Program-made: the position numbers and the translations under genes | Assembly (NCBI GenBank): GCA_026394075.1 | Contig: JAPKYX010000292.1 | Span: forward strand, 1-47,083 | Reading direction: 5' to 3' | Source: Acidobacteriota bacterium | GTDB taxonomy: Bacteria > Acidobacteriota > Terriglobia > Bryobacterales > Bryobacteraceae | Length of the DNA stretch: 47,083 bases | The notes under the pieces: generated by a model | The model's input: only the letters and a program-made list of their open reading frames with translations | Databases searched by the model: none | What the model was told of the DNA's origin: nothing | In this document: piece after piece, positions 1-47,083 of the stretch | Layout: every line of letters starts with the position of its first letter | Numbering within the stretch: position 1 is the first letter of the stretch

Positions 1-915
1 CTGGAAGCCGGTAAGGCGATGCGTCGCGTGGACCCGTCGATCAAGCTGATCGCCTCCGGGTCCAGCAACTACGGAGCGGACTGGATCAGCTGGAACCGGG
101 CGGTGCTCGACCGGTTGAAGAATGAGATGGACTACATCTCGCTGCACATGTACATCGGCAACCGCGACAACAACTTTGAACGCTTCCTCGGCGCCACCTC
201 GCAGGACCTGGACCATCGCATCGAGATCACCGCCGGTCTCATCCGCGCCGCCCAATCGGGCCAAGCCAATCCGCGGCCGATTGCGATTGCCTTTGACGAA
301 TGGAACGTATGGTATCGCGCCCGCGGCGGTAGCGAGCATGCCACCGGAGCCACGCGCCTGGAAGAGATCTACAACTTTGAAGACGCCCTCGCCATGGGCA
401 TGTTCTTCAACAGCTTCTTCCGCCACGCCGACACGATCAAGATGGCCAACCTGGCCCAGATCGTCAACGTCATCGCGCCCATCTTTACGAACAAGGAAGG
501 GCTGTTCCTCCAGCCGATCTACTTCCCGATCGCCGAATACGCGCGGCAGGGCGGCAACACGGCCTTGAACCTCCACGTCGCCTCCCCCACCTACAAACTG
601 GACCGCCGCGCCCCGATCCCGTATCTCGACGCGTCCGCCACGTATGACCAGAAGACCAAGACGGTCTATCTGAACGTGCTGAACCGCTCCGAGACCCAAG
701 ACATCTCAACCCGCATTGATAACTCCGAGGGCCAGTTGGACGGGCAAGCGGCGGTGTGGGAGATGAATCACTCCAACCTGAAAGAGACGCACACCTTCGG
801 CCAAGACTCGAAAGTCCGGCCGCAGACGCGCACGCTGACGGTGGCGGGCGGGGCCGGGTTCAGCTACACCTTCCCGAAGCACTCGCTGACGATTTTGAAG
901 TTGCGGGTGAAGTAG
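1..915 (+). CDS. alpha-L-arabinofuranosidase (GH51), C-terminal part
   Basis: This is the 3' part of a gene that is open from base 1, so its start lies outside the window; 304 residues are visible. The sequence matches the second half of GH51 alpha-L-arabinofuranosidases, which release terminal arabinose from plant arabinans and arabinoxylans. The motif FDEWNVWYR holds the presumed catalytic nucleophile Glu (codon 298-300). It is preceded by the barrel strand YISLHMY and followed by [20 protein letters not shown] and a [12 protein letters not shown] stretch, all typical of the family. The last ~100 residues form the C-terminal beta domain and end in ..LTILKLRVK. The acid/base Glu would lie upstream, out of view. 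It converges with the next gene, with 13 bases between the stop codons. Family assignment is firm; exact substrate is not shown by sequence. Confidence 0.9.
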
Positions 916-928
916 GGGATCGTCCCCA

Positions 929-2814
929 CTACCTCACGGCAATCACGGACGCGTTGCCGAAGACGAGATTGCCATTGCTATCGCGGATGGCGATGGCATA
1001 AGGCACATTGCCGGAGCCGGCGGCTGGATCGATGGTGAAGCGCACCTGGTACAGGCCGATGCGGCCAGGGGCGTACACGGCTGATTCAACCGGCATACCC
1101 AGGTTGTTGACGCCGATTACCACGCGATCAGTCGGGACGGTTTGGCCCGACCCGGTGACGCCGGTGATGCGAGTCTCGGTGGTGGCCCCCAGGCCGACGA
1201 ACAATCCGGTCACTGTCTCTCCGACGAGCGCCGGGTTCCGGGCCGAAACGAACGATCCATCAGGACGCATAATCACGCCGTGGCGGCGCGGGTTCTCGGT
1301 TGAGTCCCAGTCTGGAGTTTCCAAAATACCGGGAAGGACGTCAAGGATACTCGCCTGCGCCGTGACGGTTTGTCCAGCGGCGGTAAGGGACACCGGCACG
1401 GTTCCAGTGGGGCTTTCACAGGGAACCTGGATGGCCACTTGGTCGACCGCATCCACACTCGATACCCAGAGGATGGGTGCAATCGTATTCCCGATTCGCA
1501 CGGTAACACCCCGGAATGTGGTGGGGAGGCGCCCGCCTAAGGGTGCCGTTACGTCCATTCCGCGCAGAGCAGGGAACAGCCCGCTGCCCCGCAAGATCGC
1601 GATCGAACAAGGGGATCCGCCGGGGGCGGAGCTAGCCGCATTCACCAGCGTCTCGAACTTCGGCAGCACGCCGGTCACGCTGAGGTTGAACGTCACCCGG
1701 GAGACGCCCAGCGTGGCCTGCACCACCGCCGGACCCGAGGTGCTTCCGGCCGTGGCCCTGATCGAGGCCTGGCCCTGTGCATCCGTGACGGCGGACTGCG
1801 CTGACAGCGTGACATCGCCGCTCACGACGTCGAACGCCACGGTTGCCCCCACAACTGATTGCGCCCGGCCGTTAACGGCCCGCACCAGCAGCGGTTGGGT
1901 GAAGGGGTTGAGAGCAATGGCCGTTTGCCCACTACCGGAAACAAGAGTGAAGGTGCCGGGCACGGTGTCGTTTCGGAGTGTGAACCGGGCAACTGCCGCA
2001 GCAAAGCGCGCCTCCACTACCACTGGTCCTCCGACGTCACCAAATCGCCAGAGACGCCGGACTGACCATCTCCCTGGATCACAATCAACGATGCGGGCGG
2101 GCCTCCGACCACGCGGAGCGGGTAACGCCACGAAATGAATGTGTTTTCGGCCAGGCCGCCGGCGGAAACACGAACAAAGCCCGCCGCGATCCTGCCTCCG
2201 GCCACAAGATTGCAAGACACGCGCCCGTCATTGTCAGAAAGTGTATTGTTGGCGCACGACGCCAGCGGTCCGTCCCTGCCCTCAGGGTCAGCGAAAAGCG
2301 CAACACCTGCCAATGGCTCAGTGACTCCGCCTGCGTTGGAGGAAATCTGAGCGCTTACTGCATTCGCCAAGGTTGTGCCCGCTCCGATCGGATTCGTGGG
2401 ACTCAGGATAGAACTGACCTCGGCACTGACCGTTACGTTGCTGGCCAGAATCACTGCACTAAATTCGAAAGTCCGCACCGTACCCTGGATGGTGGTGGAG
2501 GCGGTGACCTTGACTGTCTTTATCCGTTGCCCGGAAACAAGTGTTTCCGCAACGAACAACGTAGAGGCCTTGCCCTCCAGGTCAGTGCTGGACTGCGAGA
2601 TCGCTAAAGTGGGCCCAATACCGGTCGTTACAAGCCAGTTAACCGTCGCCCCGGGGATCGGGTTGCCGGCTACATCCAATACCTGTGCGACAAACCCTCG
2701 ACTAATGGCTCCGGAGCGCACAATCTGGCCATTGCCAGCATAAGGCGTGAGGTTCTGGCCGAGGCTTGCGGAAATGCAGGCGGAGAGTACAACGAGTAGT
2801 TTTCGCAGTGGCAC
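929..2814 (-). pseudogene. secreted Ig-like repeat protein with Solibacter-type C-terminal domain, split by a frameshift
   Basis: Two overlapping reading frames make up one protein. The upstream frame (2814 down to 2017) begins with a signal peptide (MPLRKLLVVLSACISASLGQ) followed by bacterial Ig-like (Big_1/invasin type) repeats with GNPIPGATVNW and DLEGKASTLF. It ends early in ..SGDLVTSEDQW. The second frame takes over at PVVVEARF (about 2026) and runs to 929, with another Ig-like repeat (VVGATVAFDVVSGDVTL..DAQGQASI). It then has a domain with NAASSAPG, LPTTFRGVTVRIG, IAPILWVSS, QVAIQVPCE and LPGIL, the pattern of the TIGR03437 Solibacter domain. Joined, the product would be about 628 residues, probably a cell-surface or extracellular protein of unknown binding role. 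A lost C in a C-run would explain the break. It could be a real mutation, a sequencing error, or less likely programmed frameshifting. Confidence 0.75.
2016..2030 (-). other. probable frameshift site (missing C)
   Basis: On the minus strand the bases read GAG GAC CAG TGG TAG, giving a stop. Adding one C (GAC CCA GTG GTA) joins the upstream frame ..GDLVTSED to the downstream frame PVVVEARFAAAVARF, which is a sensible Ig-like repeat strand. The short C-run (GG at 2025-2026 on the plus strand) is the likely position. No slippery heptamer such as A AAA AAG is present, which argues against programmed frameshifting. Confidence 0.6.
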
Positions 2815-2905
2815 GGACCAAATATATCATCTTGGTTAAGATCACAAGTTAGCGGCCCGAGACAAGCCGATCACTTGATGCAGATCTCGTCGCGATCAAG
2901 CGAAC

Positions 2906-4576
2906 CTACCCGAAAATCGACTTCCGCTCGTCCGTATCCGGGTTACTTTTCACTCCGCAGGTGTTGTCAAACATCATCGTCGCTCCCGCTGCCTGCGTGA
3001 AGGCGGGCCACTTGGGCAGACCGGGGTGGTTGGGGTCGCCTTTGCGGGCGAAGGCGATCCAGGCGGCGGCCATTTTGCCGCCTAGCGTGCGGGCTTCGGC
3101 GGCGCCGCCGGTCATGGCGGCGCAGCGGTCGGTGTTGTCGAAGACGAAGGGCAGTTCGGCGCAGTGGAAGGCACGAGGGCGGCCGTCGAGCACGGGGGTC
3201 TGCCAGGTGAACCAGTAGAGATACGCCGGAGCTTTGGCTTGGGCGGCCTTGCGCTCCGCCTGAGTGACGGCGTTTTGGCGCGTGTTGGCGGACAGGATCA
3301 GCGACAGCAGGTCGAAGGGCTTCTCTTTGGGATGCGCCTTCTTGAAGGCGGCCAGGATGGCAGCGGTCTTGCCTGGGTAGCGCTGTTCGACCCGGCGTTC
3401 GACTTCCTCCATGCCCATCGCCTCGTATTCCGGGTGGCCGATGCCGTTGGTGAACTCGTTCAACACGGTGCCGATCAGCATGGGCACGGTGGCGGAGGCC
3501 TCCGGTGCTTTCGGGTCAAAGGAGTGGTGCGGCAGATGGCGGCCATCGACGGTGGGGGTCCAGTTATAGCCTTGGCCGGTGCCGGGCATGTTGCCGCCGG
3601 GGGGCGCGAGTTTACGGACGGCTTCCGCACCGGCCGCGACAATCTTGCCGTAGGGCATTTTGCGCAGGTCATCGATGGAGCCGCGCGTGACGCCGAGGAT
3701 CGAAAGTGTCTCAGCCGTCAGCTTGGCGGAGTGGGCCGGTTCGGCCTGCCGGGCGCTGGAACCGCTCTGCACGACGGCTTTATGGAACAGCCCTTTCGCG
3801 GCGGGCATGGCCATCAGCACGCCCACTTTGCCGCCGCCGCCGGATTGACCGAAGATGGTGACGTTGCCGGGGTCGCCGCCGAACTGGCTGATGTTGTCGC
3901 GCACCCATTCAAGCGACGCAACAAGATCCAGCATGCCGGCGTTGGCCGCATCGGCCCACCCGGGACCGTACTCGCCCAGGTTCAGGTAGCCCAGCGAATT
4001 CAGCCGGTGGTTGACGCTGACCACGACCACGTCGCCGCGCCGCGCCAGGTTCTCACCGTCGTAGGATTTCAGCTCCTGCCCGCTACCGGCTGAATAGCCG
4101 CCGCCGTGGATCCAGAACATCACGGGCCGCTTGCGGTTGTCCTTCAGGCCGGGAGTCCAGACGTTGACGCGCAGGCAGTCTTCATTCTGGATGCCGTCGT
4201 CCCATTCGAACATGAAGGCGTTTTCGTCCACCGCCCAGCCCATGCGCGGCGCCTGAGGGGCCACCCAGCCGTAAGCCAGCGAACTGCGAATTCCTGCCCA
4301 GGGTGTCGCTTTCGTCGGCGCGGCAAAGCGGGCGGCCCCGGCGGTTGAGCCGGCATAGGGGATGCCTTTGAAGGTGTAGATGCCCGAGCGAGCATAGCCG
4401 CGGACCTTGCCGGCGGCGGTTTCCGTCACCGCGCCCGAGTCACTGGCGAGAATCAGCGGCTTGCCGGTGGTGGCGGGAGCAGCGATCAAGGCGTCGCCCG
4501 TCGTACTCGCCGCGGCCAGAGCAGCGGCACTCTTGAGCCAGCTACGCCGGTTGCTGGATGTGGATGGGATGGACAT
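2906..4576 (-). CDS. type B carboxylesterase, Tat-type signal
   Basis: 556 residues, full length for the carboxylesterase/cholinesterase (PF00135) alpha/beta-hydrolase family, which hydrolyses carboxylic esters. The N-terminus NRRSWLKSAAALAAAS looks like a twin-arginine signal, so the enzyme is probably exported. Visible family marks are FKGIPYA (69-75), EDCLRVNVW (132-140), the oxyanion HGGG (157-160), nucleophile Ser245 in GQSGGG, acid Glu374 in VLNEFTNG, and His471 in FHCAELPFVF. The nucleophile elbow is GQSGG rather than the more common GESAGG; this variant is known in bacterial members. The gene stands alone on the minus strand, with 98 bases separating its start from the next gene. The natural substrate cannot be told from sequence. 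Confidence 0.93.
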   Translation of the reverse strand: MSIPSTSSNRRSWLKSAAALAAASTTGDALIAAPATTGKPLILASDSGAVTETAAGKVRGYARSGIYTFKGIPYAGSTAGAARFAAPTKATPWAGIRSSLAYGWVAPQAPRMGWAVDENAFMFEWDDGIQNEDCLRVNVWTPGLKDNRKRPVMFWIHGGGYSAGSGQELKSYDGENLARRGDVVVVSVNHRLNSLGYLNLGEYGPGWADAANAGMLDLVASLEWVRDNISQFGGDPGNVTIFGQSGGGGKVGVLMAMPAAKGLFHKAVVQSGSSARQAEPAHSAKLTAETLSILGVTRGSIDDLRKMPYGKIVAAGAEAVRKLAPPGGNMPGTGQGYNWTPTVDGRHLPHHSFDPKAPEASATVPMLIGTVLNEFTNGIGHPEYEAMGMEEVERRVEQRYPGKTAAILAAFKKAHPKEKPFDLLSLILSANTRQNAVTQAERKAAQAKAPAYLYWFTWQTPVLDGRPRAFHCAELPFVFDNTDRCAAMTGGAAEARTLGGKMAAAWIAFARKGDPNHPGLPKWPAFTQAAGATMMFDNTCGVKSNPDTDERKSIFG

Positions 4577-4605
4577 GATCTCGAATACCTCGCTCGTGGA
4601 GTTGG

Positions 4606-4651
4606 TCCACCGGCGCGGAGCGGTGGAGCCAGGACTCTGATATTCGTATCA
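4606..4651. promoter_or_regulatory. hairpin and dyad upstream of the esterase gene
   Basis: The 98-base space before the esterase start holds two symmetric elements: a 7-bp stem (TCCACCG 4606-4612 with CGGTGGA 4621-4627, 8-base loop) and a dyad TGATA-TTCG-TATCA at 4638-4651. The second could be an operator or a small hairpin about 60 bases upstream of the ATG. Both are simple sequence observations; no regulator is identified nearby. Confidence 0.3.
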
Positions 4652-4674
4652 CAGACCGTGGCGGCACGGCAGTG

Positions 4675-5559
4675 TCAGCGAGAGAAGCGCTTCACCAGCC
4701 ACACACCAAGGAAGATCACCACCATGGCGGCGGCTTCGCGCGGACCGAATGGCTCGCGATAGACCAGCCAACCGAGCGTCACGGCTACGATGGGGTTGAT
4801 GTAGGTGTAGACGGAAACGATAGCGACCGGCAGGCGGTCCAGTGCAATGAGATAGGCGCTGTAGGCGACGATGGAGCCGAACATCGCCAGATAGAGCATC
4901 GCCCCGATGCTCCGGGCGCTGGGGTGTTCTGGTACCGCGTGTAGGGCGAGCGCCACCACGGCCCAAACGAGACCGGCGGCCAGCTGTTGAAAGGCTCCGC
5001 TGACCACCGGGTTGATGCCCCGCGGGATCCGCTTCTGCAGAATCGACCCGAAGGACCAGCCGGCATTGCCCACTTGCAGCAGCGCGAAGCCCCAGAGTGA
5101 ATTCATGTTGGCGTGGTCGCCAAAGCTATCGGGCCCCACCAGCAGGGCGACTCCGGACAGGCCCACGGCCATCCCGGCGAGCGTCGGGGCGTGGAGCTTT
5201 TCGCCACCCGGCACCAGCGCCTCGGCACCGGTCAGCCAGAAGGGCGAGGTCGTCACAAACAGCGCCGCTAAGCCGCTGGGGATCAGTTGTTCGGCATAAG
5301 TGAGGCAGCCGTTGGCGACGCCCAGGATGAGCACGCCATTCAAGGCCGTCCGCCACAACACGGCGCCCTGGGGGAACTTCTCGCCGCGCCACTTGGCCCA
5401 GATCAGCAGGATGACGCTGGAGATCAGAAACCGAACCGCCACCAGAAAGGAGGGCGGGAAGGTCTCCAGAGCCACGCGAATGGCCAGGTAGGTAGTGCCC
5501 CAGAAAAAACAGACGGCTGCCAGAGCGGCATAAGCTCCGAACAGCGGATGAGAACGCAT
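4675..5559 (-). CDS. EamA/DMT-family transporter
   Basis: 294 residues of strongly hydrophobic sequence with about ten membrane segments in two similar halves of five, the size and layout of drug/metabolite transporter (EamA, RhaT-like) permeases. The first half begins AALAAVCFFWGTTYLAIRVAL, and the FFWGTTYLA stretch is a frequent EamA signature. The second half has AMLYLAMFGSIVAYSAYLIAL and ends in a basic tail KRFSR. Members export amino acids, nucleosides or other metabolites; the substrate here is unknown. The ATG at 5559 follows GGAG with almost no spacing, so the translation signal is odd, but no better start keeps the first helix. The gene is divergent from the PfkB kinase, with 80 bases between them. 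Confidence 0.88.
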   Translation of the reverse strand: MRSHPLFGAYAALAAVCFFWGTTYLAIRVALETFPPSFLVAVRFLISSVILLIWAKWRGEKFPQGAVLWRTALNGVLILGVANGCLTYAEQLIPSGLAALFVTTSPFWLTGAEALVPGGEKLHAPTLAGMAVGLSGVALLVGPDSFGDHANMNSLWGFALLQVGNAGWSFGSILQKRIPRGINPVVSGAFQQLAAGLVWAVVALALHAVPEHPSARSIGAMLYLAMFGSIVAYSAYLIALDRLPVAIVSVYTYINPIVAVTLGWLVYREPFGPREAAAMVVIFLGVWLVKRFSR

Positions 5560-5639
5560 CTCCTACGGTAGCATTCGGTACCACATCCCTGACCAGTGCG
5601 CTTTCTGTCTGGTAAACAGTTCTGGTTAGAATTGGTGAA

Positions 5640-6569
5640 TTGATTCTCACACTCACTGTTAATCCGGCCATTGACCGCAGCGTCAGTGCGGACCGGCTGG
5701 TCTTTGAAGACCGGGCGTACATTCTCGATACTTCTGAAGGTCCTGGCGGACGCGGGATCAATGCGTCGCTGGTGATCCATTCGTTTGGCAGCAAGACGCT
5801 GGCCATCGCGACGGCGGGCGGCACGGCGGGCGAATGCCTGATGGAGTTCATGCTGGACAAGGGCTTCCCGGTGCACTGGGTGCCGATTTCGAACAACATT
5901 CGCACCAACCTGACCATCACGGATCAGCATGGGTTGACGGTGAAGTTGAATGAGATGGGTCCTCAGGTGACGGCCGAGGAATGCGCGCAGATTGCGGCGG
6001 CGGTGCGCAAGCGGCTGCCTAAAGTGAAGTGGTTGATGCTGTGCGGCAGCCTGGCTCCGGGCATGCCCAGCGATTTCTATGCGGGGTTGGTGGAGGATGC
6101 GCGCAATGCGGGCGTGCAGACACTGCTGGACACGGATGGTGACGCCCTGCGCGAGGGATTGGAGGCCAATCCGACGGTGGTGACGCCCAACCAGCAGGAG
6201 GCGGAACGGCTGCTGAACCGGGTGCTGTTGACCCGGAGCCACTACATCGACGCCGTCGAACGGATCCAGCAAATGGGCGCGCAGCAGGTGTTGCTATCGC
6301 TGGGCAGTCGGGGCGCGCTGGGGATGATGGGCGAACGGATCTGGGAATCGGTGCCGCCGCGGATTGATGCGGTGTGTCCGATCGGGGCCGGTGATGCGAT
6401 GGCGGCCGCCTTTGTCTGGGCGCGCCACAAGAACAAAGAGTTCTGGGAATCGCTCCGCTGGGGCGTGGCCGCCGGGACGGCCTCGGCTCGCTTGCCGGGA
6501 GTGGTGTTCGCCAGCCTGGATGAGACCAAGGAGATCTACAAGAAAGTGGAAGTGCGGCCCATCCGGTAG
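5640..6569 (+). CDS. PfkB-family sugar kinase, 1-phosphofructokinase-like
   Basis: 309 residues. It begins ILTLTVNPAIDRSV, the typical opening of the 1-phosphofructokinase/tagatose-6-phosphate kinase branch of the ribokinase family. GPGGRGINASLVIHSFG is the N-terminal signature with the Gly-Gly pair. IGAGDAMAAAF near the C-terminus holds the catalytic base Asp252 and the anion hole. CGSLAPGMPSDFY and TPNQQEAERLL are also family stretches. The enzyme should phosphorylate a sugar phosphate with ATP in the cytoplasm. The start is TTG: no ATG lies between the upstream in-frame stop (5613) and this codon, and an alternative CTG is at 5622. There are no PTS genes in view, so a fruPTS-type role cannot be assumed. 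Confidence 0.88.
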   Translation: MILTLTVNPAIDRSVSADRLVFEDRAYILDTSEGPGGRGINASLVIHSFGSKTLAIATAGGTAGECLMEFMLDKGFPVHWVPISNNIRTNLTITDQHGLTVKLNEMGPQVTAEECAQIAAAVRKRLPKVKWLMLCGSLAPGMPSDFYAGLVEDARNAGVQTLLDTDGDALREGLEANPTVVTPNQQEAERLLNRVLLTRSHYIDAVERIQQMGAQQVLLSLGSRGALGMMGERIWESVPPRIDAVCPIGAGDAMAAAFVWARHKNKEFWESLRWGVAAGTASARLPGVVFASLDETKEIYKKVEVRPIR

Positions 6570-6615
6570 GGCTGACTGTTCGGGCTACGCCTTCGAGTAA
6601 GTGGTTCCCGCTAAG

Positions 6616-6660
6616 CCGCAAAGCCGCCAAGAGATTCTTTGCGCCTTGGTGGCTTGGCGG
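6616..6660. repeat. dispersed palindromic repeat, copy 1 (family A)
   Basis: An imperfect inverted repeat, CCGCAAAGCCGCCAAG (6616-6631) against CTTGGTGGCTTGGCGG (6645-6660), pairs at 14 of 16 positions. It lies between two genes that converge (pfkB-type kinase and FNR-type reductase). A closely similar element with GCCAAGACGC and AAAGC blocks lies at 33197-33249. From memory, CGCAAAG/CGCCAAG intergenic palindromes recur in Acidobacteria and Planctomycetes genomes. It may also act as a transcription stop for both genes. Confidence 0.6.
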
Positions 6661-6689
6661 GATTCAATGCTCCGCGCCACTCTCGTTGC

Positions 6690-7379
6690 CTAGTCGTACT
6701 TTTCGACGATGATCTGCTTGCGGTCGAAGCCCAGTTCCTTCATGCGGTTCCGGATGTCTTCGGTCATTTCCTTCATGCCGCAGGCGTAGACCTCGAGTTC
6801 GCGTTGATCGCCGATCGCCTCCATCACCAGGGGCTGCACACGGCCCGTCTGGCCGGTCCAGGTTTCGTCGGGGCGGGTGACGGTGGGGATGAAGGTGAAA
6901 CGCGGATGCACGGTGGCCAGCATCCGGAACTCGTCGCCGTAGAGTTGGCCTTGGGGGTAGCGGGAGCCGAAGATCAAGGTGATGGGGCGGGAGTTGGGCT
7001 GGGACAGTTCGTCGTAGACCATGCCCCGGAAGGGGGCGATGCCGGTGCCGGTGGCCACCAGGATGGCGGGGCGTTCGCGGTTGCGCCAGGTGAAGGTGCC
7101 GATGGGGCCCTTCATGTTGATGGTGTCGCCCGGCGTCATGTCGAACAAGTGCGGCGACATGTGGCCGTCGGCCACGCGGTTCAGGCAGAGCGAAAAACGG
7201 TTGCCTTCTGGCGTGCTGGAAATCGAGTAAGCGCGCGTGATCGTTTTCTCGCGGATCAGGTGCGAGAAAGAGACGAACTGGCCCGGCTGGAACTTCACTT
7301 CGGCCAACTCCGGCACGTCAAAAACGAAGTGGCGGACATCCGGCGCCAACTCGCGTGATTCGATCATGCGGGCGATCAT
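6690..7379 (-). CDS. FNR-type FAD/NAD(P)H oxidoreductase
   Basis: 229 residues, the size of a bare two-domain flavin reductase of the ferredoxin-NADP reductase family. The FAD domain has the flavin-binding RAYSISS (49-55) and the GDTINMKGPIGTFTW strand. The NAD(P) domain has TGTGIAPFRGM (110-120), FGSRYPQGQLYGDEF and the C-terminal CGMKEMTEDI, ending in VEKYD. No 2Fe-2S cysteine cluster or haem domain is fused, so it should pass electrons from NAD(P)H to a separate ferredoxin, flavodoxin or other partner. Its ATG overlaps the stop of the upstream CbiX-like gene (ATGA, 7376-7379), so the two are translated together. The electron acceptor is unknown. Confidence 0.88.
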   Translation of the reverse strand: MIARMIESRELAPDVRHFVFDVPELAEVKFQPGQFVSFSHLIREKTITRAYSISSTPEGNRFSLCLNRVADGHMSPHLFDMTPGDTINMKGPIGTFTWRNRERPAILVATGTGIAPFRGMVYDELSQPNSRPITLIFGSRYPQGQLYGDEFRMLATVHPRFTFIPTVTRPDETWTGQTGRVQPLVMEAIGDQRELEVYACGMKEMTEDIRNRMKELGFDRKQIIVEKYD

Positions 7380-7762
7380 GCGGCCACCTCCACTTCAATG
7401 GCGGAAGCGGCGCGGGCCGCCAGAATCTCAGCCAGGGCCGGGTGCCCGTCCAGCGGGTCCGTCACCACGACATCGGTCAGGTGGGGATGCGTCTCTCGGA
7501 GTTGGGTGATCAGGGCGGGGAGGTCACGCTTGAGGTGTAGGCCGACCGTCAGAAAGTACGGCACCACGACAATGCGCGTCGCGCCACCCGCCATCAATCG
7601 TTCGACGCCACCTTGCAGGCTGGGTTGTCCACCTTCGAGGAAGGTGGCTTCGATCAACTGGCCTTCGGGCATCTTCCGCCCCATCTCGCGCACCACGATG
7701 CGCACGGCCTCATTAGCCGATTCGACGCTTGAACCATGAGCAAACACAGCAATACCAGTCAT
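7376..7762 (-). CDS. CbiX/SirB-type small chelatase
   Basis: 128 residues, the size of the short CbiX/SirB chelatases that insert Co2+ or Fe2+ into sirohydrochlorin (vitamin B12 or sirohaem synthesis). The two metal-binding histidines expected in this family are visible: His9 in VFAHGSS and His76 in PYFLTVGLHLKRDLP. FLEGGQPSLQ in between matches the family pattern FLE...P.l. No other tetrapyrrole gene is in the window, so the metal and the pathway remain open. It shares the ATGA overlap with the FNR-type reductase downstream, which hints at a joint role, for instance sirohaem-dependent reduction. The gene lies 12 bases downstream of the Cys-rich gene's stop, on the same strand. Confidence 0.85.
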   Translation of the reverse strand: MTGIAVFAHGSSVESANEAVRIVVREMGRKMPEGQLIEATFLEGGQPSLQGGVERLMAGGATRIVVVPYFLTVGLHLKRDLPALITQLRETHPHLTDVVVTDPLDGHPALAEILAARAASAIEVEVAA

Positions 7763-7774
7763 GACTTCCTTTGA

Positions 7775-8428
7775 TTAACCAGCGACCAGTTGGGATGCAG
7801 GCGGAGGCGGTGGCGGCGGGCCAAAACCGCTGAGCATGTGCAGAAAAGCCCGCCCGCGGCGGCGGCCATTGTTCTGCTGCATTTCGATGCGCTGCAGGAA
7901 GCAGAGCACGCCTAGGATGGAGGCATCGCGGATGACGTTCATGCCGGCGCGTTGGGTCATGGCGTCGCGGTAGGCGTTTAACTGCTGGTCGAGCAGTTGC
8001 TGGATGGCCCCTGCCAGTGGATTGGAGGGGCGCGATTCGTAGATCAGGCCGCTTTGCTGCGTGCGGTGGGTCTTGATCATCGCCTCCAGCGCCTCGCGGA
8101 CGTCATAGTCGATGACGCCGGGCACTTGCGCGGCAGCTTCAAACAGGGCTCGGGAGGCCACCATCAGCAGCGGTTCGTTTTCAGCGAGAAAGCTTTCGGT
8201 GACGCGGATATCGGCGTTGGGGATGGTGGTAGGGTCCAGCTCCGGCCGTTTTTCGTGACGGCGGCCTTCCGCCAGAAACTCACAATCGAAGGGGCAATCC
8301 ACCGTCACTTCGCGTTCCTGGCCGCAGCAGGGTGAACAGATATCGGCACCCACGCCCAGGCAAAAGCGGCGCGGGCGGCGGGTGTCGCAGATGCGGCAAA
8401 CGGGAGCAGTTGGATCAGCCACGAACAC
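7775..8428 (-). CDS. Cys-rich zinc-finger-like hypothetical protein
   Basis: 217 residues with no family that I recognise. The first 50 residues hold eight cysteines (11, 14, 23, 31, 34, 35, 45, 49) arranged as CxxC-x8-C-x7-CxxCC-x9-CxxxC, which looks like one or two zinc sites. The rest is probably helical (FEAAAQVPGVIDYDVREALEAMI; DQQLNAYRDAM) and ends with a seven-proline run (GFGPPPPPPP). No signal peptide, so probably cytoplasmic. The start is GTG at 8428; the divergent 50-residue gene starts 24 bases away. It lies 12 bases upstream of the CbiX gene and may be in one transcript with it and the reductase. Confidence 0.7.
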   Translation of the reverse strand: MFVADPTAPVCRICDTRRPRRFCLGVGADICSPCCGQEREVTVDCPFDCEFLAEGRRHEKRPELDPTTIPNADIRVTESFLAENEPLLMVASRALFEAAAQVPGVIDYDVREALEAMIKTHRTQQSGLIYESRPSNPLAGAIQQLLDQQLNAYRDAMTQRAGMNVIRDASILGVLCFLQRIEMQQNNGRRRGRAFLHMLSGFGPPPPPPPASQLVAG

Positions 8429-8451
8429 TCAGGGTACCATCGGAAGTTCGC

Positions 8452-8604
8452 ATGGCACTATTGCAGATCTACCTGAAAGTGGTGATTGACACCGATGAAA
8501 ACGAAGACAAGCCCGAGAAGCTGGGCGCGGAACTGGTGCGCCAGGCGGAAAAGGTGTACGGCGTCCGCACGGCCGAAGTGACCAGTATTGTGGAGGAGCA
8601 TTAG
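8452..8604 (+). CDS. 50-residue conserved-looking small protein
   Basis: A short open frame from ATG 8452 encodes 50 residues starting MALLQIYLKVVIDTDENE and ending VTSIVEEH. A longer in-frame opening from 8332 runs antisense through the Cys-rich gene and is not believable as coding. A modest GGAAG (8442-8446) precedes the ATG. The sequence has a beta-like hydrophobic start, then a charged helix (KPEKLGAELVRQAEKVYG), with regular third-position GC, which supports real coding. No cysteine, signal peptide or membrane segment. It is followed after 22 bases by a small membrane protein gene on the same strand. Function unknown. Confidence 0.6.
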   Translation: MALLQIYLKVVIDTDENEDKPEKLGAELVRQAEKVYGVRTAEVTSIVEEH

Positions 8605-8610
8605 TCATCA

Positions 8611-8619
8611 GAGGGAGGA
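8611..8619 (+). promoter_or_regulatory. ribosome binding site fixing a TTG start
   Basis: GAGGGAGGA at 8611-8619 is a strong Shine-Dalgarno sequence. It stands 7 bases before TTG 8627 and decides that codon as the start of the small membrane protein, rather than the in-frame TTG at 8588, which lies inside the preceding gene. Confidence 0.65.
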
Positions 8620-8626
8620 CCCGCGA

Positions 8627-9085
8627 TTGATTCCGGCCCCCGCGCCCTCGCCTGACCCGCGACCGACGCGTCACCGTCAGCTCTATTGGCGGGCGGCGGT
8701 GGTGTGGCTGGGGATCGTGGTGGCGGAGGTTCTGCATGGCGTGTTGCGCAGCATCTTTCTGGTTCCGTATGTCGGCCTGCACCGCTCCAACCAGATCGGC
8801 GTCTTCACTGCCTCCCTGATCATCCTGGTGATCGTCCGGTTTTCGATCGGTTGGCTCCTCAAGGCGGAGCCGGAGGCGCGCTTGAGTAGGCTGCTGGGGG
8901 TCGGAGCGGCGTGGACGGTGCTGATGCTGGTGTTTGAATGGTCAGCCGGCCACTACGTGTTCGGGCGCACCTGGGACGAACTGGCGCAGGATTACCGCTT
9001 GGCCCAGGGCGGGCTGCTGCCGCTGGGGATGCTGGTGCTGCTGTTCTCGCCCCTGATTGCGGCCCGGAGATGGCGGTCCCGGTGA
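8627..9085 (+). CDS. small integral membrane protein, unknown
   Basis: 152 residues starting from TTG 8627. After a proline-rich cytoplasmic-looking head there are about four hydrophobic segments: AAVVWLGIVVAEVLHGV, GVFTASLIILVIVRFSIGWLL, LLGVGAAWTVLMLVFEW and GGLLPLGMLVLLFSPLIAA. The loop between segments 3 and 4 (GHYVFGRTWDELAQDYRLAQG) is polar. The tail RRWRSR is basic. I do not recognise the family. It lies directly behind the 50-residue gene, so the two may be co-transcribed. No enzyme motif is visible. Confidence 0.7.
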   Translation: MIPAPAPSPDPRPTRHRQLYWRAAVVWLGIVVAEVLHGVLRSIFLVPYVGLHRSNQIGVFTASLIILVIVRFSIGWLLKAEPEARLSRLLGVGAAWTVLMLVFEWSAGHYVFGRTWDELAQDYRLAQGGLLPLGMLVLLFSPLIAARRWRSR

Positions 9086-9116
9086 GGCCGCTTGTCGCCT
9101 GGAGGATAGATCGAGA

Positions 9117-9144
9117 TTGATCTGGGACCAATGATAGGTATCAT
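9117..9144 (+). promoter_or_regulatory. vapBC promoter with overlapping operator
   Basis: A -35-like TTGATC (9117-9122), a 16-base spacer and a -10-like TATCAT (9139-9144) stand 26 bases before the vapB ATG. The palindrome ATGATA-GG-TATCAT (9131-9144) covers the -10. Toxin-antitoxin operons are normally repressed by their own antitoxin bound to a palindrome at the promoter, which fits this arrangement. A GGAGGG ribosome site follows at 9155-9160. Confidence 0.5.
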
Positions 9145-9170
9145 GGTATGTAGCGGAGGGCGGCCTGACT

Positions 9171-9419
9171 ATGACCAGCGGAGAAAAGGCACGAGTGTTC
9201 ATGACAGGCCGAAGCCAAGCCGTCCGGATACCCGCGAAGTATCGATTCACCTCGAGTGAAGTGCACATCCGCCGCGACCCACAGAGCGGCGACCTCATCC
9301 TTTCCCAGGCACCCAGCCGTTGGCCGGAGGTGTTTGCGGCTTTGGACCACGCCAGCGTACCCGCTGACTTCCTTGATGATCGCGGTCAGACTCCTCCCCA
9401 GGTGCGTGAGGATCTGTGA
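9171..9419 (+). CDS. vapB: VapB-type antitoxin (AbrB/SpoVT fold)
   Basis: 82 residues. The N-terminal half is the DNA-binding swapped-hairpin fold of VapB/AbrB proteins, seen in ARVFMTGRSQAVRIPAKYRF, where the SQAVRIP block is the family mark. The C-terminal half (WPEVFAALDHASVPADFL) is the flexible toxin-binding tail. It should neutralise the PIN-domain nuclease encoded next and repress the shared promoter. The stop TGA (9417-9419) overlaps the toxin's GTG start (9416-9418), which sets translation of toxin behind antitoxin. ATG 9171 is preceded by GGAGGG with a 10-base spacing. Confidence 0.9.
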   Translation: MTSGEKARVFMTGRSQAVRIPAKYRFTSSEVHIRRDPQSGDLILSQAPSRWPEVFAALDHASVPADFLDDRGQTPPQVREDL

Positions 9420-9853
9420 GTCGTCTGTACCTCCTAGATACCAACACCATCAGCTACATCGTGAAGGGCACTTCTGCCGCTTCGAGGGCGCAACTAGAGG
9501 CCGTTGAAAGCGGCCACGTGGTTTGTGTGTCGGCTGTGACGGAAGCCGAACTACACTATGGACTGGCCAAACGAGGGCCATCGCCAGCGCTGCAAGCGGC
9601 CATCGAAAATCTTCTGCGAATGCTCCAAGTATTGCCTTGGGGGCGCGCCGAGGCCAAAACCTACGGGCGGCTCCGCGCACAACAGGAGGCTGCTGGCAAG
9701 ACTCTCGGGAACCTGGACATGATGATCGCCGCTCACGCGATCACGGTTGGGGCGACGCTGGTTACGAGTGACCGAGCCTTCCTGCAAGTGCCCGATCTGG
9801 TGGCCGTGGTCAACTGGGCAACAGACCTAATCGAAACAAACCGTAACCGGTGA
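9416..9853 (+). CDS. vapC: VapC-type PIN-domain ribonuclease toxin
   Basis: 145 residues with the four acidic positions of PIN nucleases: Asp in YLLDTNTISYIV, Glu in AVTEAELHYG, Asp in GNLDMMIAAHA and Asp in LVTSDRAF. VapC toxins cut RNA, often tRNA or rRNA, when free of VapB. The NTISYI and LDMMIAAHA wording resembles the VapC group found next to SpoVT/AbrB antitoxins. The GTG start overlaps the antitoxin stop. The gene converges with the DUF503 gene, 19 bases from it, so the module sits at the end of the infB transcription unit. All catalytic residues are intact, so the toxin is probably active. Confidence 0.92.
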   Translation: MSRLYLLDTNTISYIVKGTSAASRAQLEAVESGHVVCVSAVTEAELHYGLAKRGPSPALQAAIENLLRMLQVLPWGRAEAKTYGRLRAQQEAAGKTLGNLDMMIAAHAITVGATLVTSDRAFLQVPDLVAVVNWATDLIETNRNR

Positions 9854-9872
9854 CGTCCACCTCCGGAGAGGC

Positions 9873-10160
9873 TTAGCTCAACCACTCAACCGTAGCCGCT
9901 TCCAGAAACGGACCCAGGAAGTTCCCGGCGTCGGCTTCCACTTGGTCGAGCAGCCCGGAGGCGTACTCGCGGCTCGAGGAGACGCAGACGACGCAGATGG
10001 TGGAGCGGGTCCAGATGTCGTGGTCTTCGGTTTCGGCCACCGAGACGTTAAAGCGGTTGCGGATGCGGTCCCGTAGGCCTTTGACGTAGTGGCGCTTATC
10101 CTTGAGCGAGCGGGACTCGGTCAAGTGCAGTTCCAGCGTCAGTAGGCCCACGGCGGGCAT
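9873..10160 (-). CDS. DUF503 family protein, YlxP-like
   Basis: 95 residues, the standard length for DUF503 (YlxP/TTHA-type) proteins. The opening VGLLTLELHLTESRSLKDKRHYVKGL is highly typical, followed by RIRNRFNVSVAETEDHDIW. These small ferredoxin-like fold proteins commonly lie between infB and rbfA, and have been tied to ribosome work, though the molecular role is uncertain. Here it follows infB with 7 bases between, in the same direction. The usual next genes (rbfA, truB) do not follow, because vapC converges on it. ATG 10160 has no clear ribosome site, consistent with re-initiation after infB. Confidence 0.88.
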   Translation of the reverse strand: MPAVGLLTLELHLTESRSLKDKRHYVKGLRDRIRNRFNVSVAETEDHDIWTRSTICVVCVSSSREYASGLLDQVEADAGNFLGPFLEAATVEWLS

Positions 10161-10167
10161 AGAGAGC

Positions 10168-13100
10168 TTATTGCGTCAGTGAGGGAGCCAGCCGCTCCAT
10201 CGTGAACGCTTCGATGATGTCGCCTTGGCGAATGTCGTTGTAGTTGACGATGGAGATACCGCACTCCACGCCGAACTTCACTTCGCTGGCATCGTTCTTG
10301 AAGCGCTTCAGCGCATCCACCTTGCCCGTGTGCACCACGACGTTGTCGCGGAGCAGGCGGACTTGGCTTTGGCGGGTCACCAAGCCTTCGGCCACATAGC
10401 AGCCGGCGACAGTACCCACCTTGGAAATGCGGAAGACTTCCTTCACTTCGATGCGGCCCTGGAAGATCTCCTTGAAGACCGGTTCCAGCAAGCCAATCAT
10501 GGCCCGCTTCATCTCGTCCACCAACTCGTAGATGATCGAGTGGAGGCGGATTTCGATGTTCTCGCGGTCGGCCAGTTCGTTGGCCTTTTTCTCCGGCCGG
10601 ACGTTGAAGCCGATGATGATCGCCTGGGAGGCGGTGGCCAGCAGCACGTCCGATTCCGTGATGGCACCGACGCCCGTGCGGAGCACGATGACGCGGACCT
10701 TCTCGGTGGACAGCTTCTCGAGCGTGTCGGCCAGCACTTCCGCGCTGCCGCCCACGTCGGCCTTGATGATGACGTTGAGGTCCTTGCCTTCGCCGTCCTT
10801 CAGCGCCTGCGCAAAGACGTCCAGGCCCACGCGGGAGCCCTTGGCCATCTGCACGTCACGCGCGGCCTGTTCGCGGTATTCCACAATCTGGCGAGCTTTC
10901 GCCGTATCGGTGGTCACCTGGAACTGATCGCCGATGTCGGGGACCGAATCCATGCCCAGCACTTCGACGGGGGTCGACGGCTCGGCTTCACGGATCTGGC
11001 TGCCGCGATCGTTGTACATGGCGCGAACCTTGCCAAAGACCGATCCGCAGATGAAGTAGTCGCCTACCTTCAGCGTGCCGTTGCGCACCAGTACAGTGGC
11101 CACGGGGCCGCGGCCCTTGTCGAGTTCGGCTTCGAGCACGTTGCCAATGGCCGGACGGGCCGGGTTGGCCTTCAGGTTGAGGATTTCGGCCGACAGCAGG
11201 ATCATTTCCAGCAGCAGGTCGAGGTTGGTGCCTACCTTGGCGGACACGGGCACCATGACGGTATCGCCGGCCCAATCTTCCGCCACCAGGCCCCGGTCCG
11301 CCAGCTGCCGCTTGATGCGGTCAATGTCAGCGTCGGGTTTGTCGATCTTGTTGATCGCCACGATGATCGGCACTTTGGCCGCACGGGCGTGGTCAATGGC
11401 TTCGAGCGTCTGGGGCATCACGCCGTCATCGGCGCTGACCACCAGGACAACGATATCGGTCACCTTGGCGCCGCGGGCACGCATACGGGTGAACGCTTCG
11501 TGGCCCGGAGTGTCGATGAAGACGATCTTCTGGCCGTTCTTGGTCACCTGATAGGCGCCAATGTGCTGCGTGATGCCGCCAGCTTCGCCACGGGCGACGT
11601 TGGCCGACCGAATGGCGTCCAGCAGCGAGGTCTTACCGTGATCGACGTGGCCCATGATGGTGACCACGGGGGCACGCCCCACCTGATCGTCGGTGGTTTC
11701 GGCCAGTTCCAGATCCCAGCTGGCTTCTTCTTCGTAGCTCATGCGGCTGGCCACGGCACCAAAATCGGCGCAGAGGTCTTCAGCGAGCTTCAGATCGAGA
11801 TGCTGGTTGATGGTGGCGAAAATCTTCTTGTCCACCAGGCGCTTGACCACCAAGTTGGACTTGATGCCGAGCTTCTCGGCCAATTCCTTGACCGTGATCC
11901 CTTCCGAGATCGTGATCTCGCGGTTGGCGGCCACCACCTGCTCTTCGCGGCGGTGCCGCTGGAGGAGCTTGCCTTCCTGCTCTTCACGCTTGCGCTCGGC
12001 AGCTGACTTCGGCTTGGTCGCATGACGGCGGCCTGCTTCGGTCGGTGCCACGACGGAGGTTTCCGGACGCAGCGGCGAGGTCGGGTGCATCGGGCGGCCA
12101 CGGCCAGCCGGACCACCAGGACCGGGAGGTCCACCGGGGCGCCAACCACCACCACCCGGACCGGGAGTACCCGGGCGCGGGCCAATGGGCTGTCCGGGGC
12201 GGATGGGGCCCCGGAATTCGGGGCGACCCGGCATCGGAGCGGCGGGCGGAGCTGGACGAATCGGGGCACCCGGCCGCGGAGGAGCTCCGGGGGCGGCGGG
12301 TGCACGGCCTTGTTGAGTTTGGGCCGCCAAACGGGCGGCTAACTGCGGATTCGGCGGCACCACCGGCCGTTGTGAGGGTTGGCCAGCCAAGCCTTGCGGA
12401 CGAGGTCCACCAGGTCCGGCACTACCCTGGAAACCACCAGGGCGAGGAGCACCGGGCGGCGGCGCGGCCGGACGCGGCATGCTGGGGGGCTGTGCCGGAG
12501 GCCGAGGGGGCGCTGACGGCGCGCCAGGAGACATGATGGCCGGCGGCGGCATGATCGGCCGCGTGGGCTGCGGAGGACGGGGCGCGGCCGCTCCGGGCAT
12601 CGGCGCGGCCGGACCGGAGGCCAGCGGGGGCCGCGCCGGGAACGGCAGGCGGACTGCTGACGGCGGCGTCGGAGCCGGATTGCGCAGCGGCTCAGCCGGC
12701 AAGGGCTGACGGGGACCTGAGAGCACCTGCCCCGGCCGTGATCCGGCAGCGGGCACAGGCGGCACGACCGGGCGAATCGGTCCAGAACCGGGACGTCCGA
12801 GCGGCGGAATTACTGGTGATGACGGCGCAGCTGGGGCTGGCGATACGGCTACCGGCGGAGCCACTGGAGCAGCCGGCGGCAAGGGCAGCGCCGGGGCTGC
12901 TGGGGCCAGGGGCGGCACTGCAGCCGCCAGAGGTGGCGCTGGAACAGCCAGCGGCGGGGCCAACGGAGCGACGCGCGGCACTGCGGGCGAGGCCACGGGC
13001 GGATGAATCGGGCCACCGGCCAGTGGCGGGCGGATGGGGGCCATCGGACGGAGCACAGGCGCGTCTTCGGCTGCCGCATCCGGCTTAGCCGTAGCGGCGT

Positions 13101-13368
13101 GCGAGGTGGTTTCGGCCAGGGCGGGTGCGTTGGCACGCTCCACCGAGCCGGAAGCCGACTCAGGGGTGTATTCGCTGGAGGCAGAAGGCGAGCGCGGGCC
13201 AGCCGGATAATCCGACTTCCCCAGTCGACGCTTCACCAGCTCCGCCAAATCATCTTCGAGGGAGCTGGAGTGGGTCTTCTTGTCGACGATCCCGAGCTCT
13301 GGTAGGAGGTCGATGACCGCTTTGTTCGGCACCTCGAGCTCCCGGGCCAGTTCGTTAATACGAATCAT
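10168..13368 (-). CDS. infB: translation initiation factor IF-2
   Basis: About 1066 residues from ATG 13368; a TTG 18 bases further up (13386) would add MRTSAR but the family begins like [15 protein letters not shown]-2 brings initiator fMet-tRNA to the small ribosomal subunit and hydrolyses GTP on subunit joining. The N-terminal IF2_N helix motif occurs first, followed by a roughly 370-residue stretch very rich in Pro, Ala and Gly. A second IF2_N motif ([21 protein letters not shown]) follows. The GTPase domain has [14 protein letters not shown] (about residue 570), [11 protein letters not shown] and NKIDKPDAD. Domains II, III and the fMet-tRNA-binding IV ([16 protein letters not shown]) complete it. 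It is longer than the E. coli protein (890), all in the disordered part. Confidence 0.97.
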
Positions 13369-13389
13369 GCGTGCGCTGGTGCGCAACTC

Positions 13390-13408
13390 GAGCGTATTAG
13401 ATACGCTC
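13390..13408 (-). promoter_or_regulatory. hairpin in the infB leader
   Basis: A perfect 8-bp stem, GAGCGTAT with ATACGCTC, separated by three bases, lies 21 bases upstream of the infB ATG in the 132-base space after nusA. It is not followed by a T-run on the minus strand, so it is more likely an RNA structure near the start of infB, such as a processing or translation element, than a terminator. No regulatory protein site is implied. Confidence 0.4.
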
Positions 13409-13500
13409 TATGAGCTGCGCGTCAAAACCTCTCTTTAATCAATCAGTCAGTCCCTGGGGCGGCCTACCCGACCGCTATCCATCGTAACAGATTCAGCCGC

Positions 13501-14967
13501 CTACTCCGCCGATTCAATTGGCGCGGCCACCGGCTCATCGCCGGCCGGGCTATCTGCGACGGGTTCAGCCACGGTTTCCCCGACGGTTTCGGACGGTGCC
13601 GATTCCGCCGGAGCGTCGCTAGCCTCAAGCTCCACAGTGCTGGCCTCGGGCTCCGCAGTATCTTCCGGCAGGGCCTCGGGCGCCGGCGCGTCCGACGTTT
13701 CATACTGGCCGTAGTACGCATTGATGGCGTTGACGACCCGTTGGACGTTTTCCTCACCAATGCCTTCAAGCGCCGCCAATTGTTCCGGCGTCATGCTGCC
13801 TAATTTCTCGACCGTGTTTACTTCACCGGCCAGCAGTGCGTCCAGGATGGCGTCGTCCACGCCGTGATCGGCCAGAACGGAAATGGGAGCTCCGGAAATC
13901 TGGAGCGCAGACATCTGCGTTTCCACTTCCTGGCGCTTCTCTTCCTCGCTCTTGATGTCGATCTTCCAGCCCAGCAGCTTGGCCGCCAGCCGGACGTTCT
14001 GTCCCTTCTTGCCGATGGCCAGCGACAACTGGGAGTCGTCCACGATCACTTCCATGTGACGGTCCAGCGGATCGATGATCGCGACGCGGCTGATTTTGGC
14101 GGGCGACAGCGCATGCGTCGCAAAAGCCGACGGCTCGTCGGAAAACTCAATGATGTCAATTTTCTCGTTGCGCAGTTCGCGGATGATGGACTGCACGCGC
14201 ATGCCCTTCATGCCCACGCAGGCACCGACGCAATCAACGTCCCGGTCGCGGGACCAGACCGCGATCTTGGTCCGCTCACCGGCCTCTCGGGCGCAGGCCT
14301 TGATGACGACGGTGTTGTCGTAGATCTCGGGCACTTCCTGCTCAAACAGGCGCATCACCAGCTCCGGGGCGGCGCGCGAGACGATGACGCCGGAGTTCTT
14401 CCCGCCCTTTTCGACGCCGCGGATGGTGGCCTTGATGCGATCGCCCACCTGGAAGCTGTCCAGGCGGCTCTGCTCACGCTTGGGCAGGCGCACTTCCAGC
14501 TTCTCGCGGTCGATTTCAAGCACCATGTCCATGCCTTCGACGCGTTTCACGGTGCACTGCACCATGTCACCTTCACGGCCGGCAAAGGCTTTGAAAACTG
14601 TGTCGCGTTCGGCTTCCCGGACCTTCTGCAGGATCACCTGCTTGGCGGTCTGCGCGGCAATCCGGCCCAGGACATCGGTGGGCAGCGGCTTGCGGATCTC
14701 GCCATCCAGTTGAACGGACGGGTCGATCTTCTGGGCTTGCTCCAGTGTTAACTGGTTCACCGGATCTTCCACCGTCTCCACCACCTTCTTGACAATGGCG
14801 ATGTGCAACATGCCTTTGGCGTCAAAAGTGGCATCCATGTCTTCGACGGAGCGGAAATGCTTCCGCGCCGCCACAATCATGGCGTCCTTCACCGCATCCA
14901 CGATGATCTGGGAGTCGATTCCCTTTTCCTTGCTCAGGATTTCAATAACTTGATAAATGCTAGCCAC
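13501..14967 (-). CDS. nusA: transcription elongation/termination factor NusA
   Basis: 488 residues from GTG 14967. NusA binds RNA polymerase and nascent RNA and affects pausing, termination and antitermination. The N-terminal polymerase-binding domain ([20 protein letters not shown]) is followed by an S1 domain ([20 protein letters not shown], about 130-200). Two KH domains follow, with [20 protein letters not shown] and [20 protein letters not shown]. After these comes one helix-hairpin-helix block ([20 protein letters not shown]). The last ~75 residues are acidic and rich in Ala, Pro, Glu and Ser, a low-complexity tail beyond the usual ~350-400-residue core. It starts three bases after the rimP stop and is clearly in that operon. 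Confidence 0.97.
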
Positions 14968-14970
14968 GCG

Positions 14971-15435
14971 TCACCACTCAAACTTTAGGTTCGCTTTGTC
15001 GATCCGGTCCAGTGCGATAGACACCGTTCCGCCCTGCTCCAACTCCAACTTGACGGCTCCGTCTTCCAGACCCGCCAGCGTGCCATCCATCCGCTTGGAA
15101 CCATTCACCGGCTCCTTCAGCATCAGCTTGGCTTTCTGTCCGGCAAACCGCTCAAAATCCCGCGGCTTGGTCAGCTTCCGCTCGACGCCCGGAGAGCTGA
15201 CTTCCAGCGTGTACCGGTCGCCGGGAACGGCATCCTCGACATCAAAAATCGTGCCTACCTGGTGCGACAGGTTCTCGCAGTCACCATGGGTGACGCCACC
15301 TTCTTTGTCGATATAAATGCGGATGAGCCGGTTCCCGCTGCCGCCCAGGATCTCTATCTCCACTACTTCCAGGTTTTCGCGTGCGGCTACCCGCTCCACA
15401 ATCTCCGTTACTTTGACGAGAATCGCACCCTTCAT
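14971..15435 (-). CDS. rimP: ribosome maturation factor RimP
   Basis: 154 residues from ATG 15435, the family's normal length. A GTG at 15495 would add 20 residues, but that stretch is the leader hairpin and is not like RimP. The domain opens VTEIVERVAARENLEVVEIEI, followed by the strong family block RLIRIYIDKEGGVTHGDCENLS and the DRYTLEVSSPGVERKL signature. The C-terminal SH3-like part is DGTLAGLEDGAVKLEL. RimP helps 30S ribosome maturation. It is the first gene of rimP-nusA-infB-DUF503, separated from nusA by only three bases. Confidence 0.95.
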   Translation of the reverse strand: MKGAILVKVTEIVERVAARENLEVVEIEILGGSGNRLIRIYIDKEGGVTHGDCENLSHQVGTIFDVEDAVPGDRYTLEVSSPGVERKLTKPRDFERFAGQKAKLMLKEPVNGSKRMDGTLAGLEDGAVKLELEQGGTVSIALDRIDKANLKFEW

Positions 15436-15473
15436 GACATCCCGGACCCAGTTGAAAACTTGTTGCGACCAAT

Positions 15474-15496
15474 AAAAAAGTGGGCTCTCGCCCACT
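15474..15496 (-). terminator. rimP leader hairpin with T-run (attenuator-like)
   Basis: On the minus strand AGTGGGC-GAGA-GCCCACT forms a 7-bp stem (15479-15496), followed at once by six T residues (15474-15479). This is a complete intrinsic-terminator shape located 38 bases before the rimP ATG. GTGGGC...GCCCAC-T hairpins ahead of rimP recur in many bacterial phyla, to my recollection. It may act as an attenuator or antitermination point for the operon, which encodes NusA itself, or end an upstream transcript. Confidence 0.65.
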
Positions 15497-15711
15497 CAGG
15501 TGTCGATCACTAACTATTCATAGTATACACATCCGCGGGCAATGCTGGCGAGTTGGCCGTCGGGATGGGGAAACGCTACTGCTCATTTCCGAGTTAACCC
15601 GGCCCTGATTTCAAATTCCGGGGGTGGCATCTTCCGGACGGGGCGGGCAGGATTTTGGCAGAAGAGTGCACTCCAGGCGAGAGAATCCGCCGCATTCGCC
15701 CACTACCTTTC

Positions 15712-17406
15712 GTGAGATTGTCCGCCGCCGCGCTGGTCCTCGCCTTCGTCCCTCCGGGCGTGCAGGCCCTGACGGCGTTCGACCAATCGGCGCTCGATCA
15801 GGCCTATGCCGCGCTCCGGGTGGCGGAACTGGAGCAGGCGGCCCGGTTATTCCGGCAAGGGCTTGACGTCTTCCCGACACACCTAAACGCTCGCAAGGAC
15901 TATGCGTACACCTTGCTGCGGCTGGGGGAGACGGAACTGGCGCGGGACCAGTTTGCCGAAGTGATCCGGCAGAATCCGGACGACTACACCGCGTCACTGG
16001 AATACGCCTTTTTGTGCCACGAGACCCGCCGGGTGGCCGAAGCCCGCCGGATGTTTGACTGGGTCCGGCAACGGGCGTCCGGCCTTGAGCAGCAGACGGC
16101 CGCGCAAGCCTTTGAGCGGATTGATCAAGCGATGGCGGCTGACATTGCCCGCTGGCAGCGGGCTGCCGAGCAGCGGCCGGATTCCGATTCGGTGCATGAG
16201 GAACTGGCCCGGGCGGCGGAAAGCCGGGGCGACGCGGCACTGGCGGAACAGCATTTCGCGGCGGCGTGGCGGTTGAAGCCGTTGAAGCGGCATTTTTTGA
16301 TCGACTTGGGTCGGGTGAGGGCACTTCAGGGCAAAAGCGCGGCCGCCCGGTTGGCCTTTACGGCCGCCTACCGGAGCAGCGAGACGAGGCTGGCTGAATC
16401 GGCGCTGGAGTATCTGGGCGGGCGCGCTCCCGCGCTGGACGAACCGGCGGAACCGCTGCCCGAGATTCCGGTTCAGGCGGCGCCGCGTGATGCCTCGCCG
16501 CTCGCCATCGCCGAACGGAGCCTCCGGTTGGCCTATCTGAAGGATGCCGAGCGCTACTACCGGCAATCGCTGGCGGCGGAACCGGGCAATGGTAGTGCCC
16601 AGTTGGGCTTGGCCCGGACGCTGAATCTGCTGGGCCGGGATGCGGAGGCCTACCGTTACTTTGGCCAAGCACGCCGCCAGTCGGCTGAAGCGCAGCAGGC
16701 GTGGCGGAATCTCCGGCCGGAGCAGGCGTTTTGGCGTCCGACCGTGTGGGCGATGCCGATGTTCTCCAGCAGGTGGCGGGGAGCGTTTGCGTACGCCCAG
16801 GCCAAGGTAGAGTTCCGCGGTCCGGCCCGGATGTCCACTTGGCTCCGGCCTTACATCAGCCTGCGCGCGGTGGGTGATTCCGCCCGCCGGTACGCTCCGG
16901 CACCGCTGTCGGAACGGAGCCTGACGCCGGCGCTGGGTTTGGCCACCCGATCCTGGCATGGCATTTCGGCCTGGGCGGAGTTTGGCGGATTTCGCGGTTT
17001 GGGCGAAAGCCGGCTGCGGAGCGATACGCGCGGCGGCGTCTTCCAGACCCGGCAGTGGGGCTCGAACCTGGGTGCGGAACGGGGCGGCTGGTTTACGGCG
17101 ACCACCAATGAAGTCAACTTCGCCAGCCGGTTCGATCATACCTGGCTGTTCCGGTCGGAGAATCGGCTGGGCTGGACCTGGGGCGTGGTCCAGCTGGGCG
17201 GCGTGGCGACGGCGCACACCGGCACCAAAGGCCAGTATTGGTACAACTTTGTCGAAGCCGGACCCAGTTTCCGCGTGCGGCTGCCGCGGATGGTCACCTT
17301 GACGGTGGACGCGGTGCGAGGCCACCACATGGTGCAGACCGGCAATCCGCGCGGCCCGGGATACTTCGACCTTCGGATAGGGCTGTGGTATGCGCTTACC
17401 TACTAG
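15712..17406 (+). CDS. TPR protein with C-terminal outer-membrane barrel-like region
   Basis: 564 residues from GTG 15712, which gives a compact signal peptide (MRLSAAALVLAFVPPGVQA). A TTG at 15655 would add 19 residues and has AGGA only two bases before it. Residues ~20-330 are TPR-like helical repeats (LARDQFAEVIRQNPDDYTASL; AERYYRQSLAAEPGNGSAQLGLARTL). The last ~200 residues switch to alternating aromatic/polar strands (AYAQAKVEFRG, WLRPYISLRAVG, HGISAWAEFGGF) and end FDLRIGLWYALTY, with a terminal aromatic as in outer-membrane proteins. A TPR head plus barrel is the plan of polysaccharide exporters such as PgaA and PelB and of NfrA. Similarity is by layout only. It overlaps the next gene by 17 bases. 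Confidence 0.75.
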   Translation: MRLSAAALVLAFVPPGVQALTAFDQSALDQAYAALRVAELEQAARLFRQGLDVFPTHLNARKDYAYTLLRLGETELARDQFAEVIRQNPDDYTASLEYAFLCHETRRVAEARRMFDWVRQRASGLEQQTAAQAFERIDQAMAADIARWQRAAEQRPDSDSVHEELARAAESRGDAALAEQHFAAAWRLKPLKRHFLIDLGRVRALQGKSAAARLAFTAAYRSSETRLAESALEYLGGRAPALDEPAEPLPEIPVQAAPRDASPLAIAERSLRLAYLKDAERYYRQSLAAEPGNGSAQLGLARTLNLLGRDAEAYRYFGQARRQSAEAQQAWRNLRPEQAFWRPTVWAMPMFSSRWRGAFAYAQAKVEFRGPARMSTWLRPYISLRAVGDSARRYAPAPLSERSLTPALGLATRSWHGISAWAEFGGFRGLGESRLRSDTRGGVFQTRQWGSNLGAERGGWFTATTNEVNFASRFDHTWLFRSENRLGWTWGVVQLGGVATAHTGTKGQYWYNFVEAGPSFRVRLPRMVTLTVDAVRGHHMVQTGNPRGPGYFDLRIGLWYALTY

Positions 17407-19237
17407 GTTGGGGCTGGCGCTGTTTTGGTGGACGCTGCGGGCGGCAGAGCCGGAGTCGATCCTGCGGTCTCCGGCGACGGCGGCCTGGACGCGGGTATTG
17501 GAGAGCGTCAATCTAACCCCCGCGGATGCGACCTGGTTGATGGGGGCGGTGGCCGGCGTCAACCCCGGTGCGGAAACCGTGACCGTCCGCCGGATTGTCG
17601 ACGCGCGGCGGCCGCAGCTGGACATCTACTGGGAGCACCCGGTGGTGGTGCCGCGCTATGAACTGCCCGCCGACGCGCGAATTTTTGCGCGGGAGCGCTG
17701 GACCGGTGCGCCGGTTCTTGCCGGTTGGGTGCGCGGCGGACATCCGTTTCTGTGGACCGCTTCTGCGTTGGGTGACCGCGGGTATGAACGCTATCCCTAC
17801 CTGGTGCAAGCGCTGGCCGATCTGGGAGTCCGCCCACCGGCCCAGTCGCGCCGTCTGTGGGCGTTTTTCGATTCGTCCTATCGCCTGCGGGCCGATCTCC
17901 CGCTGCTGGCTCGCCGCTGGCGGAGCGCCGGGATTGCCGCCATCCACGTCGCCGCCTGGCACTATCATGAGCCCGATGCGGCGCGCGATGAATGGCTGCG
18001 GCGGCTGATCGCGGTCAGCCACGAGCATGCCATTCAGGTCTATGCGTGGCTGGAGTTGCCGCATGTCAGCGAGCAGTTCTGGCAGGACAACCCAAGTTGC
18101 CGGGAGAAGACCGCGCTTGAGGCCGATGCCCACCTGGACTGGCGCAAGCTGATCAACCTGCGCAATCCGGCCTGTTCGGCCCGAGTGGCGGGGGGCGTCC
18201 GGGGGTTGCTGGGGCGGTTTGATTGGGATGGCGTCAACCTGGGTGAGCTCTACTTTGAATCGCTGGAAGGGGCCGCTGGGCCGGCGCGCTTTACGCCGAT
18301 GAATGACGATGTGCGGCGCGAGTTCAAGGCGATCACCGGGACCGATCCGCGCACGTTGTTCAGTTCGGCCCAGCCCGATGCCAAGCTGCTGCGGCAGTTT
18401 CTCGACTACCGGGCAGGGTTGACGCGCCAGATGCAGGCCCACTGGCTTTCGGTGGTGCGGGAACGCGCGGAACTGGATGTCGTGCTGACCCACGTGGATG
18501 ACCGGTTTGACACCTCGATGCGCGACGCGCTGGGGGCGGACGTATCGGCGACGCTGCCGTTGTTGGGCCAACAGGACTTCACCTTCCTGATCGAAGATCC
18601 GGCGACGGTGTGGCACCTGGGTCCGCAGCGCTATCCGGAAATCGCGCGCCGCTACGAGGCGCTGACGGAGCAGTTGCAGCCGGGTGGGGGTCCGCCCTGG
18701 AAGAACCGGCTGGGCGTCGACATCAACATTGTTGAACGCTACCAGGACGTCTACCCCACCAAGCAGCAGACTGGCGGGGAGCTGTTCCAGTTGGTGCACC
18801 TAGCCTCGCGCGCCTTCGCCCGGGTGGCGCTCTATTTTGAGAACTCGATTCTGGCGCCCGATCTGCCTTGGCTGGCGGCGGCTTCGAGCACGCTCGACTA
18901 CCGTGAGCAGAACGGTTCAAAGCTGACAGTGGAGACGGCCCGGGAAACCTGGGTGCGCTTTAGCGGTCCGGTGAAGCTGGATGGCGAAGCGTGGCCGGTG
19001 ACGGATGGGGAGTTTGTGTTGGTCCCGGCGGGGCGGCATCAGTTGGAGCCGGGTGACCCGTTGCCGCTGCGCGTGGTGGACCTGAACGCCACCATGGAGC
19101 GGGTCTCGATCAAGGATGGGCGGATTGCCTTGACCTATACATCACGGGCGCGGGGCACGGTCCGGTTGAGCGATGGCCGCGTGGTGCGGCTGGCACCGGG
19201 ACATCACACGGTCTACTTTGAGCCGGCTACTTCGTAG
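17390..19237 (+). CDS. secreted glycosidase-like (TIM-barrel) protein
   Basis: 615 residues with an N-terminal signal (RLGLALFWWTLRAAE). The middle reads like a glycoside-hydrolase barrel: AGIAAIHVAAWHYHEPDA (~residue 180-197), HAIQVYAWLELPHVS, and FDWDGVNLGELYFES (~280-290), whose acidic residues are the best catalytic candidates. This wording resembles GHL10/DUF187-like proteins and the C-terminal hydrolase half of PgaB. The C-terminal ~150 residues are beta-rich (GPVKLDGEAWPVTDGEFVLVP). ATG 17390 lies inside the previous gene's end and is preceded by AGGG, so the two are translated together. A periplasmic enzyme acting on an exported polysaccharide is a reasonable but unproven role. Confidence 0.65.
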   Translation: MRLPTRLGLALFWWTLRAAEPESILRSPATAAWTRVLESVNLTPADATWLMGAVAGVNPGAETVTVRRIVDARRPQLDIYWEHPVVVPRYELPADARIFARERWTGAPVLAGWVRGGHPFLWTASALGDRGYERYPYLVQALADLGVRPPAQSRRLWAFFDSSYRLRADLPLLARRWRSAGIAAIHVAAWHYHEPDAARDEWLRRLIAVSHEHAIQVYAWLELPHVSEQFWQDNPSCREKTALEADAHLDWRKLINLRNPACSARVAGGVRGLLGRFDWDGVNLGELYFESLEGAAGPARFTPMNDDVRREFKAITGTDPRTLFSSAQPDAKLLRQFLDYRAGLTRQMQAHWLSVVRERAELDVVLTHVDDRFDTSMRDALGADVSATLPLLGQQDFTFLIEDPATVWHLGPQRYPEIARRYEALTEQLQPGGGPPWKNRLGVDINIVERYQDVYPTKQQTGGELFQLVHLASRAFARVALYFENSILAPDLPWLAAASSTLDYREQNGSKLTVETARETWVRFSGPVKLDGEAWPVTDGEFVLVPAGRHQLEPGDPLPLRVVDLNATMERVSIKDGRIALTYTSRARGTVRLSDGRVVRLAPGHHTVYFEPATS

Positions 19238-19240
19238 CGA

Positions 19241-20569
19241 CTACTTGGTGATGACGGCGGCCACTTCGTAATTCAGCGCGACTTCGTCGCCGCTCTTGAG
19301 GCCGCTGGCGACTGCACCGGTGATCTCATTGCGATTGGCCAACTTCACTTCGCGGCGCACAAATTCTTGGCCTTGCTTGACGTAGGCCACCTGCTTACCA
19401 TCTTCGGTGCGCAGCGCACCCAGCGGCACCAGCGTGGCATTGTCGGTTTGCTCCACCAAAACATTGGCGCCAGCCGACAGGTCGGGGATCAGGCGCGGAT
19501 CGCTGCCTTCAATCGCCACGCGGACCGGAATGCTCCGCAGGAAAGCCGTCTGCCGGAAGCCGGCCACGGCGATTGCGCCGATGGAGTAGACCTTGCCCTT
19601 CAGGGTCAAGCCCGGGAAGGCATCAAGCGTGATGTTGGCCGTTTGTCCCAACCGGAACTGGCCGCTTTCGGCTTGGTTGATGGTGGCTTCCACCTGCATG
19701 CTCTTGGGGTTGACCACTTTGACGATCAACTGGCCGGGCGTGACGGTGTCGCCGTCGCCGATCTGTTGAAATTCGCCGCCGCGCCACACGGTCTGCACCA
19801 CGGCCAGGCCGTCCATGGAGGCATGGATGGTAAACCGTTCCAGGTCCTTCTTGTGGCGATCGCGGTGGCGGGTGTGGCGCTCCCGGGTGTAGTCGAGAAT
19901 CTTCATCTCGGAAGCCTGGGATTGCTGCTTCAGCTTCAGTTCGCTCTGGAGTTCGTTGTAAGCTGCTTCGTTTTCTTCCACTTGCAGCTTTAGGAGTTCC
20001 TGGTCAATCCCGGTGCGGACTTCGGCCGCTTTGGCGTCGGCGCGGCTCTTGTCCAACTGCGCTTTGGCCAGCCGGACGTTTTGCTGGAGATTTTCCCATT
20101 CCACTTCCTGCTCCGCCTTGCGCTTGCGGATGTCGGCTTCCGATTGCAGGACCGTGGAGGTGACGTCATCGATATGGTCGGCCATGGACTGGCCATCAAT
20201 CTGGACCAGGATGTCGCCTTTCTTCACCATCACACCGGAAGCCGTCAATCTTTGCAGGATCATCGGCCGGTTGCCTTCCGGGCTGTTCAGGCGCGGCACG
20301 GTGATGTTGACGTATTCGCGGGAGGAGGTCTGCCCGGAGATGCGAATTACGGTCTCCAGGTTGCCAGCCGTCACCTGAGTGGTCTTTACTGGAACAACCG
20401 ACGTTTTCTCTTGCGTTGCTGAGTTGGACCGCCAAGCCGCTGCCGCCAACCCGACAACAACCAAAGACAGTACCGCCCACAGCCAGGTACGCTGGGGCTT
20501 CTCGGGAGCGGGGACGGCGGCCGGTTTGGCCTCGGGAGCGGGTGGTATGGGGTTGAGTATCGCCGACAT
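19241..20569 (-). CDS. HlyD/RND-type periplasmic adaptor protein
   Basis: 442 residues. A single membrane anchor (TWLWAVLSLVVVGLAAAAW, ~28-46) is followed by a lipoyl-like half (VTAGNLETVIRISGQ..VMVKKGDILVQIDG). A long coiled coil (~130-245, QSEADIRKRKAEQEVEWENL onwards) follows. The second lipoyl half is ASMDGLAVVQTVWRGGEF. Beta-barrel and membrane-proximal domains come last (ATINQAESGQFRLGQ; VLVEQTDNATLVPLGALRTE). This is the order of membrane-fusion proteins that link inner-membrane pumps to TolC-like channels. No pump or channel gene is next to it. ATG 20569 has a good AGGAAGG six bases away. It converges with the glycosidase-like gene, three bases apart. Confidence 0.9.
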   Translation of the reverse strand: MSAILNPIPPAPEAKPAAVPAPEKPQRTWLWAVLSLVVVGLAAAAWRSNSATQEKTSVVPVKTTQVTAGNLETVIRISGQTSSREYVNITVPRLNSPEGNRPMILQRLTASGVMVKKGDILVQIDGQSMADHIDDVTSTVLQSEADIRKRKAEQEVEWENLQQNVRLAKAQLDKSRADAKAAEVRTGIDQELLKLQVEENEAAYNELQSELKLKQQSQASEMKILDYTRERHTRHRDRHKKDLERFTIHASMDGLAVVQTVWRGGEFQQIGDGDTVTPGQLIVKVVNPKSMQVEATINQAESGQFRLGQTANITLDAFPGLTLKGKVYSIGAIAVAGFRQTAFLRSIPVRVAIEGSDPRLIPDLSAGANVLVEQTDNATLVPLGALRTEDGKQVAYVKQGQEFVRREVKLANRNEITGAVASGLKSGDEVALNYEVAAVITK

Positions 20570-20623
20570 GCTAAGCCTTCCTGTCAGAATACAAGACGGT
20601 TATCCAAAGGGAAAGGCGCTTTT

Positions 20624-21910
20624 TTGCTCATGAAAGTTACAAACCACCCCGAAACTGCGGCCGCACCCTGGTTTCACGACCTCGGCCGGCTCTATCGGGA
20701 ACAGAAATGGCTGGCTTTGTGGGCGGCATTTTTCGGCTATCTGCTTGATGCCATGGATGTTCTGCTGTACGTCTTTGCCCTTCAAACGCTAAAAACGGAG
20801 TTCGGACTGTCGAACGCGGAAGCGGGTTTTGTCAGTTCCGCTACGTTGATCGCCTCCGCCTTTGGTGGCATCGCCTCCGGCCTCCTGTGTGATCGCATCG
20901 GCCGGCGGCGCACTTTGATTTACTGCATTCTCGTTTATTCGCTCGCTTCCGGCGGCACGGCCTTCTCGCACGGGCTGTGGGACTTGATCTTCTGGCGGGC
21001 TCTGGTGGGGGTGGGGCTGGGTGGCGAATGGTCGGCCGGGGCGGTGATGGTGGCGGAAAGTTGGCCGGCGCACCAGCGGGCGCGGGCGGTCAGCTTTATG
21101 CAATCCGGCTGGGCGATTGGTTACATGTCGGCGGCCGCTGTGGCGGCGACGGTGATGCCGGCCTTTGGCTGGCGGACGATGTTTCTTGTGGGAGTGTTGC
21201 CCGCCCTGCTGACCATTGTGATCCGCAGCAAGGTGCAGGAAACCGAGATCTACCGGACGTCCACGCGGCCCACTGGCAGCTTGAAGGACATCTTCTCGGG
21301 CATCTTGCGGCGGCGGACCATTGTGGCCACAGCCGTGGCGACGGCGGTTCTGTTTGCTTATTGGGGCTTGTTCACGTGGCTGCCAGGCTTTCTATCGGCA
21401 CCCGTCACGGCGGGCGGTGCGGGATTCAACATCGTCAAGACGTCCGGCTGGATCTTCGCCATGCAGGCCGGGGCTTTCTGCGGCTACCTGAACTTTGGCT
21501 GGCTGGCGGACCGGTTTGGGCGACGCCCGATCTTTGCGGCCTACGTGCTGGTGGCCGCGCTGCTGACACCGCTCTACGGCACGCTGCCGCGATGGGGCGG
21601 GGAATGGACCAATACCGGGCTGTTGCTGCTGGGTCCGCTGGTAGGCTTTTTCGGCACCGGCTTCTTTTCTCTGTTCGGCACTATGCTGGCTGAGCTCTAC
21701 CCGACGCATGTTCGCGGCGCGGGGCAGGGGTTTGTCTACAACTTTGGGCGAGGCTTAAGCGCGCTGGCGCCACTGGCCGTGGGCACGGTGGCGGACCACA
21801 GCGGCCTGGGCCTGGCGCTGATCATGAACTCGGCCTTCTTCCTGGTGGGTGGCGTGCTGGTGTTCCTGCTGCCGGAGACGCGCAACACTGACTTGAGAGC
21901 CACCCAATGA
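20624..21910 (+). CDS. MFS transporter, possible thiamine-precursor transporter
   Basis: 428 residues, twelve hydrophobic segments, with MFS loop motifs DRIGRRRTL after helix 2 and DRFGRRPIF after helix 8. GGEWSAGAVMVAE in helix 4-5 is typical of the sugar/aromatic-acid and sialate branches (AAHS, NanT, ProP-like) of the family. TTG 20624 is used because GAAAGG lies seven bases before it; ATG 20630 is close and possible. The gene overlaps thiD by ATGA (21907-21910). Such coupling suggests import of hydroxymethylpyrimidine or a related thiamine precursor, but this is inferred from position only. It is divergent from the HlyD gene across 54 bases; no thiamine riboswitch fits there. Confidence 0.88.
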   Translation: MLMKVTNHPETAAAPWFHDLGRLYREQKWLALWAAFFGYLLDAMDVLLYVFALQTLKTEFGLSNAEAGFVSSATLIASAFGGIASGLLCDRIGRRRTLIYCILVYSLASGGTAFSHGLWDLIFWRALVGVGLGGEWSAGAVMVAESWPAHQRARAVSFMQSGWAIGYMSAAAVAATVMPAFGWRTMFLVGVLPALLTIVIRSKVQETEIYRTSTRPTGSLKDIFSGILRRRTIVATAVATAVLFAYWGLFTWLPGFLSAPVTAGGAGFNIVKTSGWIFAMQAGAFCGYLNFGWLADRFGRRPIFAAYVLVAALLTPLYGTLPRWGGEWTNTGLLLLGPLVGFFGTGFFSLFGTMLAELYPTHVRGAGQGFVYNFGRGLSALAPLAVGTVADHSGLGLALIMNSAFFLVGGVLVFLLPETRNTDLRATQ

Positions 21911-22695
21911 CGCTACCCCGACGCGCCGTCGCGCTGACCATCGCCGGGTCTGACCCTTCGGGCGGCGCCGGCTTGCAGGCGGACCTGAAGACGTTCCACC
22001 AGTTCGGCGTTTATGGCGAAGCGGTGGTGACGCTGATCACGGTCCAGAACACGCGCAGCGTGGACGCGGTGCGGCTGCTGGACCCGGACCTGGTGGGTGC
22101 GCAACTGGACGCGGTGCTGCTGGATATCCCGCCCGATGCCGTCAAGACAGGCGCGTTGGGCGATGCGCGGTTGATTGAGTGCGTGGCGTACCGGGTGCTG
22201 CCGAATCTGGTGGTGGATCCGGTGATGATCTCCAAGCACGGCGCTCCGCTGATGGCCCCGGAGGCGCGCGAGATGCTGCTGAAGGTGCTGCTGCCCAAGG
22301 CTCGCGTGGTGACGCCGAATGCTCACGAAGCGGAAGCGCTCACCGGGACCAGCGATGCCTGGGAAGCCGCGCGGCGGCTGGCGGGAATGGGGGCGCGGGC
22401 GGTGGTGATCAAGGGCGGCCACCGGACCGATGCGGAGGAGTATCTCTCCACTGACCTGTTGCTGGAGGACGGCATCTTCCACGAATTCGCCGCGCCGCGC
22501 ATTTCCACCGTGCATACCCATGGCACGGGGTGTACGTTCGCGGCGGCGATTACGGCTCTGCTGGCGCAAGGGGTCGCGTTGCCGGACGCGGTGGCTGAGG
22601 CCAAGCAGTGGATTACGGAAGCGATTCGCACGAACCCGGGTCTGGGCGGTGGGTCGGGTCCGGTAAACCACTTCGCAGCCAGACCCGGCCATTGA
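21907..22695 (+). CDS. thiD: hydroxymethylpyrimidine/phosphomethylpyrimidine kinase
   Basis: 262 residues, the standard size for ThiD, which makes two successive phosphorylations of HMP for thiamine synthesis. The opening ALTIAGSDPSGGAGLQADL is the family's hallmark, followed by FGVYGEAVVTLITVQNT. DPVMISKHGAPLM and VTPNAHEAEALTG occur mid-protein, and HTHGTGCTFAAAI near the end holds the anion-hole glycine and catalytic Cys. Its ATG overlaps the MFS stop, so both are expressed together. The last 83 bases overlap the end of the opposite-strand GT39 gene. Confidence 0.96.
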   Translation: MTLPRRAVALTIAGSDPSGGAGLQADLKTFHQFGVYGEAVVTLITVQNTRSVDAVRLLDPDLVGAQLDAVLLDIPPDAVKTGALGDARLIECVAYRVLPNLVVDPVMISKHGAPLMAPEAREMLLKVLLPKARVVTPNAHEAEALTGTSDAWEAARRLAGMGARAVVIKGGHRTDAEEYLSTDLLLEDGIFHEFAAPRISTVHTHGTGCTFAAAITALLAQGVALPDAVAEAKQWITEAIRTNPGLGGGSGPVNHFAARPGH

Positions 22696-24076
22696 CGCCA
22701 ACCTCGCGCCGGTGGGGTGCATCGCCGGGGGCCAGCGTCGCCGGCAGCAGAAAATCGATCTCCGGGTGGGCGCGCACCAGGGCCGCGACATCTGGCTGGT
22801 TCCGGTAAAGGATCGCGGTGGCCACGGGCAGCGGTTGGCGGGTGAACTCCTCTGGGCGCACCAGAATCTTGCGGGCCTGAAAATCGAGCGGAGCGCGGTC
22901 CGCCGCCTGGCCAGCATTAAAGAACGCGTATCTCACCAGCGGCAGCGGCAGCAGCGTCGCGTAGAACTGGTCGTCCGGATCGACAATGATCAGCTCGGCC
23001 CCCGGTTGATGGCAGTAGGCCCGCAACTGGGCCGCGGGGGGAACGGCCTCGGGCGCGAAGTTGCTTTGGCTGATCCAGGCCACGCTAACGGAGCAGACGG
23101 CGATGGCGGCTGCCTTCAGCCAGACATTCCGCTCCCAGGGAATTGCGGCGGCGGCCATCGCCAGGGCGGGTACCAGGGGCACCCAATAGGCGATGTTGTG
23201 ATACTGGAACGCGAGCACGGCGGCCACCAGCGTCCCTACCCACCAGAGCAGCCAACGTTCTCGCCAGGCAAATCCGAGGCCCGCTACACCGGCCAGCGTC
23301 ACCACGGGGTCCATCTGAAAAAGGCGCACCGGATAAAAGATCCACGCGGCGTCGCCTGAGGTCTGCACCGGTGAGGCGAGGCCCCAATGCAGCACTTCGG
23401 TCAACACAAACTCCTGCCAGAACCATTCGGTGTTGATCGCCAGTTGCGCCAGAAACCAGGGCGCGGCCACCACTGCGGCGATTCCGATAGCCCACGCGGA
23501 GCGCAGCATGATCAGCGGCAGCAGCCCGGCGATGCCTTTGGTTACGATCGCCAGCCCGGCCATCACGCCCGGCCATGTCCGGGCCAGGGTGGGCTGTTGA
23601 GCACAATAGATCGCCGCCGCCATGGCAAAGGTCAACACCATGTCCATGGTGGCCACGCGGGCGAAGTTGTGCAGCAGTTGGTTGCTGAGCAGCAGCGAGA
23701 ACGCTACGCCTGCCGCCCAGGGGCCGCGCCATCGCCACGCCCACGTGGTGATCAGCAAGACCAGGAACGCAGCTGCCGCGAGCGATGGCAGCCGCAAGGC
23801 GGCGGCGCTGGGGCCGAAGGTCTTTACACTGGCCGCCATCAGCCAGTAGGCCAGGGGCGGCTTGTAGAGCGCGTTGCGCTCCATGAACTTCGGTGTCAGC
23901 CAGTCGCCGGTCGAAACCATCCGTAGCGCGGTATGCGAATAGACCACCTCATCCTGCGCCGCCACGTGCCCCACCGGGTCCAACAGGCGGGCACCCAGGC
24001 CGGCGTGTTGGATGTTCCAGGAGAAGCGGATGGCGGCCAAGCAGAAAATCGCAACGAGAACCCAGCGGGGAGGCAC
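22613..24076 (-). CDS. ArnT/GT39-like membrane glycosyltransferase
   Basis: 487 residues from GTG 24076. The N-terminal two-thirds is a run of membrane helices. The first periplasmic loop has DEVVYSHTALRMVSTGDWL and the ERNALYKPPLAYWLMAA stretch, the pattern of GT39/ArnT and PMT_2 enzymes. These take a polyprenyl-phosphate sugar and transfer it to lipid A or proteins outside the inner membrane. The acidic pair DE in the loop is the expected catalytic site. The C-terminal ~150 residues are soluble (LIIVDPDDQFYATLLPL). The tail (GLPDPTHRPDPGSCESLP) is encoded antisense to the end of thiD, an 83-base overlap. Sugar and acceptor are unknown. Confidence 0.85.
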   Translation of the reverse strand: MPPRWVLVAIFCLAAIRFSWNIQHAGLGARLLDPVGHVAAQDEVVYSHTALRMVSTGDWLTPKFMERNALYKPPLAYWLMAASVKTFGPSAAALRLPSLAAAAFLVLLITTWAWRWRGPWAAGVAFSLLLSNQLLHNFARVATMDMVLTFAMAAAIYCAQQPTLARTWPGVMAGLAIVTKGIAGLLPLIMLRSAWAIGIAAVVAAPWFLAQLAINTEWFWQEFVLTEVLHWGLASPVQTSGDAAWIFYPVRLFQMDPVVTLAGVAGLGFAWRERWLLWWVGTLVAAVLAFQYHNIAYWVPLVPALAMAAAAIPWERNVWLKAAAIAVCSVSVAWISQSNFAPEAVPPAAQLRAYCHQPGAELIIVDPDDQFYATLLPLPLVRYAFFNAGQAADRAPLDFQARKILVRPEEFTRQPLPVATAILYRNQPDVAALVRAHPEIDFLLPATLAPGDAPHRREVGVNGRVWLRSGLPDPTHRPDPGSCESLP

Positions 24077-24151
24077 AGACCTTCAGTGTAAAGCGGTCCC
24101 CGTGCTCGCCGTTCTCGCGCTGGGCCCGTCCGGCCCCGGCCCGCAACGCGC

Positions 24152-26206
24152 CTACGGGTGAACCGGCCGAGCGTAGACAATCTCGGCGTCGCGGAACTCT
24201 TCAAAGTTGATGGGGACGCCCTGTTCCATCAATTGCTGGCCGCTCATCGTCAGCACGCGGGGATCGTCGGCGAAGGTGACGGTGTAGAGCTGCGCCTCAT
24301 CCAAGCCGCGAAGCCGCAGCACGAAGCGTGGAGCGGTGGCTTGATCCCGCGTGACCACGGCTACTGCCTCGCCGCCTTCCAGTGTCTGCACTGCGTCCAC
24401 CACGCCTTCGTTGGGGCGCGCGCTGAGGTGGAAGATTTTGCCATCGCGGACTTCATCCCGGAAGCCCTTAAAGCGGGCAACCTCGGACTGGGCGAAGCGC
24501 AGATCATCGTCCGACATCTCCGGCAAGCGGTTCATGAAGACCCACGGCCCGCCAAACATAAAGCTGCGGGTGACGTAGGCGTTCAGCTTGCTGTCGGGCA
24601 TGTACCGGTCGGCATAGCGTGGGGGGAACGGGAAGGTGGCCCCGAACATTCCCTGGCGCGCTCCCAGGCTGCCGGAGGCGTCATTGGTGATGGAGGTGAC
24701 GTAGTTGCGCAACATTTTGAACGTCATCATGCTGCCGCCGTTGGCGCAGTTTTCCCAGACCGTGTTGGGCCGCAGACGGCGGGCTTCCGCCACAATCCAA
24801 TCGATGCCGTCCACGGAGTTGGAATAGTTGGAATCATCGGCGGCATGGGTGTGGTCCTTGCGGTTGCAGAACTTCACCAGCGTCTGGCCGTCCTGCAAAA
24901 TCCAATCGACCTCGTAGTTGTCGATGATCTTGAGTACTTCCTTCAGCACCCACTCGCGGACGGGCTTATGGCCGGGACATAGCGAGACCGCGCCGTGATA
25001 GTGGTAGGTCTCCGAGCTGACCCAATCGGGATGCTCACGCAGGACCGCCGATGCCGGGGCGGCCTCAGTGGGGACAAAGTGCAGCCCGAACTTCATGCCG
25101 AGTGAGTGCACATAGCGGGCCAGTGCCTTCAGGCCGCTGGGAAACTTCTTGGGGTCTTCCACCCAATCACCCATTTGAGGTGCCCACCCGAGATCCACCA
25201 CGAACAACTCGATGCCAGCTTGCGCGGCCAGTTCGGCATTGCGCCGCAGTACCACCTCGTCGATCTCTTTCTGGTAGCCCCAGGAATCCCAGACGGCGTA
25301 CGGGAACCGGACACCGCCCGGCGCTGCGGCCGCAATGGCCGTCTCCGCAAACCGCTGCGTGCGGTAACCGGCTTCATCCCAGTCGCCGTGGAAAACTCCG
25401 ATGAATGAAGCCGGTACTTCGAAGGGCTCGCCCGCCGCCACCGGGTGGTTCAGGCCGGTGATCTCACTGCTGACGGTCAGCCGGTCACGCCGGGCATCGT
25501 GCCGGATGGAAACCTCGGCCCGGCCGTCAAACTCCCAACCCCAGAACAGGCCCCGGTCCTGCCGGTCGCGCAACGCCAGCCAGGCGCACTGCGTCGCTCC
25601 GGACCCGGAGCTGACGGTCTGTGCGACGCCGGCCGGGGAAAGCTTCATCTCAATCGGTTCAAAGTTGACGGGTTGAGGAATGATCGCCCATTGGTTCACC
25701 TGAAACGTCCGGTAGGGGCCTCCCGCCGCCGAAAACTGCCAGGGCATGAAGTCCGCCGCCCGGATCACGACTGCCTGGGCCAGCGGCACTACCTGGAGCG
25801 ATTGCCGCACGGCAGGGTGCTGCGGCCAGACCTCCAGATCGAGTGTGAACTCAAACTGCTCGGCTGAATCCCGCAGGACGATCTGCGTCCGGGTACCGCC
25901 CTGCGCAATCGATTCCAGCCGGGATGCGCGCAGGATCATGGGCGTGCGGCCGTCAATGGTTCCGGCATCGGTGGTGAGGTTGATGGGTGATACGGCGGAA
26001 TCCGTGGGAGCGGCCCAGCGGGCTCCGGTAACCGCGTCAACAATCGAGTCCAACCGGAACCTCTGGGTGGAAGCCGCCAAGCGGTAGTTGGCGGTGATGC
26101 TGCCGTTTGAAATCGCCCAGCGGCGATCCTTCGTTTCCTGAGCGGACATCGACAACGCCGCCATCAAGGATAAAGCGATACTCTTTGCTAGAAACATCTG
26201 CTCCAT
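24152..26206 (-). CDS. secreted alpha-galactosidase (GH36/melibiase type)
   Basis: 684 residues with a signal peptide (AKSIALSLMAALSMSAQ). An N-terminal beta-sandwich (~25-290) leads to the barrel. Barrel motifs are YAVWDSWGYQ, ELFVVDLGWAPQMGDW, FPSGLKALARYVHSLGMKFG and VDWILQDGQ, whose Asp439 is the expected nucleophile, then ENCANGGSMM and ITNDASGS with Asp509 as the acid/base candidate. The nucleophile strand lacks the usual Lys of KxD motifs (here LQDGQ), so the substrate may not be a simple alpha-galactoside. A C-terminal beta domain (VLRLRGLDEAQLYTVTFADD) ends it. A GAGAG seven bases before ATG 26206 supports that start. It is divergent from the phosphatase gene. Confidence 0.85.
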   Translation of the reverse strand: MEQMFLAKSIALSLMAALSMSAQETKDRRWAISNGSITANYRLAASTQRFRLDSIVDAVTGARWAAPTDSAVSPINLTTDAGTIDGRTPMILRASRLESIAQGGTRTQIVLRDSAEQFEFTLDLEVWPQHPAVRQSLQVVPLAQAVVIRAADFMPWQFSAAGGPYRTFQVNQWAIIPQPVNFEPIEMKLSPAGVAQTVSSGSGATQCAWLALRDRQDRGLFWGWEFDGRAEVSIRHDARRDRLTVSSEITGLNHPVAAGEPFEVPASFIGVFHGDWDEAGYRTQRFAETAIAAAAPGGVRFPYAVWDSWGYQKEIDEVVLRRNAELAAQAGIELFVVDLGWAPQMGDWVEDPKKFPSGLKALARYVHSLGMKFGLHFVPTEAAPASAVLREHPDWVSSETYHYHGAVSLCPGHKPVREWVLKEVLKIIDNYEVDWILQDGQTLVKFCNRKDHTHAADDSNYSNSVDGIDWIVAEARRLRPNTVWENCANGGSMMTFKMLRNYVTSITNDASGSLGARQGMFGATFPFPPRYADRYMPDSKLNAYVTRSFMFGGPWVFMNRLPEMSDDDLRFAQSEVARFKGFRDEVRDGKIFHLSARPNEGVVDAVQTLEGGEAVAVVTRDQATAPRFVLRLRGLDEAQLYTVTFADDPRVLTMSGQQLMEQGVPINFEEFRDAEIVYARPVHP

Positions 26207-26234
26207 TGCTGAACTCTCGCCCTCAATCTCTACG

Positions 26235-26244
26235 TGTCATGACA
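26235..26244. promoter_or_regulatory. palindrome in the GH36/phosphatase divergent region
   Basis: TGTCATGACA is a perfect 10-base palindrome, 29 bases upstream of the alpha-galactosidase ATG in the 140-base gap between two divergent genes. It is placed where an operator would be, but no regulator gene is nearby and the site is short. Confidence 0.25.
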
Positions 26245-26346
26245 AGCGGATTTATTACGAAGTCCTGATTGAGAAATTGACAACCCAAACGCTGCGTACC
26301 GGGCGGAGGCGCGCGAGCGCTATCATCTCAATAAGCGTATTTTCCT

Positions 26347-27354
26347 ATGTATAAGTGCCATCCTTCCTCGAAAGTCGCGGTGAGAAGCGGCTTGTTTTTT
26401 GCCTTAGCGGTATTGCTGGTGGCTTCCTCCCCGCTGGCTAAGGCCCAAAAGGCGGTTTTCTCAGGTGTCGACCGTATCGTTGCCGTGGGCGACGTGCACG
26501 GAGACCTGGCGGCCTTCACGGAAGTGCTGCGCGCGGCCAACGTGGTGGACCCCAGCGGCAAGTGGATTGGTGGCAAGACCAACCTGGTCCAGATTGGTGA
26601 CTTGCCGGACCGCGGGCCGGATACGCGGAAGGTGATTGAGCTGTTGCAGAACTTGGAGAAACAAGCCAAGAAAGCGGGCGGCGCCGTTCACATCCTGATC
26701 GGCAATCATGATGCGATGAATATGTATGGCGACCTGCGCTATACGACGGCAGCTGAGTTTGCGGCCTTCAAGAGCGATAAGTCGGCGGAGTTGCGCGATG
26801 CGCTCTATCAGCAGCTACTGGAGCAGAATAAGCCGGCGGATCCGGCCGCCTTCAAGGCCAAGTTCGACAAGGAGACACCGCTCGGTTGGGTGGAGCACCG
26901 CCAGGCTTGGGAGTCTAAGGGCCCGATCGGCAGATGGACGGCCAGCCACCCCGCGGTACTGAAGATCAACGATACGCTGTTTGTCCACGCCGGCCTGAGT
27001 CCGCGGATGGCCGCACTGACGATTGAGGAGATCAACAAAAGCGTGCGCACGGAGTTACTGGAACCCGCGAAGCTGCAAGGCGGGCTGACCATGGCCGAAG
27101 ATGGCCCGCTGTGGTGGCGCGGGATCGCGCAGGGGCCGGAGGAGCCGATGAGCGCCCACGTCGATACGCTGCTGAAGAACTTTGGCGTGGCCCGGATCGT
27201 GATTGGCCACACGCCCACCAAAGCAGCCATCAAACCGCGCTTTGGTGGACGCGTCATCGACATCGACGTCGGCCTCAGCCAGTCCTACAGCGGGCCCAAG
27301 GATTGCCTGATCATCGAAGGCGGCCAGGTCTCGACGCTGCTGGGCATGAAGTAG
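26347..27354 (+). CDS. secreted Shewanella-like (SLP) metallophosphatase
   Basis: 335 residues with a signal peptide (LFFALAVLLVASSPLAKA), so periplasmic or outside. The metallophosphoesterase motifs are complete: VAVGDVHGD (47-53), QIGDLPDRGPD (82-92) and LIGNHDAMNMYGDLRY (117-132), and later LFVHAGLSP and IVIGHTP. The MNMYGDLRY block after GNHD and the long helical insert match Shewanella-like protein phosphatases, which remove phosphate from proteins or peptides. ATG 26347 has no clear ribosome site; GTG 26380 (MRSGLFFALAVLL) gives a tidier signal and is a fair alternative. It converges with a secreted kinase-fold protein. Confidence 0.88.
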   Translation: MYKCHPSSKVAVRSGLFFALAVLLVASSPLAKAQKAVFSGVDRIVAVGDVHGDLAAFTEVLRAANVVDPSGKWIGGKTNLVQIGDLPDRGPDTRKVIELLQNLEKQAKKAGGAVHILIGNHDAMNMYGDLRYTTAAEFAAFKSDKSAELRDALYQQLLEQNKPADPAAFKAKFDKETPLGWVEHRQAWESKGPIGRWTASHPAVLKINDTLFVHAGLSPRMAALTIEEINKSVRTELLEPAKLQGGLTMAEDGPLWWRGIAQGPEEPMSAHVDTLLKNFGVARIVIGHTPTKAAIKPRFGGRVIDIDVGLSQSYSGPKDCLIIEGGQVSTLLGMK

Positions 27355-27356
27355 AA

Positions 27357-27390
27357 CGCCCCGGATCGATCGATTCCTTCGTCCGGGGCG
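27357..27390. terminator. GC-rich hairpin after the phosphatase gene
   Basis: A perfect 9-bp stem CGCCCCGGA (27357-27365) with TCCGGGGCG (27382-27390) begins two bases after the phosphatase stop. The downstream bases are CCAAATTTGC, without a real T-run, so it is a weak intrinsic terminator at best. Together with the larger inverted repeat that follows, it could end transcription from both sides of this convergent gap. Confidence 0.4.
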
Positions 27391-27405
27391 CCAAATTTGC
27401 TTGTG

Positions 27406-27475
27406 TAGCCCCATGCGTGAGCTTGGGGCTTGCTCACGTACCCTGAAAAAAGCCCCAAGCTGACGCATGGGGCTA
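27406..27475. repeat. long intergenic inverted repeat
   Basis: Two 25-base arms, 27406-27430 (beginning TAGCCCCATGCGTGAG) and 27451-27475 (ending TGACGCATGGGGCTA), pair at 24 of 25 positions around a 20-base loop containing GAAAAAA. It lies between two convergent genes. Near-perfect arms with a single change suggest a recently inserted palindromic repeat or a strong bidirectional terminator. No second copy is present in this window. Confidence 0.65.
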
Positions 27476-27509
27476 GGCTCGGACGGCCGCAAGAAATGCG
27501 GGCGGGGTG

Positions 27510-28340
27510 CTAGTCGGTTTGCGCACCCCAGTAGACCTTGGGGGTCTGGGGGCGGGGGTAGTCGTAGAGCAGGGCGTCGCCACCCTTTTCGAAGAACTGC
27601 ACGATCAGGTCGCGCCGGCCGATTACGCTCCGGACCTCTTCGCGCGTCAGGTAACCCTTGGTCCGCTCGAACAACTGATTCTCGTCGAGCGCCTTCATCT
27701 TGGCCAGTAGGCCGCGTTCGCACTTTGCCAGGTTCTTGGGGTTCTGCAGTTGCTTCATGAGGCGGAAGGCGCGGGTGTGGTCGATCATGACGACGCGCCA
27801 GTCATTGGTGATCAGCATATTGCCGAGATTGCGGTCGGTGTTGTAGATCAGCTGATCAAACACACGCAGGATGAACATCTGGTTGTTCCAGTCAGGTAGA
27901 TCCGGCGGGTTGATCTTGTCCTTGACGCGCTTGCCTTCGTCGAACTTGACGTTGTCGCACCACCAGGTGAGCGCCCCGGTGGAGCCGCCGACGTTGCGTT
28001 CGATCGAAATGGGCACCATGTGGTCCAGGTCCAGCATCTCCGCCAGCCGGTAAGCCGCCACGTTGTATTTCCAGGTGTCGCGGAAGTTCAATTCCGTGCC
28101 GCGGTTACCTTGGAAGCTGGTCATCGCCTGATCGATGGTCTGCAGGTGAGCGTCGTGCGTCAGCGTGCCGTCGGTGAGCGTTAGCCGCCGGGAGTTGGTG
28201 ACGCCATTGGCGATGTCCTTGGTCCGGGTAATTTTTCCGGAGCGTAGGAAGTCAGCCATGGCGGCCTTGCTCTGGGGCGGAACGGCCTGGGCCGATAACA
28301 GGGCAGGTAGGATCAGGGCTAGGGCAACAGTTAGGCGCAT
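27510..28340 (-). CDS. secreted kinase-fold (PI3/4K or FAM20-like) protein
   Basis: 276 residues from ATG 28340, which has GAGGAG nine bases before it and gives a signal peptide (MRLTVALALILPALLSAQA). A TTG at 28364 is less likely. The C-lobe of a kinase-like fold is visible: KYNVAAYRLAEMLDLDHMVP, ISIERNVGGSTGALTWW, then FDQLIYNTDRNLGNML, where Asp169 and Asn174 fit the catalytic loop, and VVMIDHTRAF, whose Asp187 fits the metal-binding DFG position. The N-lobe is unclear: the expected Lys (here HDAHLQTID) and helix-C Glu (here KYNVAAY) are not obvious. Export plus kinase fold recalls secreted kinases. It converges with the secreted phosphatase. It lies 86 bases downstream of the large TPR gene, same strand. 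Confidence 0.6.
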   Translation of the reverse strand: MRLTVALALILPALLSAQAVPPQSKAAMADFLRSGKITRTKDIANGVTNSRRLTLTDGTLTHDAHLQTIDQAMTSFQGNRGTELNFRDTWKYNVAAYRLAEMLDLDHMVPISIERNVGGSTGALTWWCDNVKFDEGKRVKDKINPPDLPDWNNQMFILRVFDQLIYNTDRNLGNMLITNDWRVVMIDHTRAFRLMKQLQNPKNLAKCERGLLAKMKALDENQLFERTKGYLTREEVRSVIGRRDLIVQFFEKGGDALLYDYPRPQTPKVYWGAQTD

Positions 28341-28351
28341 CAGTGAATTCT

Positions 28352-28372
28352 CCTCACGAATCAATGGTGAGG
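28352..28372 (-). promoter_or_regulatory. hairpin enclosing the ribosome site of the kinase-like gene
   Basis: On the minus strand CCTCAC (28372-28367) pairs with GTGAGG (28357-28352) around a nine-base loop. The second arm is part of the GTGAGGAG ribosome site of the downstream kinase-like gene. Such a hairpin could hide the site and tune translation. The stem is only 6 bp, so the effect is speculative. Confidence 0.35.
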
Positions 28373-28425
28373 ATTATGCCACAGCCGTTGCTTTCACGGC
28401 AGGAAAAATGCGCTAACGGAATGCT

Positions 28426-30465
28426 TTACGGTTTCGGTGCGCCCGGCGAAGATTCCTTGGCTTGCCGGACCTTGGCCGTATCCACTTTCTTCTGTACCTT
28501 GGCGATCTCGACCGGGTCCTGCTCGTTGGGGCCGGTGGCTTTCCATTCGCTCAAGGAGCGTTCCCATTGTCCGATCGCATCCTTGGTCCGGCCTTGCTTT
28601 AGGTAGACGTCGCCCAGGTGGTCGTGGACGGTGGGGTCATGCGGAGCTTTTTCGATCGCGCGCAGCAGGGCCGATTCGGCTTCCTTCAGGCGGTCCAGGC
28701 GGTAGAAGGCCCAACCGAGGCTGTCGAGGTAGGCACCATTGTCCGGATCGCGGGAGAGTGCCTTCTGGATCATCCCCAAGGCCTCCTGGACACGGACGTT
28801 GCGGTCCACCAGCATGTAGCCCAGATAGTTCAGCGCGGAGGGGTTCTCCGGATTTGCGGCCAGTACTTTGCGGAACTCCGCTTCAGCCGCGTCGAACTTC
28901 TTCTGCTTTTCCAGCATCGCGCCGCGCATGAAGTAGAGGTTCTCTTTGTCCTCGGCCGAATCGGTCAGCTTTTCTGCTTCATCGATGGCCTTGCCCATCT
29001 CGGCGTAGTTCTTGCTCTTCTCGAAGATCTGGGCCAGGCTCAGGTAGACTTCCCGGTCCGCCTTGCCATCGAGCAAGGTCCGGACTTCCTTGGCTGCTTC
29101 GTCGCCCCGGCCCACTTCGGCCAGCAGGTTGGCGCGGATCAACTTGATCATCCGGTCCTGCGGAAACTTCTGGCGGGCACTGTCGGCTTCCGCCAGAGCG
29201 GACTTGAAGTCGCGCGCGCCGCGGTAGGTTTCGATCACCTGCGCCCAAGCCCGGGACGAGGTCTCCGGCTCCAGCTCCATCATCTGCCGGAAGGTTTCGA
29301 CCGCTTCCTTTGCTTGCTCATTCTGCCGGTAGAGCAGGCCCAAACGTTCCAGCAACACCAAGCGGTTGGTCTTGTCCGCCGCCGTGTAGTTGCGCTTGGC
29401 GGTGGCCGTCACCAGTTCCTTCAGCGTGGCAATGGCGTCGCCGCGCTTGCCTTCCGCTTCCAGCAGACTGACGTCGTTGTACTTGATCTCCAGATTGTTG
29501 GGTTCCAGCGCCCGGGCTTTGTCGCCCGTTTCGCGGGCCTGGTCAAACTTGCGCTGTTGGCGGTAAACCTGCGAGAGGCGGAGCCAGGACTGCGTATCCT
29601 TGGGCTCTTCTTCCACCACTTCCAGATAAGCCTTTACGGCCTCATCCAGTTGATCGCTGAACAGGAGATTCTGCGCGTAGGCGCGCTTGATGTCCATGTT
29701 GCCGGGGGCCAGATCAGCGGCGCGGCGCAGCGTTTCCGCCGCCAGTTTATAGTCGCGCATCTGCTCGTAACTGGATGCCAGTGTGGTAAGCGTTCGGAGG
29801 TTCGGATTCTTGCGGGTCGCCTTTTCGAGCAGTGCCGCGGCCGTCTTGTTGTCGCCCAGGTCGGCGTAGACCATGGCCAGGCCGACGCTGGCATCTTCGT
29901 TCTCCGGGTCCAGTTCCAGCGCCTTCTTGTAGGCCTTTTCTGATTCGGGCGAGTTCTGCGAAACCTTGTGCAGGCGGCCCAGCATCAGCCAGGTGTCGAC
30001 ATCCTTGGGTGCTTTCTCGGCGATCTTCTCGTACTGCTCAATCGCCTTCTTCACCATCGTCTCGTTGATCCGGTTGTTTTCCCGGTCGCCGATCATCCGC
30101 GAATAGATACGGCCCAGCACTCGGCGTGAGTTGAGGTCGTCGGGATTGGCCTTCAGCGCATCCTCGGCTTCGGTGACGGCGGAGCGGATCTGGCCGGTCT
30201 GGATATAGAGATCCGACAACTCTTCCGCCAGGAAGGTCGCACCTGGATCAGCCTTGATGGCGGACCGGTAGTGCTCGATTGCCGTGTTCAGGTAATCGCC
30301 CTTATTGCCGTAGGCTTGCGCCAATTCGGAATACAGGTGGGCCATCGCATAGTTGTAGTAGGCCGAAGCCTTGTCCACTTTCGGCGCAGGCTTGCTTTGC
30401 GCCATCGCTGAAGCGGCCATCAAGGCCGACGCGAGGCAAGGTTTCCAAAGACGCTGATAGTTCAT
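28426..30465 (-). CDS. large periplasmic TPR-repeat protein
   Basis: 679 residues with a signal peptide (LWKPCLASALMAASAMAQ). From ~36 to ~650 it is a nearly unbroken row of TPR-type helical pairs, about fifteen or more, with the usual A..LG..Y..A...Y..AL..DP wording, for example AIEHYRSAIKADPGATFLAE, EKAYKKALELDPENEDASV, AEFRKVLAANPENPSALNYL and LDSLGWAFYRLDRLKEAE. TPR arrays serve as protein-binding scaffolds; nothing enzymatic is visible. The C-terminal 50 residues are charged. It is divergent from miaA across 45 bases. GGAG stands 11 bases before ATG 30465. Confidence 0.88.
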   Translation of the reverse strand: MNYQRLWKPCLASALMAASAMAQSKPAPKVDKASAYYNYAMAHLYSELAQAYGNKGDYLNTAIEHYRSAIKADPGATFLAEELSDLYIQTGQIRSAVTEAEDALKANPDDLNSRRVLGRIYSRMIGDRENNRINETMVKKAIEQYEKIAEKAPKDVDTWLMLGRLHKVSQNSPESEKAYKKALELDPENEDASVGLAMVYADLGDNKTAAALLEKATRKNPNLRTLTTLASSYEQMRDYKLAAETLRRAADLAPGNMDIKRAYAQNLLFSDQLDEAVKAYLEVVEEEPKDTQSWLRLSQVYRQQRKFDQARETGDKARALEPNNLEIKYNDVSLLEAEGKRGDAIATLKELVTATAKRNYTAADKTNRLVLLERLGLLYRQNEQAKEAVETFRQMMELEPETSSRAWAQVIETYRGARDFKSALAEADSARQKFPQDRMIKLIRANLLAEVGRGDEAAKEVRTLLDGKADREVYLSLAQIFEKSKNYAEMGKAIDEAEKLTDSAEDKENLYFMRGAMLEKQKKFDAAEAEFRKVLAANPENPSALNYLGYMLVDRNVRVQEALGMIQKALSRDPDNGAYLDSLGWAFYRLDRLKEAESALLRAIEKAPHDPTVHDHLGDVYLKQGRTKDAIGQWERSLSEWKATGPNEQDPVEIAKVQKKVDTAKVRQAKESSPGAPKP

Positions 30466-30510
30466 GATGAGCCGGGCTCCCGCCGCCTTCAGTCTACACT
30501 CGAAGACGAT

Positions 30511-31485
30511 ATGGTTTCAGACGCCACGAGGCGCCCCTTGGTTGCAATAGCTGGACCGACCGCCAGTGGGAAGACTACGTTAGCTCTCAGAATAGCGGCC
30601 GAGTTTGGTGGCGAGGTGGTCAATTGCGACTCCCAACAGGTTTACCGGGGCTTTGACATTGGCACCGCCAAGCTCCCCGTAGCAGAACGCGGCGGCATCC
30701 CACACCATCTTCTCGACATTCAGGAACCAACTGTCGCCTTTTCCGCCGGTGATTTCTCGCGCTTGGCCCGGGCGGCCATCAATGAGATCTCCGGGCGTGG
30801 GCGTTTGCCGGTATTGGCTGGTGGCACGGGCTTCTATTTGAAGACGCTGCTGGAGGGCATCTTTGATGGCCCGCGGCGCGACCCGGAACTGCGGGATCGT
30901 TTACGCCGGCGGCCGCCGGGGTCCTTGCATCGCATCCTGACGCGCCTGGACCCTGCGGCCGCCGCGCGCATTCATACCCACGACGAGCAAAAGCTGGTCC
31001 GCGCACTGGAGGTGATCATCCAGGCCCGGCAGCCATTGACCCATCAGTTGGCCGCTCCGCGCGAGGGGCTGGAAGGCTATGCGCCGCTGATCCTGTTTCT
31101 GGCTCCTCCGCGTGAGGTGTTGTACGAACGGATCAATCGCCGCACGGAACAGTTGTATGACGACGGATGGTTGGATGAGGTGGCTGCTCTCCGGGCGGCG
31201 GGGGTGCCGGGCGATGCGCCGGCGTTTACGGCGCACGGCTACCGGGAAACGCTGGCGGTTCTGGAAGGCCGGATGACGCTGGCCGCGGCGATCGTCCATA
31301 TTCAGCAGATCACCCGCAACTATGCCAAGCGGCAGTTCACCTGGTTCCGGAATCAGCAGCCGGAGGCAATCCATCTGGCAGGCTTTGGGGACGAACCGCG
31401 AATCCAAGGGGCGGCCTCCGCACTGGTGGGCGAGTTGCTGAAAAACCGGGGCGAGTCATCGCAACTCACACGGAACAATTTCTAA
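30511..31485 (+). CDS. miaA: tRNA dimethylallyltransferase MiaA
   Basis: 324 residues, normal for MiaA, which adds a dimethylallyl group to N6 of A37 in tRNAs reading UNN codons. The P-loop GPTASGKT (15-22) is followed by VVNCDSQQVYRGFDIGTAK, PHHLLDI, GGTGFYLKTLLEGIF and the tRNA-contacting HGYRETL and ITRNYAKRQFTWFRNQ blocks. All are complete. ATG 30511 keeps the P-loop at the proper distance. It has its own short promoter space of 45 bases from the divergent TPR gene. Confidence 0.97.
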   Translation: MVSDATRRPLVAIAGPTASGKTTLALRIAAEFGGEVVNCDSQQVYRGFDIGTAKLPVAERGGIPHHLLDIQEPTVAFSAGDFSRLARAAINEISGRGRLPVLAGGTGFYLKTLLEGIFDGPRRDPELRDRLRRRPPGSLHRILTRLDPAAAARIHTHDEQKLVRALEVIIQARQPLTHQLAAPREGLEGYAPLILFLAPPREVLYERINRRTEQLYDDGWLDEVAALRAAGVPGDAPAFTAHGYRETLAVLEGRMTLAAAIVHIQQITRNYAKRQFTWFRNQQPEAIHLAGFGDEPRIQGAASALVGELLKNRGESSQLTRNNF

Positions 31486-31577
31486 GCCCGCGCGTATCTT
31501 TGGTTGTGAACGGCAAGTGCAGTGAAAGAGATCACTCACTAAGCCGGATGACTGAGAAACATTCAGGAGCTAAGAAA

Positions 31578-31922
31578 ATGAAGATGAATTTGATGATCGC
31601 TTTCACGACGGTGGCGCTGGCTTCGATGAGCGCGGCGGAATCCTACCGGGTGACGCTGTTCCAGCCTTCCGTGGTGAATGGCACCACGTTGAAGCCGGGC
31701 GACTACAAAGTTGAAGTGAAGGACAACCGGGCCACCATCAAGGGCGGCAAGGAATCCGTGGAGACCGAAGTGAAGGTGGAGAACACGGAAAACAAGTTCG
31801 GCACCACGTCTGTCCGCTACGCCAACGAAGGCGGCAAGTTCCGCGTGGACGAGATCCGCGTGGGCGGCACCAAGACCAAACTGGTGTTCGGCAGCACCGA
31901 AGGCCGCCCGGCCGGCCTCTAA
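31578..31922 (+). CDS. small secreted beta-rich protein, unknown
   Basis: 114 residues from ATG 31578, chosen because AGGAG (31565-31569) is eight bases before it and because MKMNLMIAFTTVALASMSAAES makes a clean signal peptide. The mature ~93 residues are a beta-rich, highly charged module: SYRVTLFQPSVVNGTTLKPG, DYKVEVKDNRATIKGG and IRVGGTKTKLVFG. The Thr/Lys strands alternate polar and hydrophobic as in small beta-sandwich domains. I do not recognise an enzyme or binding family. It is followed by a strong hairpin. Likely abundant, judging from its good ribosome site, but that is a guess. Confidence 0.75.
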   Translation: MKMNLMIAFTTVALASMSAAESYRVTLFQPSVVNGTTLKPGDYKVEVKDNRATIKGGKESVETEVKVENTENKFGTTSVRYANEGGKFRVDEIRVGGTKTKLVFGSTEGRPAGL

Positions 31923-31953
31923 AAATCGAACACCGGATCTGCTCCTGGTGAGG

Positions 31954-31981
31954 GGCGGTGCCCAGGCTGATGGGCACCGCC
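31954..31981. terminator. hairpin after the small secreted protein gene
   Basis: GGCGGTGCCCA (31954-31964) and TGGGCACCGCC (31971-31981) form a perfect 11-bp stem with a six-base loop, 32 bases after the gene's stop. No T-run follows (TAGGGATTGG), so it is either a Rho-assisted end or a transcript-stabilising hairpin. It lies just before the start of the TolB/TPR gene. Confidence 0.45.
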
Positions 31982-32005
31982 TAGGGATTGGATAAAATAG
32001 GGCCG

Positions 32006-33166
32006 GTGACAAAGCTCCCGGCCCTTCTCGTTGTTCTGCTACTTAGTGCCCCGCTTGGTATTGGCCAAACCTACTTAGTTCTTCCTTTCTTCAATCAGAC
32101 CAGTTTTGAGACCCTGGATTGGGTGGGCGAAAGCGTGGCCGAGGCCTTGGCCGGTGCGCTGGCGACCGAAGGGAACCTGGTGGCCGACCGGGCGGGACGG
32201 GATAACGTCCTGCGCCAGTTGGCGATCAAACGCTACGCCCGGCTGACGCGAGCCTCGGTGATCAAGGCGGCCGTCTCGCTGGATGCGGCGCTGGTGATTT
32301 CCGGGCGTCTGGAGAAGTCCGCCGATCTGATCCGCGTCACCGCCTCGATCCTGGATGTGAAGCGGATGACCCCGGCGGTGGAGTTCTCCGATATGGGGAC
32401 GCTGGATAATCTGGCGGCGCTGCAGAACCGGCTGGCTTGGCAGATGCTGAAGCACTTGGCACCGGCCAGCACGCCAGACGAGGATGCTTACCTGCTGCGG
32501 TCGCGCCTGGTGACCACTGACGCGCTGGAAAGCTACGCCCGCGGCCTGGTGACGCCGCAGCCGGAGAATCGCATTGCCCAGTTCGGCAAGGCGGCGCGGC
32601 TGGACCCGAACTTTACCCCGCCGATCTTTGAACTGGGGAAGCTTTACTTCCAGCGCAAGCAATGGGCGGAGGCCAGCAGTTGGTTAGCCCGGGTTCCCGC
32701 CACGGCCCCGACGGCCTCTGATGCGCTGTTCCACCTGGGGCTGGCCCGTTTCCAGTTGAATGAGTTTGAGGCGGCTGAGAAGGCTTTTGAGACGGTGGCC
32801 CAAACGGTGCCGCTGAACGAAGTGTTCAACAATCTGGGTGCCGCCCAAAGCCGCCGCGACCAGCCGGAAGCGCTGGCCAACTTCGAAAAAGCGCTCGAAG
32901 GCGATCAGGCGGACCCGGTCTATCACTTCAATGTGGGCTATGCGCTGCTGAAGCAAGGCAAGTATGCCGTAGCGGCCGAACGGTTCCGGGCGGTGCTGGA
33001 TCGCGCTCCAGGCGACACCGAGGCCATTCAACTGCTAGGCCGCTGCCTGAAGCCACCCACCACCCGGCAACCAGTGACCGCTGGGGCGGAGCGCCTGAAG
33101 ACCGCTTATCAGGAAGCGGCCTATCTGCAATTGAAGGCTTTGCTGAAGGGCGCTAAAAAACCCTAG
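32006..33166 (+). CDS. secreted protein with TolB-like head and TPR tail
   Basis: 386 residues from GTG 32006, which opens a signal peptide (MTKLPALLVVLLLSAPLGIG). TTG 31988 would add six residues with no ribosome site. Residues ~20-150 look like the N-terminal domain of TolB-type proteins and adenylate-cyclase-associated heads (TYLVLPFFNQTSFETLDWVG, VAEALAGALATEG, ALVISGRLEKSADLIRVTA). This is followed by TPR repeats (AIFELGKLYFQ-type, ALFHLGLARFQLNEFEAAEKA, PVYHFNVGYALLKQGKYAVA). Probably periplasmic scaffold or signalling part. The basic end is KGAKKP. Not an enzyme as far as can be seen. Confidence 0.8.
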   Translation: MTKLPALLVVLLLSAPLGIGQTYLVLPFFNQTSFETLDWVGESVAEALAGALATEGNLVADRAGRDNVLRQLAIKRYARLTRASVIKAAVSLDAALVISGRLEKSADLIRVTASILDVKRMTPAVEFSDMGTLDNLAALQNRLAWQMLKHLAPASTPDEDAYLLRSRLVTTDALESYARGLVTPQPENRIAQFGKAARLDPNFTPPIFELGKLYFQRKQWAEASSWLARVPATAPTASDALFHLGLARFQLNEFEAAEKAFETVAQTVPLNEVFNNLGAAQSRRDQPEALANFEKALEGDQADPVYHFNVGYALLKQGKYAVAAERFRAVLDRAPGDTEAIQLLGRCLKPPTTRQPVTAGAERLKTAYQEAAYLQLKALLKGAKKP

Positions 33167-33196
33167 GGTTGGAGCGGCCCAAATTTGCCGCCAAGA

Positions 33197-33249
33197 CGCC
33201 AAGACGCAAAGCTGCACGAAGAGTCTCCTGCGAGCTTTGCGGCTTGACG
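33197..33249. repeat. dispersed palindromic repeat, copy 2 (family A)
   Basis: CGCCAAGACGCAAAGC (33197-33212) pairs with GCTTTGCGGCTTGACG (33234-33249) at 14 of 16 positions. It sits in the convergent 100-base gap between the TolB/TPR gene and lactate permease. The word pattern (GCCAAGACGC, CAAAGC) matches the element at 6616-6660, also between convergent genes. Confidence 0.6.
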
Positions 33250-33266
33250 TGAATTGTCCCGGACCT

Positions 33267-34877
33267 TTACCGCAGGTAGTTGTAGGCCACCACCACCAAG
33301 CCGACCACGCTGGCCAGGATTACGGAATGCCGCAGCGTGAAGCGGAAGAGCTTTGATTCATCCTCCGGCTTCATGCCCGTCGCGGCGGCGGCAACGGCGA
33401 TCGATTGCAGGCTGATCATCTTGCCCATCACTCCGCCCGCCGAATTGGAGGCGGCCATCAGCACCGGGTCCAGGCCCAGTTTGTTGGCCGTCACTACTTG
33501 CAGGTTGCCGAACAGAGCATTGGCTGACGTATCGCTGCCGGTCAGGAAGACGCCCAGCCAGCCGAGGATGGCCGAGAAGAACGGGAACAGCACGCCGGTC
33601 GCCGCCAGTGCCAGGCCCATGGTACCGGTGGCGCCGCAGTAGTTCAGCAGGAAGGCCAGCCCCAGGACGCTGGCGATGGTCAGCATGGAGAGGGCCAGTT
33701 GTTTGCAAGCAGTGGCGAACACGCCCGCCATCTGGCTGGGTGACACACGCAGCACGATGGCCGACAGGAAGGCCGCAAACATGCAGGCTGTGCCGGAGGC
33801 GGAAAAGAAGTTAAAGGTGAACACCGCCGCGTAAGGCGAGGCCTTGCCGGTGACCGGCGGCACGCGCTCCACCAGATTGTGCAGACCGGGCCAGTTGATC
33901 ATCATGGTGGCCTGGTTGAGGATGTTTTTCACCTCCGCCTCGCCCCACAGCAACACAAACATCACCAGGAAGGCATAGGGTGACCAGGCCAGCAGCACCT
34001 CGCCGATCGGATGCTTCTTCAAGGCCACGCGCACGCCGCTCTCGCCTTCCAGATGGAACGTGTCCTTGGGCTTCCAGAGGATCGATAGCAGCAGCATCGT
34101 GCCAATCGCCGACAGCGAACTGACGATGTCCACCAACTGCGGGCCGAGGTAGTTGGAGACGTAGAATTGTGCACCCGCAAAGGCCAGGCCGCAACCGAGC
34201 ACGGCCGGCAGCACGCCTCGGACGGCCTTCCAGCCGCCCATCACCATGATCAGGTAGGTGGGCACAAAAAACGAGACCGGGGCGCAGATGCGGCCCACCC
34301 AGGTGCTCAAGTCCTGCAAGGGCAGTTGGGTGATGCCGGCCAGGGTGATCACGGGAATCCCGATGGAACCAAAGGCCACCGGAGCGGTGTTGGCCAGCAG
34401 GCAGATGCCCGCCGCGTAGAAGGGCGAAAAGCCGAGGCCCGCCAGCATGGCGGCGGCCACCGCGACCGGCGTGCCGAACCCGGCCGCGCCTTCGATGAAA
34501 GCGCCAAAGGCGAAGGCGATCAGCAGTGCCTGCAAGCGGCGGTCGTCCGTTAAGGAGCCGATCGAGTCCTTCAAGATCTCAAAGCGGCCGGTCACCAGGG
34601 TGATGCGGTAAAGGATGATGGCCCAGAAGACAATCCAGCCGATGGGGAACATGCCGAACGCCGCGCCGTAGGCCACTGACGACAGCGCCAGGCCCACCGG
34701 CATCTGATAGAAGAACAGCGCCAGCACCAGCCCAGTGGCCAAGCCCGACAGCGCGGCCATCCAGGCCGGTTTGCGCGCGACGCCCAATAAATACAGCAGG
34801 ACCAGGATGGGCGCGGAGGCGACGATGGCGGCCAGCGCCAGGCCGGAATCATTCGGGGTATATGCTTGTTGCCACAT
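33267..34877 (-). CDS. lctP: L-lactate permease
   Basis: 536 residues, very hydrophobic, with the length and layout of LctP-family permeases that import lactate (and glycolate) with protons. Signature stretches are FGAFIEGAAGFGTPVAVAAA, LANTAPVAFGSIGIPVITLA, FFSASGTACMFAAF and FLTGSDTSANALFGNLQ, all of which are strongly kept in this family. The tail KPEDESKLFRFTLRHS precedes the last helix. No lactate dehydrogenase gene is in the window. It is divergent from the sodium-solute symporter across 59 bases that include a palindrome. Confidence 0.94.
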   Translation of the reverse strand: MWQQAYTPNDSGLALAAIVASAPILVLLYLLGVARKPAWMAALSGLATGLVLALFFYQMPVGLALSSVAYGAAFGMFPIGWIVFWAIILYRITLVTGRFEILKDSIGSLTDDRRLQALLIAFAFGAFIEGAAGFGTPVAVAAAMLAGLGFSPFYAAGICLLANTAPVAFGSIGIPVITLAGITQLPLQDLSTWVGRICAPVSFFVPTYLIMVMGGWKAVRGVLPAVLGCGLAFAGAQFYVSNYLGPQLVDIVSSLSAIGTMLLLSILWKPKDTFHLEGESGVRVALKKHPIGEVLLAWSPYAFLVMFVLLWGEAEVKNILNQATMMINWPGLHNLVERVPPVTGKASPYAAVFTFNFFSASGTACMFAAFLSAIVLRVSPSQMAGVFATACKQLALSMLTIASVLGLAFLLNYCGATGTMGLALAATGVLFPFFSAILGWLGVFLTGSDTSANALFGNLQVVTANKLGLDPVLMAASNSAGGVMGKMISLQSIAVAAAATGMKPEDESKLFRFTLRHSVILASVVGLVVVAYNYLR

Positions 34878-34889
34878 GGAGGATCAATC

Positions 34890-34901
34890 TGTGATATCAC
34901 A
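34890..34901. promoter_or_regulatory. palindromic operator candidate between lctP and the symporter
   Basis: TGTGATATCACA is a perfect 12-base palindrome, 12 bases upstream of the lctP ATG and 35 bases before the divergent symporter start. It recalls CRP half sites (TGTGA/TCACA), but CRP needs six bases between them and here there are two. GntR/FadR-type regulators also use short palindromes of this size. It is a good operator candidate for one or both genes. Confidence 0.4.
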
Positions 34902-34936
34902 GGTCAGCTTAGGGCTTCGCGCCTCCCAAATCTTCC

Positions 34937-36586
34937 ATGCATCTTGCTCCCATTGATTACGCCATTCTCGGCCTCTATTTCCTGTTCGTCATCTTCATTG
35001 GCTGGTACCTAAAAAAACGGGTGACCTCGAGTGAGGACTTCCTCACGGGCGGCCATTCGGTGCCCACCTGGGTGGCATCGCTCGCTTTTCTCGCCGCCAA
35101 CCTGGGCGCGCAGGAAGTGATCGGCATGTGCGCCTCCGGGGCCAAGTACGGCATCATGACCGCCCACTTTTACTGGGTAGGTGCTGTGCCCGCCATGCTG
35201 TTCGTCGGCGTCTTTATGATGCCGTTCTACTACGGCAGCCGAGCGCGCAGTGTGCCGGAGTACTTGAAGCTGCGTTTTGACGAGAAGACTCGCGCCTTGA
35301 ACGCGCTGACGTTTGCCGCCATGACGGTGTTTAGCTCCGGCATCTCGATGTATGCCTTGGGGCTGTTGCTGCAGGCGATGCTGGGCTGGAGCTTCACGCT
35401 CAGTGTTGTGGTGTCGGCCGCGATCGTGCTGGCCTACACCTGGACGGGTGGTTTGAAGAGCGCGATCTACAACGAGGTATTGCAGTTCTTCCTGATCGTG
35501 GCGGGCTTTGCGCCTCTGGCCTACATGGCGGTGACGCAGGCCGGTGGCTGGCAAGGCATGGCGGCGCGGGTGCCGGAGGTGATGACGCACTCCTGGAAGT
35601 ACACGGGTTCAGCCGCGCAGAATCCGATGGGCATTGAGATTTTTGGGTTGGTGGCGGGCCTAGGCTTTGTGTTGAGCTTCGGGTACTGGTGCACGGACTT
35701 TCTGGTGGTGCAGCGGGCCATGGCCGCGCGGTCGATGTCGGCGGCGCGCCGGACGCCCGTCCTGGCCGCCATCCCCAAGATGCTGATGCCGTTCATCGTG
35801 ATCGTGCCTGGCATCGCGGCGCTGGCCTTATCTCAGATGGGCGGCGACTATGCGTTGCCCGTGAAGGGATCCAGTTACGACTACGACCAGGCGATGACAA
35901 CGCTGATGGCCAAGTTCTATGGCCCGGGGTTGATGGGCTTGGGCGTGACGGCTCTGTTCGCCAGCTTCATGTCGGGCATGGCGGGCAACGTGACCGCCTT
36001 CAACACGGTGTTCACCTATGACCTCTACCAGAGCTACATCCGGCCCAACGCCCCCGATTCGCACTACCTGAAGGTGGGCCGCTTCACCACCATTTGGGGC
36101 ATCGGATTGTCGATCGCCACGGCCTATCTGGCGCAGCAGTTCAACAACATCATGGACTTTCTGCAGCTGGTGTTTGGCTTCGTCAACGCTCCCTTGTTCG
36201 CCACCTTCCTGCTGGGCATGTTCTGGAAGCGGGCCACGGGTCATGGAGCGTTTACGGGCTTGCTGGCGGGGACAACCGCCGCGGCGTTGACGCATGGTTT
36301 GACGCTCGCTGAAGGCAAGGGTGCCTGGCTGGGGCAGCTGCAAAGCTTCCCCTCGACGATGGCGCAGAATTTCTGGATCGCCATCTTTGCCTGGACCACT
36401 TGTTTTGTGGTGACCATCGGCGTCAGCCTGGCCACGACACCCAAGACCGAAGCCGAACTGACGGGCCTGGTCCGTGGGCTTACCGTGATGCCCGATGAGA
36501 GCGGCTGGAAGTGGTATCAACGCCCGGGTCCGCTGGCGCTGGTGGTGCTGGCCGCTGTGGCCGCGCTGAATGTCCTGTTCTGGTAG
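34937..36586 (+). CDS. sodium:solute symporter, probably a galactose/sugar importer
   Basis: 549 residues, about 13-14 membrane segments, of the SSS/SGLT family. Recognisable parts are YAILGLYFLFVIFIGWYL, SSEDFLTGGHSVPTWVASLA, the AYTWTGGLKSAIYNEVLQFF stretch, and QFNNIMDFLQLVFGFVNAPL near the end. Several of these match the Vibrio galactose symporter type (vSGLT). Because a galactokinase starts 18 bases after its stop on the same strand, galactose or a close sugar is the likely cargo, imported with sodium. It is divergent from lctP. Confidence 0.9.
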   Translation: MHLAPIDYAILGLYFLFVIFIGWYLKKRVTSSEDFLTGGHSVPTWVASLAFLAANLGAQEVIGMCASGAKYGIMTAHFYWVGAVPAMLFVGVFMMPFYYGSRARSVPEYLKLRFDEKTRALNALTFAAMTVFSSGISMYALGLLLQAMLGWSFTLSVVVSAAIVLAYTWTGGLKSAIYNEVLQFFLIVAGFAPLAYMAVTQAGGWQGMAARVPEVMTHSWKYTGSAAQNPMGIEIFGLVAGLGFVLSFGYWCTDFLVVQRAMAARSMSAARRTPVLAAIPKMLMPFIVIVPGIAALALSQMGGDYALPVKGSSYDYDQAMTTLMAKFYGPGLMGLGVTALFASFMSGMAGNVTAFNTVFTYDLYQSYIRPNAPDSHYLKVGRFTTIWGIGLSIATAYLAQQFNNIMDFLQLVFGFVNAPLFATFLLGMFWKRATGHGAFTGLLAGTTAAALTHGLTLAEGKGAWLGQLQSFPSTMAQNFWIAIFAWTTCFVVTIGVSLATTPKTEAELTGLVRGLTVMPDESGWKWYQRPGPLALVVLAAVAALNVLFW

Positions 36587-36604
36587 CGTACGCTGCATAA
36601 GTAG

Positions 36605-37615
36605 ATGAGCCACCGCTTCCGCGCCCCGGGCCGTGTCAACCTGATCGGCGAGCACACCGACTACAACCAGGGTTTTGTGCTGCCCATTGCCATTGATCTG
36701 GCCTGCACGGTCTCCATCGAACCAGCCGCTGAATGGACCGTCACGTCGCTTCAGTTCGGCGAGACCCACGTGTTGGGCTCGGCCAAGCGAGGCGACTGGA
36801 CCGACTATGTACTGGGCATCGTCGAGGAGTTTGGCTGCGGACGCGCGCCGCTGCATTTGACTGTTGATTCAGCGGTCCCGCTGGGCAGCGGCCTGAGTTC
36901 GTCGGCGTCGCTGGAAGTCTCACTGGCGCTGGCGTGCCTGGAGGGCCAGCCGATCCCGCCCATGGAACTGGTCCGGCGGGTGCATCGCGTGGAGACGGAG
37001 TTTATCGGCCTGCCGTGCGGCATCATGGACCAGTACATTTCCGTGTTCGGCCGGGCGGGGCACGCGGTGTTGATCGATTGCCGCACCCAGCGGTCCCATC
37101 TGGTGCCGTTGCCTGCGGGCGTCGAGTATGTAGTGGTGAACACGATGGTGAAGCATACGCTGGCCACCTCGGCCTATGCCACCCGGGTAGCCGAATGCGC
37201 GGTGGATGCGCAAGCACTGGGTGTGGCCTCACTGCGCGATGCCGTGATCAGCGGCGGACGCCCGCGGGCGCGGCACATCATTTCAGAGAACGCCCGTGTG
37301 CTGGAATTCGTCGCGGCGTGTGAGCGGGGCGATCTGAAGGCGATGGGGCAGCTGATGGTTGCTTCGCACTTAAGCCTGCGCGAGGATTATGAAGTCTCCT
37401 GTCCGGAACTCGACTTTCTGGTCGATCAGGCCAGCCAGTTCCCGGGCGTCTACGGCGCTCGCATGACCGGCGGCGGCTTTGGCGGCTGTGCCATTGCGCT
37501 GGTAGATGCCGGGGACGCCACGGCGTTTGAGCAGACGGTTACGGATGCCTATCAGGGGCGATTCGGTCGGACGCCCGCTGTGTACCGTGTCACCCCTTCT
37601 GACGGCGCGGCCTAG
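36605..37615 (+). CDS. galK: galactokinase
   Basis: 336 residues, somewhat shorter than E. coli GalK (382) but with all GHMP-kinase motifs. RAPGRVNLIGEHTDYNQGFV is the galactokinase signature, with galactose-contacting Glu-His-Thr-Asp. VPLGSGLSSSASLEVSLAL is the ATP-binding motif 2. CGIMDQYISVFG carries the catalytic Asp, and YGARMTGGGFGGCAIAL is motif 3. It phosphorylates galactose with ATP, the first step of the Leloir pathway. It follows the symporter by 18 bases, so the two form an uptake-and-trapping unit; galT and galE are not in the window. ATG 36605 has a poor ribosome site, as in coupled genes. Confidence 0.95.
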   Translation: MSHRFRAPGRVNLIGEHTDYNQGFVLPIAIDLACTVSIEPAAEWTVTSLQFGETHVLGSAKRGDWTDYVLGIVEEFGCGRAPLHLTVDSAVPLGSGLSSSASLEVSLALACLEGQPIPPMELVRRVHRVETEFIGLPCGIMDQYISVFGRAGHAVLIDCRTQRSHLVPLPAGVEYVVVNTMVKHTLATSAYATRVAECAVDAQALGVASLRDAVISGGRPRARHIISENARVLEFVAACERGDLKAMGQLMVASHLSLREDYEVSCPELDFLVDQASQFPGVYGARMTGGGFGGCAIALVDAGDATAFEQTVTDAYQGRFGRTPAVYRVTPSDGAA

Positions 37616-37681
37616 TGGCCTGACCCAGAAGAGCGTTGAATTGCGATGGGACCGGAGGGGAAGCTCTTGGGAAAGAGAGCA

Positions 37682-37710
37682 GACCGCTCCTGCGGGTCGC
37701 GGCTCGGTAC
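37682..37710 (-). repeat. dispersed repeat, copy 1 (family B)
   Basis: On the minus strand this reads GTACCGAGCCGCGACCCGCA then GGAGCGGTC. It resembles the plus-strand element at 46267-46293 (ACGGAGCCGTGACCGCAAGG then GAGCGGG). The shared core is GAGCCG-GACC-GCA-GGAGCGG with small gaps. Both copies lie in intergenic DNA. From memory this kind of word is common between genes in Solibacter-group genomes. Confidence 0.45.
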
Positions 37711-37741
37711 GGCTGCGGCTTTGGTTTGAAGTACTTGTGAT

Positions 37742-37784
37742 CTTTATGGGCGCTCTGCTGGCCTAACGCCATTGCGCCATAAAG
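37742..37784. other. imperfect inverted repeat upstream of the TPR gene
   Basis: CTTTATGGGCGC (37742-37753) pairs with GCGCCATAAAG (37774-37784) with one bulged G and a 20-base loop, ending 41 bases before the TPR gene's ATG. With the family B repeat it accounts for most structure in the 210-base gap after galK. It could end the galK transcript or be part of the next gene's leader. Confidence 0.35.
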
Positions 37785-37825
37785 AATTCATCCCTACCCG
37801 CCGTAAACTAGGGAGTACACATCCT

Positions 37826-39622
37826 ATGCGCTGCTTTATTGGCCTGATCTTTCTGTGGTGGATGAGCGCCCTCTGGGCCGGGCAGTTGCGGCCCGATCCG
37901 GTGCGCGCCAAACGCTTGGCGGAGCAGGGGCAACGTCTGGAAACGGCTGGACAGTTGGACCAGGCGCTGAAGGCCTACTCCGAGGCCCTGACGGCGGACC
38001 CGGGCTACTTTGATGCGCTGAAGAGCCGCGCCAAGATCCGGTTTCTGGCCGGGGATGTGAATGAGTCCTTGGCGGATTTCGATCGCGCGCTGACGATCAA
38101 ACCCGAAGATGCCGAGACCTGGAGCCTGCGGGGCGATGTCAATGCCGAACTGGGAAATCTGGACCGGTCGATGCGGGATTATTCTCGTGCCATTTCCGGC
38201 GGCCTGGAACGGTCAACTCTTTATCACGCGCGCGGCGTCGTGTACGTCCGCTTGGGGGAGGCCGGCAAGGCGATTGAAGATTTCTCGCGCGCCATCCGGC
38301 TGAAGCTGGACAATCCGGCACCCTACAAGGACCGCGGCGTGGCGCACGCGCTGCGGGGCGAACTGCAGAAGGCGCTGGACGACTACGACCGGGCCGTTCA
38401 ACTGCGTCCGGACTACGCCGAGGCCTTGATGGAACGCGGCTACGCCTACGGGCAGCTGGGCCAGTTCGAGCGGGCGATGCCGGACTTCAACAAGGCCTTG
38501 CAATTGCGCCCGGAGAGCCCCAAGGGCTACGCCGTGCGGGGTGCCACTTATTCGCTGATGGGCGAGCATCAGGCGGCGGTGACTGACTACACGCAGGCAC
38601 TGCGCCGGTCGCCGGATGACCCGGCGCTCTACTTGGCGCGAGGTGCCGCCTTTGCTGCTCTGAAGCAGTTGCCGGAGGCTCTGGCTGATCGGGAGAAGGC
38701 GGTCCAGCTTGCTCCCAAGATGCCGCAGGGGTATGTCGCGCGGGGCTCCAGCTATCATCTGCTGGGCCAGCACGAGAAGGGCATGGCGGATCGCAACAAG
38801 GCGATTGAGTTGGACCCCGAATTTGCGGAAGCATGGCTGGCGCGCGGCAGTGCGCATTTCTTGATGGAGCAGTACGGGCCCGCCGTGGCCGATCTGGAGC
38901 AGGCGCTGAAGTTGCGGCCCGATCTGGCGGAAGCGAAAGACGTGCTGGCCAAGGCCCGGGCGAAACTGCCGCCGCCGCCTCCGCTGGCCAAGCCGCCGGC
39001 GGCCACCTTGTTTCCGGAGAGCAATACTGCTCCGCCCTCGAAAACTGTGGCTGCCAATACGGCCGCGGCCCGCCCGGCGAACACTACCTCTACGATGCCG
39101 GTGAAGTCCATTTCGCCGCCCCTGGTGCCGCCACCCGCCACTGCCGCACCCGTGGCGTCGCCGCCGGCCCCCGTAGCGAACGCAGCGTCGAACGCTGTGC
39201 CGAACGCAGCCCAAGGGACGACGCAGGCCTCCCTGCCGGGCCCGGCGGCTCCCCACCTCACCACGCCCGCGCCCTCCGCAAGTGCCAAGCACGGAGCCGC
39301 GGCTGTGCGGTCTGCCCGGCAATTGGAGCGAGAAGCGCGCGCCTTGCTGAAAGCCGGGCAGCCCAAGGATGCGTTGCCGCTGCTTGATGAAGCGCTGGAG
39401 GCTGACCGTAAGTTGGCGTCGGCTTGGAATGCGCGAGGGTTTGCCCACTTCGTTTTGCGCAACCTGGATCAAGCAGCCTCAGACTTTGACGAGGCGATCC
39501 GCTTGAAGCCCGACTATGCCAACGCTTATCACAACCGCGCCAATGCCCGAAAACTGAAGGGCGATTCCACCGGGGCCATTGCCGACTTCACCAAGTCCCG
39601 CGAGTTGTTGGCCGCAAGGTAA
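37826..39622 (+). CDS. secreted TPR protein with Pro/Ala linker
   Basis: 598 residues from ATG 37826, preceded by AGGGAG (10-base gap) and starting a signal peptide (MRCFIGLIFLWWMSALWAG). Residues ~30-380 are about ten TPR repeats of very regular wording (YSEALTADPGYFDALKSRAK, AIRLKLDNPAPYKDRG, NKAIELDPEFAEAWLARG). A ~120-residue segment rich in Pro, Ala, Thr and Ser without structure follows (from LPPPPPLAKPPAATLF). The last ~100 residues return to TPR (ARALLKAGQPKDALPLLDEA; AIRLKPDYANAYHNRAN). The linker may cross the cell wall or join two binding parts. A TTG at 37772 would add 18 non-signal-like residues. No enzyme motif. Confidence 0.87.
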   Translation: MRCFIGLIFLWWMSALWAGQLRPDPVRAKRLAEQGQRLETAGQLDQALKAYSEALTADPGYFDALKSRAKIRFLAGDVNESLADFDRALTIKPEDAETWSLRGDVNAELGNLDRSMRDYSRAISGGLERSTLYHARGVVYVRLGEAGKAIEDFSRAIRLKLDNPAPYKDRGVAHALRGELQKALDDYDRAVQLRPDYAEALMERGYAYGQLGQFERAMPDFNKALQLRPESPKGYAVRGATYSLMGEHQAAVTDYTQALRRSPDDPALYLARGAAFAALKQLPEALADREKAVQLAPKMPQGYVARGSSYHLLGQHEKGMADRNKAIELDPEFAEAWLARGSAHFLMEQYGPAVADLEQALKLRPDLAEAKDVLAKARAKLPPPPPLAKPPAATLFPESNTAPPSKTVAANTAAARPANTTSTMPVKSISPPLVPPPATAAPVASPPAPVANAASNAVPNAAQGTTQASLPGPAAPHLTTPAPSASAKHGAAAVRSARQLEREARALLKAGQPKDALPLLDEALEADRKLASAWNARGFAHFVLRNLDQAASDFDEAIRLKPDYANAYHNRANARKLKGDSTGAIADFTKSRELLAAR

Positions 39623-39691
39623 GCTGGGTCGGCGGGCGGTGGCGGGTCCTGGCCGGGGCCCCCGATGTGGGACAGTGTGGGGCAGATCGCC

Positions 39692-40906
39692 ATGCTGAAC
39701 CGTCGCCATTTCCTGCTGGGCACTGCCGCGCTTTCTCATTCTCTGCGGGCCGCTCCGGCCCCCGTCAGGGCCATTACCAAGGGGCCGAAGTTCCATTGGT
39801 TCGGCTACTACGACAAGCTTGAATTTGACCCCACGGGACGCTACGTTCTGTCCAACCAGGTGGACTTCGAACACCGAAGCCCCACGGCCAACGATGTGAT
39901 CCAGGTAGGCATGATCGATCTGCGGGACGGTGATCGCTGGACCCAGTTGGGTGAAAGCCGCGCCTGGAACTGGCAGCAGGGCTGCATGCTGCAATGGCTG
40001 CCGGGTTCGCGTGATGAGGTGATCTGGAATGATCGCGTGGAGGGGCAGTTTGTCTGTCACATCCGCAATATCCATTCCGGCAAACAGAGGACGTTGCCGG
40101 GGCCAGTCTATAGCGTCAGCCCGGATTCGAAGTGGGCCGTCTCCCCGGACTTCCGCCGTTTGAACCAGACCCGTCCGGGGTATGGCTATGCGGGTGTGCC
40201 GGACCCATTCGAGAGTGACCTTACTCCCGAACAGGCGGGCATCTGGCGCATCGATTTGAAGACCGGGCAGCGGCGGTTGCTGATCTCCTTTGCCGACGCC
40301 ACCCGAGTCCCCAACTTGCACTCCCCCTGGGAACCCACGGCCAAGCATTGGTTCAACCATCTGCTGCATTCGCCCGATGGCCAGCGTTTCATCTTTCTAC
40401 ACCGGTGGCGTGGGCCCAAGCAAGGCCCGGGCTTTGGCACCCGCATGTTCACGGCCAACGGAGAAGGCAAGGACCTCTTCGTGCTGGACCCGCACGGCGG
40501 CACGTCGCACTTTATCTGGCGTGACCGGCAGAACGTGCTGGCCTGGGCCAAACACCCCTCGCACGGGGACAAGTTTTATCTCTACCGGGACAAGACCGAT
40601 CAGGTGGAAGTGGTGGGCAAAGACGTGATGACCGTCAACGGCCATTGCACGTACCTGCCGGGCAACCGCTGGATTCTGAACGACACGTATCCGATCAATA
40701 ACCTCCACTACCTGTACCTCTACGAAGTGGCTACCGGGCGTAAGGTGCCGCTGGGCGAATTTTCCTCGCAGCCCCCTTACCGCGGCGAGTACCGTTGTGA
40801 CCTGCACCCGCGCAGCAGCCCGGACGGCAAAATGGTGGCCATCGACTCTTCGCATGGTGGCAACGGGCGGCAGATCTATCTGGTGGACGTTTCCGGCGTC
40901 GCTTAG
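39692..40906 (+). CDS. exported beta-propeller protein, oligogalacturonate-lyase/TolB-like
   Basis: 404 residues from ATG 39692, where NRRHFLLGTAALSHSLRAA forms a Tat-type signal; ATG 39665 adds nine poor residues. The body is made of repeated four-strand blade patterns (FDPTGRYVLSNQVDFE; SPDSKWAVSPDFRRL; SPDGQRFIFLHRW; SSPDGKMVAIDSSHGG). The repeated SPDG turns are typical of WD40/PD40 and of seven-bladed oligogalacturonate lyase. Metal-type histidines are present (HYLYLYE, NGHCTYL), but I cannot align them to a catalytic site. A role in pectin breakdown is possible; a structural or sensing propeller is as likely. Confidence 0.72.
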   Translation: MLNRRHFLLGTAALSHSLRAAPAPVRAITKGPKFHWFGYYDKLEFDPTGRYVLSNQVDFEHRSPTANDVIQVGMIDLRDGDRWTQLGESRAWNWQQGCMLQWLPGSRDEVIWNDRVEGQFVCHIRNIHSGKQRTLPGPVYSVSPDSKWAVSPDFRRLNQTRPGYGYAGVPDPFESDLTPEQAGIWRIDLKTGQRRLLISFADATRVPNLHSPWEPTAKHWFNHLLHSPDGQRFIFLHRWRGPKQGPGFGTRMFTANGEGKDLFVLDPHGGTSHFIWRDRQNVLAWAKHPSHGDKFYLYRDKTDQVEVVGKDVMTVNGHCTYLPGNRWILNDTYPINNLHYLYLYEVATGRKVPLGEFSSQPPYRGEYRCDLHPRSSPDGKMVAIDSSHGGNGRQIYLVDVSGVA

Positions 40907-40975
40907 TGGCTGCTTATCTGAGGCGGAGCTCTGCGTCCTATACTGAAAGGCTTAAGGAAGGGGACCCCGCTGCGC

Positions 40976-43756
40976 ATGATTCGACGAGTATTGCTGACCC
41001 TGCTGACGGCCGCGGCGCTGCCGCTGGCCGCGCAAAAGCTCACCTCGCCCAAGGAACACTTTGGGTTCAACATTGGTGACGACTACCACCTCACCACGTA
41101 CAAACAGACCGAAGCCTACTTCAAGAAGCTCGCCTCCGAATCGAACCGCCTGAAGCTGGTCGACATTGGCAAGACGGAAGAAGGCCGGACGCAGTACATG
41201 ATGATCGCGTCGGCCCCGGAGAACATCGCCAAGCTGGCGCGGTACAAAGAGATCGCCCAGAAGTTGGCGCGCGCCGAAGGGCTGACGGAAGATCAGGCTC
41301 GGGCGCTGGCCGCTGAGGGCAAGGCGGTGATCTGGATTGATGGCGGGTTGCACTCAACCGAGACGGTTGGCACGCACCAGTTGATCGAATCCATCTGGCA
41401 GTTCGCCAGCCGCAACGATGCCGAGACCTTGCGCATCCTGAAGGACTGCATCATCCTGTTGGCCCACGCCAACCCCGACGGGCACGACTTGGTGAGCGAG
41501 TGGTACATGCGGGAGCCGGTGCCGGAGAAGCGCACCATGGACGCGCCGCCGCGCCTCTATGAGAAGTACGCCGGGCACGACAACAACCGCGACTTCTACA
41601 TGTCCAATCTGAAGGAGACCACCAACCTCAACAAGCAGTTGTTCATCGAGTGGTTCCCCCAGATCATGTACAACCACCACCAGACCGGACCTCCCGGCAT
41701 GGTGATCTTTGCGCCCCCGTTCCGCGATCCGTTCAACTACGTGTTTGACCCGCTGATCGTGACGCAGATTGATGCCGTGGGTGCGGCCATGCATTCGCGC
41801 TTTATCGAAGAAGGCAAGCCCGGCTCCACCATGCGCCGCGGAGCGAGCTATTCCACCTGGTACAACGGCGGGCTGCGCACCACCACCTACTTCCACAACA
41901 TGATCGGGTTGTTGACCGAGATCATCGGCAGCCCGACGCCCATGGAGATCCCCTTCGTGCCGGGCCGGCTGTTGCCGTCCGGCGATCAGCCGTTCCCGAT
42001 CGGGCCGCAGAAATGGCACTACCGCCAGTCGATCGACTATTCGGTGACGGCCAACAGAGCGGTGCTCGATTATGCGTCGCGGTATCGCGAAACTGTGCTG
42101 ATGAATATCTGGCGCATGGGCCGCAACTCGATTGAGCGCGGCAACAAGGATACCTGGACCATGCTGCCCAGCCGCATCGACGCGGTGAAGGCCGCCATCG
42201 CTAAGGAACGGGGCGGCGGTAGTGTGGGTGGCAACCCGGATCGTCTGCCGGAATACTTCGCCGCCACCGCGCCAGTCAAGTTTTTTGAAGGCATGAAGAA
42301 GCCGGAATTGCGGGACCCGCGTGGGTTCATCATTCCAGCCGATCAACCCGATTTTCCGACGGCGGTGAAGTTCTTGAACACCCTCGTCAAGACGGGCATC
42401 ACCATCCACAAGGCCTCGGCCGCATTCACAGTGAACGGCAAGAACTACCCGGCGGGCTCCTATGTGGTCAAGGCCAACCAGGCCTTCCGCCCGCACATCA
42501 TCGACCTGTTCGAACCGCAGGATCACCCCAACGACTTCCAGTACGAAGGTGGTCCGCCGGTGGCTCCGTATGATTCCACGGGCTGGACGCTGGCGTTCCA
42601 GATGGCGGTGAAGTTTGACCGCGTGCTGGACGATTTCTCGGGTCCGTTTGAGAAGCTGCCGTTTGGCGAACTGATCAAGTTGCCCTCGGGCAAGGTGTTC
42701 GGCAGTGGCGGCGGCTACCTGATCAGCCACATGGTGAACGACAGCTTCACCCTCACCAACCGGCTGCTGAAGGCGGGCGCGGAGGTCTACTGGCTAAAGA
42801 ACGGCGTATCCGGCGAACCCTACATGGGCCCCGGCACCATCTACACCACGGGCGCTTCGGCCAAGGCGATTGTCGAGAAGGCGGCGGCGGAGTTTGGCTT
42901 TAGCGCCAAGGCCGTGGCTGCCAAGCCGGCCGGCGAATCGATGAAGCTGGCCCCGACGCGGATTGCGCTGTGGGATCGCTTTGGCGGCTCCATGCCTTCC
43001 GGCTGGACGCGGTTCCTGTTTGAGCAGTTCGAGTTTCCGTTTGAGGTGGTCTACCCCGAGAAGTTGGACGCGGGTGATCTGCGGGCGAAGTATGACGTCA
43101 TCGTGTTCGTCACGGGTGCCATTCCGCGGCCCAAGTCGATGGGTCCGGAGACGACGCGCGGCTTCGCGCAACAGGAAGCCCGGCGGGACCGCGTGCCGGC
43201 CGAGTTCCAACCGTGGATGGGCAACGTCACCGAAGAGAAGACCATTCCGCAGCTGAAGAAGTTTATGGAATCGGGCGGAACGGTGATCACCGTGGGCACC
43301 AGCACGCAGTTGGCGAACCACTTGGGGCTGCCGATCAAGAGCGCGCTCACCGAGATGTCGCGTGATGGGCGGGAGCGGGCGCTGCCGCGGGACAAGTACT
43401 ACATCCCGGGTAGTGTGCTGCAAGTTTCAGTGGACCCGACACATCCGGCAGCATACGGCATGGAGAGCAAGGCCGACGTGTTCTTCGACAACTCGCCGGT
43501 GTTTAAGCTAGGTCCGGATGCGGCGGCCAAGGGGCTCAAACCCGTGGCCTGGTTCTCATCACCCAAACCGCTCCGTAGCGGCTGGGCGTGGGGCCAGCAG
43601 TATCTGGAAGGCGGCGTGGCCATTGCCGAAGCTCCGGTGGGAGAAGGGAAGCTGCTGCTGATGGGCAGTGAAATTACCTTCCGGGCGCAGCCGCACGGGA
43701 CGTTTAAGCTGCTGTTCAATTCGCTCTACCTGGGTACGGCGAAGGCTGAGAAGTAG
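40976..43756 (+). CDS. large exported M14 zinc carboxypeptidase
   Basis: 926 residues with a signal peptide (VLLTLLTAAALPLAAQ). The M14 catalytic domain covers ~30-400. His126 and Glu129 in IDGGLHSTETVG and a third His in MYNHHQTGPP (234/235) are the zinc ligands. HDNNRDFYM gives the Asn-Arg pair for the C-terminal carboxylate, and FHNMIGLLTEIIGSP contains the expected catalytic Glu. ANPDGHDL is also family-typical. The remaining ~500 residues include a Rossmann-like stretch similar to ThuA/glutamine-amidotransferase folds (RIALWDRFGGSMPSGWTRFL; KYDVIVFVTGAIP). Such two-part M14 proteins are frequent in Acidobacteria. It should trim C-terminal residues from peptides outside the cytoplasm. Ends before a bidirectional terminator. 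Confidence 0.9.
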   Translation: MIRRVLLTLLTAAALPLAAQKLTSPKEHFGFNIGDDYHLTTYKQTEAYFKKLASESNRLKLVDIGKTEEGRTQYMMIASAPENIAKLARYKEIAQKLARAEGLTEDQARALAAEGKAVIWIDGGLHSTETVGTHQLIESIWQFASRNDAETLRILKDCIILLAHANPDGHDLVSEWYMREPVPEKRTMDAPPRLYEKYAGHDNNRDFYMSNLKETTNLNKQLFIEWFPQIMYNHHQTGPPGMVIFAPPFRDPFNYVFDPLIVTQIDAVGAAMHSRFIEEGKPGSTMRRGASYSTWYNGGLRTTTYFHNMIGLLTEIIGSPTPMEIPFVPGRLLPSGDQPFPIGPQKWHYRQSIDYSVTANRAVLDYASRYRETVLMNIWRMGRNSIERGNKDTWTMLPSRIDAVKAAIAKERGGGSVGGNPDRLPEYFAATAPVKFFEGMKKPELRDPRGFIIPADQPDFPTAVKFLNTLVKTGITIHKASAAFTVNGKNYPAGSYVVKANQAFRPHIIDLFEPQDHPNDFQYEGGPPVAPYDSTGWTLAFQMAVKFDRVLDDFSGPFEKLPFGELIKLPSGKVFGSGGGYLISHMVNDSFTLTNRLLKAGAEVYWLKNGVSGEPYMGPGTIYTTGASAKAIVEKAAAEFGFSAKAVAAKPAGESMKLAPTRIALWDRFGGSMPSGWTRFLFEQFEFPFEVVYPEKLDAGDLRAKYDVIVFVTGAIPRPKSMGPETTRGFAQQEARRDRVPAEFQPWMGNVTEEKTIPQLKKFMESGGTVITVGTSTQLANHLGLPIKSALTEMSRDGRERALPRDKYYIPGSVLQVSVDPTHPAAYGMESKADVFFDNSPVFKLGPDAAAKGLKPVAWFSSPKPLRSGWAWGQQYLEGGVAIAEAPVGEGKLLLMGSEITFRAQPHGTFKLLFNSLYLGTAKAEK

Positions 43757-43781
43757 CCTCAGGCCAACAACCGCGCGAGAC

Positions 43782-43820
43782 AAAAAGAGCCGCTCCATTG
43801 CTGGGGCGGCTCTTTTGTTT
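43782..43820. terminator. bidirectional intrinsic terminator
   Basis: AGAGCCGCTCC (43786-43796) and GGGGCGGCTCT (43803-43813) pair over 11 bp with one G-T pair and a six-base loop. TTTTGTTTT follows on the plus strand, and AAAAA before the stem gives a T-run on the minus strand. It lies 30 bases after the M14 stop and before the end of the actin-like gene, serving both convergent genes. Confidence 0.85.
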
Positions 43821-43835
43821 TGCGGGGGAGTTGGT

Positions 43836-44849
43836 TTACGCGCGGGCGGCTGAGGTCTGGGCGTCTTCCATGTCGGCCATGGCGGCGATCAGGGCACCCT
43901 TGGCGGTGGTGGTGAGCGGTGCGGCGGCCATGCGGATCTCCGACAGGCGCACCGGGAATTCCACTTCCATCAATGCCTTTTCGAAGCGGTCGCGGAAGCC
44001 GCGCGGCATCGCTGTGCCACCGGAGAGGACCAGCGGGATCGGGCGGCTCAGCTTGGGCAGGTTGCGCGTGTTGGTGAACGCTTCGCGAAGGCCATTGACC
44101 AGCGTCTTGATGACGTCGTCGTAGTAGACGGCCAGCACTTGGTGCAGTTTGTTCGAATAGACACCGCTCAAGTGAAAATCTTCTTCCTTGGCCAGGCGGA
44201 CGCGCGTGGCAAGGTCGCCGGTGACGGCAGCGGTGCTGGAATCGATGTAGTCGCCGGCCTTGGCCGTCGAGAAGCTGAATACGGGCATGGACAAGTAGGC
44301 GAGGCAGACGTTCACCAAGCCGCCGCCCAGGGAGACGCCGATGCCGGAGTAGTTGGTGTTTTCCATCTCGCCGTAGACCACAGCCAGGCCTTCATTGATC
44401 GGCGTGGCGCGGAAGCCCAGTTCTTCCAGCAACTGGCCGGTGGTGGCGGCATGGTAGGTGACGCCCTGGTCTTCACCCAGCGGCGCGGCCGGCACGGTGA
44501 AGAAGATGCGCTGACCGGGAGTGCGGCCGGCGAGCAGGCTCTTCAGCATTTCCTTCAAGCGGGCGCCGCTTTCGGGTTCGGACGGGTTGAGCACGCCACG
44601 GTCCATCGGACGGCGGGTCTCCATCTGCAACAGGTCGGCGAAACGGGCCGCCTCATTGCCGTGGACCAGGATCTGGCCGTTGTCCAGCGAATACGGGACG
44701 CCCTCATTGCGCAGGGCGCGCTCTGTCATCTTCGCGTACGGGATGGTGACAAAGGCATTCAGTTGCCGGGAGTAAGTAAAAGCGTCGCCATCCTTGGCGG
44801 CCAAAACCAGCCGGCTGGTGCCGACGTCGAGTCCGAGTGCGTTGTTCAT
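43836..44849 (-). CDS. actin-fold (MreB/ParM-like) ATPase, divergent
   Basis: 337 residues with the five-part actin/Hsp70 layout. ALGLDVGTSRLVLAAKDG is the phosphate-1 loop, GQRIFFTVPAAP and FRATPINEGLAVVYGEM fit the connect region, and GIGVSLGGGLVNVCLAY is the phosphate-2 loop. VLSGGTAMPRGFRDRFEKAL is the adenosine motif. The phosphate-2 loop has GVSLGGGL rather than DIGGGT, so a key Asp is replaced by Ser, and overall it is not a normal MreB. ATG 44849 directly abuts the stop of the upstream amidase gene (44850-44852), and the ribosome site GGAG lies within that gene. It probably forms a filament or regulates cell-wall enzymes, but this is inferred. Confidence 0.7.
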   Translation of the reverse strand: MNNALGLDVGTSRLVLAAKDGDAFTYSRQLNAFVTIPYAKMTERALRNEGVPYSLDNGQILVHGNEAARFADLLQMETRRPMDRGVLNPSEPESGARLKEMLKSLLAGRTPGQRIFFTVPAAPLGEDQGVTYHAATTGQLLEELGFRATPINEGLAVVYGEMENTNYSGIGVSLGGGLVNVCLAYLSMPVFSFSTAKAGDYIDSSTAAVTGDLATRVRLAKEEDFHLSGVYSNKLHQVLAVYYDDVIKTLVNGLREAFTNTRNLPKLSRPIPLVLSGGTAMPRGFRDRFEKALMEVEFPVRLSEIRMAAAPLTTTAKGALIAAMADMEDAQTSAARA

Positions 44850-46019
44850 CTAGTGAGTCTCCTTATGAGCGGTCTCAGGTTGGTTCGGCGCGGGTACATC
44901 CTGTGCCCGCGTATGTTGGTGATAGAGCTTCCGCAGCTCAGCTCTCAGCTGGGCCACAGAGATCTGCCGGCGCGAGGCTTCCGCTCGCAACCGGTCTTCT
45001 GCCGCCACGACGCCCCGCCACATGCGGGCTCCGGTCGCGGCAAAAAATGCAGGGTCATAGCCGAAGCCGTAGCGTTCCACGGCGGCCAGCGGCAGCTGGT
45101 AGTTATCCGGCAACCCAATCTCTTCAAACGGGAAGTTTCCCGCCCAATCGGTGTGCCACCCAACCCGGAAGTTGGACGGATTCACCGACACTTGCGCGTG
45201 CGTCACACAGTTGCGGGCGGCGATGCCAAACCGGTAGCGGAGCATCTCCACCAGCAGCCGCAGCGCCAGCTTCTGCGCCGGAGTAATCTCCGGATTCTCA
45301 TCCCCGGTCCGCGTGGCTGATTCCAGCGACACGGCCAAAAAGTCATCATTCAATCCGGTCCAGGTGTGCTTCTCATCACCCCACACCGAATTTCCGGCGT
45401 GATAGGCGACGTCTTCTTCAGCGACAATCCGGAAGGCCCGGCCAAAGCGGTCGATCACGTAGTGATAACCCTTCTCTTCGCGCACATAGTTCAATAGTCC
45501 ACGCGCCAGAATCTTCAGCCGCTGCGCCTTCTCTGGCTCAAACGTATCCATCTGGCTTTCGGTGGTGTGGAACACAATCCCCGTTGGTGCCGCCTTCCGC
45601 TTCTTGTTTGAAACGGTCAACGACGTATCTACCTGCAGCCCGTTGGACCAGCTTTCGAGCGTCCCCCGGGTCTCCACCAGCCAAACCTTCGTGTGAGGCG
45701 CGGCGGCATGCACCGTGCCCGAAACTACCGGTGCCACTACTGCCGGCCCTGTCGCTCCCGGTACGGCCACCGCCACCGCTTCCGGGGATTTCTCACGCTT
45801 CGCCGGGCTCCGCATCACGGTGCCCCCGAGCACAAGAGAAGCCACCACCACCGCCGCCGCCACGGGTACCCGCGCACGACGCCACCGCGAAACCTCCGGC
45901 ACCGTTTCATCGTCTCCGCGCACATTGCGCAGATAACGGAGCTTGGCCACCGGATCCGGGATCCGGTTCGCCAGCGGATCGGCCCAGCTGCGATTTACCT
46001 TTGGTGTGGGGCCTGCCAT
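44850..46019 (-). CDS. membrane-anchored N-acetylmuramoyl-L-alanine amidase (Amidase_2/PGRP type)
   Basis: 389 residues. A ~50-residue cytoplasmic head (DPVAKLRYLRNVRGDDE) precedes one membrane segment (VPVAAAVVVASLVLGGTV, ~50-67) and a Pro/Ala/Val linker. The catalytic domain (~145-330) begins PTGIVFHTTESQ, with the first zinc His, and continues KGYHYVIDRFGRAFRIV, EDVAYHAGNSVWG, DFLAVSLESA and CVTHAQVSVNPSNFRVGWHTDW, with the second His and the final Asp/His region. This is the T7-lysozyme/PGRP-type amidase family that cuts the bond between muramic acid and the stem peptide. The C-terminal tail is helical and charged. It is joined to the actin-like gene without a gap. Confidence 0.85.
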   Translation of the reverse strand: MAGPTPKVNRSWADPLANRIPDPVAKLRYLRNVRGDDETVPEVSRWRRARVPVAAAVVVASLVLGGTVMRSPAKREKSPEAVAVAVPGATGPAVVAPVVSGTVHAAAPHTKVWLVETRGTLESWSNGLQVDTSLTVSNKKRKAAPTGIVFHTTESQMDTFEPEKAQRLKILARGLLNYVREEKGYHYVIDRFGRAFRIVAEEDVAYHAGNSVWGDEKHTWTGLNDDFLAVSLESATRTGDENPEITPAQKLALRLLVEMLRYRFGIAARNCVTHAQVSVNPSNFRVGWHTDWAGNFPFEEIGLPDNYQLPLAAVERYGFGYDPAFFAATGARMWRGVVAAEDRLRAEASRRQISVAQLRAELRKLYHQHTRAQDVPAPNQPETAHKETH

Positions 46020-46324
46020 CCTGTCTATGGCTGGATGATCGGCGGAATTTTGGCGGGGCTGTAGGGTGGAAACCTTATCCCGATGGATGGTTTTTTGCGG
46101 GCCTTGAGCGATGCCCCACCATGGTGGTACCCGGTGGGGCGGGGGACTAGCGATCTGCTTGAGGTGCCGCTTCTTGCGCCGATGCCAGCGACTCTCCAGT
46201 CACTTCGGCAATCCGCATGCTGGCGCATGGCGGCTCGGAAGTCGCGTTCTGCGACCACCGCTACTGACGGAGCCGTGACCGCAAGGGAGCGGGCGGAGAT
46301 GCCGAACCTTACGGCGGAAAGCAG
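46020..46324. other. 305-base intergenic region with hairpin and repeat
   Basis: No credible gene fits here; the plus-strand open frame at 46083-46328 has no recognisable content. The region holds a hairpin of GCCCCACC (46113-46120) with GGTGGGGC (46133-46140), a short GTCGC/GCGAC stem at 46241-46255 and the family B repeat. It separates the amidase start from the stop of a large secreted protein gene on the same strand, so it probably contains the amidase promoter, though no clear -35/-10 pair stands out. Confidence 0.5.
46267..46293 (+). repeat. dispersed repeat, copy 2 (family B)
   Basis: ACGGAGCCGTGACCGCAAGG followed by GAGCGGG. It matches the minus-strand copy at 37682-37710 through GAGCCG, GACC and GGAGCGG blocks. 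Both copies are intergenic. It sits 31 bases before the stop of the following minus-strand gene. Confidence 0.45.
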
Positions 46325-47083
46325 CTAGCGGACGACGATCTTGGCGGTGGCCTGGTTGTCGAACTCGTCGGTGACGCGGACGGCGATCGTCAATTCACCG
46401 GGCTGCGGGCGGTCGAGCAGAAGGTCGTAGGTGAGCTCACGGGAATCAGAGAGCTTCGTGGCGGGCTCCAGGGTGAGCCATTCAACGCCATTGATCGAGT
46501 ACTCGGCCTTGGAGATCCAGTTCAGCGCGTCCTTGGCCTTGAAACGCAGTTGCACGCGGCCGCCCGCGGGCTGGGCCGCCAGGTCTTCGATCACGGGCGG
46601 CGTGTTGTCGATCAGGAAGCTGGGGCTTTGGGCTGCCGCTTCCAGTGCTTGCGCGGGTGGATTGTCCGGTTGGTCGTTGGCGGTGACGCGAATGAAGTAT
46701 TCGCCGTCAGGGTAGGCGGTGAGGTCGAAGTTGACCTGCTTTTCACGCACGCGTTCCTTGATCAGCTTCCAGGTGCTTTCCGCCACGCCCTTGATCTCCA
46801 CCTTGAAGTTCAACTCGTCGCCGTTGTCGTCAGCGGCCAGCCAGCGGGCCCCGCCAGTGCCCTTGGCATAGGACATCGACGAGGAGCTGCCGGAATCGAG
46901 GCTCAACGACGGGGCACTGCTCCGGCGCGTCCGGCCGAGCGGCGGCAGCGTGATGCTGGGCGTTAGGTTCAGCGTGATCGTGTTCTGCGGAAAGCGGTAG
47001 TTCACCGGTGTGGCTTGTACTTCTTCGATGCGCGGTGCCAGATTCTTGGCCATCCAGGCAATGTCGACGCCACCCAGTTCGGG
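46325..47083 (-). CDS. C-terminal part of a large secreted beta-rich protein
   Basis: The reading frame is open to the window edge, so the N-terminus is missing; 252 residues are visible. The visible part has two or more Ig/fibronectin-like beta domains: YPDGEYFIRVTANDQPDNPP followed by FLIDNTPPVIEDLAAQ, then VQLRFKAKDALNWISKAEYS and GELTIAVRVTDEFDNQATAK at the end. The DxTPPVI and VRVTDEFDNQATA wording is common in the C-terminal beta-sandwich of bacterial propeller/NHL-type exported proteins. The start near 47083 (PELGGVDIAWMAKNLAPRIE) suggests a preceding domain. A serine-rich linker (SLDSGSSSSMSYAKGTG) precedes the domains. Not a recognised enzyme in the visible part. Confidence 0.7.
   Translation of the reverse strand, partial: PELGGVDIAWMAKNLAPRIEEVQATPVNYRFPQNTITLNLTPSITLPPLGRTRRSSAPSLSLDSGSSSSMSYAKGTGGARWLAADDNGDELNFKVEIKGVAESTWKLIKERVREKQVNFDLTAYPDGEYFIRVTANDQPDNPPAQALEAAAQSPSFLIDNTPPVIEDLAAQPAGGRVQLRFKAKDALNWISKAEYSINGVEWLTLEPATKLSDSRELTYDLLLDRPQPGELTIAVRVTDEFDNQATAKIVVR

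Follow-up and report, generated by a model that had tools for sequence, protein, structure and literature searches.

In the genome of an Acidobacteriota bacterium (Terriglobia, Bryobacteraceae; assembly GCA_026394075.1), the gene for a peptidoglycan amidase ends exactly where the gene for an actin-like protein starts. The question raised by this locus is whether the two proteins form one working unit, in which an actin-type filament would guide a cell-wall hydrolase, or are neighbours by chance. The window, that is, the whole stretch of DNA that was analysed (47,083 nucleotides), comprises positions 1-47,083 of contig JAPKYX010000292.1, and the features discussed here are the following:

44850..46019, minus strand: bitopic N-acetylmuramoyl-L-alanine amidase (predicted), 389 aa; PF01510, 1.4e-14; family profile versus the AmiD structure 2bh7, 7.5e-10
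45927..45980, minus strand: cytoplasmic tail motif of the amidase, residues 14-31, candidate volactin docking site; conserved in 39/39 amidases of volactin loci
45816..45872, minus strand: transmembrane helix, residues 50-68, the only strong hydrophobic stretch; hydropathy peak
45612..45692, minus strand: conserved periplasmic stretch WLVE...WSNGL (residues 110-136), N-terminal to the catalytic domain; mean pairwise identity 0.46
45189..45593, minus strand: catalytic domain of the Amidase_2 type; the Pfam match spans residues 143-277
44859..44864, minus strand: AAGGAG, likely volactin ribosome-binding site, within the amidase gene; by eye
43836..44849, minus strand: Volactin-family actin-like protein, 337 aa; PF25216, 2.5e-75, 254.4 bits versus a cut-off of 35
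44811..44834, minus strand: presumed phosphate-1 loop GLDVGTSR; G6, D8, G10 and T11 invariant in 47 aligned rows
44316..44339, minus strand: phosphate-2 loop GVSLGGGL, residues 171-178; of 47 rows, at least 90% have S173 and all have G175 and G177

The proteins encoded by the locus

The amidase stop codon (TAG, 44852-44850) directly abuts the volactin ATG at 44849 on the minus strand, as the sequence-only reading of this DNA had stated. Between the volactin gene and a convergent M14 peptidase gene, an inverted repeat with a T-run can be seen by eye at about 43780-43815, and it is perhaps a terminator shared by both genes. This repeat is not among the output of a terminator scan (one site, under the shuffle mean of 2.8), for which its loop is probably too long. 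Upstream of the amidase (46325-47083), a gene cut by the contig end shows weak Ig-like and PKD matches below the cut-off.

With respect to the actin-like protein, the Volactin match obtained by Pfam search covers model positions 3-321 of 321. The window protein gave no match at E<=1 with MreB_Mbl (PF06723), FtsA or ParM (the HMMER filters drop most matches above 0.1). Its scores for Salactin (15.2 bits) and Actin (11.6 bits) are both under the Pfam cut-off of 27, and that for the NCBIfam salactin model is 17.6 bits versus a cut-off of 400. Weak MreB_Mbl matches do appear in relatives, the best of them (L079) reaching 27.0 bits, which equals the cut-off, versus 269 for Volactin. A tree of the kind that had been proposed for placing the protein within the actin superfamily separates 20 volactins (18 bacterial and 2 archaeal) from five MreB rows at 100/100. 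The archaeal volactins fall with the bacterial ones; the MreB branch is very long and the root is therefore unsure. An identity as MreB, ParM or FtsA is ruled out by Pfam, and as MreB also by the tree. An AlphaFold2 model of volactin, built from 13 sequences (mean pLDDT 69.4, pTM 0.74), retrieved MamK and MreB first among solved structures in a Foldseek search (E about 1e-11; top rows 16-18% identical). Volactin and the MreB of MreBCD systems thus have the actin fold in common, but volactin constitutes a separate branch.

The altered phosphate-2 loop, GVSLGGGL, had been read as a sign that the protein is not a standard MreB, ParM or FtsA. The loop is real and the three families are indeed excluded, but such a loop is normal in Volactin. 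We take aspartate to be the usual phosphate-2 residue, here replaced by serine, and serine also occupies this position in the archaeal volactin row shown in the 47-row alignment. Since the loop is common to the aligned Volactin rows, archaeal ones included, it is not by itself a mark of novelty and was dropped as such.

A separate mreB-mreC-mreD cluster is present in the same genome (G000:C124), all three genes being over the Pfam cut-off, and the genome's own MreB reaches 488 bits versus MreB_Mbl. Thus, the case that had been set out as counter-evidence, a protein inside MreB in a genome lacking canonical mreBCD, is not the one found here, and volactin is an addition to MreB, not a replacement.

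The amidase of the window reaches 55 bits for PF01510 Amidase_2, versus a cut-off of 26. Five residues (H151, E233, H274, H289 and D291) are invariant in 38 amidase rows, H289 and D291 lying slightly beyond the Pfam match; their roles as zinc ligands or catalytic residues are presumed by analogy with AmpD. An active enzyme is probable, given that these AmpD-type residues are invariant and that, among solved structures, the family profile matches AmiD best; peptidoglycan would be what it cleaves.

Its description as a membrane-anchored peptidoglycan amidase agrees with the Pfam match and with the single strong hydrophobic stretch. A hydropathy peak is located C-terminal to the tail motif in 39/39 amidases of volactin loci, the hydrophobic helix lying 20-93 residues after the motif start. 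In terms of flanking charge, a signal of tail-inside topology, the tail side is the more positive one in 27 of these 39 proteins; the two sides are equal in 5 and the order is reversed in 7. The catalytic domain is shared with the Amidase_2 enzymes AmiD and AmpD but, unlike them, this amidase carries a cytoplasmic tail, a transmembrane anchor and a conserved stretch before the domain. AmiD is an outer-membrane lipoprotein.

Conservation of the gene pair

A scan of a genome collection with the window volactin yielded 12 loci, every one from a record whose title names Acidobacteria, Acidobacteriia or a Bryobacter group. The amidase is near volactin in all 12, adjoining it in 11 and with starts 1.1 kb apart in the other (L013). 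In a larger set of 48 volactin loci, the amidase lies within the stretch read in 39, and the next most common neighbour family in 7 when shadow frames are set aside (neighbour clusters 1, 3, 4, 5 and 7 are mostly inside volactin or amidase frames, 118 of their 123 members). The locus tree is made up of 45 de-duplicated acidobacterial volactin rows and 2 archaeal volactins. The amidase is near volactin in 38 of the 45, in tandem in 32 and divergently oriented in 6, the latter being one tree group (100/100). In two more rows the amidase is elsewhere in the genome, and five have none (L071, L076, L084, L091 and L092); L091, from the window's genome, and L092, from G017, are second, diverged volactins; in each of these two genomes a first copy is retained along with the amidase.

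Five loci were left out before counting. L003 and L004 belong to the window's genus and each has the amidase; L072, which has none, comes from the genus of L071. The other two are fragments: L032, in which the amidase occurs, and L110, an incomplete second volactin that G016 carries at the start of a contig, the 6 kb read there containing no amidase. L008, L093 and L094, 95-98% identical to kept rows, were left out of the tree too. With start codons chosen by rule, 22 of the 33 tandem loci (L008 counted) have a gap of between -32 and +15 nt separating the genes, and the other 11 one of 36 to 508 nt. The pair is therefore widely kept in Acidobacteria and not unique to this genome, which was the doubt attached to it by the sequence-only reading. 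Since volactin and the amidase remain linked across numerous families of the phylum, whereas their other neighbours vary, more than chance is involved; chance or local adjacency is ruled out by the locus counts and the tree.

Co-occurrence was also scored by genome, in a draw of 396 genomes from the phylum and in 41 genomes of relatives. In the phylum draw, with volactin defined as a match over the Pfam cut-off and the amidase as a match to the family profile at E<=1e-15, volactin is found in 21 genomes, the amidase in 18 and both in 17. Volactin is without the amidase in G102, G186, G306 and G330. The amidase is without detected volactin in G188 only, as a fragment at a contig edge in a genome 87% complete. 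Among the relatives, volactin is found in 17, the amidase in 20 and both in 17. The three relatives with an amidase and no over-cut-off volactin are G018, where volactin is cut by the contig end and scores below the cut-off, G007, where the amidase runs to the contig end, and G023. The Fisher p-values (4e-25 for the phylum draw, 8e-9 for the relatives) overstate independence because the genomes are related.

Volactin also occurs in other arrangements. The second, diverged volactin of the window's genome (G000:C109:11266-12258; L002, L091) is about 36% identical to the first and, as in L092-L094, is located soon after a CxxC zinc-ribbon-like protein with a weak, below-cut-off methyltransferase match. 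The second copies of G000, G001, G002 and G017 have no amidase alongside. These copies and the four genomes without the amidase indicate that volactin also works without it.

One tree group (97/95) has nine rows, and in six of them (L078, L085, L086, L087, L088 and L090) an HU-like domain (PF00216, 1.9e-7 to 4.7e-14) precedes volactin in frame, with no stop between them. An ATG preceded by GGAGG is present just before the volactin domain in 6/6 of these rows, so that long and short products are both possible. Members L075, L077 and L079 of the same clade show no HU domain by Pfam, nor by eye in the frames just upstream. Another fusion is found in L084 (G102), where a receiver domain is joined to volactin and followed by a gene for a MinD/ParA-type ATPase, in a genome where no amidase of this family was found. 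The archaeal volactins (L154 and L155) group with the amidase-less acidobacterial L071 (G330) at 99/99 with MreB included, the root being unsure, and this grouping may reflect transfer between domains.

The cytoplasmic tail of the amidase

All 39 amidases encoded in volactin loci carry in their tail the pattern E..A..I.DPV.RLRFLR (majority letters; only L is invariant). In 38 rows, the mean pairwise identity of the motif is 0.47, versus 0.12 before it and 0.16 after it; the corresponding values are 0.15 for the helix, 0.17 for the linker and 0.50 for the catalytic domain. The motif is nearly as conserved as the catalytic domain, amid variable surroundings. Inspection by eye shows the tail to be rich in basic and hydrophobic residues.

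A read-through fusion of amidase and volactin was modelled with AlphaFold2 from 25 rows (pTM 0.42, mean pLDDT 63.5). In an otherwise low-confidence stretch, the motif region is predicted as two helices, 10-18 and 23-34; block pLDDT values for residues 11-40 are 74, 67 and 52, and the model says nothing reliable about contact. Residues 36-108, which include the transmembrane helix and the linker, are below pLDDT 50.

The tail tracks volactin from genome to genome. A tail profile built from 30 tails, scored in the phylum draw on at most 20 candidates per genome, gives at E<=1e-5 one match each in 17 of the 396 genomes, exactly those with both volactin and the amidase, and in 19 of the 41 relatives, namely all 17 in which volactin was found, together with G018 and G007. 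Matches in the training genomes are not independent because the profile rows came from many of them; absence elsewhere is independent, within the limit of 20 candidates per genome in the phylum draw. No clear tail match was found in G102, G186, G306 or G330 (best 0.019). The amidases of G307 and G386 retain the tail motif; in both genomes they are encoded on another contig than volactin, and neither gene has the other nearby.

G023 has an amidase of the same family (L151:1594-2703) and no detected volactin, and the tail motif is absent from the three frames upstream of this amidase. This genome, a single one and 87% complete, is a possible case of natural tail loss. By eye, the start of its amidase resembles a signal peptide.

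With respect to other volactin clients bearing the same tail, none was found at E<=1e-3 beyond the amidases in the genomes profiled, apart from a partial match in G358 (7.1e-4, 16/30 positions) that was taken as noise. At this threshold there is one tail-bearing protein per genome in the phylum draw; weaker matches are many, from 0.00143 up.

Possible roles of the pair

Two characterized systems are useful for comparison. The volactin of Haloferax volcanii, the species in which volactin was named, forms dynamic filaments whose tips touch the membrane, and affects disk shape (PMC10869688). Haloferax VolA and the window protein belong to the same Pfam family, PF25216, and the altered phosphate-2 loop is common to both; relatives in four haloarchaeal plasmid records are 34-36% identical to the window protein along 96% of its length. 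Two haloarchaeal plasmid regions, in which several genes are hypothetical, show no annotated amidase. Archaea are not known to have bacterial peptidoglycan.

The second system is that of LmdC, a bitopic M23 endopeptidase encoded beside the bactofilin BacA, which binds bactofilin by its N-terminal cytoplasmic tail (PMC10945521). Both systems consist of gene neighbours encoding a cytoskeletal partner and a bitopic hydrolase with a conserved short cytoplasmic tail before one transmembrane helix. However, the filament protein is here of actin fold with nucleotide loops and not a bactofilin, the hydrolase is an amidase and not an M23 peptidase, and the tail motif is predicted to be helical whereas the LmdC tail is a β-hairpin (PMC10945521). 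Only Volactin and Amidase_2 pass the Pfam cut-offs in the pair; neither a bactofilin nor an M23 domain is found in it. By analogy, the volactin-amidase pair would most likely work like bactofilin-LmdC without being a member of that system. A filament-guided hydrolase, which had been put forward as a new kind of morphogenesis or division module, is not wholly new in kind because bactofilin-LmdC does the same (PMC10945521). An actin that guides a hydrolase through a dedicated cytoplasmic tail was not found in the literature searched.

Our judgement, held with moderate confidence, is that the amidase and volactin genes encode one module, in which the tail would dock volactin filaments and these would position wall cleavage. 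The amidase would span the inner membrane, exposing its catalytic domain to the periplasm and its short tail to the cytoplasm, where the tail motif would fold as a small helical hairpin that docks onto volactin. Volactin would form filaments that recruit and position the amidase, and peptidoglycan would be cut at the points of contact between filaments and membrane, which are probably sites of division or of shape change. Such a module would act alongside MreBCD, not instead of it. Docking is suggested because the tail tracks volactin, the pair is linked, the tail is kept when the genes are unlinked and LmdC provides a precedent. Counted against it are the 4/21 volactin genomes of the phylum draw that are without the amidase, the second volactin copies with no amidase alongside, and the amidase fragment of G188 without detected volactin.

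The same tail and linkage data would also fit an amidase that acts as the anchor and a volactin that is its client. The tail would then tie filaments to the membrane and, via the periplasmic domain, to the wall, cleavage being secondary, and the membrane contact of Haloferax filament tips (PMC10869688) is in line with this. We consider it unlikely, since the invariance of the assigned zinc and catalytic residues in 38 rows suggests that cleavage matters and volactins without the amidase exist. Slightly less probable is that both proteins act in one pathway without touching, the tail binding some other co-inherited partner, for example the surface of the membrane or a different protein involved in division or shape. 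The basic and hydrophobic character of the tail recalls that of membrane-binding helices, and the fusion model yields no interface measure. However, the tail tracks volactin and is missing along with it in G023, and no other family is beside the pair in more than 7/48 loci (shadow frames set aside), a count that concerns neighbours only. FtsEX is held to gate its hydrolase partners. A comparable role for volactin, as a nucleotide-driven switch gating the amidase through the membrane without long filaments, is the least probable of the three: the single tail-bearing protein per genome and the 22/33 tandem loci with close or overlapping genes would suit it, but the archaeal volactin studied is a filament (PMC10869688), and residues 36-108, of low pLDDT and poorly conserved, fit a tether better than a lever.

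No volactin paper naming Acidobacteria was found in the open-licence literature, and a search there for actin, amidase and Acidobacteria gave nothing on point among the ten matches listed, as judged from titles and the opening of abstracts. Volactin is a known actin family, whereas its pairing with the amidase and the tail are not met in the open-licence literature searched.

If volactin filaments do position the amidase through its tail, a wider view can tentatively be proposed, to which we give somewhat less than even weight. Acidobacteria may have coupled an actin filament system shared with haloarchaea to a peptidoglycan amidase through a dedicated docking tail, giving an actin-guided wall hydrolase whose filament protein is in some lineages fused, with an internal translation start, to an HU-like domain possibly linking the filament to the nucleoid. 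The module would be a third kind of link between cytoskeleton and wall in bacteria, in which an actin positions an amidase, beside MreB (synthesis) and bactofilin-LmdC (endopeptidase). It would also provide the little-studied volactin family with a bacterial role and a candidate docking motif, and would be relevant to the way in which a filament that archaea also possess came to act on the cell wall.
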